Below are positions 1-64,000 of a stretch of 64,000 nucleotides of DNA, piece after piece (within the stretch, counting starts at the first letter, position 1; every line of letters begins with the position of its first letter). The notes under the pieces were generated by a model. The model saw only the letters and a program-made list of their open reading frames with translations. It ran no database searches and was not told the DNA's origin. Position numbers and translations under genes: made by a program. Origin of the DNA: Gracilimonas mengyeensis (lineage in GTDB: Bacteria > Bacteroidota > Rhodothermia > Balneolales > Balneolaceae); NCBI RefSeq assembly GCF_900182705.1, contig NZ_FXTP01000002.1, positions 372,001 through 436,000 on the forward strand, written 5' to 3'.

Positions 1-702
1 CCCTATGTTTTTATGAATTTTGACGGAAGAATCCGGGATGTGCAAACGTTGGCCCACGAGCTTGGCCACGGCGTGCACCAGTATTTATCACGGCAGCAAG
101 GAGTCTTGCAATCTTCTACACCTTTGACCACGGCTGAAACGGCTTCGGTTTTTGGGGAGATGCTGGTCTTTCAAAAACTGATGAAAGAGCTGGACGATCC
201 CAAAGAAAAACTGGCGCTTCTTATTGGTAAAATTGACGATACCATAGCTACGGTATTCCGTCAGATTTCCATGAATCGTTTTGAAGAAGCCATGCATACT
301 GCCCGTCGGGAAGAAGGCGAGCTTACGACGGAGCGTTTCTCCGAACTATGGATGGAACAGCAGAAAGCACTCTACGGTGATTCTGTAAAACTAACTGACG
401 AGTATGGCATCTGGTGGAGCTATATTCCCCACTTCTTGCATACGCCCGGCTACGTATACGCATACGCCTTTGGAGAACTGCTGGTGTTGGCTCTATATGA
501 AGAATTTACCCAGCGCCCCGATGGCTTTGCGGAGCGTTACCTGGACCTGCTCAGTGCCGGTGGTTCGGAATGGCCACACGAGCTGGTAGGCAAAATGGGG
601 CTCGATATCACCCAGCCTGATTTCTGGAAGAAAGGGTTGGCTTCATTTGAGCGCATGGTTGAAGAGGCCGAAGCCTTGAGTGAAGAAATACACGGGGCTT
701 AA
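1..702 (+). CDS. M3 family oligoendopeptidase (PepF-like), C-terminal part
   Basis: The reading frame is open from base 1, so the 5' end lies outside the window; about 233 codons are visible. The zinc motif HELGHGVHQ sits near the start of the visible part and is the HExxH signature of M3 thimet/PepF-type metallopeptidases. The downstream helical region contains the family-typical YIPHFLHTPGYVYAYAFG stretch, which helps form the substrate channel. Such enzymes cut short peptides in the cytoplasm and recycle them. No signal peptide can be assessed. Assignment to the family is firm; pepF versus another M3B member is inference. Confidence 0.92.
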   Translation, partial: PYVFMNFDGRIRDVQTLAHELGHGVHQYLSRQQGVLQSSTPLTTAETASVFGEMLVFQKLMKELDDPKEKLALLIGKIDDTIATVFRQISMNRFEEAMHTARREEGELTTERFSELWMEQQKALYGDSVKLTDEYGIWWSYIPHFLHTPGYVYAYAFGELLVLALYEEFTQRPDGFAERYLDLLSAGGSEWPHELVGKMGLDITQPDFWKKGLASFERMVEEAEALSEEIHGA

Positions 703-817
703 TATTTGAGTTGTCTCAGGCAGGTTCAATGCGGAACCCTGCCTGAGAAGTTGGAGAATTGTATGCCGGAATTTTGTACCATCACCATGATGAACATCAC
801 ACTTTAATGGAAATTAC

Positions 818-2284
818 ATGTCTATAGATCGACAAGACAGAGCGCTTCGGGAATTCAAACAAATCCTGCGGGATTTGGTGCATTTGCTGCGCACTTCCAC
901 CAATACTCAACTGGCATATTTATGCTGGGTGAACCGCTCACGCGGGCAATTTGTGTGGGAAACCAACAGCACGGGTTTGCCCAATGTGATGTTTAAAGAC
1001 CGTGTGGCCTTTGAGAATCATTACCTCAATCCTTATCAGGATTTGGATGAGCCGGTGCAACTGGTGGTTGGAGAGGATGTGCCGAAAGCTAAACTGATGC
1101 ATTACTTCGACTTTGTGCAGGCTAAGAACATTTTGATCATTCCCTTCATCAACAAAGAGGAAACGGTGGCTTTAACCGTACTTGAGTGTGAAAACAGCAT
1201 TGATGTAGAGGCGATTCAGGATCGTATCATGGCTTACAACAATGCCATGGTGAATGTGTTGGATACTTACCTGGAAGTAGTAGATTTGCATGAGCATCAG
1301 CAGGAATGGGAAGGCTATGAAGAATCCGTACAAAAGATAGACCACCATTCGCACCGGGTTGAGATCCTGACCATCATGCTGGAAGAAATTCAAAAGCATT
1401 TACCCTCTGGCGGTGCCGTTTTATTGGCTCCGGGAATGAATTCCTGGAATGTGGTGCTTCGCTCCCGCAAAGCCCGCGAATTGCAAAAGCTGGGGCTGCA
1501 ACTGGAAGAAAAAAGTGTAGCCTATGAGGCCCTCGAAAAAGGAGAGCCCATTTTTACCATGCATTTCAACAATAATCCCCGGCGGATTACTTCGGCAGAG
1601 AAAACGACCGACGGCGCCACTTTCGCTATTCCATTGATGGTCCATGATCGTCGCCAGGGTGTGATTGTGTGCAGTGATTCCGATCCGTTAACATTCAAAG
1701 AATCTACAAAACATAAGCTGGCAAACCTGGTGCGTATTGCGGCTTTAAATATCCAGGCTTCCGTGAAGAAGGGTGGAGTCAGTGATGAATTGCTGACTCA
1801 GCATTTTGGGGCTTTTATGCCGGAACTGTGGGAAGCAACCCTGAACTGTGAGCTGGCCAAGATCAAAAATGGTACCGCGGTAAATAAAACCTGGCTGGGC
1901 TTAGTGGCCCCCGAGGATGTATCAAGCCTTCGGACGAAATTCAGGCTCGAAGATCTCAAAAAAATACAAACGGACTTTGTTACCGCTTTGAATCCCTCAC
2001 GCTATGGGCTTAGCGGTTATATCGGCTATAATTCCGATTATGTGTATTCTTTTATTATTCAAAGTGAAGAGGAAGACGCCGTAGCCGACTGGATGGAGAA
2101 AGTAAAGTCAAAACTGGATCTCGGTCTCAAACTTTCCATAGGTGGTAACCTGAAAGTGCGGTTTAAAGCCGGATATACTTTGTTGGATGAACATTCCGTT
2201 AACGCCTATCACGTTAAAGAGAAAGCTAAAAAAGCATTGTCAAAAGTGATGAATGAACAGGAAACCGAATTGGTGGAAGCGTAA
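818..2284 (+). CDS. GAF-like protein with a C-terminal degenerate GGDEF-like region, function unknown
   Basis: A 488-residue soluble protein without signal peptide or membrane segment. Roughly residues 15-165 and 190-330 have the alternating strand/helix pattern of GAF modules (for example the strand FAIPLMVHDRRQGVIVCSD near 275-293). The last 120 residues contain an alpha/beta region ending in GNLKVRFKAGYTLLDEHSVNAYHVKEKA, which resembles the end of nucleotide-cyclase (GGDEF) folds, but no GGDEF signature is present, so it is unlikely to make c-di-GMP. Its stop codon shares one base with the deoB start (TAATG), so the two genes are translationally coupled. Domain calls are pattern recognition, not a database result. 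Confidence 0.5.
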   Translation: MSIDRQDRALREFKQILRDLVHLLRTSTNTQLAYLCWVNRSRGQFVWETNSTGLPNVMFKDRVAFENHYLNPYQDLDEPVQLVVGEDVPKAKLMHYFDFVQAKNILIIPFINKEETVALTVLECENSIDVEAIQDRIMAYNNAMVNVLDTYLEVVDLHEHQQEWEGYEESVQKIDHHSHRVEILTIMLEEIQKHLPSGGAVLLAPGMNSWNVVLRSRKARELQKLGLQLEEKSVAYEALEKGEPIFTMHFNNNPRRITSAEKTTDGATFAIPLMVHDRRQGVIVCSDSDPLTFKESTKHKLANLVRIAALNIQASVKKGGVSDELLTQHFGAFMPELWEATLNCELAKIKNGTAVNKTWLGLVAPEDVSSLRTKFRLEDLKKIQTDFVTALNPSRYGLSGYIGYNSDYVYSFIIQSEEEDAVADWMEKVKSKLDLGLKLSIGGNLKVRFKAGYTLLDEHSVNAYHVKEKAKKALSKVMNEQETELVEA

Positions 2285-3450
2285 TGGGAAACGCATATGT
2301 TATTGTGATAGACGGATTGGGCGTTGGAGCGCAAGAGGACGCCCATCAGTATGGTGACGAAGAAATGAATACCCTGGGACATGTATGCCGTGATACAGGC
2401 GTGAAGCTTCCTAATCTCCAAAAAATGGGGATCGGAAATATCATTCCGCTTGAATCGGTTGCACCAATATCGGAGCCGCTGTCAGCCTGGGGAAAGCTGC
2501 GTGAAGTATCAGCTGGAAAAGATTCGACCACCGGTCACTGGGAAATTGCCGGTGTACAGTTAGAGCGACCATTTCCTACTTATCCTGAAGGATTTGCTTT
2601 AGAAGTCATCAACGATTTTTGTGAAGGTATTGGCGTTAAAAAAGCCCTGTGCAACAAGCCGTACTCAGGGACCGATGTTATTCGTGACTATGGGGAAGAG
2701 CATTTGGAAACGGGCTACCCGATTGTGTATACCTCGGCCGACAGCGTATTTCAAGTGGCTTGCCACACCGATGTGGTTTCGGTTGAAAAACTGTATGAGT
2801 GGTGTGAATTTGCCCGAAACGAAGTAATGACCGGTGAGCACGAAGTGGGCCGGGTAATTGCCCGTCCTTTTGAAGGAGAACCCGGTAATTTTGAGCGCAT
2901 ATCGGATAAACGGCACGATTATTCTTCTACACCGCCGGCCCATAATCTTGTACAAGTATTGTATGATGAAGGCTTTAAAACTTACTCCATTGGAAAGGTA
3001 GCAGATCTTTTTGCAGGTCAGGGTTTTACGCAATATCGCCCCACAAAAAGCAATGCGGAAGGTATTTCGCAGCTGCTTAGTTTGATGTCTGCCGGCCTGG
3101 ACAACAGCTTTGTATTTGTAAACCTGATCGATACCGATCAGCTATTTGGGCACCGGCTGGATCCTGAGGGTTATGCCGGCAGTCTTGAAGAGTTTGACCG
3201 GGCTATTCCAGCTCTTGTTTCCAAAATCAGGGAAGACGATCTGCTCATTATTACAGGTGATCACGGAAATGATCCTTGTTCAGATAGCACGGATCATTCC
3301 AGGGAATTTGTGCCATTGCTGGTGTTTCCAAAGGCAACGGCAGTGCAGGAGAATTTGGGAACCGGCGAAACTTTTTCTAACATTGCCAGCTCAGTCGCAA
3401 AGTTTTTTGGGCTGAAGGCATCATTCCCCGGACAATCGTTTGTAGAATGA
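2284..3450 (+). CDS. deoB: phosphopentomutase
   Basis: 388 residues, near the usual family length (about 390-400). Interconverts ribose-1-phosphate/deoxyribose-1-phosphate and the 5-phosphates in nucleoside salvage, in the cytoplasm. Alkaline-phosphatase-superfamily metal-site motifs are in order: IDGLGVG at the N-terminus, DSTTGHWE at about residues 80-87 with the threonine that carries the phosphoryl group, NLIDTDQLFGHR, and ITGDHGNDP plus STDHSRE near 325-340. The start codon overlaps the stop of the preceding GAF-like gene by one base, an unusual partnership for deoB. Confidence 0.96.
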   Translation: MGNAYVIVIDGLGVGAQEDAHQYGDEEMNTLGHVCRDTGVKLPNLQKMGIGNIIPLESVAPISEPLSAWGKLREVSAGKDSTTGHWEIAGVQLERPFPTYPEGFALEVINDFCEGIGVKKALCNKPYSGTDVIRDYGEEHLETGYPIVYTSADSVFQVACHTDVVSVEKLYEWCEFARNEVMTGEHEVGRVIARPFEGEPGNFERISDKRHDYSSTPPAHNLVQVLYDEGFKTYSIGKVADLFAGQGFTQYRPTKSNAEGISQLLSLMSAGLDNSFVFVNLIDTDQLFGHRLDPEGYAGSLEEFDRAIPALVSKIREDDLLIITGDHGNDPCSDSTDHSREFVPLLVFPKATAVQENLGTGETFSNIASSVAKFFGLKASFPGQSFVE

Positions 3451-3692
3451 TTGCACAGTGAACCGTTGGCCTATGGTTTGGGAAAACAGCAGTCATGAAT
3501 ATCAAACAACCTATTTCATCAAATCAGGTGTGGACTGCTGATACCTTACATGTAAAGAGAAGACATAACAAAAATTGAGAGGCTGCTATCCTTTGGCAAA
3601 ATCAGGTAAGCCAAATGGGATATAGGTTCTGCAAGCTAAATCCACTGCAGACAAAAAATTGAAATAGATATCCTGATTTGTATCTTAATCCT

Positions 3693-4283
3693 ATGTTTAA
3701 AGTTAAAAATACGATTCTATCAGACGATATTGCCACGGCTCGCTTTGCCTGTGATATCCCACGTTGCAAAGGGGCCTGCTGTGTAGTAGGGGATGCCGGC
3801 GCACCCGTAGCTAAATCAGAAATTCCTGTTTTGCACAAAGCGTTCAGAGTGCTGAAAAACGAATTAAGGCCCGAAGCTGTTAAAGTAGCTGAGGAGGAAG
3901 GTGTAGTGCTTGGAACCCAAAAATCTGGCTACGAGCTTGCTACCGTAGAAACAGAGGAATGTATATTTGTGCAATACGATGAAAACGAAGTGGCTTATTG
4001 CGCCATCCAGAAAGCTTTTTTTGAAGGGCGTTTTGGATGGGAGAAACCCATAAGCTGTCACCTTTTTCCCGTTCGTTTAAAACGGATGGCAGGCTTCGAT
4101 TATGCAAATTTTGAATACGTGCCAACCTTATGTTCGGCCGCCTGCGAAAAGGGTAAAAAAGAGGATATCGGATTAGCAGAATTTTTAGAGAAGCCTCTCA
4201 CCCGAAGGTATGGGGAAGAATGGTACCGTGAATTTTTAACGGCCTGCAGCACTATCAGGAATAAAGAGTCGCATGCTACGTAA
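3693..4283 (+). CDS. DUF3109 family cysteine-rich protein
   Basis: About 196 residues from the ATG at 3693; a TTG 15 bases upstream is in frame but less likely, because the family starts close to the MFKVKNTILSDDI region. The sequence has the cluster CDIPRCKGACC near residue 22 and further cysteines in ECIFV, AYCAI, ISCHLFP and TLCSAAC, spaced as in DUF3109/YkgJ-like proteins that are thought to bind zinc or an Fe-S cluster. The biochemical role is unknown. Its last 11 bases overlap the start of rpoN, so the two are probably co-transcribed and coupled. Confidence 0.85.
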   Translation: MFKVKNTILSDDIATARFACDIPRCKGACCVVGDAGAPVAKSEIPVLHKAFRVLKNELRPEAVKVAEEEGVVLGTQKSGYELATVETEECIFVQYDENEVAYCAIQKAFFEGRFGWEKPISCHLFPVRLKRMAGFDYANFEYVPTLCSAACEKGKKEDIGLAEFLEKPLTRRYGEEWYREFLTACSTIRNKESHAT

Positions 4284-5781
4284 TCAACAGAATCTGAATC
4301 AGAAGCAGCAGCAAAGTCTGCAGCAAAAGCTATCTCCGCAACAACTGCAATACATCAAGCTATTGCAATTGCCGGCTATGGCCCTTGAACAGCGCATAAA
4401 AGAGGAGATGGAGGCTAATCCTGTATTAGAAGAAGTTGATCCCGGAGAAACCGAAACGGTAAGTCTTTCAGAGGTAGAAGAATCACCAAAGGAAGAAAAA
4501 GAAGAGGCGCTCGAAAGCCTTGAAGAGCATGAAGTAGATTGGGACGACTACGACACCAATACCGAATATGAGGGGGAGACCTACAGCACCAACTACAATC
4601 CCGATGCTGAAGAATGGCGTGATCTCCCCAATCCCTATCAAGCCTCTTTTTTAGAGGAACTGGAAGAACAGGTGAGCCTGCTGAATTTTACGGATGAAGA
4701 ACAACTTATCGCCGATCAAATTTTGGGCTCGCTGGATGAAGACGGCTACTTTCGCAGGGAAACGGAAGCAGTGGTTGACAATATTGCCTTTAACGAGGGG
4801 GTGCTGGTTGATGAGGATATGGTGGAAGATGTCCGTAAGCAGATACAGCAGCTGGAGCCTCTTGGCATTGCCTCGCGAGATTTAAGGGATTGCCTGTTGG
4901 TTCAGCTCAGGGCTGCCAACACGGATTTGCCTGGCCGCGATTTAGCCATCGATATTGTCGAAAATGCCTGGAAATCATTCGAGAAAAAGCATTTTAAGAA
5001 GCTGTTGCAGAAGTTCAATATTGACCGGGAAGAACTGCAGGAAGCTTTTCAGGCCATACGACACATGGATCCCCGGCCTGGTTCGGTAGCCAGCGACATG
5101 GAAGAAACTCAAAACTACATCGAACCGGATTTTGAGGTGTACTGGCGAAGCGCAAGCGAAGGAGAAACCACGAGGGGGGAGTTTGTGATCAATTTAAATC
5201 AGCGAAACGCCCCATCACTGCGTATCTCTCCCGAATACAAGCAGATGTGGGAAGAGATTAAAGCCAAGAAAAAAAAGAATACCGACACTGAAACCCGCAC
5301 CTTCATGAAGAGCAAGATAGACTCGGCCCAGTGGTTTATTGAGTCTATCCGCCAGCGTCAAAACACGCTGATGAACATCATGAAAACCATTGTAGCCCTA
5401 CAGGAAGATTTTTTCAAATATGGGGAAGGTCTGAAGCCCATGATCCTAAAAGATGTGGCCGAGCGTATTGGTATGGATATTTCAACGGTATCCAGGGTGG
5501 TAAACGGGAAGTATGTACAAACACATTCCGGGGTATTTGAACTCAAGTACTTTTTTAATGAAGGGTTGGAAACGGAAAGTGGGGAAGAGGTATCAAACCG
5601 CGAGGTCAAGAATATTTTGCAGGACCTGATTGATAACGAGGATAAACAGAAGCCGTACAGCGATCAGGAGCTTACCAATATGTTAAACGACAAAGGGTAC
5701 AAAGTGGCGAGGCGTACGGTTAGTAAATACCGCGAGCAGCTAAACGAGCCGGTAGCCCGTATGCGCAAGCAGGTTATTTAA
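4273..5781 (+). CDS. rpoN: RNA polymerase sigma-54 factor
   Basis: 502 residues with the standard layout: a glutamine-rich region I (residues 1-50, with LSPQQLQYIKLLQLP), an acidic region II of about 60 residues, a core-binding domain, a helix-turn-helix around DISTVSRVVNGKYVQT (near residue 400), and the C-terminal RpoN box ARRTVSKYRE that reads the -24 promoter element. Directs core polymerase to -24/-12 promoters and needs AAA+ activators; none is encoded in this window. The ATG at 4273 lies within the DUF3109 gene. The stop TAA at 5779-5781 is also the first codon of a 37-bp repeat. Confidence 0.97.
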   Translation: MLRNQQNLNQKQQQSLQQKLSPQQLQYIKLLQLPAMALEQRIKEEMEANPVLEEVDPGETETVSLSEVEESPKEEKEEALESLEEHEVDWDDYDTNTEYEGETYSTNYNPDAEEWRDLPNPYQASFLEELEEQVSLLNFTDEEQLIADQILGSLDEDGYFRRETEAVVDNIAFNEGVLVDEDMVEDVRKQIQQLEPLGIASRDLRDCLLVQLRAANTDLPGRDLAIDIVENAWKSFEKKHFKKLLQKFNIDREELQEAFQAIRHMDPRPGSVASDMEETQNYIEPDFEVYWRSASEGETTRGEFVINLNQRNAPSLRISPEYKQMWEEIKAKKKKNTDTETRTFMKSKIDSAQWFIESIRQRQNTLMNIMKTIVALQEDFFKYGEGLKPMILKDVAERIGMDISTVSRVVNGKYVQTHSGVFELKYFFNEGLETESGEEVSNREVKNILQDLIDNEDKQKPYSDQELTNMLNDKGYKVARRTVSKYREQLNEPVARMRKQVI

Positions 5782-5815
5782 GAGATTTAAGATTAAAAAT
5801 TGAAGATTACAGATT
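5779..5815 (+). repeat. 37-bp direct repeat, left copy
   Basis: Begins at the rpoN stop codon (TAAGAGATTTAAGATT...) and ends in GAAGATTACAGATT. It matches 6661-6697 at 36 of 37 positions in the same orientation; the second copy begins at the antitoxin stop codon. The two bracket the toxin-antitoxin module. The internal GATTAAA/GATTACA-like heptamers resemble other short tandem repeats in this window. Confidence 0.9.
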
Positions 5816-5967
5816 GAGGGAGTCCAATCCCTATAGACCATATTTTTGCTATAAGATTCCATGTTCTATAAGCCAACAAAGTTGTCTGCTGAATTATTGA
5901 AGGATCCAAAGCTCAAAAATAAAGAAGAGAAGTCTCCATTACTCCCTAATTAGGCGACTAAAATTAT

Positions 5968-5996
5968 TTGTTCTTTTTTTTGGTATTGTATATAAT
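5968..5996 (+). promoter_or_regulatory. sigma-70-like promoter of the PIN/RHH module
   Basis: TTGTTC at 5968-5973, a 17-base spacer, and a perfect TATAAT at 5991-5996. A start site 6-8 bases after the -10 box would fall on the ATG at 6002, predicting a leaderless or nearly leaderless transcript. No Shine-Dalgarno sequence precedes that ATG. Inferred from consensus only. Confidence 0.6.
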
Positions 5997-6000
5997 ACCA
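5981..6000. promoter_or_regulatory. palindromic operator before the toxin gene
   Basis: TGGTATTGTATATAATACCA: 7-base arms (TGGTATT / AATACCA) around a 6-base centre, covering the -10 box and ending one base before the ATG. This is the expected place for autorepression by the ribbon-helix-helix antitoxin encoded downstream. Confidence 0.65.
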
Positions 6001-6001
6001 T

Positions 6002-6430
6002 ATGTCAGTCCACCAGATCGTACTAGATACGAACATTATCTATTCGGCACTCCGCTCAAAAAGAGGGGCGTCATACCGGTTAATGTCACTGCTGAATTCA
6101 TCAAAGTTTGAATTCAACTTGTCGGTTCCATTAATCATAGAATATGAAGATGTATTGGTGAGAAAGATAGAGACTCTTAATTTTGATGCTTCACAGATAT
6201 CTCAATTTTTAGATTATTTGTGTTTGATTGGAAATTGGCATGAGGTTTACTTTTTGTGGAGACCCGTTTTGAAGGATCCAAAAGATGATATGGTCCTTGA
6301 ATTAGCGGTTAGGGCCAACTGCAAATATATTGTAACTTATAACAAAACTGATTTTCAGGGTGTTGATAAGTTTGGCGTCAAATTAGCAACGGCAAAAGAA
6401 TTTCTTCAAATAATCGAGGAGCTACCATGA
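6002..6430 (+). CDS. PIN-domain toxin (COG1569-type)
   Basis: 142 residues, single PIN domain. Acidic residues expected for a Mg-dependent RNase appear in LDTNIIYSAL (residue 9), IEYEDVL, DPKDDMVLELAV and YNKTDF. Relatives are VapC-like RNA-cutting toxins neutralised by a small DNA-binding antitoxin. The gene comes first and overlaps the antitoxin by ATGA at 6427-6430, the reverse of the usual antitoxin-first order. The ATG at 6002 is supported by the family start (conserved LDTN within ten residues), although no ribosome-binding site is visible. Flanked by 37-bp direct repeats that suggest acquisition as a unit. Confidence 0.88.
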   Translation: MSVHQIVLDTNIIYSALRSKRGASYRLMSLLNSSKFEFNLSVPLIIEYEDVLVRKIETLNFDASQISQFLDYLCLIGNWHEVYFLWRPVLKDPKDDMVLELAVRANCKYIVTYNKTDFQGVDKFGVKLATAKEFLQIIEELP

Positions 6431-6663
6431 GTACATTAAGTGTTCGGTTACCTGAGTCATTACATAAGAAAATAAAGGAACTTGCCGAGCAAGAAGGTGT
6501 GTCTATGAATCAGTTTATCACATTGGCGGTTTCCGAGAAAATGTCTGCTTTATTAACGGTAGATTATCTTAAAGATCGTGCAGAGAAGGCCAGCAGGCAG
6601 CAATTTGATGAGATCATGAACCAAGTGCCTGATGTAGAACCCGAAGATTACGACAAGTTATAA
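6427..6663 (+). CDS. ribbon-helix-helix antitoxin (HicB/CopG-like)
   Basis: 78 residues. The N-terminus STLSVRLPESLHKKIKELA followed by EGVSMNQFITLAVSEK is a classic ribbon-helix-helix: a beta strand for the major groove, then two helices. The remaining 35 residues (KDRAEKASRQQFDEIMNQVP) are probably the flexible toxin-binding tail. The start overlaps the toxin stop (ATGA), so synthesis is coupled to the toxin. Likely binds the palindrome at 5981-6000. The TAA stop at 6661-6663 is the first codon of the right-hand 37-bp repeat. Confidence 0.87.
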   Translation: MSTLSVRLPESLHKKIKELAEQEGVSMNQFITLAVSEKMSALLTVDYLKDRAEKASRQQFDEIMNQVPDVEPEDYDKL

Positions 6664-6697
6664 GAGATTAAAGATTAAAAATTGAAGATTACAGATT
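6661..6697 (+). repeat. 37-bp direct repeat, right copy
   Basis: Begins at the antitoxin stop codon (TAAGAGATTAAAGATT...) and matches 5779-5815 with one difference. Together the copies delimit an 882-bp unit holding the complete toxin-antitoxin module and its promoter. Confidence 0.9.
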
Positions 6698-6707
6698 CCG
6701 CTCCGTA

Positions 6708-6767
6708 CCCATCTGACGGCTTGCTTTCTATTATGTAGCCCTAATCCTGCAGAGAGTCGTCTGATGG
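6708..6767. repeat. 60-bp composite element, copy 1 (conserved ends, variable core)
   Basis: Outer ends CCATCTGACG (6709-6718) and CGTCTGATGG (6758-6767) are complementary except one base pair, so the element can fold. It shares CTGACGGCT and TAATCCTGCAGAGA plus CGTCTGA with 11288-11345 at identical spacing, while the central 21 bases differ. The two copies flank the lipoprotein island in direct orientation. Confidence 0.7.
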
Positions 6768-6936
6768 ATCCAATTAAGCCCGGCTGCCTAAATTCAACCA
6801 TCGGTCAGACGGACTTTGAGTTGTCAGAGCGGGAGTTTGGTGATTGCACTTTTGAGGGTGCGGGATGTGAATTAATGTTTAAATATCAACCGACTACTTT
6901 TCTGGTTGCTGGGCGTATATTTTACCCGGTTTCTCT

Positions 6937-8784
6937 CTATCGGTGGATGTCGGTGTCGAGGCCGAGGTTGCTGATCTTTACTTTTACGTTCGGGTCAGCA
7001 ACAGCCATCTTGGCTTTTGCGGATTCTTCTGGGGCACGTTCTGGTTGGTAGTCCCACTGAGTTTCAATATAGGCCTTACTTCCATCTTCCACAATGACGA
7101 CATCGTCATTGCCGTTAGTCACAGTGTCTGCCAGTGCTGCAGCATGAACAACTTCGATTTTGTAGTAGGTGCCATACTTGAACCAAGTTTTATTGAGTTC
7201 GTAGAATCGCACAACTTTCCAGCCCTCCAGTCCTTCATCAGGGATAATATCGGTGATGTTTACGTGATTAAGGTTGTCTCTACTGCTCCCGGTGTAAAAA
7301 CGAATAGCGAACTCTTCACCAGTTTGTCTCTCTTCAACTCTTGCCATAAGTTCAACCGTGATAGATTGAGCTATTGTAATTGAAGGATTAAATTTACGCG
7401 GTGAGACAAGTTCTGTCTCTTGTTCTCCTGGTTTTCCAGATACAAATATTTTCTCTGTCCAACCATAGGAGGTCGAAGTTTTTCTTCGCATTAGCTCAAC
7501 ATCGTCATCAGGATCGTGGATCCCAGTTTTAGGATCTACACAACCTAGGTCATCCGCATCCACGCCATTGTAGAAGTCGTTATCCACACCGTCTGAACAG
7601 GCGGGAACATGACTAAGATCAAGCGTGATGTCACTATCTTTGTTACTAGATAGCTCGATAGACCCCTCAGCAACATTCAAGAAGTTGTCAGTATTGACAC
7701 TGTGCTCGTGCCCGCTTTCGGGGAAGTACTGGACCCACACCGTGGCTTCCAGATTCTCTGGGCCGACTGGGTAGGTGACGGTGCTTGTGACACCTTCGCC
7801 GAGTTCTAGTTCTCTGGAATGCTGTATATCCATTGGCAGATTGCTCGTGTTTACCGAATCACCAATATTAGCCCAGACTGAGTCACCAATCTGCAGAATG
7901 TAGGCTGTGCGATCAACCTCGAATCCTGAGCTGAAATTCCAAACTTCAACATAATCATCATACCCAATGATTTTTGGTGTCACATGTACAGCCACCTTTT
8001 TCCGTGCAAGTGTTAGGGTGATTTCCTGATCTTGCGTGAGGGCAAGTGTGTCGCAGCTGGTTTTGTAGTAAGTGGCCTGACCACAAATAACAACTGACTC
8101 TTTACTGTAGGGTAAGACCTCACTACCACTTGCGTCATGGGATATGATTTGACCGTTAATAGAGAAGTTAACACCATCAAGTGGACCGTTGTCATCCGCA
8201 AGGATGTTGTAGGATAAAGCTACTTCATCTGGGTGATCCTTCTCCAGCCCCACCTCAACTGAACTACTATCTGAAAAAGTTATCTCTGTAACTGCAGAGA
8301 CATACCCGCTCAGACTCGTTCGTACAGTAATGGTGGTATCAGCTGGGAAGGTGAGATCAACTTGACCTTCACCAAGCTTTTTGTTAGTAACATCATCTGT
8401 GTGAACAGCTGTATGAAGAATCTCATCACCATCTTTTGGTGTGAGTGTCTTTGTTACTGGCTTTGGTGGTTTTCTGGTTAGTAAAAATAACTCCTGTTTA
8501 TTATGGTCAAATGTAACCACCTTGCCCTCAGTAATGTAACCGCTACGTGCAACCTTTATCGTTTCGGTTTTGTTCTTTTTGCGTTCAATGCTTGGTTGGG
8601 TAGCGTCTCTCGCTACAACCTCACCATCAATATAGACAGTAAGACTATCAAGCAGTGCGTTAGTTTGCGCATCAAGCGCGGTTACAGTTACTTGCTTCGT
8701 GTCGTTTTTGGGGTTAATGATATCGCAACCTACCGCAATGGTAAGCAGGATAATGTAAATCAACCCTCGTTTCAGTTGTGTCAT
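6937..8784 (-). CDS. large surface lipoprotein with PEGA/Ig-like repeats, paralogue 1
   Basis: 615 residues. Lipobox signal peptide ending AVG-C with the lipidated cysteine at residue 20. The N-terminal third holds beta-rich modules of the type VTVTALDAQTNALLDSL...SGYI, resembling PEGA or carboxypeptidase-regulatory-like domains. One module (about residues 100-175) has no counterpart in the paralogue at 9545-11200. Near residue 394 is CSDGVDNDFYNGVD followed by DDLGC, an Asp/Asn-rich loop like calcium-binding surface repeats. The C-terminal 200 residues look like a jelly-roll sandwich. Translation is supported by an AGAGAGG ribosome-binding site, and a consensus promoter lies upstream. Function unknown; surface adhesion or ligand binding is inference. 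Confidence 0.75.
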   Translation of the reverse strand: MTQLKRGLIYIILLTIAVGCDIINPKNDTKQVTVTALDAQTNALLDSLTVYIDGEVVARDATQPSIERKKNKTETIKVARSGYITEGKVVTFDHNKQELFLLTRKPPKPVTKTLTPKDGDEILHTAVHTDDVTNKKLGEGQVDLTFPADTTITVRTSLSGYVSAVTEITFSDSSSVEVGLEKDHPDEVALSYNILADDNGPLDGVNFSINGQIISHDASGSEVLPYSKESVVICGQATYYKTSCDTLALTQDQEITLTLARKKVAVHVTPKIIGYDDYVEVWNFSSGFEVDRTAYILQIGDSVWANIGDSVNTSNLPMDIQHSRELELGEGVTSTVTYPVGPENLEATVWVQYFPESGHEHSVNTDNFLNVAEGSIELSSNKDSDITLDLSHVPACSDGVDNDFYNGVDADDLGCVDPKTGIHDPDDDVELMRRKTSTSYGWTEKIFVSGKPGEQETELVSPRKFNPSITIAQSITVELMARVEERQTGEEFAIRFYTGSSRDNLNHVNITDIIPDEGLEGWKVVRFYELNKTWFKYGTYYKIEVVHAAALADTVTNGNDDVVIVEDGSKAYIETQWDYQPERAPEESAKAKMAVADPNVKVKISNLGLDTDIHR

Positions 8785-8844
8785 TGCTAACCTCTCTTCT
8801 TTCTTTGGTTGATATTCTTTGTTTATTACTGTACCTCTACCGTT

Positions 8845-8873
8845 ATTATTACCTATTTGAGTAGATTTGTCAA
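8845..8873 (-). promoter_or_regulatory. consensus sigma-70-type promoter of lipoprotein paralogue 1
   Basis: On the minus strand TTGACA (8868-8873), a 17-base spacer and AATAAT (8845-8850), about 60 bases before the start codon. The match to the proteobacterial consensus is unusually good for this type of genome. Confidence 0.55.
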
Positions 8874-9344
8874 GTTAAGGTATGGGTTTGTGGGTTTGTC
8901 AAATAAATGGTGGACGTACGAGCGTACGTCCAGAAAAAGTATTTTGAAACTTTGCATGTCGCGAAGTTTCCATTTATTTGTCTGCCTACGTTGCGTTCGA
9001 ATATAAATACAAGTGACCATGTCACTCACTACACTTGGCAGTCAAGTAAGTGTGTATTTTTTGAGAGTCTCTTGGCTCTCGCATCTACTTCGTAGATGTT
9101 TATCTATTTGTCTCCCGGCGCTGCGCTGTGAGCTAGCTTGCTAGCGAGGAAGTACTCTTGGGGTGCGTTCGAATATAAATACAAGTGTTTATGTCGCTCA
9201 CTCCGCTTGAAGAGTGGATTTATCAATCCACCTACCAGCGCCTTGTTCAAGAATAGGGGAAGTGCCCCTCAAGGATAAGCTTGAGACGTGCTCTAAACAA
9301 AACAGAGGTTCGACCTGTGTGCTTGTTGTTAGGTAATGCAATAG

Positions 9345-9372
9345 AAATCCCGCACTTTTGGGTGCGGGATTT
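9345..9372. terminator. strong hairpin downstream of lipoprotein paralogue 2
   Basis: 11-base perfect arms AAATCCCGCAC / GTGCGGGATTT with loop TTTTGG, about 170 bases after the minus-strand stop at 9545. The T-run is short. A degenerate relative (GCACTTTTGAGGGTGC) lies about 90 bases past the end of paralogue 1, supporting duplication of the gene with its downstream region. Confidence 0.55.
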
Positions 9373-9544
9373 GATTTATGTATTAAGTGAGTGTCGGATA
9401 ACTTTTAAAGTATTTTAAAAGTACCGTTACACGAACTTATGTCCGAATCTTGTCATTGGTATGACGAGATTCATGGACGAATGAATATTAAATATCAACC
9501 GACTGCTTTTGGTTGTTGGGCGTGTATTTTTACCCGGTTTCTCT

Positions 9545-11200
9545 CTATCGGCGGATGTCGGTTTTGGGGCCGACATCGCTGATCGTTACGTCTACATCTA
9601 GATCGGCGGCAGTTGCTCCAATAACTACTTTTGCTTTGGGGACATGTTCTGGCTGATAATCTAGTTTAATTGCCAGGTAGTCCTCGAGATTCGCTTCGTA
9701 GAAAACCACATCATCGTTACCGTCAGTGGTTATACCAGCAAGATTTGCAGCGTGAACTGCGATAATCTTGTAATATGTTCCGTTGGCGAACGACTCTTTG
9801 GTCAGATCATGGATCTGGACAATTCGCCAGCCGTCCAGTCCATCATCAGGGATAATGCTGCTAGTGAAGGACTTTACAAGGTTGTCTTGGCTTGGTCCGG
9901 TATGTAGCTCTATCGCAAAATCCTCGCCAGTTTGGCTTCCTTCCGCAAAAGTAGTGAACTCAATTGTGAAAGACTGGGCGATTTTTGCTACATGATCTAG
10001 GCTTCTGACAGGTAGAAGTCTCACTCGTTGTTCTTCTTGTTTTCCTGACACAAGATGTGTATCTTCCGAGAGAATGTAATGAGTATGAGTGCGAGTTCGC
10101 ATTAACTCAACATCGTTCTCTGGATCATGGATTCCAGTCTCAGGATCAATGCAGCCTGGATCGGCTGTGTCAATGCCGTCATAGAAGTCATTATCTATAC
10201 CGTCTGAACAGGCCGGAATGTGATCGAGGTTCAATGTAATGTTGCTATCAGTGTCGCCAGAAAGCTTGATAGAGCCCTCGGCAACATTAAGGTAAGCATT
10301 GTCACTATACTCGTGCCCTTCCTTGGGAAAGTACTGCACCCACAAACGAACTTCTAGCTCTTCTGGTCCAGCCGGATAAGTAATAGTACTTTCAACGCCT
10401 TCACCAAGCTCCAACTCTCTGGAAGTGCTGGGTATGTCTACTGGCAGATCGGCAATCTTTACCTCGCGGCCAATCTCGGTCCAGGTTGAGTCACCGATTT
10501 GCAGAACATAGACAGTGCTTTTTCGCACGTATCCAGGTCTGGTTGGTGTACCGTTACCAGTATCCCAACTTTCTGAATAATCAGTATACCCAACTACCTC
10601 TGGTGTAATGGCAATCCTTACCCGCTTTCTCTCTAGCTTGAGCTCCACATTGCGGTTCTCGATGAGAGAGGCGAGCGTGTCGCAACTGGCTTCATAATAC
10701 GCAGCCGTTGCACATACAGTCACTGTCTCGCGACTAGAGGGAAGTGCAATGCTTCCATCACTGTCTCTGGCTACCACTTCATCGTTTACCAGTAGTTCGA
10801 CATTGTCGAGGGTGCCGGTATCGTTGGCGATGATTGCGTATGAGAGCGTGACTTTATCCGGTGCTTGCCGGACAAGCGGGATTCGTATCGGTTTGTCGGC
10901 ATTAATCTTTACTTCCTTTGTCTCGGCAATGTAGCCATTGCGGACAATCTTTATCGTTACGGTTGTACCCTTGTTTTTCGTCAGGGTATAGGTACTAACA
11001 TTCTCCTTTACCAGCTTGCCATTGATATAGATGGCGAGACTGTCAAGGGGTTCGTTAGTTTGCGCGTCCAGCGCGGTGATTGTTATCGTATTACTGGGAC
11101 CGTCTGACCCAAGCAATCCACAACTGCCCATAACAAAGCCCATAATCAAGAAAAGCAGTACTAAAATATATCCCCGTGAAGCATGCATGAGTTGTAGCAT
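9545..11200 (-). CDS. large surface lipoprotein with PEGA/Ig-like repeats, paralogue 2
   Basis: 551 residues. The signal peptide ends VMGS-C with cysteine at residue 27; an alternative ATG at codon 6 would shorten it. It aligns end to end with the 615-residue protein: ITITALDAQTNEPLDSL near the N-terminus, LSYAIIANDTGTLD, the acidic cysteine loop CSDGIDNDFYDGID near residue 331, and the same C-terminal ending (TISDVGPKTDIRR versus KISNLGLDTDIHR). It lacks one beta module found in its partner. Homology extends past the stop codon into non-coding DNA, so the pair arose by duplication of a gene plus its 3' flank. Function unknown. Confidence 0.75.
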   Translation of the reverse strand: MLQLMHASRGYILVLLFLIMGFVMGSCGLLGSDGPSNTITITALDAQTNEPLDSLAIYINGKLVKENVSTYTLTKNKGTTVTIKIVRNGYIAETKEVKINADKPIRIPLVRQAPDKVTLSYAIIANDTGTLDNVELLVNDEVVARDSDGSIALPSSRETVTVCATAAYYEASCDTLASLIENRNVELKLERKRVRIAITPEVVGYTDYSESWDTGNGTPTRPGYVRKSTVYVLQIGDSTWTEIGREVKIADLPVDIPSTSRELELGEGVESTITYPAGPEELEVRLWVQYFPKEGHEYSDNAYLNVAEGSIKLSGDTDSNITLNLDHIPACSDGIDNDFYDGIDTADPGCIDPETGIHDPENDVELMRTRTHTHYILSEDTHLVSGKQEEQRVRLLPVRSLDHVAKIAQSFTIEFTTFAEGSQTGEDFAIELHTGPSQDNLVKSFTSSIIPDDGLDGWRIVQIHDLTKESFANGTYYKIIAVHAANLAGITTDGNDDVVFYEANLEDYLAIKLDYQPEHVPKAKVVIGATAADLDVDVTISDVGPKTDIRR

Positions 11201-11287
11201 TTATAGGCCAACATTTTGGAATGGTTTAATATAGCTAAATGCCTTCTGGATTTCAATAACTTCCCACTTAATAAAGCTTCCTTCCTA

Positions 11288-11345
11288 CCCACCTGACGGC
11301 TGCCATGAAGTTTCGTACTTTTAATCCTGCAGAGAATCGTCTGAC
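11288..11345. repeat. 60-bp composite element, copy 2
   Basis: Direct-orientation relative of 6708-6767: CCCACCTGACGGCT at the left and TAATCCTGCAGAGA then CGTCTGAC at the right, with the same 21-base spacing but an unrelated centre. Marks the far boundary of the lipoprotein island. Confidence 0.65.
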
Positions 11346-11440
11346 AAATTTTTCGTACTTGTTAAGAGAATAAACTTCTAAACCGCATTGTTTTAAAAGG
11401 CTCATCTTCACAATGCATTCACATCCTTATGTTAATATCC

Positions 11441-11505
11441 GCTAACATGATAATTGTGTTCCGAAAAATTCGGACCAAGAAACAAACAATGAGGCGGACG
11501 TTAGC
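11441..11505. repeat. attC-like imperfect palindrome
   Basis: GCTAAC at 11441-11446 pairs with GTTAGC at 11500-11505, an inner stem TCCGA/TCGGA lies at 11460-11474, and GCGGAC precedes the right end. The layout recalls integron attC sites, but the 7-base boxes do not fully match RYYYAAC/GTTRRRY and no integrase is present. Confidence 0.35.
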
Positions 11506-11523
11506 TGTCTGTAAAATAATCCT

Positions 11524-13323
11524 ATGTCAACATCACTTCATTCTTTTTCTATTCCTGTTATGGGAACAGGACACTCTATCGATTCTCCCATACGCGTAGC
11601 ACCTTATGGCATCAATTCAGTGATGTCTGTAGTAGATGACCTTCTGGTAGAAAAAATCCGCAAATATTATTGCCAAGAATTTGATCTACCTTACAAGAAT
11701 ATACCTCGCTCGGCTGAAGATGGACGGGCTAAACGAATCACGGCATATCTTGATACCGTGCATGACATTGTTCATCAGAAATTCGAAGATATAAAAGCCC
11801 AGCCCTTTCTTAAGGACAATGAGAAAGCCAAGTATTTTAGAATGCTTCCGGATGAAAATCCCCTGAAGAAGTTATGGTCTAATATGCAAGAGTCGGCTGA
11901 TTCTTCCATGCTGGATGATGCCAAAAAAATGCTGAATGACTGGATGAAGCCAGGTTCTATTGATGTAAATATTATGGCCAAGGTGGATAAGTTAAACTTG
12001 TCTAAATCAGGTAAACCCCTGAGTGCTGAATTTAGCGATGCCAGTGCTGCCCTGCGTGGATATGCCAATAGTAAACTTTCTTCCAGCTTGATTTTATCAG
12101 CAGGCTTTAACCCAAGATTATATAATTATCTGGCTGATTTTAAAGATTTTTACCGGGATGCATCCGGGGATATCAAAAAGAAAATTATTCTGAAAGTAAG
12201 TGATTTCCGTTCGGCTTTAATTCAGGGGAAATACCTTGCTAAAAAAGGATTGGAAGTTTTTGAATATCGTATTGAGTCGGGACTGAACTGCGGAGGCCAT
12301 GCTTTTGCTTCTGACGGTTACTTGTTGCCCGCTTTGTTAAAAGAATTTCGGGAGAAGAAAGATCAGCTTACCACGGCGGTAGAGCCCTTGGTTGTCAAGT
12401 TTTATGAAGACGAAAAAGAAGGCTTTGACAGCGATTGGGAAATAACTGAGCCTCGTATTACGGTACAGGGTGGTATCGGCACTAATGGTGAGATGCAGCG
12501 CCTGTTGAAAGATTTTGAAATGGATAATACCGGCTGGGGCAGTCCCTTTTTGTTGGTTCCTGAAGCAACTACGGTAGATCTAACTACCCGAAAGCTATTG
12601 GAAAATGCCAAAGAAGAAGATTTATACCTGAGCGGAGTTTCACCGCTGGGAGTGCCTTTTAATAATGTTAGAAACTCCGGTTCCAAAAAGTGGCACCAGG
12701 AGCGAATAGAAAAAGGGAAACCGGGTTCGCCTTGCCCTAAAGGATTTCTGGAAACCAACACCGAGTTTACGGAAAACCCCATTTGCACCGCATCCACCCA
12801 ATACCAGTTGTTGAAGTTAGACCAGATTAACAGTGCAGACTATGATGATGCCAAGAAAGAGCGCCTTAAAACCAAGGTGTTGGATAAAGCTTGTCTGTGT
12901 GATCATCTTGCGAACGGAGCCTTAATTCAACTTGGTATGATAAAGGAAAGCCGGGCACCTCAGGCCATCTGTCCTGGACCAAATATTGCCTGGTTTGACG
13001 GTGAATACACGCTTGAAGAAATGGTGAACCATATTTATGGACGTGGTGAATCGCTGGTTAATGCTGAGCGTCCTCATATGTTTGCTAAAGAAATGTGTAT
13101 GTATGTGGATTACCTGCAGGATTTAGTAGATGAAACAGAAGGCGATCCGAATGAAGACCGGAAGCTTACCCGTTTCCGTAAGAACCTGGAAGAGGGTATG
13201 GATTACTGCTTGGAAATTTCCAAGTCAGAAGCCTATGCCGGAGAGAATCTAGCTTCTATTGGGCAAACGGTTAAAGAACAACGAAAACGACTGGAAACCA
13301 TTTTTGGCCTGCAACCCGCCTGA
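11524..13323 (+). CDS. 599-residue protein of unknown function, possible TIM-barrel enzyme
   Basis: No signal peptide or membrane helix. The N-terminus (PVMGTGHSIDSPIRVAPYGI, then SVMSVVDDLLVEKI) and the glycine-rich stretches SGLNCGGHAF (near residue 255) and RITVQGGIGTNGE (near 312) resemble phosphate/flavin-binding loops of FMN-dependent TIM-barrel enzymes such as nitronate monooxygenases, but this is a weak resemblance. The C-terminal third has scattered cysteines (SPCPKGF, NPICTAS, ACLCDH, AICPGP). Followed by a strong terminator, so transcribed alone or as the last gene. I do not recognise a specific function. Confidence 0.6.
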   Translation: MSTSLHSFSIPVMGTGHSIDSPIRVAPYGINSVMSVVDDLLVEKIRKYYCQEFDLPYKNIPRSAEDGRAKRITAYLDTVHDIVHQKFEDIKAQPFLKDNEKAKYFRMLPDENPLKKLWSNMQESADSSMLDDAKKMLNDWMKPGSIDVNIMAKVDKLNLSKSGKPLSAEFSDASAALRGYANSKLSSSLILSAGFNPRLYNYLADFKDFYRDASGDIKKKIILKVSDFRSALIQGKYLAKKGLEVFEYRIESGLNCGGHAFASDGYLLPALLKEFREKKDQLTTAVEPLVVKFYEDEKEGFDSDWEITEPRITVQGGIGTNGEMQRLLKDFEMDNTGWGSPFLLVPEATTVDLTTRKLLENAKEEDLYLSGVSPLGVPFNNVRNSGSKKWHQERIEKGKPGSPCPKGFLETNTEFTENPICTASTQYQLLKLDQINSADYDDAKKERLKTKVLDKACLCDHLANGALIQLGMIKESRAPQAICPGPNIAWFDGEYTLEEMVNHIYGRGESLVNAERPHMFAKEMCMYVDYLQDLVDETEGDPNEDRKLTRFRKNLEEGMDYCLEISKSEAYAGENLASIGQTVKEQRKRLETIFGLQPA

Positions 13324-13370
13324 TGGTTTCATTCTGTGAATCTGAAAGAGCTTAATCACTCTGCCAATAA

Positions 13371-13402
13371 AAAACCGGGAAGTCCTGCTTTCCGGTTTTT
13401 TT
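13371..13402 (+). terminator. rho-independent terminator after the 599-residue gene
   Basis: Nine-pair stem AACCGGGAA / TTTCCGGTT (one G-T pair) with loop GTCCTGC and a run of seven Ts, 48 bases after the stop codon. Confidence 0.85.
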
Positions 13403-13429
13403 GTTCAACGATATCTATCAATACATCTT

Positions 13430-13460
13430 CGTCCTAACGCGGAGCGTGTGGAACGAGGGA
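13430..13460. repeat. dispersed REP-like sequence, copy 1
   Basis: CGTCCTAACGCGGAGCGTGT followed by GGAACGAGGGA; the reverse complement recurs with a few changes at 54530-54558. Confidence 0.6.
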
Positions 13461-13478
13461 AAATAGTGGGTCGAAATT

Positions 13479-13502
13479 ATTTAAGACAAATTCATCTTAA
13501 AT
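13479..13502. promoter_or_regulatory. nirK upstream operator, distal copy
   Basis: ATTTAAGA / TCTTAAAT arms around an 8-base centre (CAAATTCA). Same core, TTTAAGAC-N6-RTCTTAAA, as the site 69 bases downstream. No further copy was seen in the window. Confidence 0.6.
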
Positions 13503-13547
13503 TCACAATGTATGTTTAGGTTGAATCTAACCAATAAATGATGACTT

Positions 13548-13571
13548 ATTTAAGACAAAATAGTCTTAAAA
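13548..13571. promoter_or_regulatory. nirK upstream operator, proximal copy
   Basis: TTTAAGAC-AAAATA-GTCTTAAA, perfect 8-base arms, ending 25 bases before the nirK ATG. Its position over the probable 5' leader or promoter suits a repressor. Regulator unknown; it is not an FNR/DNR box (TTGAT-N4-ATCAA), and the spacing differs from known NsrR sites. Confidence 0.6.
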
Positions 13572-13596
13572 CTTTAACTAAATAAACCCTAATACT

Positions 13597-14730
13597 ATGA
13601 AACGCGCAATATCAAAAATTACCCTCTTGGTCGGAATGGTTTTATTTGGAATGAGTTCGATGTTATCGGCTCAAACCGAAGAGTATACTCTGGATGGAAT
13701 GACATTCGGGATGCCAGAAGCTGAAGTTTATACGGAAGATTACAACGGTTCTCCCGTTGTGGGCGAATACATCACCCAACTTCCGAATCTTGCCCCGCTG
13801 GATTACGAAGGCAACAAACATCACGAAGTTCGCATCGATATCATCGTACAAGAAATTGAAGTGGCTGAAGGCGTTCGCTACCAAGCCTGGACCTTCGGCG
13901 GAACCGTGCCCGGTCCCGTACTTCACGTGAAGGAAGGCGACCGTATTACCTTTGTCATGAAAAATCGTTCGGATGAGGAAGTAACCATTACCGAGCCGAA
14001 TAAAGGCGGTTCCCCCTTTATGCAACAAGTGGCTAACAATACTTATCAGAAAAATAAGTCAGCCATCATGCCTATGCCGCACTCTATGGATTTCCATGCC
14101 GGAACGGTAGCTAAAGATGACAAGTGGAGAACCATTGGACCCGGTGAAACTATCAAGTTTGACTGGATTGCCAACTATGCAGGTTCTTACATCTATCACT
14201 GCGGAACTCCCAGTGTTCTTATGCACACTGCAATGGGGCAGCATGGGGTAGTAGTGGTATCGCCTAAAGATGGCTACGACACTGGATATGAAGTAGACCG
14301 AGAGTATGTGGTAGTACAAAGTGAATACTACCTGACCAAAGGTCCTGGCGAGTTGTATCAATATGATTTTGAGGCCGCTTCTGCCAATAATCCTTCTCAC
14401 GTAGTTTTTAACGGTCACCAAACCATACTGCACGACCAACCGCTGAAAGCAAATGCCGGCGAGCGAGTGCGCTTTCACGTAAGTAACAATGGTCCAAGTG
14501 GTACATCCAGTTTCCACGTGATTGGCGGTATCTTCGACCGTGTATGGCTGGAAGGACATCCATTTAATGAAATGAGGGGAATGCAAACCGTACTGCTTGG
14601 TGCCTCCAGCTCTGCAACCATCGATATGATTGTACCTGAAGAAGGCAAGTACATCCTGATTGACCATGAGTTTGTGGATGCTGAAAAAGGCGCAACCGGT
14701 ACACTAAAAGCTGGACCTCGTAAGAAATAA
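13597..14730 (+). CDS. nirK: copper-containing nitrite reductase
   Basis: 377 residues with Sec signal peptide (cleavage near LSAQT). Two cupredoxin domains. Reduces nitrite to nitric oxide in the periplasm. Type 1 and type 2 copper ligands are visible: PHSMDFH (near 161-167, including the catalytic Asp of the DFH motif), YHCGTP (near 201) and MHTAMG (near 209), and SFHVIGGIFDRVW (near 305) for the second-domain histidine. The acidic DYEGN/EVRIDIIVQE lead-in is typical of NirK. Followed by nirV, SCO and cupredoxin genes; two palindromic operators lie upstream and an intercistronic hairpin downstream, so it may be expressed more than the rest of the cluster. Confidence 0.95.
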   Translation: MKRAISKITLLVGMVLFGMSSMLSAQTEEYTLDGMTFGMPEAEVYTEDYNGSPVVGEYITQLPNLAPLDYEGNKHHEVRIDIIVQEIEVAEGVRYQAWTFGGTVPGPVLHVKEGDRITFVMKNRSDEEVTITEPNKGGSPFMQQVANNTYQKNKSAIMPMPHSMDFHAGTVAKDDKWRTIGPGETIKFDWIANYAGSYIYHCGTPSVLMHTAMGQHGVVVVSPKDGYDTGYEVDREYVVVQSEYYLTKGPGELYQYDFEAASANNPSHVVFNGHQTILHDQPLKANAGERVRFHVSNNGPSGTSSFHVIGGIFDRVWLEGHPFNEMRGMQTVLLGASSSATIDMIVPEEGKYILIDHEFVDAEKGATGTLKAGPRKK

Positions 14731-14804
14731 CCCATGCAGAGCGAATAGTCTGCCCGCTCAGTTAAACTGGCAGATCATTTGAGATACTGAGAGAAGTAAA
14801 TTAC

Positions 14805-14840
14805 GCAGGGGCGAGATGAATTTCGCTCCTGCTCTCTTTT
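14805..14840 (+). terminator. intercistronic hairpin between nirK and nirV
   Basis: GCAGGGGCGA (14805-14814) pairs with TCGCTCCTGC (14823-14832) over an 8-base loop, followed by TCTCTTTT. May act as partial terminator or mRNA-stabilising structure for nirK. Confidence 0.6.
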
Positions 14841-14854
14841 AACAAATTAACGCT

Positions 14855-15670
14855 ATGAGATCTCTGTACAACATATCACTTTATTCAATGCTGCTCTTGG
14901 GGATGATAGCGGTGGAATTATCAGAAACAGTGAACGCACAGCAAACACCCCGCAAACTGGTACCAGCAGGCTCTTATCACTCTGTACTGCCTGAAGTAGT
15001 TGGCGAACCGGTACAAGTTGATTCTTTTTATATGGATGAAACAGTGGTTACTAACGAGCAATATGTTAAGTTTTTAGAAGAACATCCGGAATGGAGACGA
15101 TCTGAAATTCCCCCGGTGTTTACCAATGATGGTTATTTGAGAGAGTGGGATTCAGATCTTAATCCTGGTTACGAAAATCTGGGTATGAACCGACCGGTGA
15201 CCCGGGTTTCCTGGTTTGCAGCCAATGCTTATTGTGCAGCACAAGGCGGACGTTTGCCAACCTTAAATGAATGGGAATACTCAGCCCAGTTGTTGGAATT
15301 TGCCAATGAGGCAGAAGCCAATAAATTCAGTAGCAAACTTATCAGCTGGTATTCAGGGATTGATGTAAACAACCTGCCTGAGGTCGGTTCCACCCAAATA
15401 GAAACCACAGCAGGTGTTAAAGACCAGTTTGGCTTGATCATGGAGTGGGTGGATGACTTCAAACCTATCATCGCCGACGAACTTTCGCTGGATTGCGGTA
15501 CCGTAGGGCGTATGCAAACTTTAGGTAGCGTGTACAGTTACGCTGCTTCAATCCGCTATATCACGCGGATGAGTTTTAATGCTAAAATTACTACAGGCAT
15601 GGTTGGCTTCCGTTGTGCTTTTGACCAGCCGGCTCCTGCCTCTCAAAACACACAGGTTGAAACGCTATGA
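14855..15670 (+). CDS. nirV: NirV-like SUMF1/formylglycine-generating-enzyme-family protein
   Basis: 271 residues with an N-terminal signal peptide. The FGE/SUMF1 fold is visible: FYMDETVVTNEQYVKFLEEH, PVTRVSWFAANAYCAAQGGR with LPTLNEWEYSA (residues near 110-145), and FGLIMEWVDD then GFRCAF at the end. NirV proteins of this family are commonly found next to nirK in denitrifiers; the exact role is unresolved, possibly NirK maturation or copper handling. The stop overlaps the SCO start (ATGA at 15667-15670), indicating coupling. The name nirV rests on family plus position. Confidence 0.8.
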   Translation: MRSLYNISLYSMLLLGMIAVELSETVNAQQTPRKLVPAGSYHSVLPEVVGEPVQVDSFYMDETVVTNEQYVKFLEEHPEWRRSEIPPVFTNDGYLREWDSDLNPGYENLGMNRPVTRVSWFAANAYCAAQGGRLPTLNEWEYSAQLLEFANEAEANKFSSKLISWYSGIDVNNLPEVGSTQIETTAGVKDQFGLIMEWVDDFKPIIADELSLDCGTVGRMQTLGSVYSYAASIRYITRMSFNAKITTGMVGFRCAFDQPAPASQNTQVETL

Positions 15671-16281
15671 GAGCTTTTATAACATTTACGTTGGTTTTTT
15701 GGGGGATTTTTTCTCTGAATACCTTTGCACAGCATGACCATCACGAACACAAAAAAGAAGCTTTATCGGCAGGAGAGGTACACCCGGGACACTCGCTCTA
15801 TCATCTGGATGCTGAGTTTACGAATCATCGAAATGAGACCGTGCAGCTTGGGGATTTCAAGGGCGAACCGGTAATCGTTGTCATGTTTTATGGCAACTGC
15901 ACGCAGGTGTGCCCTATTCTTATACAGGATACCTGGCGCTTGTATAGTTCACTTGATGAAGCAACACAGCAAAAAGTTAGTGTGCTGGCCGTGTCCTTTG
16001 ATACGGAGAATGATACGCCAGCCGTCTTGAAGGAATATGCTGAATATGAGCAGCTAAATTTACCTCAGTGGCACTTCATCACTGGAAAGCATACCGATAT
16101 CCGGATGCTGGCAACCATGCTGGGTGTTAAGTATCAAAAAAACAGTGACGGACATTTTGCGCACTCTAACCTGGTCACTGTACTAGATACAGAAGGTAAA
16201 ATTGCGAATCGTACGGAAGGTTTGAATCAGCCCACGGAAGAGGCCGCATCAGTTATTGAAAAGATGCTTCGTAATCTGTGA
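15667..16281 (+). CDS. SCO1/SenC family copper chaperone
   Basis: 204 residues, signal peptide then a His-rich stretch (QHDHHEHKK). The thioredoxin fold carries the SCO metal motif GNCTQVCPIL (near residue 77, CxxxC) and the distal ligand histidine in HFAHSNLVTVLD. SCO proteins deliver copper or act as thiol reductants, usually for cytochrome oxidase CuA; here, coupled to nirV and next to nirK and a cupredoxin, service to NirK copper sites is plausible inference. No oxidase genes are nearby. Confidence 0.9.
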   Translation: MRAFITFTLVFWGIFSLNTFAQHDHHEHKKEALSAGEVHPGHSLYHLDAEFTNHRNETVQLGDFKGEPVIVVMFYGNCTQVCPILIQDTWRLYSSLDEATQQKVSVLAVSFDTENDTPAVLKEYAEYEQLNLPQWHFITGKHTDIRMLATMLGVKYQKNSDGHFAHSNLVTVLDTEGKIANRTEGLNQPTEEAASVIEKMLRNL

Positions 16282-16342
16282 TAATAGTTAAGTTGCATTC
16301 ACTATAAAAAGGTGGCTTTATTAAGCAACAAAGGTCTGGATC

Positions 16343-16804
16343 ATGCTAAAATACTATCTGGTTTTACTATTGATGATCTTAAGTGTTAACGCTTATGCTA
16401 TTCCCTCCGACACCGTTTCTGTGACCGTGTGGGGAACCGGGGAAGATGCGCGCTTTGAACCCGCGGTGGTTCAGGTTCAACCAGGAGATGTGATTCGTTT
16501 TGAGGTAAAGGAGGGCTTACACACGGTGACTGCTTACCATCCCGAAAACCGGCGCCCGCAGCGTATTCCGGAGGATGCTGCAGCTTTCAACTCTGGAATG
16601 TTGCAGACTGGCCAAACATGGTTTTTGAAGCTCAACACGGCAGGTATGTACGACTATTTTTGCCTGCCGCATGAACGAATGGGGCATTTGGGAAGAATCT
16701 TTGTGGGACCCATAGAAAATATCTCAGGTTATCCGGTTGGTCGCATTCCGGCATCTGCCTTGATAATGTTAGACAAGGCAACTCAAGATCTGATTAACCC
16801 ATAA
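16343..16804 (+). CDS. plastocyanin/pseudoazurin-like cupredoxin
   Basis: 153 residues with signal peptide (cleaved near NAYA-IP). Single cupredoxin domain with a histidine in EGLHTVTAYH, then the loop YDYFCLPHERMGH giving the Cys-His-Met cluster of a type 1 copper site. Small blue copper proteins are usual electron donors to NirK, so the adjacent location supports that role. Lies 61 bases after the SCO gene, followed by a terminator. Confidence 0.88.
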   Translation: MLKYYLVLLLMILSVNAYAIPSDTVSVTVWGTGEDARFEPAVVQVQPGDVIRFEVKEGLHTVTAYHPENRRPQRIPEDAAAFNSGMLQTGQTWFLKLNTAGMYDYFCLPHERMGHLGRIFVGPIENISGYPVGRIPASALIMLDKATQDLINP

Positions 16805-16836
16805 ACCAATCAATTCTCGGAATTGGTTTTATTCTT
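16803..16836 (+). terminator. terminator after the cupredoxin gene
   Basis: AAACCAAT (16803-16810) pairs with ATTGGTTT (16822-16829), followed by TATTCTT. The stem starts inside the stop codon of the cupredoxin gene. Confidence 0.6.
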
Positions 16837-16972
16837 CCTAAAGCATTATTGCATTTTTAGAATGAATATTAAATCATCATAAAAAAGAAGCCCTGCAATT
16901 CTGAAGTGTTCTTAAAATTGTGTTTCTTATCTGCAACTGACTAAAACCTATAAAGCTTTATCAACGGTTGCT

Positions 16973-17494
16973 ATGAATACGCCCATTGGCCGCTTTATTG
17001 CTAAAGCGCTCGCTTTTTTTATCGCCTGGTATGTACTTTATGAGTTATGGCTGCTGCCCGATGGTCGTGTAGACAGGTGGCTTTCTTTGAATATTATTGC
17101 CACCGGGGGTGGTCTGCTACAGTGGCTGGGCTTCGATGCATATACTGTCAATCGCATCATTGGTATCGGTGAGTCGCCCGGTATAAAAATAGTTGATGGC
17201 TGTAACGGGATTGCTGCTATGGGCCTATTCATCGGGTTTATCCTGGCTTATCCCGGAGATTGGAAAAAAAGAGCGGCTTATGTGGTTGTCGGTGTTGGGG
17301 TAATTTACCTGGTAAACATTGTCCGAATAATGATATTAGCGGTTACACAATTGTACTGGCCCACTTTCTTTGATTTTACCCATGACTACTCCACCACGGC
17401 TATATTCTATATCGTGATTTTTATTTTGTGGATGATATGGGTGAATTATAGTGATACAGAATTCAAAGATCGCTCACCAAAAACAGCTAGCTAG
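16973..17494 (+). CDS. exosortase/archaeosortase family protein
   Basis: 173 residues, about five membrane helices. The conserved catalytic trio of this transpeptidase-like family is present: Cys in VDGCNGIAAMG (near residue 78), Arg in YLVNIVRIMIL (near 117), and His in FDFTHDYST (near 137). Exosortases process proteins bearing short C-terminal PEP-CTERM-like tails at the inner membrane. No protein with such a tail and no EPS-related partner gene is in the neighbourhood, so the substrate must be elsewhere. Length matches the short forms common in Bacteroidota. Confidence 0.85.
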   Translation: MNTPIGRFIAKALAFFIAWYVLYELWLLPDGRVDRWLSLNIIATGGGLLQWLGFDAYTVNRIIGIGESPGIKIVDGCNGIAAMGLFIGFILAYPGDWKKRAAYVVVGVGVIYLVNIVRIMILAVTQLYWPTFFDFTHDYSTTAIFYIVIFILWMIWVNYSDTEFKDRSPKTAS

Positions 17495-17577
17495 CGAAAG
17501 TGGTTAGTAAAAAAATCTTATGCTGAAGCTCCATTTTATGAGTATTGAGAGGAAAATGTTATGTTCTCTCAAAAATC

Positions 17578-18501
17578 ATGGTCCACGGCACACACAACGC
17601 AGTTGAAGATCCCCGAAACGAAGACGTTCTCGTCTATGTAAATGGAGAACTACTACCCCGGAATGATGCCAAAATTTCGGTATTTGATAGCGGGTACTTA
17701 GTAGGTGATGGCGTATGGGAAGGGCTTAGGCTGCACGGAGGCGTGTTGGTTTTTTGGGACGAACACCTTGACCGTTTGTTCCAGGGAGCCAAAGCCATTG
17801 GGATGGATCTGAAAATGAGCCGCCATCAAATCAGGGAAGTCGTTTGGAAAACCCTGGATGCAAATGATATGAAAGACGGGGTGCATGTACGCGTGATGTT
17901 TACCCGTGGGATTAAGAAAACGCCCTCTCAAGATCCCCGTTTAACCGTGTCAGGGCCCAATTTGGTTATCATCGCGGAATATAAACAAGCTGATCCGGAG
18001 AGCCGGAACCGGGGTGTTAAATTGCACACCAGCAGCGTACGCAGAGGGTCTCCCGATTACCTGGATCCTAGGCTCAATTGCCATAGCAAAATTCACGAAG
18101 TACAAGCGTTGATCCAAGCCCTGGAAGCCGGCGCAGATGAAGCCCTGATGCTGGATGTTAACGGCTTTGTGTCTACCTGTAATGCTACCAACTTTTTTAT
18201 GGTTAAAAATGGGGAAGTGTGGACATCAACCGGACAATATTGCATGAATGGCATCACTCGGGCTAAAGTGATAGATTTGTGCCTTCAAGAAAAAATCCCT
18301 TGTTTTGAGAAGAATTTTTCACTGTATGACGTCTATAGTGCCGATGAGGCCTTTGTTACCGGTAGTTTTGGAGGGATTACCCCGGTTACAGAGATAGATG
18401 GCCGGGTTATCAGCACATCAGTTCCCGGAAACATGGCACAACGTTTGCAGGAACTATACACGCAGGCCGTTGAGAATGCTGTAGCGAGGTCTAAAATTTG
18501 A
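17578..18501 (+). CDS. class IV aminotransferase (BCAT/D-amino-acid aminotransferase-like)
   Basis: About 307 residues from the ATG at 17578; a TTG at 17545 would add 11 residues, and neither has a good ribosome-binding site. PLP fold-type IV motifs: VFDSGYLVGDGVWEGLR near the start, DPRLNCHSKIHEVQA with the Schiff-base lysine (near residue 164), ADEALMLDVNGFVSTCNATNFF, and TGSFGGITPVTEIDG at the end. The substrate (branched-chain, D-amino or other) cannot be read from sequence. Only 16 bases separate it from the sulfotransferase-like gene, implying one operon. Confidence 0.9.
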   Translation: MVHGTHNAVEDPRNEDVLVYVNGELLPRNDAKISVFDSGYLVGDGVWEGLRLHGGVLVFWDEHLDRLFQGAKAIGMDLKMSRHQIREVVWKTLDANDMKDGVHVRVMFTRGIKKTPSQDPRLTVSGPNLVIIAEYKQADPESRNRGVKLHTSSVRRGSPDYLDPRLNCHSKIHEVQALIQALEAGADEALMLDVNGFVSTCNATNFFMVKNGEVWTSTGQYCMNGITRAKVIDLCLQEKIPCFEKNFSLYDVYSADEAFVTGSFGGITPVTEIDGRVISTSVPGNMAQRLQELYTQAVENAVARSKI

Positions 18502-18517
18502 AACTGAAATAAATATA

Positions 18518-19246
18518 ATGCTAAAAACAAGAAGAATCTGTTTGTGGAGTGGTCCACGTAATATTTCAACTGCACTAATGTATGCGTTTGCACAACGCGA
18601 TGATACCACAGTTGTGGATGAACCCTTATATGGGCATTACCTTAGCAAAACAGACGCAAAAGAATATCATCCCAGTGCGGATGAGGTAATGGAATCTCAG
18701 GAAACGGATGGGCAGAAAGTCATTGATGAAGTGATACTGGGAGATTACGAAACACCGATCGCTTTTTTCAAAAATATGAGCCATCATCTGGTTGATTTGA
18801 ACTGGAGTTTTCTGGAAGAAACAACCAATGTAATACTTACCCGGCCCCCGCGAGATATGCTACCTTCTTATATAAAGCATATCGAAAATCCAACGATGGA
18901 AGATCTGGGTTATGCCAAACATCTTGAAATCGTGGAATACTTAAAAACGGTAGGTAAAAAACCCAAGATTGTAGATGCAAAGAATATTTTGCAGTACCCA
19001 CAGTCTCGGCTCCGTGAACTTTGCGGCTCCCTGGGAATTCCATTTGATGAAGCTATGCTGAAATGGCCAGCCGGTCCCCGTAAAGAGGATGGTGTGTGGG
19101 CAAAACACTGGTACCACAATGTACATCGCTCTACGGGCTTCAGAAAGTATCAGGCTAACAAAGATCCTTTCCCTGAAGAGCTGGAAGATTTACTGGAAGA
19201 ATGCCAGGAAGCTTATGAGAAATTGTTAGAGCATGCCGGTGACTAA
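18518..19246 (+). CDS. sulfotransferase-like P-loop protein
   Basis: 242 residues, soluble. The N-terminal CLWSGPRNISTALMYAFAQR is a PAPS 5'-phosphate-binding-like loop and VILTRPPRDMLPSYIKH resembles the 3'-phosphate-binding region of sulfotransferases. Homologous domains occur fused to class IV aminotransferases in plants (branched-chain aminotransferase-like proteins), matching the adjacent gene here. The acceptor is unknown and catalytic activity is not demonstrated for the family, so a nucleotide-binding partner of the aminotransferase is an alternative. Confidence 0.75.
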   Translation: MLKTRRICLWSGPRNISTALMYAFAQRDDTTVVDEPLYGHYLSKTDAKEYHPSADEVMESQETDGQKVIDEVILGDYETPIAFFKNMSHHLVDLNWSFLEETTNVILTRPPRDMLPSYIKHIENPTMEDLGYAKHLEIVEYLKTVGKKPKIVDAKNILQYPQSRLRELCGSLGIPFDEAMLKWPAGPRKEDGVWAKHWYHNVHRSTGFRKYQANKDPFPEELEDLLEECQEAYEKLLEHAGD

Positions 19247-19408
19247 AACCGGGTGATAATGTTGTAGCAATATCACACATTTAAACTACTGACAGCTAAA
19301 GCACCATTGAAACGGTGTGCTGATATCCTGCGTTTAGAAATCCAATGCTCGTTGGCTAAAGTCAATTTGAGGTCGGAATAGAAAATCGGAAATAAGTACA
19401 GCTCTAAG

Positions 19409-20674
19409 ATGGATGTTAGGAAACATGGGCACATTTTAATTATTTGTGCCCTTTTTTTTTCGTGGACACAGAATTGTAACGCTCAAGCTTCGGGCTCGCC
19501 CCCAGGTTCTGATAATCCTTTTAGTTTAAGTGCCACTTACATTGGTGATTTATTTGGCAACGTAGCTGGCGGAGAAGAACAGGGCATACGTTATTTCGAC
19601 AACATCGACATTAATCTGGAAGTAGACCTTGAGAAGCTGGGCAGTCCGGTTCTGTCAGGTACAACCGTGTATGCATACGGTTTGGGAAATCAGGGTGGCA
19701 GCATTTCAGAATTGGCTGGTGATGTGCAGGGAGTCAGCAATATTGAGGCAGAAACGTCCTGGAGATTGTACGAAGTTTGGGCACAGAAAAAGTTTTTCTT
19801 ACTCAACAGTTCACTGCTTATGGGATTATATGATATCAATTCTGAATTCAATTATCTGCAAAGCAGTCAGCTTTTCTTAAACAGCTCGCACGGTTTAGAC
19901 CCTACCATTGCGTTGAGTGGTACTTTGGGCCCGTCCACCTTTCCTCATACCTCGATGGGTGCCCGCTTAAAACTGAATCCATGGCGGGGATTGGTTTGGC
20001 AGGCAGCCTTATTGGATGGGGTGCCTTCTGATCCGGGCAATACCAGGGGTACTAAGATTAAATTCAGGGAAGATGACGGATTATTTCTGATAACAGAGCT
20101 GAGCTTACACTCGGTAGATCAGGATAAATTACATCTCAGGGGACAAAAAAGGCGTCTTTCAAACTACCTGGGACGCGAGGTGGATGCCGATAACAGCATT
20201 GGAATAGGCGGGTGGATGTACACCGACAAGCGGGATAGCTGGAGACCAAATGGGCAGAAAAACTACGAATATGGAATTTATGCTTTAGGAGAATACAAAT
20301 TTGCCGATAAGGATAATCAGTGGCCGGAAGCACACTTCTTCAGCCGGGTTGGAATGAGTAATCCCTCGGTAAGCGAGTTGTCTTTTTTTGGCGGAGGCGG
20401 AGTAGCCCTTTCAGGAGTTCTTCAGTCAAATAAAAAAGATGTAGTTGGTTTTGCTGTGGCTTATACCCAAAGCAGTACCAATTATCGCGAACAAGTGTTG
20501 ATTAGTGGTCAGACGCCAGAGATGGCCGAAACAAATTATGAATGGACTTACAGGTTTCAGCTTCATCCATATATTCAACTACAAGCGGATGTACAGTATG
20601 TAGTCAATCCCGGCTTTGACGCCGAATTGTCAAATGCATGGATATTCGGACTGCGGAACATCATTTCATTCTAA
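19409..20674 (+). CDS. OprB-family carbohydrate porin
   Basis: 421 residues, signal peptide ending NAQA. The outer-membrane barrel pattern fits OprB: LEVDLEKLGSPVLSGTTVYAYGLGNQGG, then ETSWRLYEVWAQKKFF...SLLMGLYDINSEFNYLQSSQLFLNSS and FPHTSMGARLKLNP. These porins admit sugars such as glucose. The sequence ends in F (NIISF), as expected for Bam-assembled proteins. A second barrel gene begins 37 bases later, so the two probably share a transcript. Confidence 0.85.
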   Translation: MDVRKHGHILIICALFFSWTQNCNAQASGSPPGSDNPFSLSATYIGDLFGNVAGGEEQGIRYFDNIDINLEVDLEKLGSPVLSGTTVYAYGLGNQGGSISELAGDVQGVSNIEAETSWRLYEVWAQKKFFLLNSSLLMGLYDINSEFNYLQSSQLFLNSSHGLDPTIALSGTLGPSTFPHTSMGARLKLNPWRGLVWQAALLDGVPSDPGNTRGTKIKFREDDGLFLITELSLHSVDQDKLHLRGQKRRLSNYLGREVDADNSIGIGGWMYTDKRDSWRPNGQKNYEYGIYALGEYKFADKDNQWPEAHFFSRVGMSNPSVSELSFFGGGGVALSGVLQSNKKDVVGFAVAYTQSSTNYREQVLISGQTPEMAETNYEWTYRFQLHPYIQLQADVQYVVNPGFDAELSNAWIFGLRNIISF

Positions 20675-20711
20675 CAAAAAAATTGAATTGGAATACAAAT
20701 TACGATACGTC

Positions 20712-21731
20712 ATGAATAACTTTCTAAAAATATTTCTAACTGTTTTCTGTATAGCAGGAATAGCTTCAGCTGATTTAAAGGCACAGCAATCCTCAGAAAA
20801 CGAACTTATTAATGAGCTGCGCAAAATGGTTAAGAGTGAGGCTTTTAATATAAGTTCACTTATTATGGCTCGTTCCACTATCGACTTTGACAGCGATGGA
20901 ACACGTAGAATGACAGTTCCTCAAGCTCGTCTGAAAGTAACAGGAAAGCTGGATGGTGGATTTAGTTACAACCTTCATTTTGATGCAGCAGACAACAGCA
21001 TTTTGCTGGATGCTATCATTGGATATAAAATTAGCGATGGCGCAAACTTCACTGTAGGTGCACAAAAACCAGGCATCAGTTACGAATTTTTGACGGGGCC
21101 GCACAAAATCGACTTCGTAAGTCGTAGCCAGGTTGTTACCGCATTGACTCAGAACCGCGATATTGGTGCAAAACTTAGCGGTGATCTCAATGATAACTTC
21201 AATTACAGTGTTGGTATTTTTAACGGTAATTCGCTGAATAGCAATGACAATAATAAATTTTACTATGCTGGCCGCCTTGGCTTTAGCTCCGATGAAGGTA
21301 CACTGGTAGGTGGCGTGAATGCCGCTTTTGGTGATAAAAACGGCACTTCAATCACAGGAAAAGTACTGCCAGCTATTGATGGCGAACGAGTAATCTACGG
21401 TGGTGACCTTCGCTTTGAAAACAGCCAGGTAATTTTGGCGACAGAAGTGTTAGGAGCCAGCCTGGAGTACGCCGGTATTCCTGACAAAGACAATGTTTTT
21501 GGCTTCCATGTAACAGGTGGTTACAAGTTTTCTGAAAAAGTAGAAATGCTGGCTCGTTATGAGCAATTCAACTCTGATGTGCTTTCCAGTGTAGAAACTG
21601 AACGTGCCGTGATCGGGTATACTCATTATCCTACAGGACAAACAGCATTCAGAATTAACTACTTATTGCCCCTGGATGATTCCGCTTTTGAGAATCACGG
21701 ACTGGCTCTCAATTACCAAATTTCGTTCTAA
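20712..21731 (+). CDS. phosphate-selective-porin-like outer-membrane channel
   Basis: About 339 residues from the ATG at 20712, which starts a good signal peptide (NNFLKIFLTVFCIAGIASA). An upstream in-frame start at 20616 would overlap the previous gene and add a non-signal leader, so it is rejected. The body resembles OprO/OprP barrels: FNISSLIMARSTIDFDSDG, GGFSYNLHFDAADN, LDAIIGYKISDGANFTVGAQKPGISYEFLTGP, and a terminal phenylalanine (NYQISF). Substrate is not readable. Followed by a strong terminator. Confidence 0.8.
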   Translation: MNNFLKIFLTVFCIAGIASADLKAQQSSENELINELRKMVKSEAFNISSLIMARSTIDFDSDGTRRMTVPQARLKVTGKLDGGFSYNLHFDAADNSILLDAIIGYKISDGANFTVGAQKPGISYEFLTGPHKIDFVSRSQVVTALTQNRDIGAKLSGDLNDNFNYSVGIFNGNSLNSNDNNKFYYAGRLGFSSDEGTLVGGVNAAFGDKNGTSITGKVLPAIDGERVIYGGDLRFENSQVILATEVLGASLEYAGIPDKDNVFGFHVTGGYKFSEKVEMLARYEQFNSDVLSSVETERAVIGYTHYPTGQTAFRINYLLPLDDSAFENHGLALNYQISF

Positions 21732-21800
21732 ACCAACGAAACATTCATAGCATAACTTACAATAGTAGTTATATATCATAGTTAGTTGTTAGCATAAAGA

Positions 21801-21826
21801 AGCCCCGGTTAATGCCGGGGCTTTTT
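21801..21826. terminator. terminator between porin and lgt
   Basis: AGCCCCGG / CCGGGGCT stem, loop TTAATG, then TTTT; about 70 bases after the porin stop and just before the convergent lgt end. May serve both strands. Confidence 0.85.
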
Positions 21827-21856
21827 CATTTTCTCTAAATGAGCTTCGCTCACTAT

Positions 21857-22681
21857 TCAGGAGTCTTTTTGTTGCCAGTCAACCTTTTTGGTAACAATAT
21901 AAAGTCCTATTAATACCAGCGGGATACTCAATAACTGTCCCATATTAACGGGCCATGCGGCTGCGAAATCAGCTTGTGGTATTTTGGTGTATTCCAGAAA
22001 GAAACGGCCACTAAATAACAGGATAAGAAACATCCCAAAAAGAGAGCCTTCCGGTGGATGCGCTTTATATTTTTTGTAGATGGTCCAAAGTACGGCAAAA
22101 ACCAGCAGGCACAGTATAGCTTCGTACAGCATGGTAGGGTGACGGGGTACCATCCCGGCTTGTCCCGGTAAATTGGTGAAGATTATACCCCAGGGAGCAT
22201 CGGTAACGTGTCCATAAATTTCAGAATTAAAGAAATTACCGGTGCGTATAAAGGCCCCACCTACAGCGGTCGGTATCACGACGCGATCGGCGAGCCACCA
22301 AAAGGTCATGCCGGGAGCTTTCTTGGCCTGGTAATACATAGCCACGATAATACCCACAGCGGCGCCATGACTGGCAAGCCCGCCTTTCCATACGGCCAGC
22401 ACTTCGTCTAAATTCCGCAGGTAGTAGCTTGGATCATAAAAAATAACATGTCCAAGGCGAGCACCTATTACCGTACCAACCAGTATCCAAGTTAAAATGC
22501 TTTCCATCTCTTCAGGTTTACGACCTGCATCTTTCCACATTTTTACCCCAAACAGGTAACCGGAAACAAAAGCCCCGGCAAACATGAGTCCATACCAGCG
22601 GGGGGCGAGAGGCCCTAACGAAAATATTTCAGGATCGATCCCCCAAGAGAGGTTTTCAAGAAGTGCTAAAGCTGTAATCAT
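21857..22681 (-). CDS. lgt: prolipoprotein diacylglyceryl transferase
   Basis: 274 residues, seven predicted membrane helices. Transfers diacylglycerol from phosphatidylglycerol to the lipobox cysteine of prolipoproteins, consistent with the many lipoproteins in this window. Family motifs: RWYGLMFAGAF near the N-terminus, GARLGHVIFYDPSYY, WKGGLASHGAAVG (HGGL-type region) and the signature IRTGNFFNSEIYG (near residue 145). Single gene, convergent with the upstream porin pair. Confidence 0.96.
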   Translation of the reverse strand: MITALALLENLSWGIDPEIFSLGPLAPRWYGLMFAGAFVSGYLFGVKMWKDAGRKPEEMESILTWILVGTVIGARLGHVIFYDPSYYLRNLDEVLAVWKGGLASHGAAVGIIVAMYYQAKKAPGMTFWWLADRVVIPTAVGGAFIRTGNFFNSEIYGHVTDAPWGIIFTNLPGQAGMVPRHPTMLYEAILCLLVFAVLWTIYKKYKAHPPEGSLFGMFLILLFSGRFFLEYTKIPQADFAAAWPVNMGQLLSIPLVLIGLYIVTKKVDWQQKDS

Positions 22682-22814
22682 AAAAATTGTTGGTGAGTAT
22701 TCGCAGGGAAAATAAGAAGCTGTCTATGATAAAAAAATTTCTTTACTACTTGTGAACAAGCGCGTAATAGTTTTCAAAAAGAGAAACAAATTATCGCCTC
22801 ATTTTTTCAGCCAA

Positions 22815-23525
22815 ATGCCTATACTTGCATCAGAATGCATTTCGATAATCAAGCATAGAAAACACAATACATTGAATCAGGAACGAAGATTTTTGAGGCC
22901 GCGCAGGCAACTGGTTGAGCAGTTGCGAAAAAAAGGCATTGAAGATGAGCGTGTTTTACAGGCTATTGGGAAAATACCGAGACATAAACTCATTGACACC
23001 GCCCTGCACAGCAAAGCTTACGATGATACCGCTTTGCCGATTGGCATGGGCCAAACCATTTCTCAGCCATTTACTGTAGCCGCCCAAACTGAACTTCTTA
23101 ATATTGAAAAAGGTGAAAAGGTTTTGGAGATTGGTACCGGCTCCGGCTATCAATGTATGGTTTTATGCGAACTGGGGGCTGAGGTCTACAGCGTTGAACG
23201 CCATAAGGAATTATATTTCAAGGCCAAAGAGGCTTTACGGGAATTTGGCTACAAAGCCATGCTAAAGTCAGGCGACGGAACCCTTGGGTGGTCGGCTTAT
23301 GCGCCCTATGATGGTATCGTAGTTACTGCAGGAGCGCCTGTGGTACCTGATGACCTGGTACAACAATTAAGTATTGGCGGGCGACTTGTAATCCCCGTTG
23401 GAAATGATGAAAGCCAGATGATGCTGCGCATCAGACGAACGGCCGAAAATGAATACGAACGCGAAGAATTTTCTAATTTTAAATTTGTGCCATTGATTGG
23501 TGAAAAAGGATGGGGAGAGGGGTAG
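22815..23525 (+). CDS. pcm: protein-L-isoaspartate O-methyltransferase
   Basis: Methylates isoaspartyl residues in damaged proteins with S-adenosylmethionine. Motifs: PIGMGQTISQPFTVA (family hallmark), VLEIGTGSGYQCMVL (SAM-binding loop), YDGIVVTAGAPVVP. Start uncertain: an open frame begins with GTG at 22752, ATG at 22815 gives 236 residues, and a TTG at 22872 before NQERRFLRPRRQLV gives the length closest to other members (about 217). A TATACTTG motif at 22820-22827, near the Bacteroidota -7 consensus, would favour the TTG. It overlaps or abuts the DUF368 gene. Confidence 0.9.
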   Translation: MPILASECISIIKHRKHNTLNQERRFLRPRRQLVEQLRKKGIEDERVLQAIGKIPRHKLIDTALHSKAYDDTALPIGMGQTISQPFTVAAQTELLNIEKGEKVLEIGTGSGYQCMVLCELGAEVYSVERHKELYFKAKEALREFGYKAMLKSGDGTLGWSAYAPYDGIVVTAGAPVVPDDLVQQLSIGGRLVIPVGNDESQMMLRIRRTAENEYEREEFSNFKFVPLIGEKGWGEG

Positions 23526-24655
23526 TGACTGAAGAAACTCCTGAATCACCCAAAGACACAACCTCATTTAAAGAAGCTCCCTTTTTGGCCCTAAAAGGCT
23601 TTTTAATGGGGTCGGCGGATATCGTACCCGGCGTTAGCGGAGGCACGATGGCTTTAATTGTAGGCATCTACGAACGCTTGCTAAATGCCATTAAAAGTGT
23701 AAATGGCCGGTTTCTGAAACTGTTCTTCACTTTTAAATGGAAACAGGCTTTTGGTGAACTTCACCTGTTGTTCCTGGTGAGCTTGTTTGCGGGTATTTTT
23801 GCAGCGCTTGGATTTTTTACTAAGATAGTACCGTTGCAGATATACATGTTTACCTATCCAGAAATAGTCTTCGGGCTGTTCTTTGGGTTGATACTCGGCT
23901 CCATTTACATTTTGATAAAGGCCTTAGAGCGGTTCACAAAAACAGAAATGCTAATGCTTGTTCTGGGGATGGCTTTCGGAATATGGATCGTATCCTTGGT
24001 TCCGGCAGATACTCCTGAACATCCGGCATTTGTATTCCTCAGTGGTTGTATTGCCATTTGCGCAATGATCCTGCCGGGAATTTCCGGTTCTTACCTGTTG
24101 CTTATCATGCGCAAATATGATTATCTGTTAAGCCAGATTGGTAAACTCGGTGGCGTAGAGACGGTTGACGGGCTGCTTGGTCTGTTACCCTTTATGGTAG
24201 GAGCTGTGGTCGGCTTGGCCGCATTCTCCCGTTTTCTGTCGTGGTTGCTGGGGCGCTATCATGCCCAAACCATTGCCGTACTCATTGGCTTTTTGATTGG
24301 GTCTCTGTATGTGATCTGGCCCTATCAGCACAGAGAATATGTGGAGCAAGTTCGGGAAACCGAAGTGTTGTATATGACCGAACCCAGGGTGCAGGAGTTG
24401 ATGGAAAATCCTCCCAATACCAACCTGCCAGAGTTTGAACGTCTGGGAGAAGTCTTCAATGAAGAATCCACCTTTGATGAAATGAAGCAGGTGGAAATTG
24501 AAACGGTCAAAAAGAAACTGATTCACACCGAGCCCTATGTACCCGGCTGGCTGGGCGACAAAACCGGCGATGATCCCAATGTTTGGGGAGGTGTGTTGGG
24601 TATTTTGGTAGGCATGATCATGGTGGGCGGACTGGAACGGCTGCGGAAGTACTAA
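23525..24655 (+). CDS. DUF368 family polyprenyl-phosphate transporter
   Basis: About 376 residues, multi-pass membrane protein with two related re-entrant motifs, IVPGVSGGTMALIVGIYERLL (near residue 40) and MILPGISGSYLLLIM (near 180). Members of DUF368 have been reported to recycle undecaprenyl phosphate across the inner membrane. The preferred start is GTG at 23525, sharing a base with the pcm stop (TAGTG) with a purine-rich GGGGAGAGGGG just upstream; ATG at 23510 is an alternative. The C-terminal 100 residues contain a charged extramembrane loop (QELMENPPNTNLPEFERLGE). Confidence 0.88.
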   Translation: MTEETPESPKDTTSFKEAPFLALKGFLMGSADIVPGVSGGTMALIVGIYERLLNAIKSVNGRFLKLFFTFKWKQAFGELHLLFLVSLFAGIFAALGFFTKIVPLQIYMFTYPEIVFGLFFGLILGSIYILIKALERFTKTEMLMLVLGMAFGIWIVSLVPADTPEHPAFVFLSGCIAICAMILPGISGSYLLLIMRKYDYLLSQIGKLGGVETVDGLLGLLPFMVGAVVGLAAFSRFLSWLLGRYHAQTIAVLIGFLIGSLYVIWPYQHREYVEQVRETEVLYMTEPRVQELMENPPNTNLPEFERLGEVFNEESTFDEMKQVEIETVKKKLIHTEPYVPGWLGDKTGDDPNVWGGVLGILVGMIMVGGLERLRKY

Positions 24656-24701
24656 TAAGTTCTTGATCGACTAACAAAAGTGTTTTTATAAACCTCTGGC
24701 T

Positions 24702-24796
24702 GTCATTTCGCGGCGTAGGCCCGAAATCTAATTGATCTATAAATTTCAACGTAGGTCTACTGGCAATAATAAGATTCCTGCTTCCGCAGGAATGAC
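24702..24796. repeat. REP-like inverted pair of GTCATT type
   Basis: Left arm GTCATTTCG...AAATCT at 24702-24729; right arm AGATTCCTGC...AATGAC at 24772-24796. Imperfectly inverted, in the gap between convergent genes. Confidence 0.55.
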
Positions 24797-24844
24797 TTCT
24801 ATCGGGTTTTGCAGATATTCAAAAAAGTTATAATGGTTGTTTAA

Positions 24845-25579
24845 TCAACAATTGCGGATCCGAAAACGCCCGTTTAATTCCACTTCAAGCTGCTTCCAAT
24901 TGGGCAGGAATTTCTCCATAATTTGGTAGAAACGTTTGCTGTGCAAGCGCTCCAATAAATGTGTCATTTCGTGCACCACTACATATTCCAGCAGTTCAGG
25001 ACTTTTCTTGGCTAATTCCAGGTTTAGCCAAATGCGTCGCTGCCTAATATTACAACTGCCCCAACGGGTCTTCATCTGCTTCACTCCAAACTCATTCACA
25101 CGTACACCCATCGGCTTTTCCCATTTATTGATCAGTCCGGGGATTTGCTTCTTTAGTTCAGCCCGATACCATTCCGTAAGCACCCGTTCTTTCTTTTCAG
25201 CAGAACTTCCGGCAGGTACAGAAAGGTGTAGAGTGTCTGTCTCATGGTCAACCAATACTTCTTGAGATTGTTTGCTATGAACAATATTCAGTGTAAAAGC
25301 CCTGCCACTTACATAATGTGTCTCACCGTCTTCAAATGTTTTTGGGGTGATCTTTTTCTTAGCCGGTTTATCCAATAGTTTTTGTTTAATCCAGGAGTAT
25401 TTCTGGGTGATAAAGCCTTCGGCATGTGCTAAAGTGGCTCGCCTGGGTATGGATAAACGAACCTGCTGTTTGGAAGGATAAACGCGCAAGTTTAGGTTTT
25501 TAACATTTTTGCGGCGTACTTCAACCTGAAGATCCTTTACGGCAATAGTATATTTGCTATATATTTTTCCTCGTGACAA
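24845..25579 (-). CDS. YgjP/SprT-like M48-type metal-dependent hydrolase
   Basis: 244 residues. The zinc site is VVHEMTHLLERLHSKRFYQ (near residue 205), preceded by the family-specific MKTRWGSC and LNLELAKKSPELLEYV, as in YgjP (DUF45) proteins. No signal peptide, so cytoplasmic. No ATG occurs upstream of the conserved region; a TTG at 25577-25579 is the only plausible start before an in-frame stop. Substrate unknown. Confidence 0.88.
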   Translation of the reverse strand: MSRGKIYSKYTIAVKDLQVEVRRKNVKNLNLRVYPSKQQVRLSIPRRATLAHAEGFITQKYSWIKQKLLDKPAKKKITPKTFEDGETHYVSGRAFTLNIVHSKQSQEVLVDHETDTLHLSVPAGSSAEKKERVLTEWYRAELKKQIPGLINKWEKPMGVRVNEFGVKQMKTRWGSCNIRQRRIWLNLELAKKSPELLEYVVVHEMTHLLERLHSKRFYQIMEKFLPNWKQLEVELNGRFRIRNC

Positions 25580-25787
25580 GGCAGCTGATATAATGAATAG
25601 TTTGTAGGATTATAATCGATCAAAAGAGTAGGGGTAGAGCGGGAAGAATACAAATCTGAATAAGTAAAAAAGCGGGTGTTCTTAGATCAAAAAAATTATG
25701 GAATCTTTTTTCAGCTATTCCCCTTTATAAAGATATGAGCCTTAGGCACATACACTTAATCGCCAATAATAATCAATTTACACATAC

Positions 25788-26726
25788 ATGAATTTTGATC
25801 CGCAAAGTATTTATGAACTGATTTCAGGCAAGCTAGAAAACTGGATTACCACTGCCATAGAGATGCTGCCCAACCTGGTGATGGCATTATTAGTCATGCT
25901 ATTATTTTATGTGCTGGCAAAGATCATCAGGAAGTTTACCGGGAAACTGCTTTCAAGGGTTACCGGCAATAAAACCGTTACCGCCCTCATTCAAACAGTA
26001 TTGGCAGTGCTGGTGATTGGCATTGGGGTATTTTTTGCCCTAAGTATTTTAAATCTGGATGGCACAGTTACAAGCCTGTTGGCCGGTGCTGGTATCATAG
26101 GTCTGGCTTTAGGTTTTGCATTTCAGGATATCGCTGCCAATTTCATTTCAGGTATTCTGCTCTCCATTCGTCACCCTTTTGGAATTGGAGATATTATTGA
26201 AACCAACGATTATTTTGGAACCGTTCAGAAACTAAACCTGAGAAATACGGTCATTCGCACGGCTCAGGGACAAATTGTGTATGTACCTAATAAAGTGGTG
26301 TATGAAAACCCATTCACCAATTATACTAAAAATGGAGAGCGCCGAATCGATTTAGCTTGCGGTATCTCTTATGGTGATGATCTTGAAAAAGTTAAGAAAG
26401 TAGCCTTAGATGCTATTTCCAGTGTTGAACAGCGAGACCAGGATCGAGACGTAGAATTCTATTTCTATGAGTTTGGAGGCAGCTCAATCAACTTCTATGT
26501 ACGGTTTTGGGTTGATTTTCATAAACATCCGGATTTTTGGAGCGCTCAAAGCGAAGCTATCATCAAACTGAAAAAGGCTTTTGATAACGAAGACATTATG
26601 ATTCCATTCCCAATCAGAACACTGGATTTTGGAATTCGTGGTGGAGAAAAACTAAATACTATGCTGCCTGATACGAGTTCTGCGAATGGTTCAGAAGGCA
26701 ATGCTGAAGGCGGTAGTGGAGAGTAA
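25788..26726 (+). CDS. small-conductance mechanosensitive channel (MscS family)
   Basis: 312 residues. Three membrane helices occupy residues 25-130; the pore helix is VTSLLAGAGIIGLALGFAFQDIAANFISGIL, with the Gly/Ala packing typical of MscS TM3. The cytoplasmic beta domain begins with HPFGIGDIIETNDYFGTV and contains YVPNKVVYENPFTNYT. Opens on membrane tension to relieve osmotic stress. Monocistronic, followed by a strong terminator. Confidence 0.93.
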   Translation: MNFDPQSIYELISGKLENWITTAIEMLPNLVMALLVMLLFYVLAKIIRKFTGKLLSRVTGNKTVTALIQTVLAVLVIGIGVFFALSILNLDGTVTSLLAGAGIIGLALGFAFQDIAANFISGILLSIRHPFGIGDIIETNDYFGTVQKLNLRNTVIRTAQGQIVYVPNKVVYENPFTNYTKNGERRIDLACGISYGDDLEKVKKVALDAISSVEQRDQDRDVEFYFYEFGGSSINFYVRFWVDFHKHPDFWSAQSEAIIKLKKAFDNEDIMIPFPIRTLDFGIRGGEKLNTMLPDTSSANGSEGNAEGGSGE

Positions 26727-26763
26727 AACCCTAAAATCTATACGTTGATTTTACCCATCAAAA

Positions 26764-26796
26764 AAAGCTCCGGGAATTAACCGGAGCTTTTTCTTT
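26764..26796. terminator. terminator after the MscS gene
   Basis: AAAGCTCCGG (26764-26773) / CCGGAGCTTT (26781-26790) with T-rich tail on the plus strand and A-run on the other side; can serve both this gene and the convergent one. Confidence 0.85.
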
Positions 26797-26833
26797 ACTA
26801 TAATATTTTGAAATGGTTGGAACCTGATAAATC

Positions 26834-28096
26834 TTAGAATCGTGAATTAACCACGTTGTTATAAACCGAGCCAAAGTTGAATTCCAGCCCAAAGGAACCC
26901 CGATAGTTATAGGAAGTGGCTTGCTGCTTTAGGTTCAGGAGGCGTTCCTCTTCGGAAACCTCTCCGGCTGCAAGACTCAACTGGTCATTTATCACAGAAT
27001 AGCGTCCGGAAAGAAAAACAGAGAGTCCACGCATTACGCGCATGTTGAGACGCAAGCCCATATTCACGCGGTTCAAGCTAAAGTCGTGCATGTAGTTGCC
27101 TGCATCCAGCCAGCCGTATATACCGCCCCAAGGTTGGGTGAAGTCGGTGCGAACACTGAGCTCCTGTCTCCACAAAAACTCTTCTTCCTCTTCATAAATG
27201 GTAGCTTCAGTATAGTCGTAGTGAGAGCCCAGCACGCCATAGCGGAAAGTGACTTCACGCCGGGTATGCTCGTGGTAGGGGAATAAACTGTATTCAATGG
27301 AGGGGGTAGCGCCGATACTTAAATCAATGTTATCCTGGGTGGAGGTTCGGATACGGGAATAGCTACCTATGGTCCAGTGATCACCAAGACTATGGGCCAA
27401 CAAACCAAAAAAGCTTCTGTTTTCGGTGACATAGATATCAGTCTCTTTATTGCCTTCATCGTCTTTTGAATAAAATGTCTGCTTTTCATAGCTCTGATCG
27501 TATTCCAGCCGAATTTTCCAGTTTTCAGTGATACGCCGGGCGTCAAGACTACCGCCAACCCAAAGTTCTTCCTCTGATTGTTCGCCGCTGAAGTTAGTAC
27601 TTGCCCCTATGCGGAAAATCCAGCTGTTCCAGGGGTCGGTTTCTTCAATTTCCTCCCCGGTATTCATTATCCCTGAGAAATTCACATTAAGCTCTGAAAG
27701 TACATCCCTATCCGCTAAAAAGTAAACGAGTCCAAGCTTCACATACTTTACCAGCCGGTTTCTCATCATGTCGTTTGTATCAGACTTTGGACTGATAAAA
27801 GTCATCTCCTGGGATTGCGTGTTCAGGGAATTCAACCCAATGAAGTTCAGGGTATGCTTCCAGCCGCCGCTGCCCGTTTGCTGCAGGGTAACCAATAGGT
27901 GCACTTCGGCGTCTGACTGATCTCGTACAAAATTGACGAAATTGACTTCTGAGCGTACGTAACTGTCGTTACAACCACGGCAATCCAGGTACACATTTAT
28001 GGTTTCCCGGGATTGAGAACCAGCTGTTTGCGCTTGGGTAAAAACCGGTACCGTTAACATGAGTAAAATGAGCGAAAAAAAACGAGATGATATCAA
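26834..28096 (-). CDS. outer-membrane beta-barrel protein of unknown function
   Basis: 420 residues, signal peptide ending TQAQ. A periplasmic N-terminal part includes a cysteine pair (DCRGCNDSYVR) and an alpha/beta region (EVHLLVTLQQTGSGGWKHTLNF); the C-terminal 270 residues alternate strands and end in F (NNVVNSRF), a Bam-type barrel. Starts with TTG (28094-28096), with no in-frame ATG nearby that keeps the signal peptide. Cargo or enzymatic role cannot be inferred. Confidence 0.7.
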   Translation of the reverse strand: MISSRFFSLILLMLTVPVFTQAQTAGSQSRETINVYLDCRGCNDSYVRSEVNFVNFVRDQSDAEVHLLVTLQQTGSGGWKHTLNFIGLNSLNTQSQEMTFISPKSDTNDMMRNRLVKYVKLGLVYFLADRDVLSELNVNFSGIMNTGEEIEETDPWNSWIFRIGASTNFSGEQSEEELWVGGSLDARRITENWKIRLEYDQSYEKQTFYSKDDEGNKETDIYVTENRSFFGLLAHSLGDHWTIGSYSRIRTSTQDNIDLSIGATPSIEYSLFPYHEHTRREVTFRYGVLGSHYDYTEATIYEEEEEFLWRQELSVRTDFTQPWGGIYGWLDAGNYMHDFSLNRVNMGLRLNMRVMRGLSVFLSGRYSVINDQLSLAAGEVSEEERLLNLKQQATSYNYRGSFGLEFNFGSVYNNVVNSRF

Positions 28097-28239
28097 TGTC
28101 CTAAAGAATGCGGCTTTAAATTTAAGGGGCTAATTTAGCCAATATTATCGGTGCACTTTGCAAAAGTGTTAAAAAAAATTAATAACTATTAACAGATGGC
28201 CGCCAATTGATAACAGCCATCCGTCAAAGATACATCCGG

Positions 28240-30498
28240 TTATTGAAGATTTTTTAAATGCTCTTCCAGGTATTCGGTATAGGTTTTGTACAGCAGTACA
28301 TAGCTCTCACGGTTGTAGGCCACCCCGTGAGCTCCAGGAGGATAGATTCGAAGGTCGGCATCTTTGCCGGCATCGGTGAGTGCCTTCACAAATTGCATGG
28401 TGTTTTGTACATGTACGTTTTCGTCCATGGATGAGTGTGCGATGAACATTTTGCCCTGAAGTTTGGGAGCGTGAGTGGTAGGGGCACTTTGGGCATAGCC
28501 TTCTTCATTGTTTTCCAGTAAGCCCATGTAGCGTTCGGTGTAGATAGTATCATACAAACGCCAGTCGGTTACCGGAGCGCCAACGATGGCCACCTGAAAT
28601 ACATTGGGATGCGTAAGTATAGAGAAGCTGCTCATATATCCGCCATAGCTGTGCCCGCGAATACCGATGCGGCTTTCATCAACCCATTCGTATTCTGAAG
28701 ACAAGTATTTAGCTGTTTCTGCAAAATCGTGTGCTTCCCAATGCCCCAAATTCTTGTAGACAATCTTTTCAAAATCGCCGCCATAGCCACCGCTGCCACG
28801 GTTGTTTACATTGGCAATAACGTAGCCCTGCTGCGCCAGGTATTGCACCCAGCCACTACTTTCCCAGCTGTTATACACGCCTTGTGCCCCCGGGCCGCCA
28901 TAAATATTCAATAACAGCGGATAGGATTGCGAGGGATCGAAGTCGATAGGTTTTACGATGGAGCCGTCTAACTCTTGTCCGTCTGAAGTGGTGAAGGTGA
29001 AAAGTTCTTTGGGCGCATACACATGTTGTTCTATGTATTTAGAAACCTCAGAGTTATCCACCAGTTTTTCTACCATTTCGCCGGTAGTGCTCCAAAGCTC
29101 AACCTGCCGCGGAGTATCCACACTGGAATAGCGATCGATGTACCAGGTGCCATTTTCATCCATATTGATGGAATGTGTACCGGTTTCCCGGGTGTGCTTT
29201 TGTTTATTGGAGCCATCAAACTTGATAGAATAAAGATGGCGCTCCAACGGACTTACTTCAGTAGAGGTGTAATAAATGTACTCTGAATTCGGGTTGATAG
29301 CGTGAATATTGGTCACTTCCCACTCGCCGTCAGTAACCTGGTTAGTCAGCTCTCCGGAGTAGTCGTAACGGTAGATGTGATTGTAGCCATCGCGCTCAGA
29401 TACCCAGAAAAATTCTTCCAGGTTTTTAGGGAAGGTAAAATAGTGATTGATGCCTGCAAAAAAGTCAAATACATCAATCCAGCCATTTTCATTTTGCTCT
29501 TCCATGATGAGATCGCCTTCGCCGGATTGTACGTCAAAGAAATGCAGCTTGAGGTGATTCTGCGGACGATTCAACCAAACCGTAGCCAAAGTGCCGGGAC
29601 GTGCGGTCCAGTAAAGGCGGGGGATGTATCCATCCTGTAAATCCAGATCCATCCATTCATTTTCGCCGCTTTCTACATTAACTACGCCAATCTTAATTTT
29701 TGGGTTGTCAGCACCTACTTTTGGATAAGGAATTTCTACATATTCAGGATAAGTCCCGGAGTAATCGGTAGACATAAACAGTTTTACATCACGCTCATCC
29801 GTTTGCCAATAGGCTATGTACTGGCTGTCGTGCGACCAGCTCCAGGCCTGGGCTAGCCCAAATTCTTCTTCATATACCCAGCCAAAACGACCGTTATAAA
29901 AATTCTTGGCGCCACTGTCTGTGAGCTGTGTTTCAGTTTCACTGTCTAAATCATACACATATAGATCTCCTTCCCGCTCATAGCCTACTTTGGAACCGTC
30001 GGGAGAGAGTTCAGCGGTCATGGCATCTTTAACCAGCACATTTAGCTCACCGGATTCTACCTCGTAATAGTAGTAATCAGAAATGCCCGAACGCCGGTAA
30101 ATAGGCCGGAAATTTGATTGGAACACGATAAAGCGGGAGTCATCGGTCCACTGAAAAGAATCATATTGGAATGTTTCATCGGTTCCCGGCGTGTTGAAAT
30201 CAGAAGTGGAAAAAATGAGTTCGTCCTCGCCGGATGCGGGATCATATGACCGGATTTCCGATGCATTGGTATCAGAATTGCGCTGGGTGTAGGAATACTG
30301 CTGTCCGCCGTTGATCCAAACCACATTTGAAGGTCCACTTTCGCCGCTCAGGTTGCCGCTGTTGAAGAGAGCTTCCTGAATATTGGCATATCGTGTTTTA
30401 TCCTGGGCGTTTGCCGGTATGCTTAATGCGAGAGCCAAAAAACATACAAACAGGGAAAAAAGGGGGCGCAATCGGGAGGTATCCATAGTATGAAGCAT
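28240..30498 (-). CDS. S9 family dipeptidyl peptidase IV
   Basis: 752 residues with signal peptide (IPANAQ). The N-terminal 480 residues form a beta-propeller (EEEFGLAQAWSWSHDSQYIAYWQTDE, typical of DPP-IV, includes the Glu pair that reads the substrate N-terminus). The C-terminal alpha/beta hydrolase has nucleophile motif GHSYGGYMSS (near 616-622), catalytic Asp in SSMDENVHV (near 690) and His in PGAHGVAY (near 724). Removes X-Pro or X-Ala dipeptides from peptides in the periplasm. Monocistronic. Confidence 0.94.
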   Translation of the reverse strand: MLHTMDTSRLRPLFSLFVCFLALALSIPANAQDKTRYANIQEALFNSGNLSGESGPSNVVWINGGQQYSYTQRNSDTNASEIRSYDPASGEDELIFSTSDFNTPGTDETFQYDSFQWTDDSRFIVFQSNFRPIYRRSGISDYYYYEVESGELNVLVKDAMTAELSPDGSKVGYEREGDLYVYDLDSETETQLTDSGAKNFYNGRFGWVYEEEFGLAQAWSWSHDSQYIAYWQTDERDVKLFMSTDYSGTYPEYVEIPYPKVGADNPKIKIGVVNVESGENEWMDLDLQDGYIPRLYWTARPGTLATVWLNRPQNHLKLHFFDVQSGEGDLIMEEQNENGWIDVFDFFAGINHYFTFPKNLEEFFWVSERDGYNHIYRYDYSGELTNQVTDGEWEVTNIHAINPNSEYIYYTSTEVSPLERHLYSIKFDGSNKQKHTRETGTHSINMDENGTWYIDRYSSVDTPRQVELWSTTGEMVEKLVDNSEVSKYIEQHVYAPKELFTFTTSDGQELDGSIVKPIDFDPSQSYPLLLNIYGGPGAQGVYNSWESSGWVQYLAQQGYVIANVNNRGSGGYGGDFEKIVYKNLGHWEAHDFAETAKYLSSEYEWVDESRIGIRGHSYGGYMSSFSILTHPNVFQVAIVGAPVTDWRLYDTIYTERYMGLLENNEEGYAQSAPTTHAPKLQGKMFIAHSSMDENVHVQNTMQFVKALTDAGKDADLRIYPPGAHGVAYNRESYVLLYKTYTEYLEEHLKNLQ

Positions 30499-30748
30499 TA
30501 ATTTGAATAAATATGATTGTGAGTGCTGGCAGAAGATAATAACTATGATGTTTCCATATTATTGGTAAACAGATATTAACAAAAGTGAGTCAGCTATAAG
30601 ATTAAAATTTAACCCTATAACTGATCAAGTAAAGTGAAACTAGCTTTGTTTAAGGAGCAGCTGAATGATTTACCCAAGTTCACATTAAGTGCATGGGCTT
30701 CAATAATATGGGCAATTTAACGGATGGAATTCCATTCATTTTTGATGT

Positions 30749-31042
30749 CTAACCAAGTCCAAGACGTCCTTTAATAAACCCATAGACTTTATTAAAGGCA
30801 TCTACGCGTTTGTTTTGTGCCTGAGTTGCATCTGTGGCTGCTTCAATATTAGCCTCAATGTCATTCTTTTCAGGCAGAGAAATGGTTTCCAGTTTTTCTT
30901 TAATGTCGGAAAGAGTCATTCCTTGGATTTGCATCTTCAGTTGCCCGATTTTGCTCTCATTCAAAGTTTTCTGCAAAGGTGGCAGCCCCTCAAGTGCCTG
31001 TTCCAGTTCTTCAATTTTTTCGTCCAATTCTTGCTTAGTCAT
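30749..31042 (-). CDS. small coiled-coil protein of unknown function
   Basis: 97 residues, no signal peptide, charged heptads in KQELDEKIEELEQALEG and a glycine-ending tail (IKGRLGLG). Start ATG lies 8 bases inside the end of the preceding lipoprotein gene (ATGACTAA), so the pair is translationally coupled and likely forms a functional unit. No recognised domain. Confidence 0.6.
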   Translation of the reverse strand: MTKQELDEKIEELEQALEGLPPLQKTLNESKIGQLKMQIQGMTLSDIKEKLETISLPEKNDIEANIEAATDATQAQNKRVDAFNKVYGFIKGRLGLG

Positions 31043-31622
31043 TTGTTACCCCTAATGATTCTATAGTTTGATTGAGTTGATTGAGCCCGTTCGTGAGTGT
31101 TGGAATCCTATTGTTCATTTGTTGTACCAAGGCTTCAATACCCGGCAGGTTCAGCACATCATTAACGACGGCTTCTCCAGCTTTTTCAGACTGGATGTAG
31201 GCATCCAAAGCAACATGTACTTGCTTGAGCTGTTTGAGATATTCCTGCAGTTCTTGCGACTGTTCCCGGATAGTGGCCAGATCTTCAAGCAGCTTGATTT
31301 TGTTCCGGTTAGCCGTTTCCATGGATGCGGCGTATTGGGTGAGGGCCTGGCTGACTTCTTCCGCACTAAGTGTTTCATCAGCCAGTAGAGTGGAAAAGCG
31401 CTCGGTATCTTCTTTGGCTAGTTGGTCTATGCGTTCTGTTGCTTGCAAAACTAACTTTTCAGAAGCCAATACCAGTGCTTCCGATTGAATGGCAGTAGCC
31501 TCAATAGCGGCATCCAGGTAATCGTTTTGCTTCACGGAGAGTTTTTTGACCTGATAAGGCGTTCCACAGGCCGATAGGGTAATAAGGAGAATCAAAAATC
31601 CCCCGATAGTTTTTGTATTCAT
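31035..31622 (-). CDS. coiled-coil lipoprotein of unknown function
   Basis: 195 residues with lipobox ITLSAC (Cys near residue 19). The mature part is almost entirely helical and charged (residues 30-195), with long heptads, for instance LLEDLATIREQSQELQEYLK. Probably membrane-anchored in the periplasm. Upstream and coupled to the 97-residue coiled-coil gene. No function recognised. Confidence 0.65.
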   Translation of the reverse strand: MNTKTIGGFLILLITLSACGTPYQVKKLSVKQNDYLDAAIEATAIQSEALVLASEKLVLQATERIDQLAKEDTERFSTLLADETLSAEEVSQALTQYAASMETANRNKIKLLEDLATIREQSQELQEYLKQLKQVHVALDAYIQSEKAGEAVVNDVLNLPGIEALVQQMNNRIPTLTNGLNQLNQTIESLGVTND

Positions 31623-32085
31623 TTGTACACCTCGTAATATTATTTATTGGAATGGGATAGTAGTACCTCTCAATTTTTTAAAATCCCGAAAATATAATTC
31701 CAATGTACTATTCCTGAACAAATCATAAAAGTCAGGATTGTGCAGTATAATTTGCCGGTGAATCAGGTCTATTTATTGGCCCCAACCGAGAGTTTAAAAT
31801 CCTGCACTTTGCGTGCAGCACGTTAGTATTGCGAAGAAATCTAATGCTAAAGTCATGGAGTCATTCTGAGGGTACTCCCGAAGAACCTTAGCCAGAAAAT
31901 GATTACCAACCTGCCATTGTCAAAAGTGCTTGGGCTAATGTAAATAACGTTCAGTAAATTAGTTGAATAAGCTACGCAAAATGCAAGATCCATCGGGGGT
32001 ACCCTCTGGATGACCGGGAGGCTAGAGAAGGCGGGACTTTCAGACCTAAGTCAAACTCCTGCACGTTCAGTCCAAGGTGGTTTAA
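31623..32085. other. 463-bp intergenic region with REP-like inverted pair
   Basis: Between two minus-strand genes. Holds the inverted pair at 31860-32014 and a CTGCAC/GTGCAG hairpin at 31802-31818. No gene seen. Confidence 0.6.
31860..32014. repeat. REP-like inverted pair, 21-base arms
   Basis: GTCATTCTGAGGGTACTCCC at 31860 pairs inversely with 31994-32014; 18 of 21 positions match, separated by 113 bases. Belongs with the GTCATT pair at 24702-24796. Confidence 0.65.
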
Positions 32086-33732
32086 TTAACCATACAGAAA
32101 TCTCCGGATGTTTTTCTTGGGTGTTTTTTCAAACTCTTCATCGGTTAACTCAATGTGGGATAGCTTCTCATAGGATGCTACGGCCTCGTTGAATTCTTTT
32201 CTGGTTTGTTCCGCAAGCTCTTCCAGCTGTTCTGTTTGTAGGTTGTTATTTCCCAAGGCCTCCATATCGGGATGAACCAAGCCTACCAGACGATTTTCAC
32301 GCTGAACAATCACGCATTCCTGTACCAATGGGAAGTTTGCAAGACGGGCTTCCAGGGCCTCGGGGTAGATGTTTTGGCCGCTGGGACCCAGCAGCATGTT
32401 TTTATCCCGGCCCTTGATATAAATGAAATCCTCTTTGTCAATGATGCCCAAATCTCCGGTTTTCAGCCAGCCGTCTTCCGTAAAAGCAGCGGCATTGGCT
32501 TCCACATTTTTGTAATAACCCAGCATAACATTGCGGCCCTTAACCTGAATTTCACCCACTTTTTTATAAGGATTTTTACTATCAATCCGGACTTCCATCC
32601 GGTCTACAAGTTTTCCTGAAGAGCCTTTTTTGGTGGCATCGGAAGGAGCATAACTAATCAAGGGGCCACATTCCGTCATTCCATAGCCCACGGTAAAGGG
32701 AAATTTTATTTTTCTAAAGAATGATTCTGCCTCCGGACTCAGTGCTGCTCCGCCTATTACTACCTCGTGAAAGTTGCCTCCGAAATTCTCCACAATCTTA
32801 TCTCGCGTTTTTTTGAAGATCAATCCACGAATACCCGGTATAGCCAGCAGCGTTTTGATGGCCGGTTTTTTCAATGAAGGCACGATACGTTTTTTGTACA
32901 CTTTCTCAATTACCAAAGGCACCATCAAAATAAGATGAGGTTTTACTTCGCCCAGGGCATTCAGCAGAATTTGCGGGGATGGTACTTTGGTTACAATGGT
33001 AATATGACAACCCAGCGAAACCGGGAAGAGAATCTCGAAAGCCAGTCCAAACAGGTGGGCCATGGGCAGAAACGATACGATTCGATCCCCAGCCTTAAGA
33101 GGCATGTGTTCACGGGCATAAATAATATTCGATTCGATGCTGCGTACCGGAATCATCACCCCTTTAGAAAAACCAGTAGAACCAGAGGTGTATGAAAGAA
33201 TCAGCAGGTCCTCATCATCCCGTTTGGGAAACCTGAAGTCGTTGCGATGAACAGAGACCGTTTGGCTAAAATCAAAGTTTTTCGCCACATTCGATGCGTC
33301 ATCCAATACCCTAAAATCATCGGTAGAAATGATGAGGCGTATGTTTCCGAGCTTGGAGTGATCCAGCTTGGAGTAAAGGGAGTCTTCGGCAAAAAGCATG
33401 GCCGATTCGGAATGTTCCAGGATGTTATGCACATTTTCGGGCGTAAAATCGGGCAGAATAGGTACAATCACTGCCCCATGCGCCATGATGGCAAAAAAGG
33501 TAATGGCCCAGTTGGTAGAGTTGCGGGCATAAAGGGCCACTTTATCTCCGGGTTGGATTCCAGCTTCAGTCATAAGCTGCTTTAATGACTCAATGCGTTC
33601 AGCCACCTCTCCAAAGGTGTAAGTGCCTCCGCCATAATCAGTAAACACCGACAAGTCCCAGTGCTCTTGGAAAGCTTGGGTATACATTTGGTCTAATCGA
33701 AGCGACGAATCAGGCTGCTGAGGCATAGTCAA
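32086..33732 (-). CDS. AMP-binding long-chain acyl-CoA ligase
   Basis: 548 residues. Adenylate-forming motifs: ILSYTSGSTGFSKGVMIP (near 180, P-loop), VGYGMTECGPLISY (near 345), WLKTGDLGIID (near 425) and KNMLLGPSGQNIYPEALE (near 445, hinge and catalytic lysine region). Activates a fatty acid with ATP and CoA; chain length is inferred only from overall similarity to FadD-type enzymes. No signal peptide. Monocistronic. Confidence 0.9.
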   Translation of the reverse strand: MTMPQQPDSSLRLDQMYTQAFQEHWDLSVFTDYGGGTYTFGEVAERIESLKQLMTEAGIQPGDKVALYARNSTNWAITFFAIMAHGAVIVPILPDFTPENVHNILEHSESAMLFAEDSLYSKLDHSKLGNIRLIISTDDFRVLDDASNVAKNFDFSQTVSVHRNDFRFPKRDDEDLLILSYTSGSTGFSKGVMIPVRSIESNIIYAREHMPLKAGDRIVSFLPMAHLFGLAFEILFPVSLGCHITIVTKVPSPQILLNALGEVKPHLILMVPLVIEKVYKKRIVPSLKKPAIKTLLAIPGIRGLIFKKTRDKIVENFGGNFHEVVIGGAALSPEAESFFRKIKFPFTVGYGMTECGPLISYAPSDATKKGSSGKLVDRMEVRIDSKNPYKKVGEIQVKGRNVMLGYYKNVEANAAAFTEDGWLKTGDLGIIDKEDFIYIKGRDKNMLLGPSGQNIYPEALEARLANFPLVQECVIVQRENRLVGLVHPDMEALGNNNLQTEQLEELAEQTRKEFNEAVASYEKLSHIELTDEEFEKTPKKNIRRFLYG

Positions 33733-34065
33733 AACAAAATTTCTTAAACAAAAAGCGAATATTCTACATCAGGTTAACGCCGTTAAGTTACTTATAATCC
33801 TAAACAAGTACCGACCAGTTTATGCTCTTTATTTAGGGGTTTAAGGAGGTTAAAGCAGGAAAAGTAATTGAATGATGTAAGTTTAAACTCTGTTTTGCAC
33901 ATTATAAGTGTAACAAGTACATTTATTATGAGTTGGAGATGTAAAAGCTCAAAGAAAGACGTGCGGCTGCATCAAGAAAGAGCGATCTGGTAAAATCAGT
34001 TGCAATTTAATTTCTGTTGTGGAGAAGTGATACTCGCGAATTAAATGACAATATGAATTCATTGG
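33733..34065. other. 333-bp divergent intergenic region
   Basis: Separates the minus-strand ligase and the plus-strand GH43 gene; should hold both promoters, but no consensus box stands out. No gene or repeat seen. Confidence 0.5.
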
Positions 34066-34095
34066 GTGTTGCTGGTAAGGATAAAAATTCTAAAA

Positions 34096-35724
34096 ATGAG
34101 ATTTATGAGAAAGCTAAATTTGCTATTCATTCTGGCATTAATTGTTGGATTAACCACTGCCTGTAAAGAGAATGGAACCGGCCCTAATGGCAACGGTGGC
34201 GGAGATAATGGAGGTGAAGATGAACCATATACTGGTTTGTATGAAGATTTTTATGGGCCTACTTATGCCGATGATTATACGCCTTTGGCCTCCTGGAGTA
34301 GCCGTTCGCAATGGAATTTGGCCAATGTGCATGACCCTACGGTGGTTAAAGACGGGGAGTATTTTTACATGTATCAAACGGATGCTTCGTACGGTAATGC
34401 CCACCAGGGACACGGCCATTATCCATCCCGCCGCTCCCGGGATTTGGTGAACTGGGAATACAGAGAGGCCGTATTTGATGAAGCGCCTGCCTGGGTAAAA
34501 GATTCTTTGAATAACATCCGTGCGAATATGGATCCGGCATTACCTCCCATTGATAATCCGCGTTACGGATTCTGGGCACCGCACGTAACCAAAGTTGGCA
34601 ACACCTATCGATTGTATTATAGTGTGGTAGTTACCAATCCGATTTTAGGAAATGATGACACCGAATATTGGACGGAACGGGCATTTATCGGGTTAGCTGA
34701 ATCCAATGATCTCTCTTCCAATAACTGGGAGGATAAAGGTATGGTGATTCATTCGGTGGCAGATGGCCGGGAAACCTATACCCGTAACGGCGGCAACGAC
34801 TGGAGCGGCTATTTCAAGTTCAATGCCATTGATCCTTCCTATGTAGTAACTCCGGAAGGCGAACATTGGCTGATTTATGGTTCCTGGCACTCAGGACTGG
34901 CAGCTGTTGAAGTTAATCCTGAAACAGGAAAACCGGATGAGCTAAATGATCTGGAGGACTTTGGGGTCAGAATAGCCGGCCGAGGAAATGTAAATTCAAA
35001 CCGCTGGCAGGGATTGGAAGCACCGGAAATTATTTATAATGAAGACACCGGGTACTATTATTTGTTCCTGGCTTATGATGAGCTGGCCGTAGCATATAAC
35101 ACCCGTGTTGCCCGTTCCAGAAATGTTACCGGTCCTTATTATGGTATTGACGGCGGCAATGTAACGGCAGGTGCAGAGGCCTATCCTATCTTAACTCATC
35201 CATACAAATTCTATGGTCATCATGGCTGGGTAGGGATCTCACATGGTTCTGTTTTCGAAGATCCGGCATCAGGAAAATGGTATTACTCTTCTCAGGGTCG
35301 GCTGCCGCGTGATATCAATGGCATCAATGCCTCCAATGCGGTGATGATGGGGCAAGTACGAGAAATTTACTGGACCGAAGATGGCTGGCCGGTAGTGGCT
35401 CCCGAGCGTTATGCCGATGTGCCTGATACCACTATCACGGAGGAAGATATGGTAGGTACGTGGGAGGAGATCATCCTTCGCTATCAGTATCAAACTATGC
35501 AGACTTCCTATTACATTACCCTTAATGAAGACAACACGGTGGAAGGGCAGATTACCGGAACCTGGGCTTTCGATGAGGAAAGTCAAACCCTTACCATTAA
35601 TGATGTCGAGCTGATTGTTGACAGCGCATGGGACTGGGAAGCTTCGCCACGGCGAACAACTATAACATATGCAGGCATAAATTCATCAGGCCGTTCTGTT
35701 TGGGGCAAAAAAGTGGATAATTAG
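34096..35724 (+). CDS. GH43 arabinan endo-1,5-alpha-L-arabinosidase, lipoprotein
   Basis: About 543 residues from ATG 34096 (34105 is also possible); the track-length start at 34066 would put extra residues before the signal peptide. Lipobox GLTTAC, then a Gly/Asn-rich linker to a five-bladed propeller. Catalytic base in NVHDPTVVKDG (near residue 76), pKa-modulating Asp in FNAIDPSYVV, general acid Glu in GLEAPEIIY. The last 95 residues (DMVGTWEEIILRYQYQ...TGTWAFDEESQTLTI) form the small beta domain found at the end of Abn2-type arabinanases. Cell-surface cleavage of arabinan. No transporter genes adjoin. Confidence 0.9.
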   Translation: MRFMRKLNLLFILALIVGLTTACKENGTGPNGNGGGDNGGEDEPYTGLYEDFYGPTYADDYTPLASWSSRSQWNLANVHDPTVVKDGEYFYMYQTDASYGNAHQGHGHYPSRRSRDLVNWEYREAVFDEAPAWVKDSLNNIRANMDPALPPIDNPRYGFWAPHVTKVGNTYRLYYSVVVTNPILGNDDTEYWTERAFIGLAESNDLSSNNWEDKGMVIHSVADGRETYTRNGGNDWSGYFKFNAIDPSYVVTPEGEHWLIYGSWHSGLAAVEVNPETGKPDELNDLEDFGVRIAGRGNVNSNRWQGLEAPEIIYNEDTGYYYLFLAYDELAVAYNTRVARSRNVTGPYYGIDGGNVTAGAEAYPILTHPYKFYGHHGWVGISHGSVFEDPASGKWYYSSQGRLPRDINGINASNAVMMGQVREIYWTEDGWPVVAPERYADVPDTTITEEDMVGTWEEIILRYQYQTMQTSYYITLNEDNTVEGQITGTWAFDEESQTLTINDVELIVDSAWDWEASPRRTTITYAGINSSGRSVWGKKVDN

Positions 35725-35847
35725 TTTCAGATAAAAAAATCCAATGTTTATTAACAGGCTCATGTAAGTAATTGCGTGAGCCTGTTTTAGTTTGAAATAT
35801 AGCCTGCATTTTTTAACAGATATACATGCTGGATTACTATCCAATGC

Positions 35848-37017
35848 TTGTTTAAATGCCCTTTTTGCCGTTTATTCGAGCGAGAGCTATTTAAATTTAT
35901 TCCTGTGGTACAAGATCCCAAACAAATTGTAACACCTTTTGCTTTTGATGTGCATGAAGACCTCTTGGGCTTGCCTCTTGCAACGCCCAAAAGAAGGTTC
36001 GCGGCATTAATGCTTGATCTGTTGTTTGCTTCCTTTTTAAGTGCTTTAGGTGCCTGGGTTCTGGCTATTTCAACTTCCATCCTGTTTTTTTGGCTGGCAG
36101 TTCGTAACAAAGGAGATTCCTGGTTTAAATATGTCGTACGCTTCGGCGGGGCAGCGATGGCATCCGTATTGGTATTTGCCATTACCTTTCATTACACCAA
36201 ATCAGAGGATGATTTCAAGGAAGAAACGAAAAATGAAGTAGCCGAAGAAGTTGCGGAAAATACACAAGTGGTTACGCCAGGAGCTGAAGATATAGATTGG
36301 TCGGCATTCACGAAAAGGGCTATGAGTATTGATTATTCAGATGAAGAAAAAGCAGAGAAAGCCTGGGAGGAATTAGGCAAAGAGATTGAAAGAAGTGCCG
36401 GTGTTTCCGTTGATATTCCTGACTTCGAGAACGATGAGGTGTATCAGGAAGCTTTCAGAGAAAACCTTATCGCTTTATCGTCAGCCATTCAGCAACAGGA
36501 TTCTGCCGCTGTAGATTCTATCCGGGAGGCTTTGGTTCCGGTTATTGCAAAAGCCGAATTGAATACGTTGGGCAATCAGCTAGAGCAATATGAAAGTGAA
36601 AATGATGACCTTGAAGACCGTGTGGAAGAACTCGAGGAGAAAGTAGAAAACCCTTCATTTATACAAAGTACCAGAGCTTTGGCCGCAGATTTCGGGCTGA
36701 ACTTTGGATGGATTGGTATATATTTTATTCTTTGTCTCCCTCTATTCAGTGGTAGAACTATAGGAAAGAAATTGTTGGGTCTTAAGGTCGTCCGATTGAA
36801 TAATGAACCCATAGGACTTTGGTATTCATTTGAACGTTTCGGGGGATATGCAGCAGGCCTGGCAACCGGACTGCTTGGTTTTTTCCAAGTATATTGGGAT
36901 CCAAACCGACAGGGTATTCATGATAAGATCGCGTCAACAGTGGTGGTAGATCTTCGTGAAAAGAAGCGAAAGAAGACTGAAGGACTGAGAAGCAGGGTGC
37001 TTGAGACAGAGGAGTAA
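35848..37017 (+). CDS. RDD family membrane protein with a large coiled-coil insertion
   Basis: Up to 389 residues. RDD core: RRFAALMLDLLFASFLSALG (near 50) as first helices, and GRTIGKKLLGLKVVRLNNEPIGLWYSFERFGG...DPNRQGIHDKIASTVVVD at the end. Between membrane helices 2 and 3 about 170 residues are soluble and acidic, ending in a coiled coil (QLEQYESENDDLEDRVEELEEKVE). This insertion is unusual for RDD proteins. The start is uncertain: the frame opens with TTG at 35848, giving an N-terminal FKCPFC; GTG at 35905 is an alternative. Function unknown. Confidence 0.75.
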   Translation: MFKCPFCRLFERELFKFIPVVQDPKQIVTPFAFDVHEDLLGLPLATPKRRFAALMLDLLFASFLSALGAWVLAISTSILFFWLAVRNKGDSWFKYVVRFGGAAMASVLVFAITFHYTKSEDDFKEETKNEVAEEVAENTQVVTPGAEDIDWSAFTKRAMSIDYSDEEKAEKAWEELGKEIERSAGVSVDIPDFENDEVYQEAFRENLIALSSAIQQQDSAAVDSIREALVPVIAKAELNTLGNQLEQYESENDDLEDRVEELEEKVENPSFIQSTRALAADFGLNFGWIGIYFILCLPLFSGRTIGKKLLGLKVVRLNNEPIGLWYSFERFGGYAAGLATGLLGFFQVYWDPNRQGIHDKIASTVVVDLREKKRKKTEGLRSRVLETEE

Positions 37018-37076
37018 ATTTTGAGCTACTTATCACCTTATCAACATATCACCCAATTACCATATCACTAAACTAC

Positions 37077-37820
37077 CTAATGGCTGATGAGAAGCTGAAA
37101 AGCATTCATTGCCAAAATAGCGAGCGTTACCCAAAGGCCTACTTTTTTAGCATCGCATTCTTCAAGAGCTTCGGGGATGAGGTCGGCAAATACCATCCAG
37201 ATCATAGCTCCGGCGGCCAGGCCCAATCCAAAAGGCAGATACTGCTGAAAAGTTTCTACAAACAGGAAAGCCGGGATGGCCATCAAAGGTTGTGGAAGGC
37301 TGGAAAAGATGCTCCACCAGACGGCTTTCAAAGCTGAAGTGCCCTGCGGTACCATCACCAAACTTATAGCCAGCCCTTCAGGAATATTATGCACGGCAAT
37401 GGCAATGGCGATAAAAACACCGAATTCCATGGTACTGGCAAAAGAGACGCCCACACTTACTCCTTCTGCAAAGGAATGCACGGTCATGATCCCCAAGAAC
37501 AAAAGCATTTGTTTGCGCTTTCCGCCTATTAAATCACCTACTTCCACCGAGTGACTGTTATCCATCCATCGGTTGGCAACGGCTACCAAGATGAGGCCTG
37601 CAACCATGCCTCCCAATGTCATCCATTCACTCACGTTGTAGCCTTCCATGATCAAACTAAAACTGGCAGCGAGCATCAACCCGGATGCAACCGCATTGGA
37701 TTTGCCCAGCAGGGAAGGGGAGATATCCTTAATAAAGAAAAAGGGTACGGCTCCCAGTCCGGTAGTTACGGCGGTGAGCAGCGCATAAAGAAAAACTTTG
37801 ATAAGGGGTACTTCCAGCAT
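37077..37820 (-). CDS. ZIP family divalent metal transporter
   Basis: 247 residues, about eight membrane helices. Metal-site helices are visible as VHSFAEGVSVGVSF (near 118) and IAVHNIPEGLAISLVM (near 150), the paired HxxxEG motifs of ZIP transporters. Moves zinc or other divalent cations into the cytoplasm. Monocistronic; no metal-responsive site recognised upstream. Confidence 0.92.
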   Translation of the reverse strand: MLEVPLIKVFLYALLTAVTTGLGAVPFFFIKDISPSLLGKSNAVASGLMLAASFSLIMEGYNVSEWMTLGGMVAGLILVAVANRWMDNSHSVEVGDLIGGKRKQMLLFLGIMTVHSFAEGVSVGVSFASTMEFGVFIAIAIAVHNIPEGLAISLVMVPQGTSALKAVWWSIFSSLPQPLMAIPAFLFVETFQQYLPFGLGLAAGAMIWMVFADLIPEALEECDAKKVGLWVTLAILAMNAFQLLISH

Positions 37821-38233
37821 ATCTGCAGTGATGAAATTGAGGGCTTAAAATAGAAAGAGGCCTTGGAATTCCCTAACTGCTTGCGCGGGAGATGGTAATT
37901 TAAAAGCAGTCAAAATATGCAGAGTATGATTACAGATTACAGATTCCAAAACAATATTATCCTAAACCTTATTGATACTGTCTACTCTTTTAAGACGGAA
38001 CACTTTTTTAACTGGTAATAAGTACAATCAAGGTTTCTAAACATTTGCGCGGTTCGTAAAAGCCTCTCCTTGTGAAGGAGAGGTTTGGTGAGGTCAAAGA
38101 TTAGGGCTTGTAGATTGCCAATACTTAACCGGTTTTTTAATGTTCAGGACACTAATATTTTCAAAATAAAAAAAGCCCTGAAAAGCGAGAACACTTATCA
38201 GGGCTTAAAATTTATTTGAACTGCTTATGTAGC
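37821..38233. other. 413-bp intergenic region
   Basis: Contains GATTACA-type short repeats (37930-37946), a palindromic CCTCTCCTT-GTG-AAGGAGAGG element (38065-38085) also seen in variant form near 48.3 kb, and the purA terminator. No gene seen. Confidence 0.55.
38166..38206 (-). terminator. purA terminator
   Basis: AAGCCCTGA (38173-38181) pairs with TCAGGGCTT (38198-38206); on the minus strand the stem is followed by a run of Ts. Ends 28 bases past the purA stop. Confidence 0.85.
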
Positions 38234-39514
<1,281 letters not shown>

Positions 39515-39528
39515 CTAAACAATTCAAT

Positions 39529-39552
39529 AAAAAAGGGGTGCAAAACACCCCT
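39529..39552 (-). terminator. terminator between STAS gene and purA
   Basis: AGGGGTG (39534-39540) / CACCCCT (39546-39552), loop CAAAA; on the minus strand followed by TTTTTTATT. Terminates the STAS/SecDF side before purA. Confidence 0.8.
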
Positions 39553-39581
39553 CTTTGATTCTGTTAATAATTTATCGGATA

Positions 39582-39923
39582 TCAATCCTGATAAGATTCG
39601 GCAGCTTCTTTTACCGATTTGTAATGCTTGAAAACCGTAATGAGTTTTGTAACAACCAGAAGGCTCTCAATTTTGTCGGTAGCATTGGCAATACGGAGGT
39701 CTCCTCCTGCTTTACGCATCGTGGTAAGGCCGCCAATTAGCATGCCAAGACCTGATGAGTTCATAAACTTAACTTTACCAAGGTCTACAACAATATTTGT
39801 TTTACCGGCATCGATCAGTTCATGTAATTTTTCATTCAGGCTGACCGCATCAGGGCCTCCCATCACGTTACCTTTAAATTCGATAACTACGCTGTTGTAA
39901 CGTTCGGACGTATTAAAACTCAT
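39582..39923 (-). CDS. STAS-domain anti-sigma-factor antagonist
   Basis: 113 residues, a single STAS domain. The pattern VDLGKVKFMNSSGLGMLIGGL (residues 45-66) contains the serine normally phosphorylated by an anti-sigma kinase (NSSGLG). Expected to bind and release a partner kinase/anti-sigma factor; none is encoded here. Twenty bases downstream of secF in the same direction, so possibly the last gene of the secD-secF operon. Confidence 0.9.
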   Translation of the reverse strand: MSFNTSERYNSVVIEFKGNVMGGPDAVSLNEKLHELIDAGKTNIVVDLGKVKFMNSSGLGMLIGGLTTMRKAGGDLRIANATDKIESLLVVTKLITVFKHYKSVKEAAESYQD

Positions 39924-39943
39924 AGTTTTTTATGTATTTTGAA

Positions 39944-40858
39944 TTAAGATTTTTGGGTACGCTCTTCCAGCTCAACTACCAGGGCGCTGGCTACAAACAG
40001 CGAACTGTAAGTTCCTAAGACGATACCGATTAACAGTGCAAAAGAAAAGCCCTTTAACACTTCTCCGCCGAAAATAAATAGTACCAACACCACAAACAAG
40101 GTGGTAATAGAAGTAATAACGGTACGGCTCAAAGTGTCGTTAAGACTTTTGTTAACCATGGGCATATAGTCCATGCCTTTGTGCACGATTGAGTTTTCAC
40201 GGATACGGTCAAATACTACCACGGTATCGTTAAGCGAGTAACCCACAATGGTGAGGAAAGCCGCAATAATGGATTGATCGATTTGCAGGCTGAAAGGTAC
40301 CAGATCTGCCAGAATGGTAAATATCCCCAATACAATCACCACATCATGTACCAGGGCTGCCACCGCGCCGGCCGAGAAGGTCCAGTTGCGGAAGCGAATA
40401 AGGATATAGATGAAGATAATGACAATGGCATAAATGATAGCCTGCAAGGCTCCCCACTTGAGGTCTTCCGCAAAACGGGGACCTACCACATCCGTTTTAA
40501 TTACGGTTGCGGGATTATCCGGGTACACCTCCTGTACCGTTGAGGTAATGATATCCTGCACTACATTGATTTCGCTTTCATTGTCGGTACGGATCAGTAC
40601 TTCGTTGCCTTCCTGCCCAAAGAGTTTTACTTCGGGGGTGGCTCCAAGTGGATTAGACAGGTTTTCGCGCAAATCAACTACGCTTACTTCGCTGTCAAAC
40701 TGAAGTACAAATTCCTTTCCTCCACGGAAGTCAATGCCGTATTGCAGGCCTTTGGTTAAAATGGCTCCGAGTGAAGCCAGGAATAGAACAGCCGAAATGA
40801 TGTAAGCCATCTTTCGGGTTCCGGTAAAATTAAAACTTGGTGTTTCAAACCATCTCAT
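39944..40858 (-). CDS. secF: protein translocase subunit SecF
   Basis: 304 residues, six membrane helices with the periplasmic P1-like domain between helix 1 and 2. Motifs: GIDFRGGKEFVLQF, DVVGPRFAEDLKWGALQAI, GYSLNDTVVVFDRIRENS (near 200), LNDTLSRTVITSITTL. Works with SecD to complete protein export using the proton gradient. Starts 38 bases after the secD stop. Confidence 0.97.
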   Translation of the reverse strand: MRWFETPSFNFTGTRKMAYIISAVLFLASLGAILTKGLQYGIDFRGGKEFVLQFDSEVSVVDLRENLSNPLGATPEVKLFGQEGNEVLIRTDNESEINVVQDIITSTVQEVYPDNPATVIKTDVVGPRFAEDLKWGALQAIIYAIVIIFIYILIRFRNWTFSAGAVAALVHDVVIVLGIFTILADLVPFSLQIDQSIIAAFLTIVGYSLNDTVVVFDRIRENSIVHKGMDYMPMVNKSLNDTLSRTVITSITTLFVVLVLFIFGGEVLKGFSFALLIGIVLGTYSSLFVASALVVELEERTQKS

Positions 40859-40896
40859 AATAAGTGTCCTTTTGTCGTTTTAAAATTCTTTGGGGA

Positions 40897-42720
40897 TTAA
40901 CCGAATGTTACGGTTGAGGGCTTGTTCTGGCTCAGGTAATCAACAATTACACGGGTGATTACGATAGCGCTAAACAGCGATGCTACAATACCGGCCATCA
41001 GTGTAACCGCAAAACCTTTGATCGGGCCAACTCCAAAACTGAACAGGATGATGGCAACAAAGAAAGTGGTTACGTTGGCGTCAATAATCGCACTCATGGC
41101 GTTGGAATAACCAGCTTCAATAGAAGCTTTCATGGTTTTTCCAGTTCGCTGTTCTTCCCTGATTCGGTCAAAGATCAGCACGTTTGCATCTACCGCCATA
41201 CCGATGGTTAATACAATACCGGCAATACCTGGCAGGGTCAGCGTGGCTTTGAAAGCCGCTAAAATCCCCAGAATAAAAATGATGTTGAGCAATAGCGCAA
41301 GGTCAGCGATACCTCCACCTGTGCGGTAATACACAATCATGAAGATGGCTACGATACCCAGGCCAACCAATACGGAGTTAAGTCCGGCACTGATCGATTC
41401 AGCACCCAGGGTAGCACCTACAGTACGCTCTTCAAGAATCTCAAGAGGAGCGGGCAGGGCACCTGAAAGCAGGATGTTAACCAAATCCTCTGCTTCCTGT
41501 ACGCCATCAAGTCCGGTGATGGAAGAACGGCCGTTTGAGATTTTGGTTTGTACATTTGGATAAGAGAATACATATCCGTCGAGCACGATGGCAACCGGCT
41601 TGCCTATGTTGGCGCCGGTGATACGGCCCCATTTGCGAGCGCCTTCACTGTTCATGCTCATGGATACTTCCGGTACGTTGGTGGCAGGATCAAACTGAAC
41701 ACTGGCGGCTTCAATAACTTCACCGGTCAATTCGATTTGGGTTCGAACCCCAATAAGCTGGTATAGATCCTGTCCGCTTTGGCCAGGCAGCGGGTTGGCA
41801 CTCCACATCACCGTTGTGTTGCGGGGCATCATGCGCTGAATATCTTGCGTTCTAAGCAGATCCATCACTCGGGCAGTATCTTCGGGTGTGGCATAACCAA
41901 CCAGGTAAGGACTTTGCGCAGGTACCAGTACTTCTTCAAGCGGGTTGAATTGAGACTGAGCGGCAGAATCGGTTTGGGCTGAGTCTGCATCCGCATCCTG
42001 ATAGGTATCATAATAGGTATACAGCTGATCTACAAAAGAGCTGAATTCATTGGCGTCGGCAGCCAGACGGAATTCCAGGCGGGCCGTACCTTTCAGCAGG
42101 TTACGCACACGCTCTTTGTCTTCTACGCCAGGCAGCTCAACCACAATACGGCTTTGCCCCTGTTTTACGATAGAAGGCTCGGTTACACCGTAACGGTCAA
42201 CACGTGTACGGATAATTTCGATAGCTCGTTCGAGGGCAGATTCCCGCTGGTTTTTCAGGTAAGTGGCAATCTCCTCGTTGGTAGAACGGCGGGTGATGTC
42301 CATGGCATCGTTACGGTAATAACGGCTGAGACGGGCATCGGGATCGCGGCTTTCAAATTCAGCAACCATCAGATCGATGAAATCTTCGCCGGTTTCGATG
42401 GACTGATCACGTGCGGTTTGAATCACATCAGTGAGCAGCTGATCGGCATTCTCGCCAGCCAGTTCTTGCACCAGTTGAGGTACACCCACTTCCAGCGTTA
42501 CGTGCATACCGCCCTGAAGGTCAAGACCAAGAGAGAGGGTGTTGGCTCGAAGTTCTTCAAGGTCTTCACCGTTTTCTTCCCGGTACTCGGCTGCTTCCGA
42601 AGGGCTGAGGTCGTCAATATAATTTTGCTCCAGGGTCCATTGAATGGTAGGGAGTAGGTAATAAATGGTCAGGGCCAGGAAAGCCACTATAGAACCAATT
42701 TTAAATCCGTTTCCTTGCAT
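40897..42720 (-). CDS. secD: protein translocase subunit SecD
   Basis: 607 residues. LGLDLQGGMHVTLEV (near 45), RVDRYGVTEPSIVKQGQSRIVVELPGV (near 175), SGALPAPLEILEERTVGATLG, AVDANVLIFDRIREE (near 520), and SAIIDANVTTFFVAIILF. Part of the SecDF machinery with the next gene. An internal GGTTCGAACC stretch resembles a tRNA T-arm but is coding. Separate secD and secF genes are kept here, unlike the fused form in many Bacteroidia. Confidence 0.97.
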   Translation of the reverse strand: MQGNGFKIGSIVAFLALTIYYLLPTIQWTLEQNYIDDLSPSEAAEYREENGEDLEELRANTLSLGLDLQGGMHVTLEVGVPQLVQELAGENADQLLTDVIQTARDQSIETGEDFIDLMVAEFESRDPDARLSRYYRNDAMDITRRSTNEEIATYLKNQRESALERAIEIIRTRVDRYGVTEPSIVKQGQSRIVVELPGVEDKERVRNLLKGTARLEFRLAADANEFSSFVDQLYTYYDTYQDADADSAQTDSAAQSQFNPLEEVLVPAQSPYLVGYATPEDTARVMDLLRTQDIQRMMPRNTTVMWSANPLPGQSGQDLYQLIGVRTQIELTGEVIEAASVQFDPATNVPEVSMSMNSEGARKWGRITGANIGKPVAIVLDGYVFSYPNVQTKISNGRSSITGLDGVQEAEDLVNILLSGALPAPLEILEERTVGATLGAESISAGLNSVLVGLGIVAIFMIVYYRTGGGIADLALLLNIIFILGILAAFKATLTLPGIAGIVLTIGMAVDANVLIFDRIREEQRTGKTMKASIEAGYSNAMSAIIDANVTTFFVAIILFSFGVGPIKGFAVTLMAGIVASLFSAIVITRVIVDYLSQNKPSTVTFG

Positions 42721-42872
42721 AATAGTTGATTTTAGTAGTTTGAAAATTGATTAGGGATAAAAAAGAAAAAGAATAAAGCGCATCAGCTAATAGCTGCTGC
42801 ATGCTTCATCATGTCAGCACTTTTGCATCAAAAAAATTGAAAAGTGTTGAGATAAAAAGAAAAGAGAAAATT

Positions 42873-43427
42873 CTATGGGGCACCGATAGCCGTACCACCT
42901 GAAAGAGGAGAAATGTGATAATCAATCGCGACTATGGCGGTTTGTTCGACGATATTTCCAGAAAGTGCAAAAGCAAGCTGCTGATCAGCAGTAAGGGATT
43001 TAGCCTGAAAAGTCAGCCCGTCAACCGGTAAAACCGAGTGTGGCTGAGCTTGTTTTATAATGACGGCTTTCCCCATGCCAGAAGAAGAATGCTGATAGGC
43101 ATTCCATTCTTTAAGCAGCACACGAAATACTTCGCCTTCATCTTTTGATTGCGCATCAACCGGAAGCTCAAAATCTTCAGCATGAGCTTTAACCAGCGAT
43201 GAGGCTTCACGAATCACCGATTCCAGTTCGCTTTCGGATTTGGATAATCCGCGAATCTGGTCAGCTACGTCACTGTTGCTGTTTGTTTTCAGGTTTGATT
43301 GCAACCAAAAGGCAAAGGCGTCCTGGCTGGTATCATCCCCAATAGGCTTGATGAAACAGAATAGCAAGCCCAGCAGCAAAGTGCAGACACTATAAATTCG
43401 GGTGATATGTGTTCTGAAAAATTTCAT
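42873..43427 (-). CDS. small secreted or anchored protein of unknown function
   Basis: 184 residues. N-terminal hydrophobic segment (YSVCTLLLGLLFCFI) that may be a signal anchor or peptide, then a polar helical body and a C-terminal strand-rich end (IVAIDYHISPLSGG). No recognised motif. Located 150 bases upstream of secD in the same direction; a relation to it is not shown. Confidence 0.5.
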   Translation of the reverse strand: MKFFRTHITRIYSVCTLLLGLLFCFIKPIGDDTSQDAFAFWLQSNLKTNSNSDVADQIRGLSKSESELESVIREASSLVKAHAEDFELPVDAQSKDEGEVFRVLLKEWNAYQHSSSGMGKAVIIKQAQPHSVLPVDGLTFQAKSLTADQQLAFALSGNIVEQTAIVAIDYHISPLSGGTAIGAP

Positions 43428-43817
43428 CAGACATAGAAGATAACGAACTCAGCATCAATTATGAACCGAAATTTATAATGGATAAATAACAGTAGTTTGA
43501 GAAATCTCGGGAACTGATATTGCCGAAGAACTCATCGGGAAGTGGAACATGTGAAATCCAGAATATGAAAAAGAAATTACTTGAGAGGTACTCAAAGCGG
43601 CATATCCCATTTTCAAAGAAAAGGGAGCAACCATTCACGTGAATGTGCTGGTTATGGCAACTTTATTAAAGTGAACCCTGAGAAACGAGTGAGAATAATG
43701 ATGGTAACGTCGGTTCAAAATGATCCATTTGGCTTGAATGACGATCAGATATGTTTGTAAGAATGATTACGGATTAGAGCTGGTTATCTAAGTACTTAAA
43801 TAACAAAGAAATCATTT
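43428..43817. other. 390-bp divergent intergenic region with relic frame
   Basis: Between the minus-strand hypothetical gene and gdhA. Contains the 43569-43760 open frame described separately and AT-rich leader sequence. No consensus promoter recognised. Confidence 0.5.
43569..43760 (+). pseudogene. possible gene relic, C-terminal fragment
   Basis: A 63-codon frame without ATG (TTG at 43581), reading ...RKGSNHSRECAGYGNFIKV and then NPEKRVRIMMVTS, ending at TAA 43758. The H..CAGYGNF-(I/V)-K-V-N-P-E-K pattern resembles the end of serine beta-lactamase-like hydrolases, where a glycine-rich strand precedes a DPEK turn. Upstream stop codons and lack of the catalytic SxxK make it a remnant at best. 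Low confidence. Confidence 0.25.
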
Positions 43818-45161
43818 ATGTACGATAAAGATCAGCTTCTAAAGACTATTGAAAAAAGGAATCCTCATCAAAAAGAATTTATACAGGCAGTGAGCGAGGT
43901 GTATAGTGATGTGATTCCTTTCATCAACAACTCGGATGGAAATAAATATCAGGCTTCTTCCATCCTGGAACGTCTGGCAGAGCCTGACCGGATCATCCGC
44001 TTTCGGGTAACCTGGGAGGATGACGAAGGGAATGTTCAGGTAAACAGGGCCTGGAGAGTGCAATTTAATAATTCAACCGGGCCTTATAAGGGAGGCATGC
44101 GCTTTCATCCCTCTGTAAATGAAAGTGTATTGAAGTTTTTGGGATTTGAGCAGTGTTTCAAAAATGCACTCACTGACTTGCCGATGGGCGGAGCCAAAGG
44201 AGGGTCAGATTTTGATCCCAAGGGAAAAAGTGATCAGGAAGTGTTTCGATTCTGCAGCAACCTTATGCAGGAATTGCACCGGTATATTGGGGTAGATACC
44301 GACGTGCCGGCCGGGGATATCGGAGTTGGAGTGCGTGAAATCGGATACCTGTTTGGCCAGTATAAAAAAGTGACCAACCGGTTTACTGGTACTCTTACTG
44401 GCAAAGGTATCAGCTTTGGGGGAAGCCTGATCCGTACGGAAGCTACGGGTTACGGGCTCATATATTTTGTGGATCAGATGCTGCAAAAGGCAGATGATGG
44501 TCTGGAGGATAAAGAAATCCTGATTTCCGGTAGCGGGAATGTGGCCATTTACGCCTGCGAAAAAGCGTTGGAACAAGGCGCGAAGGTAATCAGTATGTCA
44601 GACTCTGACGGAACAGTGATTGATAAGGACGGCATTGATGAAGACAAGCTGGCCTACATCAAAGACTTGAAAGAAGTGCGCAGAGGCAGAATTTCAGAAT
44701 ACGCCGATGAGTTTAACTGTGAATACCTGGAAGGAGAAAAGCCTTGGGGAGTTGAAGCAGATATTGCCCTGCCTTGTGCCACGGAGAATGAAATTGGAAA
44801 AAGTGATGCCGAAAGCTTAATAGATAACGGCATTTCTTTAGTTGCTGAAGGAGCAAATATGCCCTGCACTAATGAGGCATCAGAACTATTTAGAAATTCA
44901 GAGATCTTGTACGCGCCCGGAAAAGCTTCAAATGCGGGCGGAGTAGCAGTATCCGGACTGGAGATTGCCCAAAATAACATTCGGATAAACTGGTCGGCCG
45001 GAGAGGTTAATGATCGTCTTCAGGATATAATGAGTAATATCCATGACCGGTGTTACGAGCATGGGAAGAAGGATGGTGAGGCAACAGATTATGTGAAAGG
45101 GGCGAATATAGCCGGCTTTAAAAAAGTGGCGGACTCCATGCATGCTTTCGGTCCGCTATAG
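43818..45161 (+). CDS. gdhA: NADP-type glutamate dehydrogenase
   Basis: 447 residues, the hexameric 50-kDa class. Interconverts 2-oxoglutarate plus ammonium and glutamate. Motifs: GPYKGGMRFHPSVN (near 89), the catalytic-lysine region LPMGGAKGGSDFDPKG (near 122), DVPAGDIGVGVREIGYL, EATGYGLIYFV and the dinucleotide loop ISGSGNVAIYACEKA (near 237). NADP specificity is inferred from class. Monocistronic. Confidence 0.95.
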   Translation: MYDKDQLLKTIEKRNPHQKEFIQAVSEVYSDVIPFINNSDGNKYQASSILERLAEPDRIIRFRVTWEDDEGNVQVNRAWRVQFNNSTGPYKGGMRFHPSVNESVLKFLGFEQCFKNALTDLPMGGAKGGSDFDPKGKSDQEVFRFCSNLMQELHRYIGVDTDVPAGDIGVGVREIGYLFGQYKKVTNRFTGTLTGKGISFGGSLIRTEATGYGLIYFVDQMLQKADDGLEDKEILISGSGNVAIYACEKALEQGAKVISMSDSDGTVIDKDGIDEDKLAYIKDLKEVRRGRISEYADEFNCEYLEGEKPWGVEADIALPCATENEIGKSDAESLIDNGISLVAEGANMPCTNEASELFRNSEILYAPGKASNAGGVAVSGLEIAQNNIRINWSAGEVNDRLQDIMSNIHDRCYEHGKKDGEATDYVKGANIAGFKKVADSMHAFGPL

Positions 45162-45230
45162 AATCGACACACACCATTCCATATCATTGGTACAATAGAA
45201 GAAAGGCATGAAGTGATTCCATTAAAGAGG

Positions 45231-48068
45231 TTATGCCGTTACTTTCTTTAGCCGATCAAATTCTTCTTTGAGGAATTTTCCGGTGTGCGAATGTTCTGCA
45301 TTTGCCACTTCTTCCGGTGTGCCTTGGGCAATGATCTCTCCACCGCCACGTCCGCCTTCAGGCCCCAAGTCAATAATCCAGTCTGCTGCTTTGATGAGGT
45401 CGAGATTGTGTTCAATCACAATCACGGTATTACCTTTCTCCACCAGGCGCTGAATTACATCCACCAGCATACGTACATCCTGGAAATGGAGCCCGGTAGT
45501 AGGTTCATCCATCACGTACAGTGTGTCGCCGGTGCCCACTTTTGAAAGCTCCCTGGCCAGTTTGATGCGTTGTGCCTCCCCGCCAGAAAGGGTAGTGGAA
45601 GCTTGGCCAAGCGTGAGGTATCCAAGCCCGACATCTGTTAAAGTGCCCAAAATCCGGCTTATGGCCGGCTGTGCATCAAAGAATTCGGCGGCTTCGCGGA
45701 TGGGCATCTGTAGTACATCAGAGATGTTTTTGCCTTTGTAATAAATTTCCAGCGTTTCCCGGTTGTAGCGCTTGCCGTTGCAGGTTTCACAGGTCACGTA
45801 CACATCCGGTAGAAAGTTCATCTCAATTTTGCGAACGCCATCGCCATTACATTCTTCACAGCGGCCGCCTTTCACATTAAAAGAAAAACGTCCCTGATCG
45901 TAGCCGCGAATTTTGGATTCGGGCAGTTCCGCAAACAACCGGCGGATGTGATCAAATACTTTGGTATAGGTACCGGGGTTGGAGCGGGGAGTTCGTCCAA
46001 TCGGAGACTGATCAATGGAAATAATCTTGTCCACATTGTCAATTCCTTCCACCGTATCATAGGGCAGGGGCACCGTTTTGGATTTGTAAAAGTAATTGGA
46101 AAGAATAGGCACCAGCGTTTGGTTGATGAGCGAGCTCTTACCGCTGCCGCTCACGCCAGTTACGCAAATAAATTTACCCAGTGGAACGTCCAGGTTTTGA
46201 TTCTGGAGGTTGTGTCCGCGAGCGTTTTTTATCTGGATAGATTTGTCGTTACCCTCCCGGCGCGATTCGGGGATTTCAATGACTTCTTCATCTTTCAGAA
46301 ATTTGGCCGTGTCAGAGTCAGGATCAAGTTCATCGGGTTTGCCGGAGGTTACAATGTGTCCACCGTTCACTCCCGCGCCCGGACCTAAATCTACCACAAA
46401 GTCAGCGTGTTCGATGGTTTCCCGGTCATGTTCAACCACCAATACGGAATTACCAAGATCACGCAGAGTTTCCAGCGAATTGATGAGCTTGATGTTATCG
46501 CGCTGGTGCAGCCCGATGCTGGGTTCATCCAAAATATACAACACGCCAACCAGCTGTGTACCGATTTGGGTAGCCAGACGAATACGTTGCGCTTCACCTC
46601 CACTTAGGGTTTGTGCTTCGCGATCAAGAGATAGATAATTCAGCCCTACGTTTAACAAAAAGTCCAGCCGGTCGCGAATTTCCTTCAGCACCTGGTTACC
46701 AATCGTCTGCTGCCGCTCGGTCAGATTGATGCCGTACAGCGTATCGCGTAGCTGTTTGATATCTTTCGCCACCAAATCGTGGATGGTATATCCGTCAATT
46801 TTGTAGGAGAGAGCTTCCTGATTCAACCGCCCGCCATCACACTTGGGGCAAGTAATGCGGTCCATAAAAGCCTTAGCCTTATCCCGCTGCTTGTTGGATT
46901 TGCTGTTGTGATATTGATCGATGATGGTATTCCGCAGCCCTTCAAACTTATGTTTGTAGGTTACGGAATTGTCTTTGAAGTCGTAGCTTACGGAGTATTT
47001 TTTCTCCCCGCTGCCATTCATGAGCACTTCTCGAAGCTCTTCGGGATAATCTTTGATAGGCGTCTCAAAATCCATATCAAAGCTATCCAAAATGGCCTTA
47101 AGCTGCTTAAATACAAAGATATCACGCGGAGCGCCAAGATATCGGATGCCGCTGTCAGCAATACTTTGTTCAGGATTGGGAACCAGTAAATCCCAGCTTA
47201 CATCATAGGTGTAGCCGAGTCCCTCGCATTTTGGGCAGTAGCCGTAGGGCGAGTTGAAAGAAAACAGATTGGGAGCGGGATCTTCGTACGCCAGTCCGCT
47301 TTCCGGATCAAATAAGTTCTGGGAATACAGCTTGTCGTTGATTTCCTCACCATCTTTAATAGCCAAAATTACGTTGCCATCGGCCATTTCCAGGGCCAGG
47401 CGAATGCTGTCGGCTATACGTTTTTCACTTTTTTGAGAGATCACAAAGCGGTCTACCACAATCTCAATATTGTGGGTTTTGTAGCGATCCAGCTTCATAT
47501 CCTCTTCCAGATCGCGGAATTCACCGTCAATGCGGGCTTGTACAAATCCCTGCTTGATGGTTTGTTCGAATAGCTCGCGGTAATGTCCCTTGCGGCCACG
47601 TACTACCGGCGCCAGGCAGTAGGCTTTCGTGCCTTTGGGCATATCCATAATGTTTGCTACTACCTGATCGGCCGACTGTTTCTCCATCTTATTCCCGGTT
47701 TTGTAGGAATAAGGCGTGCCAATGCGCGCATACAGCAATCGCAGAAAATCATAAATTTCGGTAACCGTACCCACCGTGGAGCGAGGATTACGGTTGGTGG
47801 TTTTTTGGTCAATGGAAATTACGGGCGACAGGCCGTCTATAAAATCAACGGCAGGGCGTTCCATCATCCCCAAAAACTGCCGGGCATAGGCGGAGAGCGA
47901 TTCCAGGAACCGTCGCTGGCCTTCCGCATAAATGGTATCAAAAGCCAGCGATGATTTTCCTGAACCGGAAAGTCCGGTGATAACCACGAGTTGCTCGCGG
48001 GGAATGTCGATGTCAATATTTTTGAGGTTGTGTTCGCGGGCGCCGCGTACTACAATGTTGTGCTGCAA
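45231..48068 (-). CDS. uvrA: excinuclease ABC subunit A
   Basis: 945 residues, full length. Damage-recognition ATPase of nucleotide excision repair. Two ABC modules: Walker [20 protein letters not shown] (near 31) and [15 protein letters not shown] (near 640), with [12 protein letters not shown] and [12 protein letters not shown] signatures; zinc modules [18 protein letters not shown] and [20 protein letters not shown] with [13 protein letters not shown] start at 48066-48068, matching the family start a few residues before [17 protein letters not shown]. Confidence 0.98.
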
Positions 48069-48526
48069 AGGAATGGGGGTTTTTGGATTTCAGAACTTCG
48101 AAAAATACAAAACAGCATTGGGAAAAGCTTCATTCCTTTTTGGGTGATATGGTGGTGGGGTAATATGGTGATATGGTAGTGGGAGTGGTTTTGGCAACGG
48201 GGTAGTATTTTCCAACACCTCTCACAATCAAAACAGGAACAACTGTTTTGATTGATCTCTCCTCAAGGAGAGACTTCTCGGGACTAAATGATAGCTACGA
48301 TGCTTTAATTAAGGGTGTGAAGCATAATACCAACCGGTAAAAGTCCTTCCTTGAGGAAGGTGCCTTGGTTTTGGCTTGCCAAAACCGGCGGAGGGTGTAC
48401 GATGGTGGGTACAACTCATTGGCGTCCTAAAGACTCACTATAACTGCATACAGGTACGAAAGTGGACACAGCTAAGGGATGTAATCCTGGAAACTCCGAA
48501 ATTCAATGTTCAGTGTTGAATGTTCC
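48069..48526. other. 458-bp intergenic region with hairpins and short repeats
   Basis: Contains GGTGATATGG-type tandem repeats (48141-48185), AATCAAAACAG/CTGTTTTGATT (48227-48254), TCTCCT/AGGAGA and CCTTCC-TTGA-GGAAGG hairpins near 48.26-48.36 kb, and a TTTTGGC/GCCAAAA pair. No gene seen. Confidence 0.55.
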
Positions 48527-50338
48527 TTATTCGATATTCCCCTGCAACCATTCAGCCCGAAGTTGTATAGCGGCTTCACTCGCATCCGGGTTGAGAGTGG
48601 TTTTATAAGCCGGGTCTTCAGCTAAAGTCACTTCTGCCGTATGCTGATCACCCCAGCGACTAAACGTAATTTGGATTTCATCACCCGGGGCATAATCAGA
48701 TAAAATTTCATCTACATCACTTACAGAATTCAGTGAAGTGCCAGCGATGGACAGAATTTCGTCTTCAGACTCAATGCCTGCCAAGTAGAGTGGAGAGCCT
48801 TGACGGGCATTTCCATCCAGTTTACCAATGCCGTTTTCGATATCAATATCAGTCCCAAGGCTGGCTTTGCCGGGATTTTCCAATCCAAAGTCAACGCCCA
48901 CACTGGCAAACAGAGACTTATAATCCGGCATCTGGCTGTCGTAGATGTATTTGTTGAAAAAACCGGTGGCAAACTCTTTTCCGGCGTAATAGGCCAGGGT
49001 AGATTCTATGTCCCGATTGGTATAAGGAACCTCTGGCTCTCCGAAGGCCTGCCACATTAATTTCATGAAGTCATCCAGGTTTTTGTCGCCATCCAGCTGG
49101 CGTAGGGAAAGATCCAGTGCAAGCCCCAGCACGCTGCCATAGCTGTAGTAAGAGATGAAGGTGTTATCCCGGTTAACGGGATCTACGGAGCGGGCGGCAT
49201 CCACAAAGGGAGCCTGGTAACTCATCTCAACGGGATTAAAGTAAGCACGTCCGGGATGATTGAATACGTAATTCAGGCTTCCGGCCAAGCCTTCAATATA
49301 CTCTTGTTCAGTACGGATACCTGCGCGGGCCAGAATTAACCCGGTGTAGTAACTGGTGAAGCCCTCTGCAAACCAGAGCTCACCACTCATGTTGGCTTCC
49401 TCAAAATTGAAAGGTTCCAGGCTGGCAGGACGAATGCGCTCCACATTCCAGGTATGTACAAATTCGTGTGAGATAGTGCTAATACTTGTCTCCTCAAGCG
49501 GTTCATTCAACGGCTTGGAGTTGGTGACAATAGTAGAGTTTCGGTGTTCCATCCCATCTCCGCTAGCGTTGGGCATAAAGCAGTTCAGGAAGATATATTC
49601 GCCATAGTCCAGCTCGGGCAGTTCTCCGAAAACTTCAATTTGCTCGTGAACGATGGCCATCACTTTACTAAAGTATTTATCTACTTCGGCATCAGTAGCG
49701 GGGGTGTGCAACGCCATTTTAATGAGCTGGCCTTCTACCAATTCATCCCGTAAATGAAAATCCGCGATTTCCACAGGGCTGTCTAAAAAGTAATATAAAT
49801 CAGGGGCGTAGTAGGTCGTTTCTTGCAGGTGTTTAAGCTGGGTGGCAATTTTCCAGTCGAGGTCTTCCCGCACATCAAAAGTAATCTCAATCGGACGGTG
49901 GCCATAGTTTCGAGCCCAAGCAAAAGTAGCCGGCATGTTTAAGTGGGCGTGAGTTTCATCTACCTGCGAATAGGTGCCGTCGCCTCGATTGGCAAACAAG
50001 GTATATTCAAATTTTACGGTGCCATCGTGTCCGCTGATGTTCCACTGGTGCGGATTGGGACGGGTAATTTCGAGAGGATTGCCCTCACTGTCGGTAGCTT
50101 TTACCCCGTACACATTTTTAGCAAATTCATGCAGGGCGTAGCGACCGGGAGATGTTCGGCTCATGCGCACTTCCAGTACTTTGTTTTCCAGGTTGGTATA
50201 AGTGACGCTGATTTCAGCCTCGTGGTGAACGGCATTTTCAAAAGAAATATGATACTTGGTAAGGGTTTGGGCCCTGCTTGTAAGGGTAAGCAGTAAAATG
50301 GCAATGGGAAGCATCAAGGTTTTTTTCATAGCACACAA
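48527..50338 (-). CDS. M61 family glycyl aminopeptidase with PDZ domain
   Basis: 603 residues with signal peptide (LTSRAQ). Zinc motif STISHEFVHTWNVERIRP (near 290), followed by ELWFAEGFTSYYTGLILARAG with the third-ligand Glu. N-terminal beta domain (residues 25-180) is the M61 N-domain; a PDZ domain lies near 495-575 (ARQGSPLYLAGIESEDEILSIAGTSL). Periplasmic peptidase preferring N-terminal Gly or Ala in characterised members. Monocistronic. Confidence 0.92.
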   Translation of the reverse strand: MCAMKKTLMLPIAILLLTLTSRAQTLTKYHISFENAVHHEAEISVTYTNLENKVLEVRMSRTSPGRYALHEFAKNVYGVKATDSEGNPLEITRPNPHQWNISGHDGTVKFEYTLFANRGDGTYSQVDETHAHLNMPATFAWARNYGHRPIEITFDVREDLDWKIATQLKHLQETTYYAPDLYYFLDSPVEIADFHLRDELVEGQLIKMALHTPATDAEVDKYFSKVMAIVHEQIEVFGELPELDYGEYIFLNCFMPNASGDGMEHRNSTIVTNSKPLNEPLEETSISTISHEFVHTWNVERIRPASLEPFNFEEANMSGELWFAEGFTSYYTGLILARAGIRTEQEYIEGLAGSLNYVFNHPGRAYFNPVEMSYQAPFVDAARSVDPVNRDNTFISYYSYGSVLGLALDLSLRQLDGDKNLDDFMKLMWQAFGEPEVPYTNRDIESTLAYYAGKEFATGFFNKYIYDSQMPDYKSLFASVGVDFGLENPGKASLGTDIDIENGIGKLDGNARQGSPLYLAGIESEDEILSIAGTSLNSVSDVDEILSDYAPGDEIQITFSRWGDQHTAEVTLAEDPAYKTTLNPDASEAAIQLRAEWLQGNIE

Positions 50339-50503
50339 GTGAATAAGAGAATAAATTTAGCGAGCAGGAATATGAGGAGCTTGCGTCTGGAATGCAATGA
50401 ATGCAATTTGACAGGAGGCCAGCCGTTGCAAACTTTTACCGGAATCAGGGCCTATTCACTATCAGTTGTTATAACAATTCCAAGTATTGATTCCGCATTT
50501 TTC

Positions 50504-50511
50504 TATCTTTG
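50504..50511 (+). promoter_or_regulatory. Bacteroidota-type -7 element before the thioredoxin gene
   Basis: TATCTTTG fits the TAnnTTTG consensus, about 51 bases before the ATG at 50562. No good -33 TTG at standard spacing was identified, so this is tentative. Confidence 0.35.
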
Positions 50512-50561
50512 AACCCTTAGTTATTTCAACCCCGTTGCAGTCATCCATTCAATATCATTCC

Positions 50562-51128
50562 ATGTATACTTACTTGTCATCTGCTACCAAGCGTATTGCC
50601 CACATTCTGTTTCTCTTACTATTTGCGACTTCGGTAAGCTGCGCACAGCAATCTGAAGAATCATCGGAAACCCAAGCTAATGAGGAATCTGAAAGTCAGG
50701 CTGGACAATCTAACATTCCCTTTGACTGGTATTCACTTGAAGAAGCTCAGCGCCTGGCGGCAGAAAATGATAAGAAAGTACTGGTATATGCAGAGGCTGT
50801 ATGGTGCACCTATTGCCAGCGAGTGAGGAAAGAAGTTTTTCCACAACAAGAAGTGGAAGAAGTGACCGAGCAATATTTTTATCCCGTGTTGGTAGATATT
50901 GAATCGCAGGACACGCTGACTTTTCGGGGAGAAGAGATGACACAAGCTGAATTCAGCCGTGCCATGAGGGTTACCGGAACACCTACCTTTATTTTTATTG
51001 ATTCGGAAGGAGAAATCATTGCAGGTCAGCCCGGGTTTATTCCTACGGACATATATGTGCAGATGCTCACCTATGTAGGAACCGACGCTTATCAAGACCA
51101 AAGCTTTGATGAGTTTGCAGAGAACTAA
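50562..51128 (+). CDS. thioredoxin-fold lipoprotein
   Basis: About 188 residues from ATG 50562; the longer frame from 50487 lacks a sensible leader and overlaps the probable promoter. Lipobox ATSVSC. After a Glu/Ser-rich linker, a thioredoxin-like domain has AEAVWCTYCQRVRKEVF (CxxC near residue 82) and the cis-proline VTGTPTFIFIDSEG. Resembles periplasmic thiol-disulfide proteins of the thioredoxin_7/DsbD-gamma type; partner unknown. Confidence 0.85.
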   Translation: MYTYLSSATKRIAHILFLLLFATSVSCAQQSEESSETQANEESESQAGQSNIPFDWYSLEEAQRLAAENDKKVLVYAEAVWCTYCQRVRKEVFPQQEVEEVTEQYFYPVLVDIESQDTLTFRGEEMTQAEFSRAMRVTGTPTFIFIDSEGEIIAGQPGFIPTDIYVQMLTYVGTDAYQDQSFDEFAEN

Positions 51129-51911
51129 AACCTGCTTTCTATTGCTGCGTGTATGATTTAGGCTGCTCTTATTCTGCCTGATTTCAGGTCTTCATTTTAT
51201 ATTCAATTAAAAGCATTACAGACGAAAGAGACCTATTTCTTGTATTTCAATGAGCAAATTATATCATATAAGTGAGCAATAATTATAATTATGTTGGGCT
51301 AATCATGCGCGTAATGTCGAAAGTATTCAACCTCAAGTTTTTGTGAGGTATTGATAAAAACAATATAAATCATTATTTAGCAGGTAATTAAAGAAGTGTT
51401 TAAACCTTTGTGAAGATGATCTCGGTTTATTACATTAATAATAGTTGTTGGTCAATTAATGATTGTATTAGGGCAAAAGTTTGCTCAAAAAAGTAAAATC
51501 TCATTGATTGATTAGTTGGAGTTAATCACAATTTCGACACAAAGAAATTTTGGGAGTTGGGATAATAAGCGATAAAAAGTCTATGCGGGTATTCCAGTCT
51601 CTTTGTAACCGATGCATTTTTTGAAATACCAGAGATTTCTCTGCTATAGAATCAGATTTGAAATTATGCTGATCGGATAATCATCTATCTATCCACTCAT
51701 AAATCGAAGGCCGCAATGTTGATCCCATTGCGGCCTTTTTTTAATAAGATAAGAGATAGATGTTTTAGGCTAATAAGTTGAATTTAATGCAAATACATTT
51801 GGTGTCCTTTTTTTTGCAATGTATATTATCAAATTGTTAACACAATGTTTCCAATGCATAAAGGAAAAAATCTTACAGGTTTCTTTAGAACAATAGGAGA
51901 GCATAATTCCA
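51129..51911. other. 783-bp intergenic region with orphan terminator
   Basis: AT-rich, without a credible gene on either strand. The only strong element is the terminator at 51707-51742, nearly 600 bases from the upstream gene's stop and oriented plus, which would fit an unannotated small RNA or long 3' UTR. Confidence 0.55.
51707..51742 (+). terminator. orphan rho-independent terminator
   Basis: 12-base perfect stem AAGGCCGCAATG / CATTGCGGCCTT, loop TTGATCC, seven further Ts. One of the strongest terminators in the window, yet no gene ends nearby. Confidence 0.85.
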
Positions 51912-52658
51912 ATGAGTTTTGACAAAGTGCAGGAGCAACGGTTTGAACTCAAATACCTTATCAATGAGCAAAAAGCTCAGAATGTTCGACATTTCATAAA
52001 GAATTACCTGGATGCTGATGAGTATGGCATAACCCAGCCCCAAAATTCCTACAGTGTGCATAGTCTGTACCTTGATTCCTCTAATCTTAAGACATATCAG
52101 GATACGATTAACGGGAACAGAAACCGCTTTAAAATACGTATTCGGCATTATGGCGGGGAAGATCAGGAATCCGTCTACTTGGAAATGAAGCGCAGATACG
52201 ACCGGGTAATTACTAAAGCCCGTGCAAAGGTGCCGGTCAAAAAGCTGGAAGAAATAATATACGGACCTTTGCCTACTATGGATCATCTGGTTAATCAAAC
52301 AGAAGAACAGCTTAGATCGCTTCAGCAAATTTGCCGGATGATTCGTGAAATAAATGCCCGCCCACAGATTCACGTAGCCTATCTCCGGGAAGCGTATGAA
52401 CTGGAAGAATCCAACGCGGTTCGTATCACTTTTGACCGGGATGTTACTGCCAGTTACACCAATTCGCTGAGTCTCCGTGCTGAGCAGGACAACCCGGTAA
52501 ATGTATTTGGGAAAACTGTGATTTTAGAATTGAAGTTTACCAACCGATACCCACACTGGATGAATGAGTTGACCCAGCTTTTTCATCTCCGGCTGGAATC
52601 AGCAGCCAAATATGTTGACGGAGTAAATGTCCTTAAAAGAAAGAAGAAAATTGCCTGA
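51912..52658 (+). CDS. VTC-domain (polyphosphate polymerase-like) protein
   Basis: 248 residues forming a single triphosphate-tunnel-type domain. Charged tunnel motifs: RFELKYLINEQ (near 10), YSVHSLYLDSSNLKTYQDTINGNRNRFKIRIRHYG (40-75), VYLEMKRRYDRVITKARAKV (near 85-105), VILELKFTNRYPHWMNEL and SAAKYVDGV at the end. In yeast Vtc4 this domain makes polyphosphate from ATP. No SPX domain or membrane anchor is present. First gene of a three-gene operon; the DUF4956 gene follows after 9 bases. Confidence 0.88.
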   Translation: MSFDKVQEQRFELKYLINEQKAQNVRHFIKNYLDADEYGITQPQNSYSVHSLYLDSSNLKTYQDTINGNRNRFKIRIRHYGGEDQESVYLEMKRRYDRVITKARAKVPVKKLEEIIYGPLPTMDHLVNQTEEQLRSLQQICRMIREINARPQIHVAYLREAYELEESNAVRITFDRDVTASYTNSLSLRAEQDNPVNVFGKTVILELKFTNRYPHWMNELTQLFHLRLESAAKYVDGVNVLKRKKKIA

Positions 52659-52667
52659 CCGTACTTT

Positions 52668-53354
52668 ATGGAACAATTAATGAAATTCGGAGATACGGCT
52701 CCGTTACCAACCGATATTCCCACTCTTTTAATTGCATTGTTGCTGGCTTTTTTATGCGGGCAGTTACTGGCCTGGATATATATGTACACGCATACAGGGC
52801 TGTCTTATTCGCGTACTTTTGTGAGCTCTCTTATCATTATGCCAATCACAGTGGCATTGGTTATGATGATTTTGGACAACAACATTGTGACGGCATTTAG
52901 TTTGTTGGCGGTGTTTGCTATTGTCCGTTTTCGGAATATTCTGAGGGATACCCTTGATACGGTGTACATATTATCGCTGATTGTAATCGGGATGGCTTGT
53001 GGTACCCAGAAATTTACTACAGCCCTAATCGGCACCCTCGTTGCCGGGTCGGTTCTTATCTATATCTGGTTTACTAACTTTGGCGCACGCCAGCGGTATG
53101 ATTTGATCCTCAACCTGAACTGGAGCCGGCCCTTAAGTTCTTTGGAGGCTCTTGAACAGTTTTTAGACCGGCATGCCTTTAAAACCCATTTGGCATCTCA
53201 AAATACCAGCCATGATGGCTCCTCCACTCAACTGTCATATCGGTTGTTACTCAGGAACCCTGATCGCACCCAGGATTTATTGAATGAAATTGCGGAGATA
53301 CAGGGAGTCTCAAAGGTGAGCAGCATGGTTGCAGAAGATGAATCGGAGGTATAA
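52668..53354 (+). CDS. DUF4956 membrane protein
   Basis: 228 residues. Four hydrophobic helices fill residues 15-140 (LLIALLLAFLCGQLLAWIY, FVSSLIIMPITVALVMMIL, FSLLAVFAIVRFRNILRDT, ALIGTLVAGSVLIYIW); the motif FAIVRFRNILRDTLDTVYI is characteristic of DUF4956. The C-terminal 85 residues form a soluble ferredoxin-like domain. DUF4956 genes are commonly next to VTC-domain genes in bacteria, so joint action is likely, but the biochemical role is not known. The downstream HlyD gene starts 2 bases after its stop. Confidence 0.87.
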   Translation: MEQLMKFGDTAPLPTDIPTLLIALLLAFLCGQLLAWIYMYTHTGLSYSRTFVSSLIIMPITVALVMMILDNNIVTAFSLLAVFAIVRFRNILRDTLDTVYILSLIVIGMACGTQKFTTALIGTLVAGSVLIYIWFTNFGARQRYDLILNLNWSRPLSSLEALEQFLDRHAFKTHLASQNTSHDGSSTQLSYRLLLRNPDRTQDLLNEIAEIQGVSKVSSMVAEDESEV

Positions 53355-53356
53355 GG

Positions 53357-54451
53357 ATGTCAGACGAAAATAAAAAATACGAGCGTATTCCTGTCCCACT
53401 TTCACAGAAATTGAAGGAAGTACGGCACCGTATTGTGCCCTTGCTAGTGTTTCTGGTCGTGTTGGGTTTTGTAGTATATCTGTGGGATATGCGGGTGAGT
53501 ACTCCCGGTTTTACGGGTAAAGTAGTGGCTGACAGTACCTTGGTTGCCAGCCCCTATGATGGAACACTAAATCAGTTTTACCTGGAGCCCTTTGATGTAG
53601 TGGAAAAAGGAGATCCGGTGGCTACCATCATCCGCACGGACAGCAGCTATCTGCAGTCCAGGCTTCAGTTGGTTGAGTCACAAATAAACCAGGTAAGAAG
53701 CGGGTTGGAACCCATGGTGAATCACCAGCGAAACATCATGGATTATGAAAACCTGCGACTGGATCACATGCAAAACCGTGTAGAAGTGGCATCCCTCAAA
53801 ATCAGGGAGCAGCAACTAAAAGAAGCTTATGAAAGAGCTAAAGAGCTGTATGCCAAAGACGGAATCTCCGAAGCCGAATACGAGCGTATTGAAAGTGAAT
53901 ACCTTGTTGTAAAGTCTGAACGGGAAAGCAAAACGGAACTTATTGATCAGCTTGCAGGGCGGCTTGAAAACATTGAGCAATATATCATTGCTGATGATGT
54001 AGCTAATCCGCTAAATGCGGCCATTGATGTATATGAAAAAGAACTGAAAGTGGTGGAGGAAGAGCTAAAGCCACGGACTATTTATGCTCCGATGTCAGGC
54101 ATCGTTAGCAAAGTGTATAAGCATGACGGTGAGTTTGCGCGGGCAGGCGATCAAATCCTGGAGATTGAAGCTACCGAGCCTTCGTATATTGTAGGGTATC
54201 TACGTCAGCCTTTTGTGATTGAACCGGAGGAAGGTATGGAAGTGGAAGTACGTACACGAAAGCCTTCCCGGCATTTCTTTACCTCTCATATCGTCAAAAT
54301 AGGAGGGCACATTGAGATTTTAGAACCTGGAATGGGAACTCCGGGAGCCAGTGCACAGGAGAGTGGGTTGCCCATTCAAATTGCAATACGCAATACCGGA
54401 GATGTGACATTGTACCCGGGTGAGTTTGTTGATATTGTGCTGGAGAGATAG
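53357..54451 (+). CDS. HlyD-family membrane fusion/adaptor protein
   Basis: 364 residues. One N-terminal membrane helix (IVPLLVFLVVLGFVVYLW, 27-44), then a biotinyl-lipoyl-like half (FTGKVVADSTLVASPYDGTL), a long coiled-coil hairpin (95-215) and the second lipoyl half with the barrel (RTIYAPMSGIVSKVYKHDGEFARAGDQIL, near 235-265). Adaptors usually bridge an inner-membrane pump and an outer-membrane channel; no pump or TolC gene adjoins, so the VTC/DUF4956 pair takes their place. Last gene of the operon. Confidence 0.9.
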   Translation: MSDENKKYERIPVPLSQKLKEVRHRIVPLLVFLVVLGFVVYLWDMRVSTPGFTGKVVADSTLVASPYDGTLNQFYLEPFDVVEKGDPVATIIRTDSSYLQSRLQLVESQINQVRSGLEPMVNHQRNIMDYENLRLDHMQNRVEVASLKIREQQLKEAYERAKELYAKDGISEAEYERIESEYLVVKSERESKTELIDQLAGRLENIEQYIIADDVANPLNAAIDVYEKELKVVEEELKPRTIYAPMSGIVSKVYKHDGEFARAGDQILEIEATEPSYIVGYLRQPFVIEPEEGMEVEVRTRKPSRHFFTSHIVKIGGHIEILEPGMGTPGASAQESGLPIQIAIRNTGDVTLYPGEFVDIVLER

Positions 54452-54455
54452 ACTG

Positions 54456-54497
54456 TTTTAGGTTTTAGGTTTTAGGTTTTAGGTGCAAGGTGCAAGG
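54456..54497 (+). repeat. heptanucleotide tandem repeats
   Basis: Four TTTTAGG units (54456-54483) followed by two TGCAAGG units (54484-54497), just after the HlyD stop codon. Confidence 0.9.
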
Positions 54498-54529
54498 TGT
54501 TAGGGAAAAAGCCCCTTATATAGTTATTA

Positions 54530-54558
54530 CCTCGTTCCACACGTTCTGCGTTGGAACG
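54530..54558. repeat. dispersed REP-like sequence, copy 2
   Basis: CCTCGTTCCACACGTTCTGC followed by GTTGGAACG; the reverse complement resembles 13430-13460. Confidence 0.6.
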
Positions 54559-54566
54559 ATTAAGGC

Positions 54567-55412
54567 TTAGTCAAACTCATACCGAAGCTTTGTTTCCGTT
54601 TCTCCATTCTGGCGGATGGATATATCGATCGTGCCCTCCCCGTTACCATAGCCTTTGCGATATTCTTTTTTTAGGGGTGTGAGATCAAAAGTTTCTTCGG
54701 AGCGGAATACAGCACGACATGCTTCATTTTTATGCGTGATTATCGCATAGGCTTGTACCGGCAAGGATTCCATGAAATAGTTGTTGAAAACCAGGTTTAA
54801 ATCATGAGGGCCGCAACCACTGTACGTGATTTTGATATAAAGCGAATCCCCGGCAATATTAGCTTCATCCAATTGGTACATGCCATCCGGCCATTCTGAA
54901 CGGTCAAAATCCTCTTGCCGGGCCATAATGACTTCTTTTGTAGCATGTTTTGGCGCAAATCTAAACTCCCTTGTTGATTGACCTTCTTTACCAACAGTTA
55001 TAAAAAGGCGGTTATCGTCAAAGTAAAATGGATTGGATTGATTAATCACTGCTTCACTAAAATCGAGAGGATGTCGTGGGCTTTGGCAAGCTATTTCTGT
55101 GCAAAAATATCCGGAAATAAATAGACGATTGGGAGGACTGATGCTGTAGTTTCCACCGCAGGAATTACAAAGAATACGTCCGCCAACTCCGCCACCAGCG
55201 CTAAAATTAAGCGTATACATGCTGTCAGATTCCGGCGCATACACGCCGTAGCCATTTTCTTCCACTGAGCGCAATTCCCAGTTTTTATTGATTAAAGCAG
55301 CTTTTAGTTCTTCCGGTGTCTTCGGATTTGTAGTAGACACACTATCACACGCGGTAGTTACAATCAGGGTTGACAGGATCAACCCAAAAAAGAAAAGTAA
55401 ATGTATTTTCAT
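54567..55412 (-). CDS. META-domain-like lipoprotein
   Basis: 281 residues. Lipobox IVTTAC (Cys near 22). Residues 35-150 read as a META/HslJ-type beta domain: NKNWELRSVEENGYG..., TLNFSAGGGVGGRILCNSCGGNYSIS, and CTEIACQSPRH. The C-terminal half (DRSEWPDGMYQLDEANIAGDSLYIKITYSGCGPHDLN) is a second beta domain with a Cys pair. Cell-envelope location; function unknown. Confidence 0.75.
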   Translation of the reverse strand: MKIHLLFFFGLILSTLIVTTACDSVSTTNPKTPEELKAALINKNWELRSVEENGYGVYAPESDSMYTLNFSAGGGVGGRILCNSCGGNYSISPPNRLFISGYFCTEIACQSPRHPLDFSEAVINQSNPFYFDDNRLFITVGKEGQSTREFRFAPKHATKEVIMARQEDFDRSEWPDGMYQLDEANIAGDSLYIKITYSGCGPHDLNLVFNNYFMESLPVQAYAIITHKNEACRAVFRSEETFDLTPLKKEYRKGYGNGEGTIDISIRQNGETETKLRYEFD

Positions 55413-55472
55413 GACTTCTCCTGAAGGTTAGATTAGGTTCTCTCTCTGCCTGTAATTAACAAAAATCTTTAC

Positions 55473-55510
55473 AAAAAAAGAACGCCTTCCGTAATAAACA
55501 GAAGGCGTTC
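55473..55510 (-). terminator. terminator after the GH115 gene
   Basis: GAACGCCTTC (55480-55489) / GAAGGCGTTC (55501-55510); on the minus strand followed by TTTTTTT. 25 bases past the stop. Confidence 0.88.
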
Positions 55511-55534
55511 AAGAGCATAGCTCGAATTAAACAA

Positions 55535-58390
55535 TTAGTTGCTACCGCGGAAACTTTCGGGCGGACCTAAATAGGTTTCACCTACCTCTCCGGTTTCAAC
55601 TACAATTTTCTCCACCACTACGCCGGGATCCAGCATCCAGATTTTGAGCGTGTGTTTGCCGGCTTCATCAATGGTATGGGTAGTGCTTTTCACGTTGATG
55701 TAATTGGCTACTACTTGGTTCCAGTTGAAATTTTCATGGAGGTTTACAATTTGCGGTTCTTCGTCATCAATGGAAATGCCAAAGCGCAGTCCGGGATGAT
55801 CCATATAATAGTCCAACGTAGGGGCCAGGTGAACGTTTACCGTCACTTCGCCTTCCGAGAACAAGTGCATATCATACTCCAAACGTGGACTATTTTCTGT
55901 GCCAGGAGTTTTTGAAGAAGCCGTAACCGGATGAGGGGTCATGGCAGACTTGGAGCGGCCCAGGCGCGGAACTTCAACCCACTGGATATCTCCCGCAGGT
56001 ATTTGGCGCTGAAAATGGGCCGCCTCCATACTCACAAAACCATTGCTTTCCACAAAACCGCTTAGGTTTTCTTTTTGGGGTGATGCAGGATTGGAAGCTA
56101 CAGCTTCTACTTCCACTGTTTCGCCATTTTCACTTTCAATAGTGATGGTTGCGGTGTGTGTTCCGGCAGGCACGGCGTCCCAATCTACATGAATCCAAAG
56201 TCGTTCCTGATCTTTAACTTCACCCGTCACGCCATCTACCTTCAGCCAGTTGGCATCGGATTCGGCGGTATAGTTGAATGAAGAACTTCCGCGGTTGAAG
56301 ACCTCCAGGTAATAATCCTGTTGGTTGAACACGTCAAAGCCGGGCAGTTTAGCTTGTTTGCTTGACTGAGGCCACCAGTCAGAAGAACCGAGGACGGAAA
56401 CTCCCATCTCTGCTTCTGTTGAGAGTTCAATAGTTTCTGTTTCGGGGATATTGTTGTTTGGCGGCTGTTGCCAGTAGGTATATCCGATATGCGTTTGTGA
56501 CATAAAGTGATTCCATTTGCCATCCGCCAGGTCGGTGTGATACTCTTCCGTTAACAGCGAATCGCGGTCAAACAAATACTGCACACGTTCGGCCATTTCG
56601 TTGGTTTTTGCACGTCCTTGTGCTGCATACCATCGGTTTTTGGCGGTGGTTACATACAGTTCGTTGAGGTTGGCACTGGCTTTAACTGGAAACAGCACGA
56701 GCTGGTAGAAAGCATCTTTATGGCTTTCAGGGAGCGCATTGTATAGTTCTTCAGCCTCTTTAGCCAGTTTGTTGTAATCTTTTACGATACGTTCGGCTTC
56801 ATTAAAATGAACGAGACTGTAGGTATTAGGGCTGAGGAGTTCGGGTTTGCGACGAGCATTATATCTGGTATACTCATTCAGCATGTGGGCAATTTGCTCA
56901 CTGTATTCTTCGCCAAACTGGTAGGCAGACCACTCTCGGGGATATGCTTCCATTTTATCTACGGTCATTTCCTCGGGATCCCAGGCGTGATCCAGGAAGA
57001 AAGAAATAGGGAATTCCATGGGCTTCAAATCGCCTACGTTAACCAGCCACATACGGTCCATGCCGTGTTCCCAAACCAGGTTCATTTGCTCCCAGGTGCG
57101 AGAGATTTGACTGGTATTAATCCACTTATAATTTCGCGGTCCGCCCACGTAATCAAAGTGGTAATAAAGGCCCCAGCCGGCGGGATGCTCTTGTGCTTCA
57201 GAGCCGGGTTTTGGCATAAGGCGCACGTTGCCCCAATTGTCGTCGGCAGCCAGCAGCATCACCTCGTCAGGTACACGCATGCCCTGTTCGTAATAATCCT
57301 GGACCTCTTTATAGAGCGCCCAAAGCTGTACCTGTCGGTCTTTATTATTTGGGGATAGAGAATCAATAATTTCGCGCTGATCCCGTACAATGCGTTGCAA
57401 TAGCTCCACATTGGTGTCTTCGCTCATGGCTTCGTCGCCATCGCCGCGCATGGCCAGCGAGATAGAGGCTTCATAATCCTTGAGTCGCTTAATGCCGGTG
57501 GCCCAGAATTCCCGCAAGGTCTCCGCATTGGTTTGATAATTCCATTCACCTTCCCCATAACGTTCCCATTCCACGTGGGCGCGAGCCATAGGTTCGTGGT
57601 GGGAAGTACCAATCACTACCCCATATTTATCAGCGGTTTGGGCGTTCAGGGGGTCATCATCATAAAAAGCCTTGCCCCACATGGCCGTCCAGATGTAATT
57701 GCCTTTTTGGCGGAGGATGAGCTCAAATACATCCCCGTAGAACTCGTGATTGAAACCTCCGTAGGTTTCATGTACCCAACCGTAGAGCGCAGGATTTTCA
57801 TCATTCAAAAAGATACCTCGGTACTGCACTTTAGGCATATCTACCGTTTTACAACCGGCTACTACCGAAACGTTGTCTTTTTGTTCAATGGGAACGTCTG
57901 CCCACCAGTACCAGGGCGAAACGCCGATTTCTTTGGAAATCTCATAGATTCCGTAAATGGTTCCGCGTTTGTCACTACCGGCTATAACCAGCGCTTCATC
58001 AATACCAGGGAAGGGATTTTCGACTACCTGATGAAGATATGCTTCCCATTCGCCTTCAATCTCTGAAACGTCAATTTTGCCATCTTCAATTAAAGCATCA
58101 ATTTCCGGGCTTTTTCCAATGGTCCCTGCCAGTACAAATTTGCTGTGAGGGAGTCCGGTTGACTGAAAGTGTACCGGGTTTTGAGAGACTTTCTGCAGAT
58201 CAGACTGCAGGTCACCCATAGCACGTTGAGCACCGTCAAAGTCATTTTGTGAGATGTATAGGGGAACGGAGTTTCCATTCGAAATAATATCGAAGCACTT
58301 TTCAGCTGTATCTTGCGCGCTACCGTTTGCCGGCAACAACAAAACCGTTGCAAGGAAAAGGGCTGCAATTTTGAGGGTTGGTTTTAACAT
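55535..58390 (-). CDS. GH115 alpha-glucuronidase
   Basis: 951 residues from the ATG at 58388-58390, which starts a signal peptide (LKPTLKIAALFLATVLLLPANGSAQ region); an upstream in-frame start at 58504 would add 38 non-signal residues. Family features: KFVLAGTIGKSPEIDALI and RGTIYGIYEISKEIGVSPWYWWADVPI near the N-terminus, YRGIFLNDENPALYGW, GNYIWTAMWGKAFYDDDP, GTSHHEPMARAH (near 265-277), and a C-terminal beta domain near 780-950. Removes (4-O-methyl)glucuronic acid branches from xylan, complementing the GH10 enzymes encoded divergently. Confidence 0.93.
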   Translation of the reverse strand: MLKPTLKIAALFLATVLLLPANGSAQDTAEKCFDIISNGNSVPLYISQNDFDGAQRAMGDLQSDLQKVSQNPVHFQSTGLPHSKFVLAGTIGKSPEIDALIEDGKIDVSEIEGEWEAYLHQVVENPFPGIDEALVIAGSDKRGTIYGIYEISKEIGVSPWYWWADVPIEQKDNVSVVAGCKTVDMPKVQYRGIFLNDENPALYGWVHETYGGFNHEFYGDVFELILRQKGNYIWTAMWGKAFYDDDPLNAQTADKYGVVIGTSHHEPMARAHVEWERYGEGEWNYQTNAETLREFWATGIKRLKDYEASISLAMRGDGDEAMSEDTNVELLQRIVRDQREIIDSLSPNNKDRQVQLWALYKEVQDYYEQGMRVPDEVMLLAADDNWGNVRLMPKPGSEAQEHPAGWGLYYHFDYVGGPRNYKWINTSQISRTWEQMNLVWEHGMDRMWLVNVGDLKPMEFPISFFLDHAWDPEEMTVDKMEAYPREWSAYQFGEEYSEQIAHMLNEYTRYNARRKPELLSPNTYSLVHFNEAERIVKDYNKLAKEAEELYNALPESHKDAFYQLVLFPVKASANLNELYVTTAKNRWYAAQGRAKTNEMAERVQYLFDRDSLLTEEYHTDLADGKWNHFMSQTHIGYTYWQQPPNNNIPETETIELSTEAEMGVSVLGSSDWWPQSSKQAKLPGFDVFNQQDYYLEVFNRGSSSFNYTAESDANWLKVDGVTGEVKDQERLWIHVDWDAVPAGTHTATITIESENGETVEVEAVASNPASPQKENLSGFVESNGFVSMEAAHFQRQIPAGDIQWVEVPRLGRSKSAMTPHPVTASSKTPGTENSPRLEYDMHLFSEGEVTVNVHLAPTLDYYMDHPGLRFGISIDDEEPQIVNLHENFNWNQVVANYINVKSTTHTIDEAGKHTLKIWMLDPGVVVEKIVVETGEVGETYLGPPESFRGSN

Positions 58391-58563
58391 GATAGTAATA
58401 GTAGGTTTTGGTTGGTTTGAAATATTTGATGCTTCTTGCAGCAGTAATGTTCTATCCAAAAACAGTAAGGGGGCATTCTTTAAGGATTCTCGTAAATGCC
58501 TCAAAGGCTGAGTTCAGGTAAAGTGCTACACGAGGCATATATTCAATATTTTTGAACTTTAGA

Positions 58564-58583
58564 TTCAAAGCGTTTCCATTGAA
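58564..58583. promoter_or_regulatory. possible LacI-family operator upstream of GH115
   Basis: TTCAAAGCGTTTCCATTGAA: 5-base outer arms TTCAA/TTGAA and a central AAGCGTTT with the CG step typical of LacI/GalR sites. No such regulator is encoded in this window. Confidence 0.35.
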
Positions 58584-58884
58584 AAAACTGTTTTGGCATT
58601 TCGATATTCATTTAGTGTACAGATCCGATAGCTGAAAAAGAAACCAGCTCGGTGAAAGATATTTCCTTTGTCCAATGCGTGTGCATAAGTAATACAGAGT
58701 TTTTTTTGCCTGTACCGGTTGATCTACTGACTCCGTTGACATACAACTTCTTAGGCGGTAATAATTTTAATAGATGAAAATTTGAACAATTTTTTATCCC
58801 TGATAAAGAAGTATGAGCAAAAAATATAATGTAAAATTTGAAATCCTGTAAAAACGCCTTAAAAAAAGATCAAAGGAGTTTATT

Positions 58885-58920
58885 ATGACTTTTAGGTACT
58901 ATAATTCCTTGCCATTATAA
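58885..58920 (+). CDS. possible 11-codon leader ORF
   Basis: ATG preceded by AAAGGAG at an ideal 6-base gap encodes MTFRYYNSLPL and stops at TAA 58918; a TTCCTT/AAGGAA hairpin (58905-58924) covers its end. Upstream of the first GH10 gene. A leader peptide is speculative. Confidence 0.25.
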   Translation: MTFRYYNSLPL

Positions 58921-59083
58921 GGAAAATTTGGTTACTTGTTTGCGCAATATGTGTGCAATATTTGCATCAATTTATATGCCTTGTTGGGGTCGTTGGAGTC
59001 TTTCCTAATCCGCAAGCATATCTGTCTGCTGCATTTTAGCAGGTTTAACTAATATTATTTTTTAGCTGTTTAATTTTACGTTT

Positions 59084-60433
59084 ATGGTGAAAATGGATTG
59101 TTTGCGCGGGATGATGTTATTATCGATGGTAGCGCTTTTCATTAATGCTGCTGGTTTCCAACAGACTCAAGCTCAAATCGCAGAAGGCAAGTCGAAGTGG
59201 CTTGGTAGTGCCTATGCTGATGACCAGGAAGAACGATTCCTTAATTACTGGAACCAGATAACGCCCGAGAATTCTGGAAAATGGGGTAGTGTGGAAGGGT
59301 CTCGGGATCAATATAACTGGACGCAGTTAGATGAAGCATACAACCGCGCTATTGGTAACAGCCTGCCTTTCCGTTTTCATGTGCTGGTATGGGGAAGGCA
59401 ACAGCCACAATGGGTTCGGGATTTGCCGCAGGACGAACAACTTGAAGAGCTGAGGGAATGGTTTGAAGCAGTGGCAGAACGATATCCGGAAATCGATTAC
59501 CTGGAAGTGGTGAACGAACCGATCAACGACCCCCCTACTACCACCGGAGCCAATGCCAATGATGAGGGCAGCGGTGGCTATTACGAAGCTTTGGGTGGAT
59601 CTGGTGAAACCGGTTGGGACTGGGTGATCAACGCTTTTCAAATGGCCCGGGATATTTTTCCTTCTTCAGTGAAATTGATGATTAATGAATACGGGATTGT
59701 GAGCAGCTCAAGCCGGGTGCAACAGTATCTTGGTATTGTGAATCTTCTTAAAGAACGAGGCCTGATTGATGGCATAGGGGCTCAGGCACATGCTTTCAGT
59801 AATGGCGGTTCTAGTGAGTCGAGCACATCGCCCAATACCATGCGCAACAATTTAAACACTCTGGGAGAATCCGGCTTACCCCTGCAAATTACAGAACTGG
59901 ATATAGACGGCGACCCCAATGGAAGTGATGACGAATCCGATGAGTTGCAGCTGGAACGTTACCAGCGCATATTTCCTGTATTTTGGGAGCACCCAAAGGT
60001 GGAAGGAGTCACTCTTTGGGGATGGTTGCCGGGAATGTGGCGTTCTCCTCAAGAAGCGTACATTTTCAATGGTCGTCCTCGCCCCGCAATGGAATGGTTG
60101 CAAGACTATGTAGATACAGCGAATGTTGAGGTTAATGTATCGCTCGAGGAACCGGGCTTTGAGCTTCCCAGGGGCTATGCTTTACATCAAAATTATCCAA
60201 ACCCGTTCAATCCTAGTACCGAAATCTCTTATCAGCTACCAGTGGCATCATCGGTTTCCATTGTTGTATATGATCTCACGGGCCGGAAAATAAAAACCTT
60301 GCTGAACAGTCAGCAATCATCTGGTAGTCACAGTGTGACTTTTAATGCTAACGGTATGCCAACCGGTGTATACTTTTATGAAATAAAAGCCGGAGCATTC
60401 AGGCAGGTAAAAAGAATGACACTTATTAAATAG
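59084..60433 (+). CDS. GH10 xylanase with type IX secretion tail
   Basis: 449 residues with signal peptide (ending near TQAQ). GH10 catalytic barrel residues 28-345: SGKWGSVEG, acid/base Glu in LEVVNEPINDP (near 145), nucleophile Glu in LQITELDIDGD (near 270), GVTLWGWLPGMW. The last 85 residues, [18 protein letters not shown]...GVYFYEIKAG, are a T9SS sorting domain, so the enzyme is exported to the surface or medium. Cleaves internal beta-1,4-xylosyl bonds. A second GH10 gene follows 68 bases later in the same direction. Confidence 0.93.
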   Translation: MVKMDCLRGMMLLSMVALFINAAGFQQTQAQIAEGKSKWLGSAYADDQEERFLNYWNQITPENSGKWGSVEGSRDQYNWTQLDEAYNRAIGNSLPFRFHVLVWGRQQPQWVRDLPQDEQLEELREWFEAVAERYPEIDYLEVVNEPINDPPTTTGANANDEGSGGYYEALGGSGETGWDWVINAFQMARDIFPSSVKLMINEYGIVSSSSRVQQYLGIVNLLKERGLIDGIGAQAHAFSNGGSSESSTSPNTMRNNLNTLGESGLPLQITELDIDGDPNGSDDESDELQLERYQRIFPVFWEHPKVEGVTLWGWLPGMWRSPQEAYIFNGRPRPAMEWLQDYVDTANVEVNVSLEEPGFELPRGYALHQNYPNPFNPSTEISYQLPVASSVSIVVYDLTGRKIKTLLNSQQSSGSHSVTFNANGMPTGVYFYEIKAGAFRQVKRMTLIK

Positions 60434-60501
60434 CTTTCTATGGTGGAATAAATAATTATCAACAACAAAACAACTATTCAACATAATTATATAGGAGTAT
60501 T

Positions 60502-62958
60502 ATGCGAAGATTAACGATACCATTATTAAAAGATATTGCGAGGCCCTTATTTCAAGGGGCTATGTTGCTGCTACTGGCGGGAGCGCTTGTGAGTGCGCAA
60601 GCACAATCGCAGGTAGTAGTAAATGATAACGGAGGTTTTGAAGATGCAGATGTTACCGTTGGTGAAGATACCGTAGGTGTAACGGGCTGGACATTTGAGC
60701 TGCAAGGTGATGCCGATGCAAACTTTATTATCACCGATCAAGGTGTGCATTCTGGTGAGCGTGCTCTTGGTGTGGTTGTAAATGGTTTAGGCAGCAGTGC
60801 CTGGCATATTCAAGCTATTAATGAGCCCTTTGAAGTGTCATCTGAAAAAGAATATACATTTTCGGTTTGGCTGAAATCTACTTCTGCCGGTTCTGCGGTG
60901 GACATCACTGCGGGGAACCCAGATTTCGACGAGTTTGGCCGAAGCAGTGTGGAAGTAGGTACTGAGTGGGCTGAATATACCTTCACCTTTACCCCACCAG
61001 CTGGTGATACGGTAGGGCGTGCTCCAATACATTTTAATTTTGCAGATAATGAAGGTGATACCTTGTGGGTGGATGATCTGAGCATCTCCTATCCGAAAAT
61101 TGTGGGAGAACCTCTGATTGTTGAAGCCGAGTCAGGTGATCTTGGCAGTGAATGGGCTACGGAAACGGATGACGAAGATTCCAGTACTTATGTGACCATC
61201 ACAACAGATTACAATGAAACATCCGGAATGGCTGATTATCCCGGTGTAAACCGAACAATATCTTATGATGTCACTTTCCCTGATACCGGCAGCTACGACC
61301 TTTTTGCTCGTATTTATATTGGAGATGACACCTTTAATGACGATAGCTGGTTTGTTCCTGTACGTTTTGGAGAACTCAACCCTGATAGTGCCAGCCATTG
61401 GCAGGTAAGCAATGGGCTTGCCAGTGCAGGTTTTAATTCTCCAGAAGAGGTAGTTCGTGAAGCCGGTGGACTGGGAGAAGGTACCTGGAAATGGGTTAAT
61501 CTGACTAAAAACGCTTATCAGAGTACCACGGCCGACACTTTTATGATCAGTGATCCCGATAGCCTGATGCGTACATTCCAGGTTGGTGCCCGGGAAAACG
61601 GTTTTAGAATTGATAAGATCGCCTTTGGACTTACTGACTATTATTACACCGTTGAGAATTTAAATAATGGTGAAGTTGGTTCTCCAACTCCTCCGGATGA
61701 AGAACCTCCGGTAGAAATGGACCCTATTGCCGAAGGCAAAGAAAAATGGTTGGGTAATATTTACAGTTCAGCTCAGATTGACGGTTTTACCAATTATTGG
61801 AATCAGGTTACTGCTGAAAATGCCGGCAAATGGGGCAGTGTAGAAGGTACAAGAGATCAAATGAACTGGGGACCGTTAGATGCAGCTTACGACCTGGCCA
61901 AAGAAAATGGCTATCCCTATCGGTTCCACGTACTGATTTGGGGTGGACAGCAACCAGGTTGGATCAACGACCTGAGCACCGAAGAGCAACGGGAAGAGAT
62001 AGAAGAGTGGATGGATGCAGTAGCTGAACGCTACCCGGACATGGACTATGTAGAAGTAGTTAATGAGGGCTCTAACGGACACCAGTTACCTGACGGGCAG
62101 AGTGGTGATGCCAATTACATTGAGGCACTTGGGGGTACTGGTGAAACCGGCCACGATTGGATTATCGAATCCTTCAGAATGGCTCGTGAGCGTTTCCCCG
62201 ATGCAAAACTGATGATTAACGATTACGGGATTGTAGGTAATACCAGCGCCACACGTAATTACATCGATATCATTGAAGACTTACAGGCCGAGGGATTGAT
62301 TGATGTGATTGGCGTGCAATCGCATGCTTTCTCAACCAGAGGCTCTGCCAATGGAATGAGAACAACATTAAACATGCTTGCTAACACCGGTTTACCCATA
62401 CAATCAACGGAAATGGACATTGATGGCGATCCGGGGGGATCTCAATCTCAATCTGACCAGGCTCAGCTGGAAGATATACAGCGTATCTTCCCGGTATTTT
62501 GGGAGCATCCTGCTGTAATGGGAGTGACTCTTTGGGGCTGGCGTCCGGGACTTTGGAGAACGGATCAGGATGCCTTCCTGGTACGTAATAACGGAGATGA
62601 ACGTCCTGCCCTGGAATGGTTGCGGAATTATGTAGATAGCGCTGAGGTAGAATTCGCGGTATCTATCGAAGAAGAATTGGCGGGTGACATGCCGGATGAA
62701 TTCCAGTTGCGTCAGAACTATCCAAACCCTTTCAACCCGACAACTCAAATTATGTATGATGTGCCGGCTGCATCCGAGGTGTCCCTCAAGGTGTATGATA
62801 TTACCGGTCGACTGATTCAAACATTGGTAAGTGGGCGAAAATCTGCTGGAACACATACCGTACAGTTTGACGCAGGTAACTTGTCTTCCGGTGTATATCT
62901 GTATCGCCTCGAAACAGGTTCACATGCACAAGTTAAACGGATGATGCTTATCAAGTAG
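60502..62958 (+). CDS. multidomain GH10 xylanase with two CBMs and type IX tail
   Basis: 818 residues, signal peptide ending VSAQ. Domain order: CBM4/9-like sandwich (32-195, [11 protein letters not shown]...[17 protein letters not shown]), CBM6/35-like module (208-390, [25 protein letters not shown]), GH10 barrel (410-712) and T9SS tail (735-818, [18 protein letters not shown]). Acid/base Glu lies in [11 protein letters not shown] (near 521), where the usual NEP is NEG; nucleophile Glu in [10 protein letters not shown] (near 636). Start has an AGGAG site 6 bases upstream. Its barrel is clearly paralogous to the preceding gene. Confidence 0.93.
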
Positions 62959-63046
62959 AAATATTCATCAATATTTCATGCACATATATTATGATGAACA
63001 TAGCATCCATATATGATATTAGCCGCTTAAAGTGGCTGTAAATTAT

Positions 63047-63085
63047 AAAAAGCCCGCTTTAAGAGATTAAAGCGGGCTTTCTTTT
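63047..63085 (+). terminator. terminator after the second GH10 gene
   Basis: AAGCCCGCTTTAA / TTAAAGCGGGCTT stem, loop GAGA, then CTTTT. A weaker AGCCGCTT/AAGTGGCT hairpin precedes it at 63021-63037. The stem ends just before the GH9 gene. Confidence 0.85.
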
Positions 63086-63114
63086 AAAAGATCTATAAAT
63101 CAGATTTCACAATT

Positions 63115-64000
63115 ATGAAAAGCTTTATACCAGCGTTCAGGATTACAAAGAAAAGTATACCATGGTTGAATATGATTTTCCTTATGGGATTGATTATCGT
63201 CACACCGGTACAAGCTCAGGAGTTTTCGGTCAACAATAAAGAGTATTTTGAGAAGCAAGGGGCCAACGTACTGGTATTTAGCAACTGGTACGATGGCAAT
63301 TTCAGTGATTCGAAAATGAGTGGAATTGAAATCATCCATCACGGGGAACGCACGGCTACCAATGGGGATGTGCGTATCCATCATACCCCTGAACAATGGG
63401 ATGCCATTCCCTCTTTTGTGGAGCGAAATGTGGATGCAGAAAACGGTGTGATAGAAGCGTGGCTTGAATACCCCGATTATGACTTTGAGTATAAAATACG
63501 TGCTGAAGCCAAAGAAGATGGAATTGCGCTGAGTGTACATGTTGATGAGGCCGTGCCTGATGAATTGGAAGGACGTGTAGGATTCAATTTTGAGTTCTTG
63601 CCCCCGGCTTATTTTGAAAAAACGTATTACATGGATCAGCAGACCGGCGTATTTCCCCTGTATCCTACCGGTCCTATGAATATTAATGAACAGGGAGAAA
63701 CAGAACCTACTCCCTTAGTTAAAGGAAAGAAATTAGTACTGGCGCCTAACGATCCCACAAAAAGGGTCACCATTACGTCAGGTATAAGTGAGCTGATGCT
63801 TTTTGATGGCCGCGCTAAAGCCCAGAATGGATGGTTTGTAGTGCGTAGCCTTATTCCCGCGGGTGAAACCGGTAAAGTGGTCGACTGGTTTTTGGAAGTA
63901 AATAACCTGCCAAACTGGATGCGTACGCCGGTAATTACCCATTCGCAAGTAGGTTATCATCCTTCTCAAACCAAACAAGCGGTGATAGAGCTGGATGCCA
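63115..64000 (+). CDS. GH9-like endoglucanase, N-terminal part (cut by window end)
   Basis: ATG at 63115; the frame stays open to base 64000 (about 295 codons) without a stop. A signal peptide follows (WLNMIFLMGLIIVTPVQAQ). After a 230-residue beta-rich unknown region (SVNNKEYFEKQGANVLVFS, IRAEAKEDGIALSVHVDEA), the last visible residues PVITHSQVGYHPSQTKQAVIELDA match the opening of the cellulase N-terminal Ig-like domain that precedes GH9 catalytic modules (NQVGYxP motif). The catalytic part lies outside. Assignment to GH9 is inference from this motif and the xylanase neighbours. Confidence 0.7.
   Translation, partial: MKSFIPAFRITKKSIPWLNMIFLMGLIIVTPVQAQEFSVNNKEYFEKQGANVLVFSNWYDGNFSDSKMSGIEIIHHGERTATNGDVRIHHTPEQWDAIPSFVERNVDAENGVIEAWLEYPDYDFEYKIRAEAKEDGIALSVHVDEAVPDELEGRVGFNFEFLPPAYFEKTYYMDQQTGVFPLYPTGPMNINEQGETEPTPLVKGKKLVLAPNDPTKRVTITSGISELMLFDGRAKAQNGWFVVRSLIPAGETGKVVDWFLEVNNLPNWMRTPVITHSQVGYHPSQTKQAVIELDA

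Follow-up and report, generated by a model that had tools for sequence, protein, structure and literature searches.

The window, a stretch of 64,000 nucleotides of Gracilimonas mengyeensis DNA, contains a compact operon of three genes on the + strand, all with ATG starts. The first encodes a VTC protein of 248 aa (51912-52658; PF09359, E 8e-45), the second a DUF4956 protein of 228 aa (52668-53354; PF16316, E 1.2e-10, 41.8 bits against a cut-off of 30.6) and the third an HlyD/EmrA-type adaptor of 364 aa (53357-54451; HlyD_3, E 7e-12). The genes are spaced by 9 and 2 bases, and ORF calls and Pfam thus reproduce exactly the arrangement described in an earlier note on this DNA. On its 5' side the operon faces a thioredoxin-like gene across a gap of 780 bases, which contains a terminator-like hairpin on the + strand (51706-51738; a 13-pair stem followed by a T run, a consensus match only), and on its 3' side lies a convergent META-domain gene. 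No sigma-70-like promoter was found 5' of the operon on the same strand, a consensus that says little for Bacteroidota, and no Rfam family matched near it. The segment just 3' of the operon (54455-54557) holds a perfect repeat of the heptamer GTTTTAG in 4.3 copies and an inverted repeat, GTTCCA-N12-TGGAAC.

The VTC protein consists of the VTC domain alone, which scores 153.6 bits against a family cut-off of 23; Pfam detects neither an SPX domain nor a VTC transmembrane domain in it. When 22 diverse bacterial VTC proteins are combined into a profile, the full length of the tunnel domain aligns with that of yeast Vtc4 (E 1e-24). In this alignment, residues K14, R76, R78, K93, K102, R159, R171, E206 and K233 of the G. 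mengyeensis protein correspond to Vtc4 K200, R264, R266, K281, K294, R361, R373, E426 and K458, respectively, and the nine positions are invariant across the 22 bacterial proteins. The possibility that the tunnel residues are not conserved, which would have weakened the proposal of the earlier note, is thereby removed. Vtc4 K200, K281, K294, R361, R373 and K458 line the active site. R264, R266 and E426 are the residues that were mutated to inactivate VTC (PMC9911596). Judged from this alignment, the 248-aa protein is predicted to be a polyphosphate polymerase, and polyphosphate would be its product. The literature searched contained no biochemical evidence of polyphosphate synthesis by any bacterial VTC protein. 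G. mengyeensis has PPK1, as do 17 of 23 relatives with VTC and 30 of 34 without it; because PPK1 occurs with or without VTC, a role of VTC as substitute for PPK1 was ruled out, and ordinary storage polyphosphate is not the default purpose of VTC. An apparent long N-terminal extension of the VTC proteins at loci L115 and L204 was also discarded: the extra part matches nothing, and at L115 an HlyD-like gene lies there in another frame.

DUF4956 is predicted to be an inner-membrane protein in which about five transmembrane helices precede an ACT-like (ferredoxin-like) domain at the C-terminus (AlphaFold2 model, mean pLDDT 80). Residues 142-228 match ACT and S6-type folds (Foldseek, VIA-align), while the transmembrane part matched no solved channel in the same comparisons, which is not evidence of a new fold. 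Residues R87, F88, R89, R93, D94 and D97 are invariant among 43 sequences and belong to a charged segment, RFRNILRDTLD (residues 87-97; 52926-52958, + strand), that spans the end of helix 3 and the start of helix 4 in the model. The predicted topology would place this segment on the cytoplasmic side; more generally, the invariant stretches T41-S48, R87-D97 and R141-D145 would all be cytoplasmic if the C-terminal domain is.

The adaptor is built of an N-terminal membrane anchor, a barrel-sandwich domain and a long alpha-hairpin (Pfam and an AlphaFold2 model of mean pLDDT 90), and its closest structure is EmrA of EmrAB-TolC (E 4e-17). The tip of the hairpin, residues 167-171 in the model, carries an RLS motif (R160-x3-L164-x6-S171; 53834-53869, + strand). 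In other adaptors, this pattern, RxxxLxxxxxxS, is the TolC-binding motif (PMC3391258). The arginine is present in all 70 VTC-linked adaptors compared (17 from order relatives and 53 from named-genome loci, two partly overlapping sets), the second position is L or M in 68 and the third S, T or A in 63. No ABC, RND or MFS gene that could serve as an energised inner-membrane transporter lies inside the operon, and among the ORFs and Pfam matches of the window no pump or outer-membrane gene adjoins it. The earlier statement that the adaptor lacks an outer-membrane partner holds only in cis; the genome has about 14 TolC-family genes (29 half-repeat matches), none of them linked to the operon, among which a partner may lie.

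VTC occurs in 23 of 57 related genomes and in no other sampled member of the genus, so that its distribution is patchy. In the VTC-bearing relatives of the order, every contig that extends far enough shows VTC succeeded by DUF4956 and then HlyD. Of the three, DUF4956 has diverged least (about 60-79% identity, against about 50% for VTC and about 30-45% for HlyD). An independent scan of named genomes, from which 80 loci were kept, found the VTC-DUF4956-HlyD order shared by Balneolales, Verrucomicrobiota, Kiritimatiellae, Opitutales and Hydrogenedentota. DUF4956 and HlyD stand beside VTC in 58 of the 78 loci with a recognisable VTC. Four further loci show DUF4956 alone, the contig ending there, and about 15 have neither partner beside VTC. 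Some of these solitary VTC genes are second copies in assemblies that also have a full operon (L168/L201, L177/L203, L184/L208). In Verrucomicrobiota, VTC without adjacent DUF4956 or HlyD was seen at L175, L182, L189, L193, L194, L197, L201, L203, L205, L208, L211, L213 and L216. Across 50 complete operons, the three proteins diverge in step with one another (Spearman 0.60-0.71 between their pairwise distances), as expected for a unit inherited together, although part of the correlation is due to shared host descent. The linkage has held across at least two phyla, more than chance would allow.

The partners of DUF4956 vary more widely in the rest of the phylum, for which 296 Bacteroidota genomes were sampled and about 15 kb viewed at each of 39 class- and phylum-level VTC loci. 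DUF4956 is present in all 47 VTC-bearing genomes of this sample. In other ARRANGEMENTS, an HlyD-like gene is found at 23 of the 39 loci (L115 included), as a rule immediately 5' of VTC, and these upstream genes match the HlyD family of the window with an hhalign probability of 99. At 11 other loci of the 39, HlyD is replaced by DUF2490, a predicted outer-membrane barrel. VTC-DUF4956 with this barrel of unknown function in place of HlyD is seen at L121, L124, L126, L128 and L130. One locus, L118/L233, has CotH followed by DUF4956, HlyD, a gene of the TolC family (PF02321, E 4e-17) and VTC, after which the contig breaks off within an LTD-domain protein. At L225, VTC is missing and DUF4956 stands between an HlyD-like gene and one of the TolC family (E 1e-34). 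A second type of operon, found in 13 relatives, also lacks VTC and consists of YceI, DUF6580, DUF4956, HlyD, a 412-aa protein and a short-chain dehydrogenase; its adaptors are devoid of the RLS arginine. The 412-aa protein resembles the TolC family in profile comparison alone (probability 76, with controls below 2; E 2e-5); Pfam has nothing for it, and a direct PDB profile search gave no TolC support. An assignment as ABC permease, suggested by gene position, was set aside in view of the profile comparison. This VTC-free Balneolaceae operon is represented by L051-L063 (e.g., L060:6376-11379), and all these genomes also have CotH. At L223 (5116-9301), a myo-Inositol-1-phosphate synthase, DUF4956, a protein with a Porin_O_P match and CotH stand in a row, without VTC. 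The monoderm side comprises published cases and two plasmid loci, in Pseudobutyrivibrio and Planococcus, which have CotH, VTC and DUF4956 and from which HlyD is absent. Diderm DUF4956, by comparison, keeps company with envelope-spanning or outer-membrane parts of varying type, and this is the main ground for regarding DUF4956 as the inner-membrane component of a trans-envelope device, in which it may form the channel for a polymer.

The strongest functional association of the operon is with CotH, a family that the earlier note did not mention. Within the phylum sample, CotH is present in 46 of 47 VTC-bearing genomes versus 60 of 249 VTC-free ones (p 4e-23, ignoring phylogeny). Among relatives, all 35 that bear DUF4956 have CotH, versus 7 of 22 others (p 8e-9, again ignoring phylogeny), and within the genus of the window the counts are 5 of 5 with DUF4956 versus 0 of 5 without. 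The VTC-free DUF4956 genomes of the family are also all CotH-positive, so that CotH is associated with DUF4956 no less than with VTC. Many relatives have secreted CotH-family proteins (LTD, Fn3_assoc, CotH, T9SS tail) on the flanks of the operon; among order loci, 9 of 19 show a CotH domain within the stretch viewed, and among phylum loci 16 of 39. No CotH gene lies in the window. The G. mengyeensis genome (G000) encodes two, both with LTD domains and both unlinked to the operon, on other contigs (C10:163752 and C6:26944); one has a T9SS sorting domain (Pfam) and the other ends in a tail that looks similar by eye. All three families of a CotH-VTC-DUF4956 module are thus present in this genome.

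Several known systems share parts of this arrangement. The eukaryotic VTC complex (Vtc1/Vtc3/Vtc4; PMC9911596) shares the tunnel domain and its aligned active-site residues with the operon, and is the source of a model in which cytoplasmic synthesis is coupled to membrane translocation. The operon differs from it in that SPX is missing, DUF4956 stands in for the VTC transmembrane domains, the parts are encoded by separate genes, and a periplasmic adaptor has been added. In Gram-positive bacteria, cotH, a polyphosphate polymerase and DUF4956 are accessory genes of pel clusters (PMC7112168, PMC12345266), and NELoc-2 of C. perfringens holds a VTC/CotH cluster (PMC2879425). The core families VTC, DUF4956 and CotH are common to these systems and the present one. 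The Gram-positive versions, however, lack HlyD and TolC, carry CotH in cis and in streptococci and clostridia are tied to pel, whereas the CotH genes of G. mengyeensis lie apart from the operon and their products are T9SS-secreted, with no pel genes in the vicinity. With EmrAB-TolC and MacAB-TolC the operon shares the fold, anchor and RLS motif of the adaptor, and TolC-family channels, one of which may be its partner, are encoded elsewhere in the genome and also in related operons; unlike these pumps, the operon contains no MFS, ABC or RND pump gene, and DUF4956 occupies the place of the pump gene. No paper naming both a polyphosphate polymerase and HlyD was found in the literature searched, which left out most subscription journals and all preprints. 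The claim that no such system had been described consequently survives for the HlyD-bearing version only, since the VTC-DUF4956 core was already known with CotH. Within the searchable literature, the adaptor-bearing version, its spread in Bacteroidota and Verrucomicrobiota and its near-obligate CotH companionship appear to be new, and the operon is best read as a trans-envelope version of the CotH-VTC-DUF4956 module.

The main proposal, to which a probability of about 0.4 is assigned, is that the three genes specify the inner half of a device that makes a polyanion and exports it across the envelope, in concert with secreted CotH. At the cytoplasmic face, VTC would polymerise the gamma-phosphate of ATP inside its tunnel, as in yeast Vtc4, and the growing chain would enter DUF4956, acting as substitute for the transmembrane ring that the VTC complex has in eukaryotes. 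The HlyD/EmrA-type adaptor would seal the passage through the periplasm, its RLS tip docking a TolC-family channel encoded elsewhere. The chain would be driven outward by polymerisation itself, so that an ABC, RND or MFS pump would be unnecessary, and at the surface it would serve the T9SS-secreted CotH proteins. At the level of sequence, the proposal is founded on the genes themselves and the conservation of their linkage, on tunnel residues and a docking motif that are both intact, and on the co-occurrence of CotH. A VTC-DUF4956 unit with HlyD as periplasmic conduit had been offered as one reading in the earlier note; the operons with TolC-type channels (L118, L225) and the RLS motif now favour the conduit, while the product, its passage through DUF4956, its export and its use by CotH are what we infer. 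Points that weigh against the proposal are the absence of CotH from the window, the solitary VTC genes of Verrucomicrobiota, the missing RLS arginine in adaptors of the second operon type and the want of a channel match for the membrane part of DUF4956. The strongest contrary fact comes from S. intermedius, in which deletion of DUF4956 or cotH cut aggregation and altered Pel levels and deletion of VTC had no reported effect (PMC12345266). This result fits the VTC-free DUF4956 operons, and it leaves open that DUF4956 does something that VTC only assists.

The same experiments bear on a different account, considered unlikely, in which an exopolysaccharide or surface matrix is assembled or modified under the control of VTC-DUF4956 or with energy from it, and HlyD assists the exit of the matrix or its modifying proteins. 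The three genes adjoin Gram-positive pel clusters (PMC7112168), the DUF4956 and cotH deletions alter Pel level and aggregation, and the monoderm plasmid loci sit among glycosyltransferases. None of these genes is essential for Pel in S. intermedius (PMC12345266), however, and no glycosyltransferase was found beside the operon in the window. DUF4956 might instead be an MgtC-like membrane regulator of VTC and the adaptor, acting as sensor of a small ligand, with no polymer conduit at all. Its five predicted helices and ACT-like C-terminal fold agree with such a role, as do the appearance of the MgtC C-terminal domain (2lqj) among the matches to its own C-terminal domain, a comparison in which the membrane part is barely covered, and the annotation of SIR_1592 as MgtC-like TM plus ACT (PMC12345266). 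The C-terminal fold is very common, however, Pfam gave no MgtC match to DUF4956 at E up to 1, and a regulator alone fails to explain why trans-envelope partners recur and change type around a constant DUF4956; this account is regarded as rather improbable.

It also seems quite doubtful that polyphosphate made by VTC stays at the inner membrane or in the periplasm while HlyD-TolC exports another cargo, for example a metal or small molecule complexed with polyphosphate. The VTC-free DUF4956-HlyD-OEP operons do indicate that adaptor and channel can work without VTC, and thus that the exported substance need not come from VTC; against this, HlyD shares an operon with VTC across phyla, and in the phylum sample VTC never occurs without DUF4956. 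That HlyD is an incidental neighbour of the VTC-DUF4956 pair, as one Bacteroidota group with the pair and no HlyD could suggest, is refuted for practical purposes by the conservation of the linkage, which is kept across phyla at about 35% mean adaptor identity and in two opposite gene orders. An adjacency due to chance or peculiar to this genome, the doubt attached to the original observation, is ruled out by the same recurrence across the order and phyla.

Bacteroidota and Verrucomicrobiota secrete many CotH-family kinases, and the source of the phosphoryl donor for extracellular kinases is an open problem. The trans-envelope proposal can be extended to this question: VTC polyphosphate exported through DUF4956, HlyD and TolC might be the donor for T9SS-secreted CotH kinases outside the cell, where ATP is absent. 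This extension is speculative and judged fairly improbable; if true, it would amount to an extracellular phosphorylation system with its own exported fuel, and the operon type offers a testable answer to the donor question, or at least a dedicated partner of CotH. The proposal, if true, would likewise mean that bacteria, too, couple the synthesis of polyphosphate to its translocation, here with a TolC-type conduit attached, and for DUF4956, a family of unknown function, the operon suggests a testable role as the component in the inner membrane. Two minor observations concern CotH itself. The Verrucomicrobiota genome G328 (locus L168) has 53 CotH-domain matches, an unusually large number. At L122 (8059-11375) and L125 (7599-11039), DUF4956 is flanked by VTC and by a long putative membrane protein bearing a weak CotH domain; CotH may be membrane-bound at these two loci.
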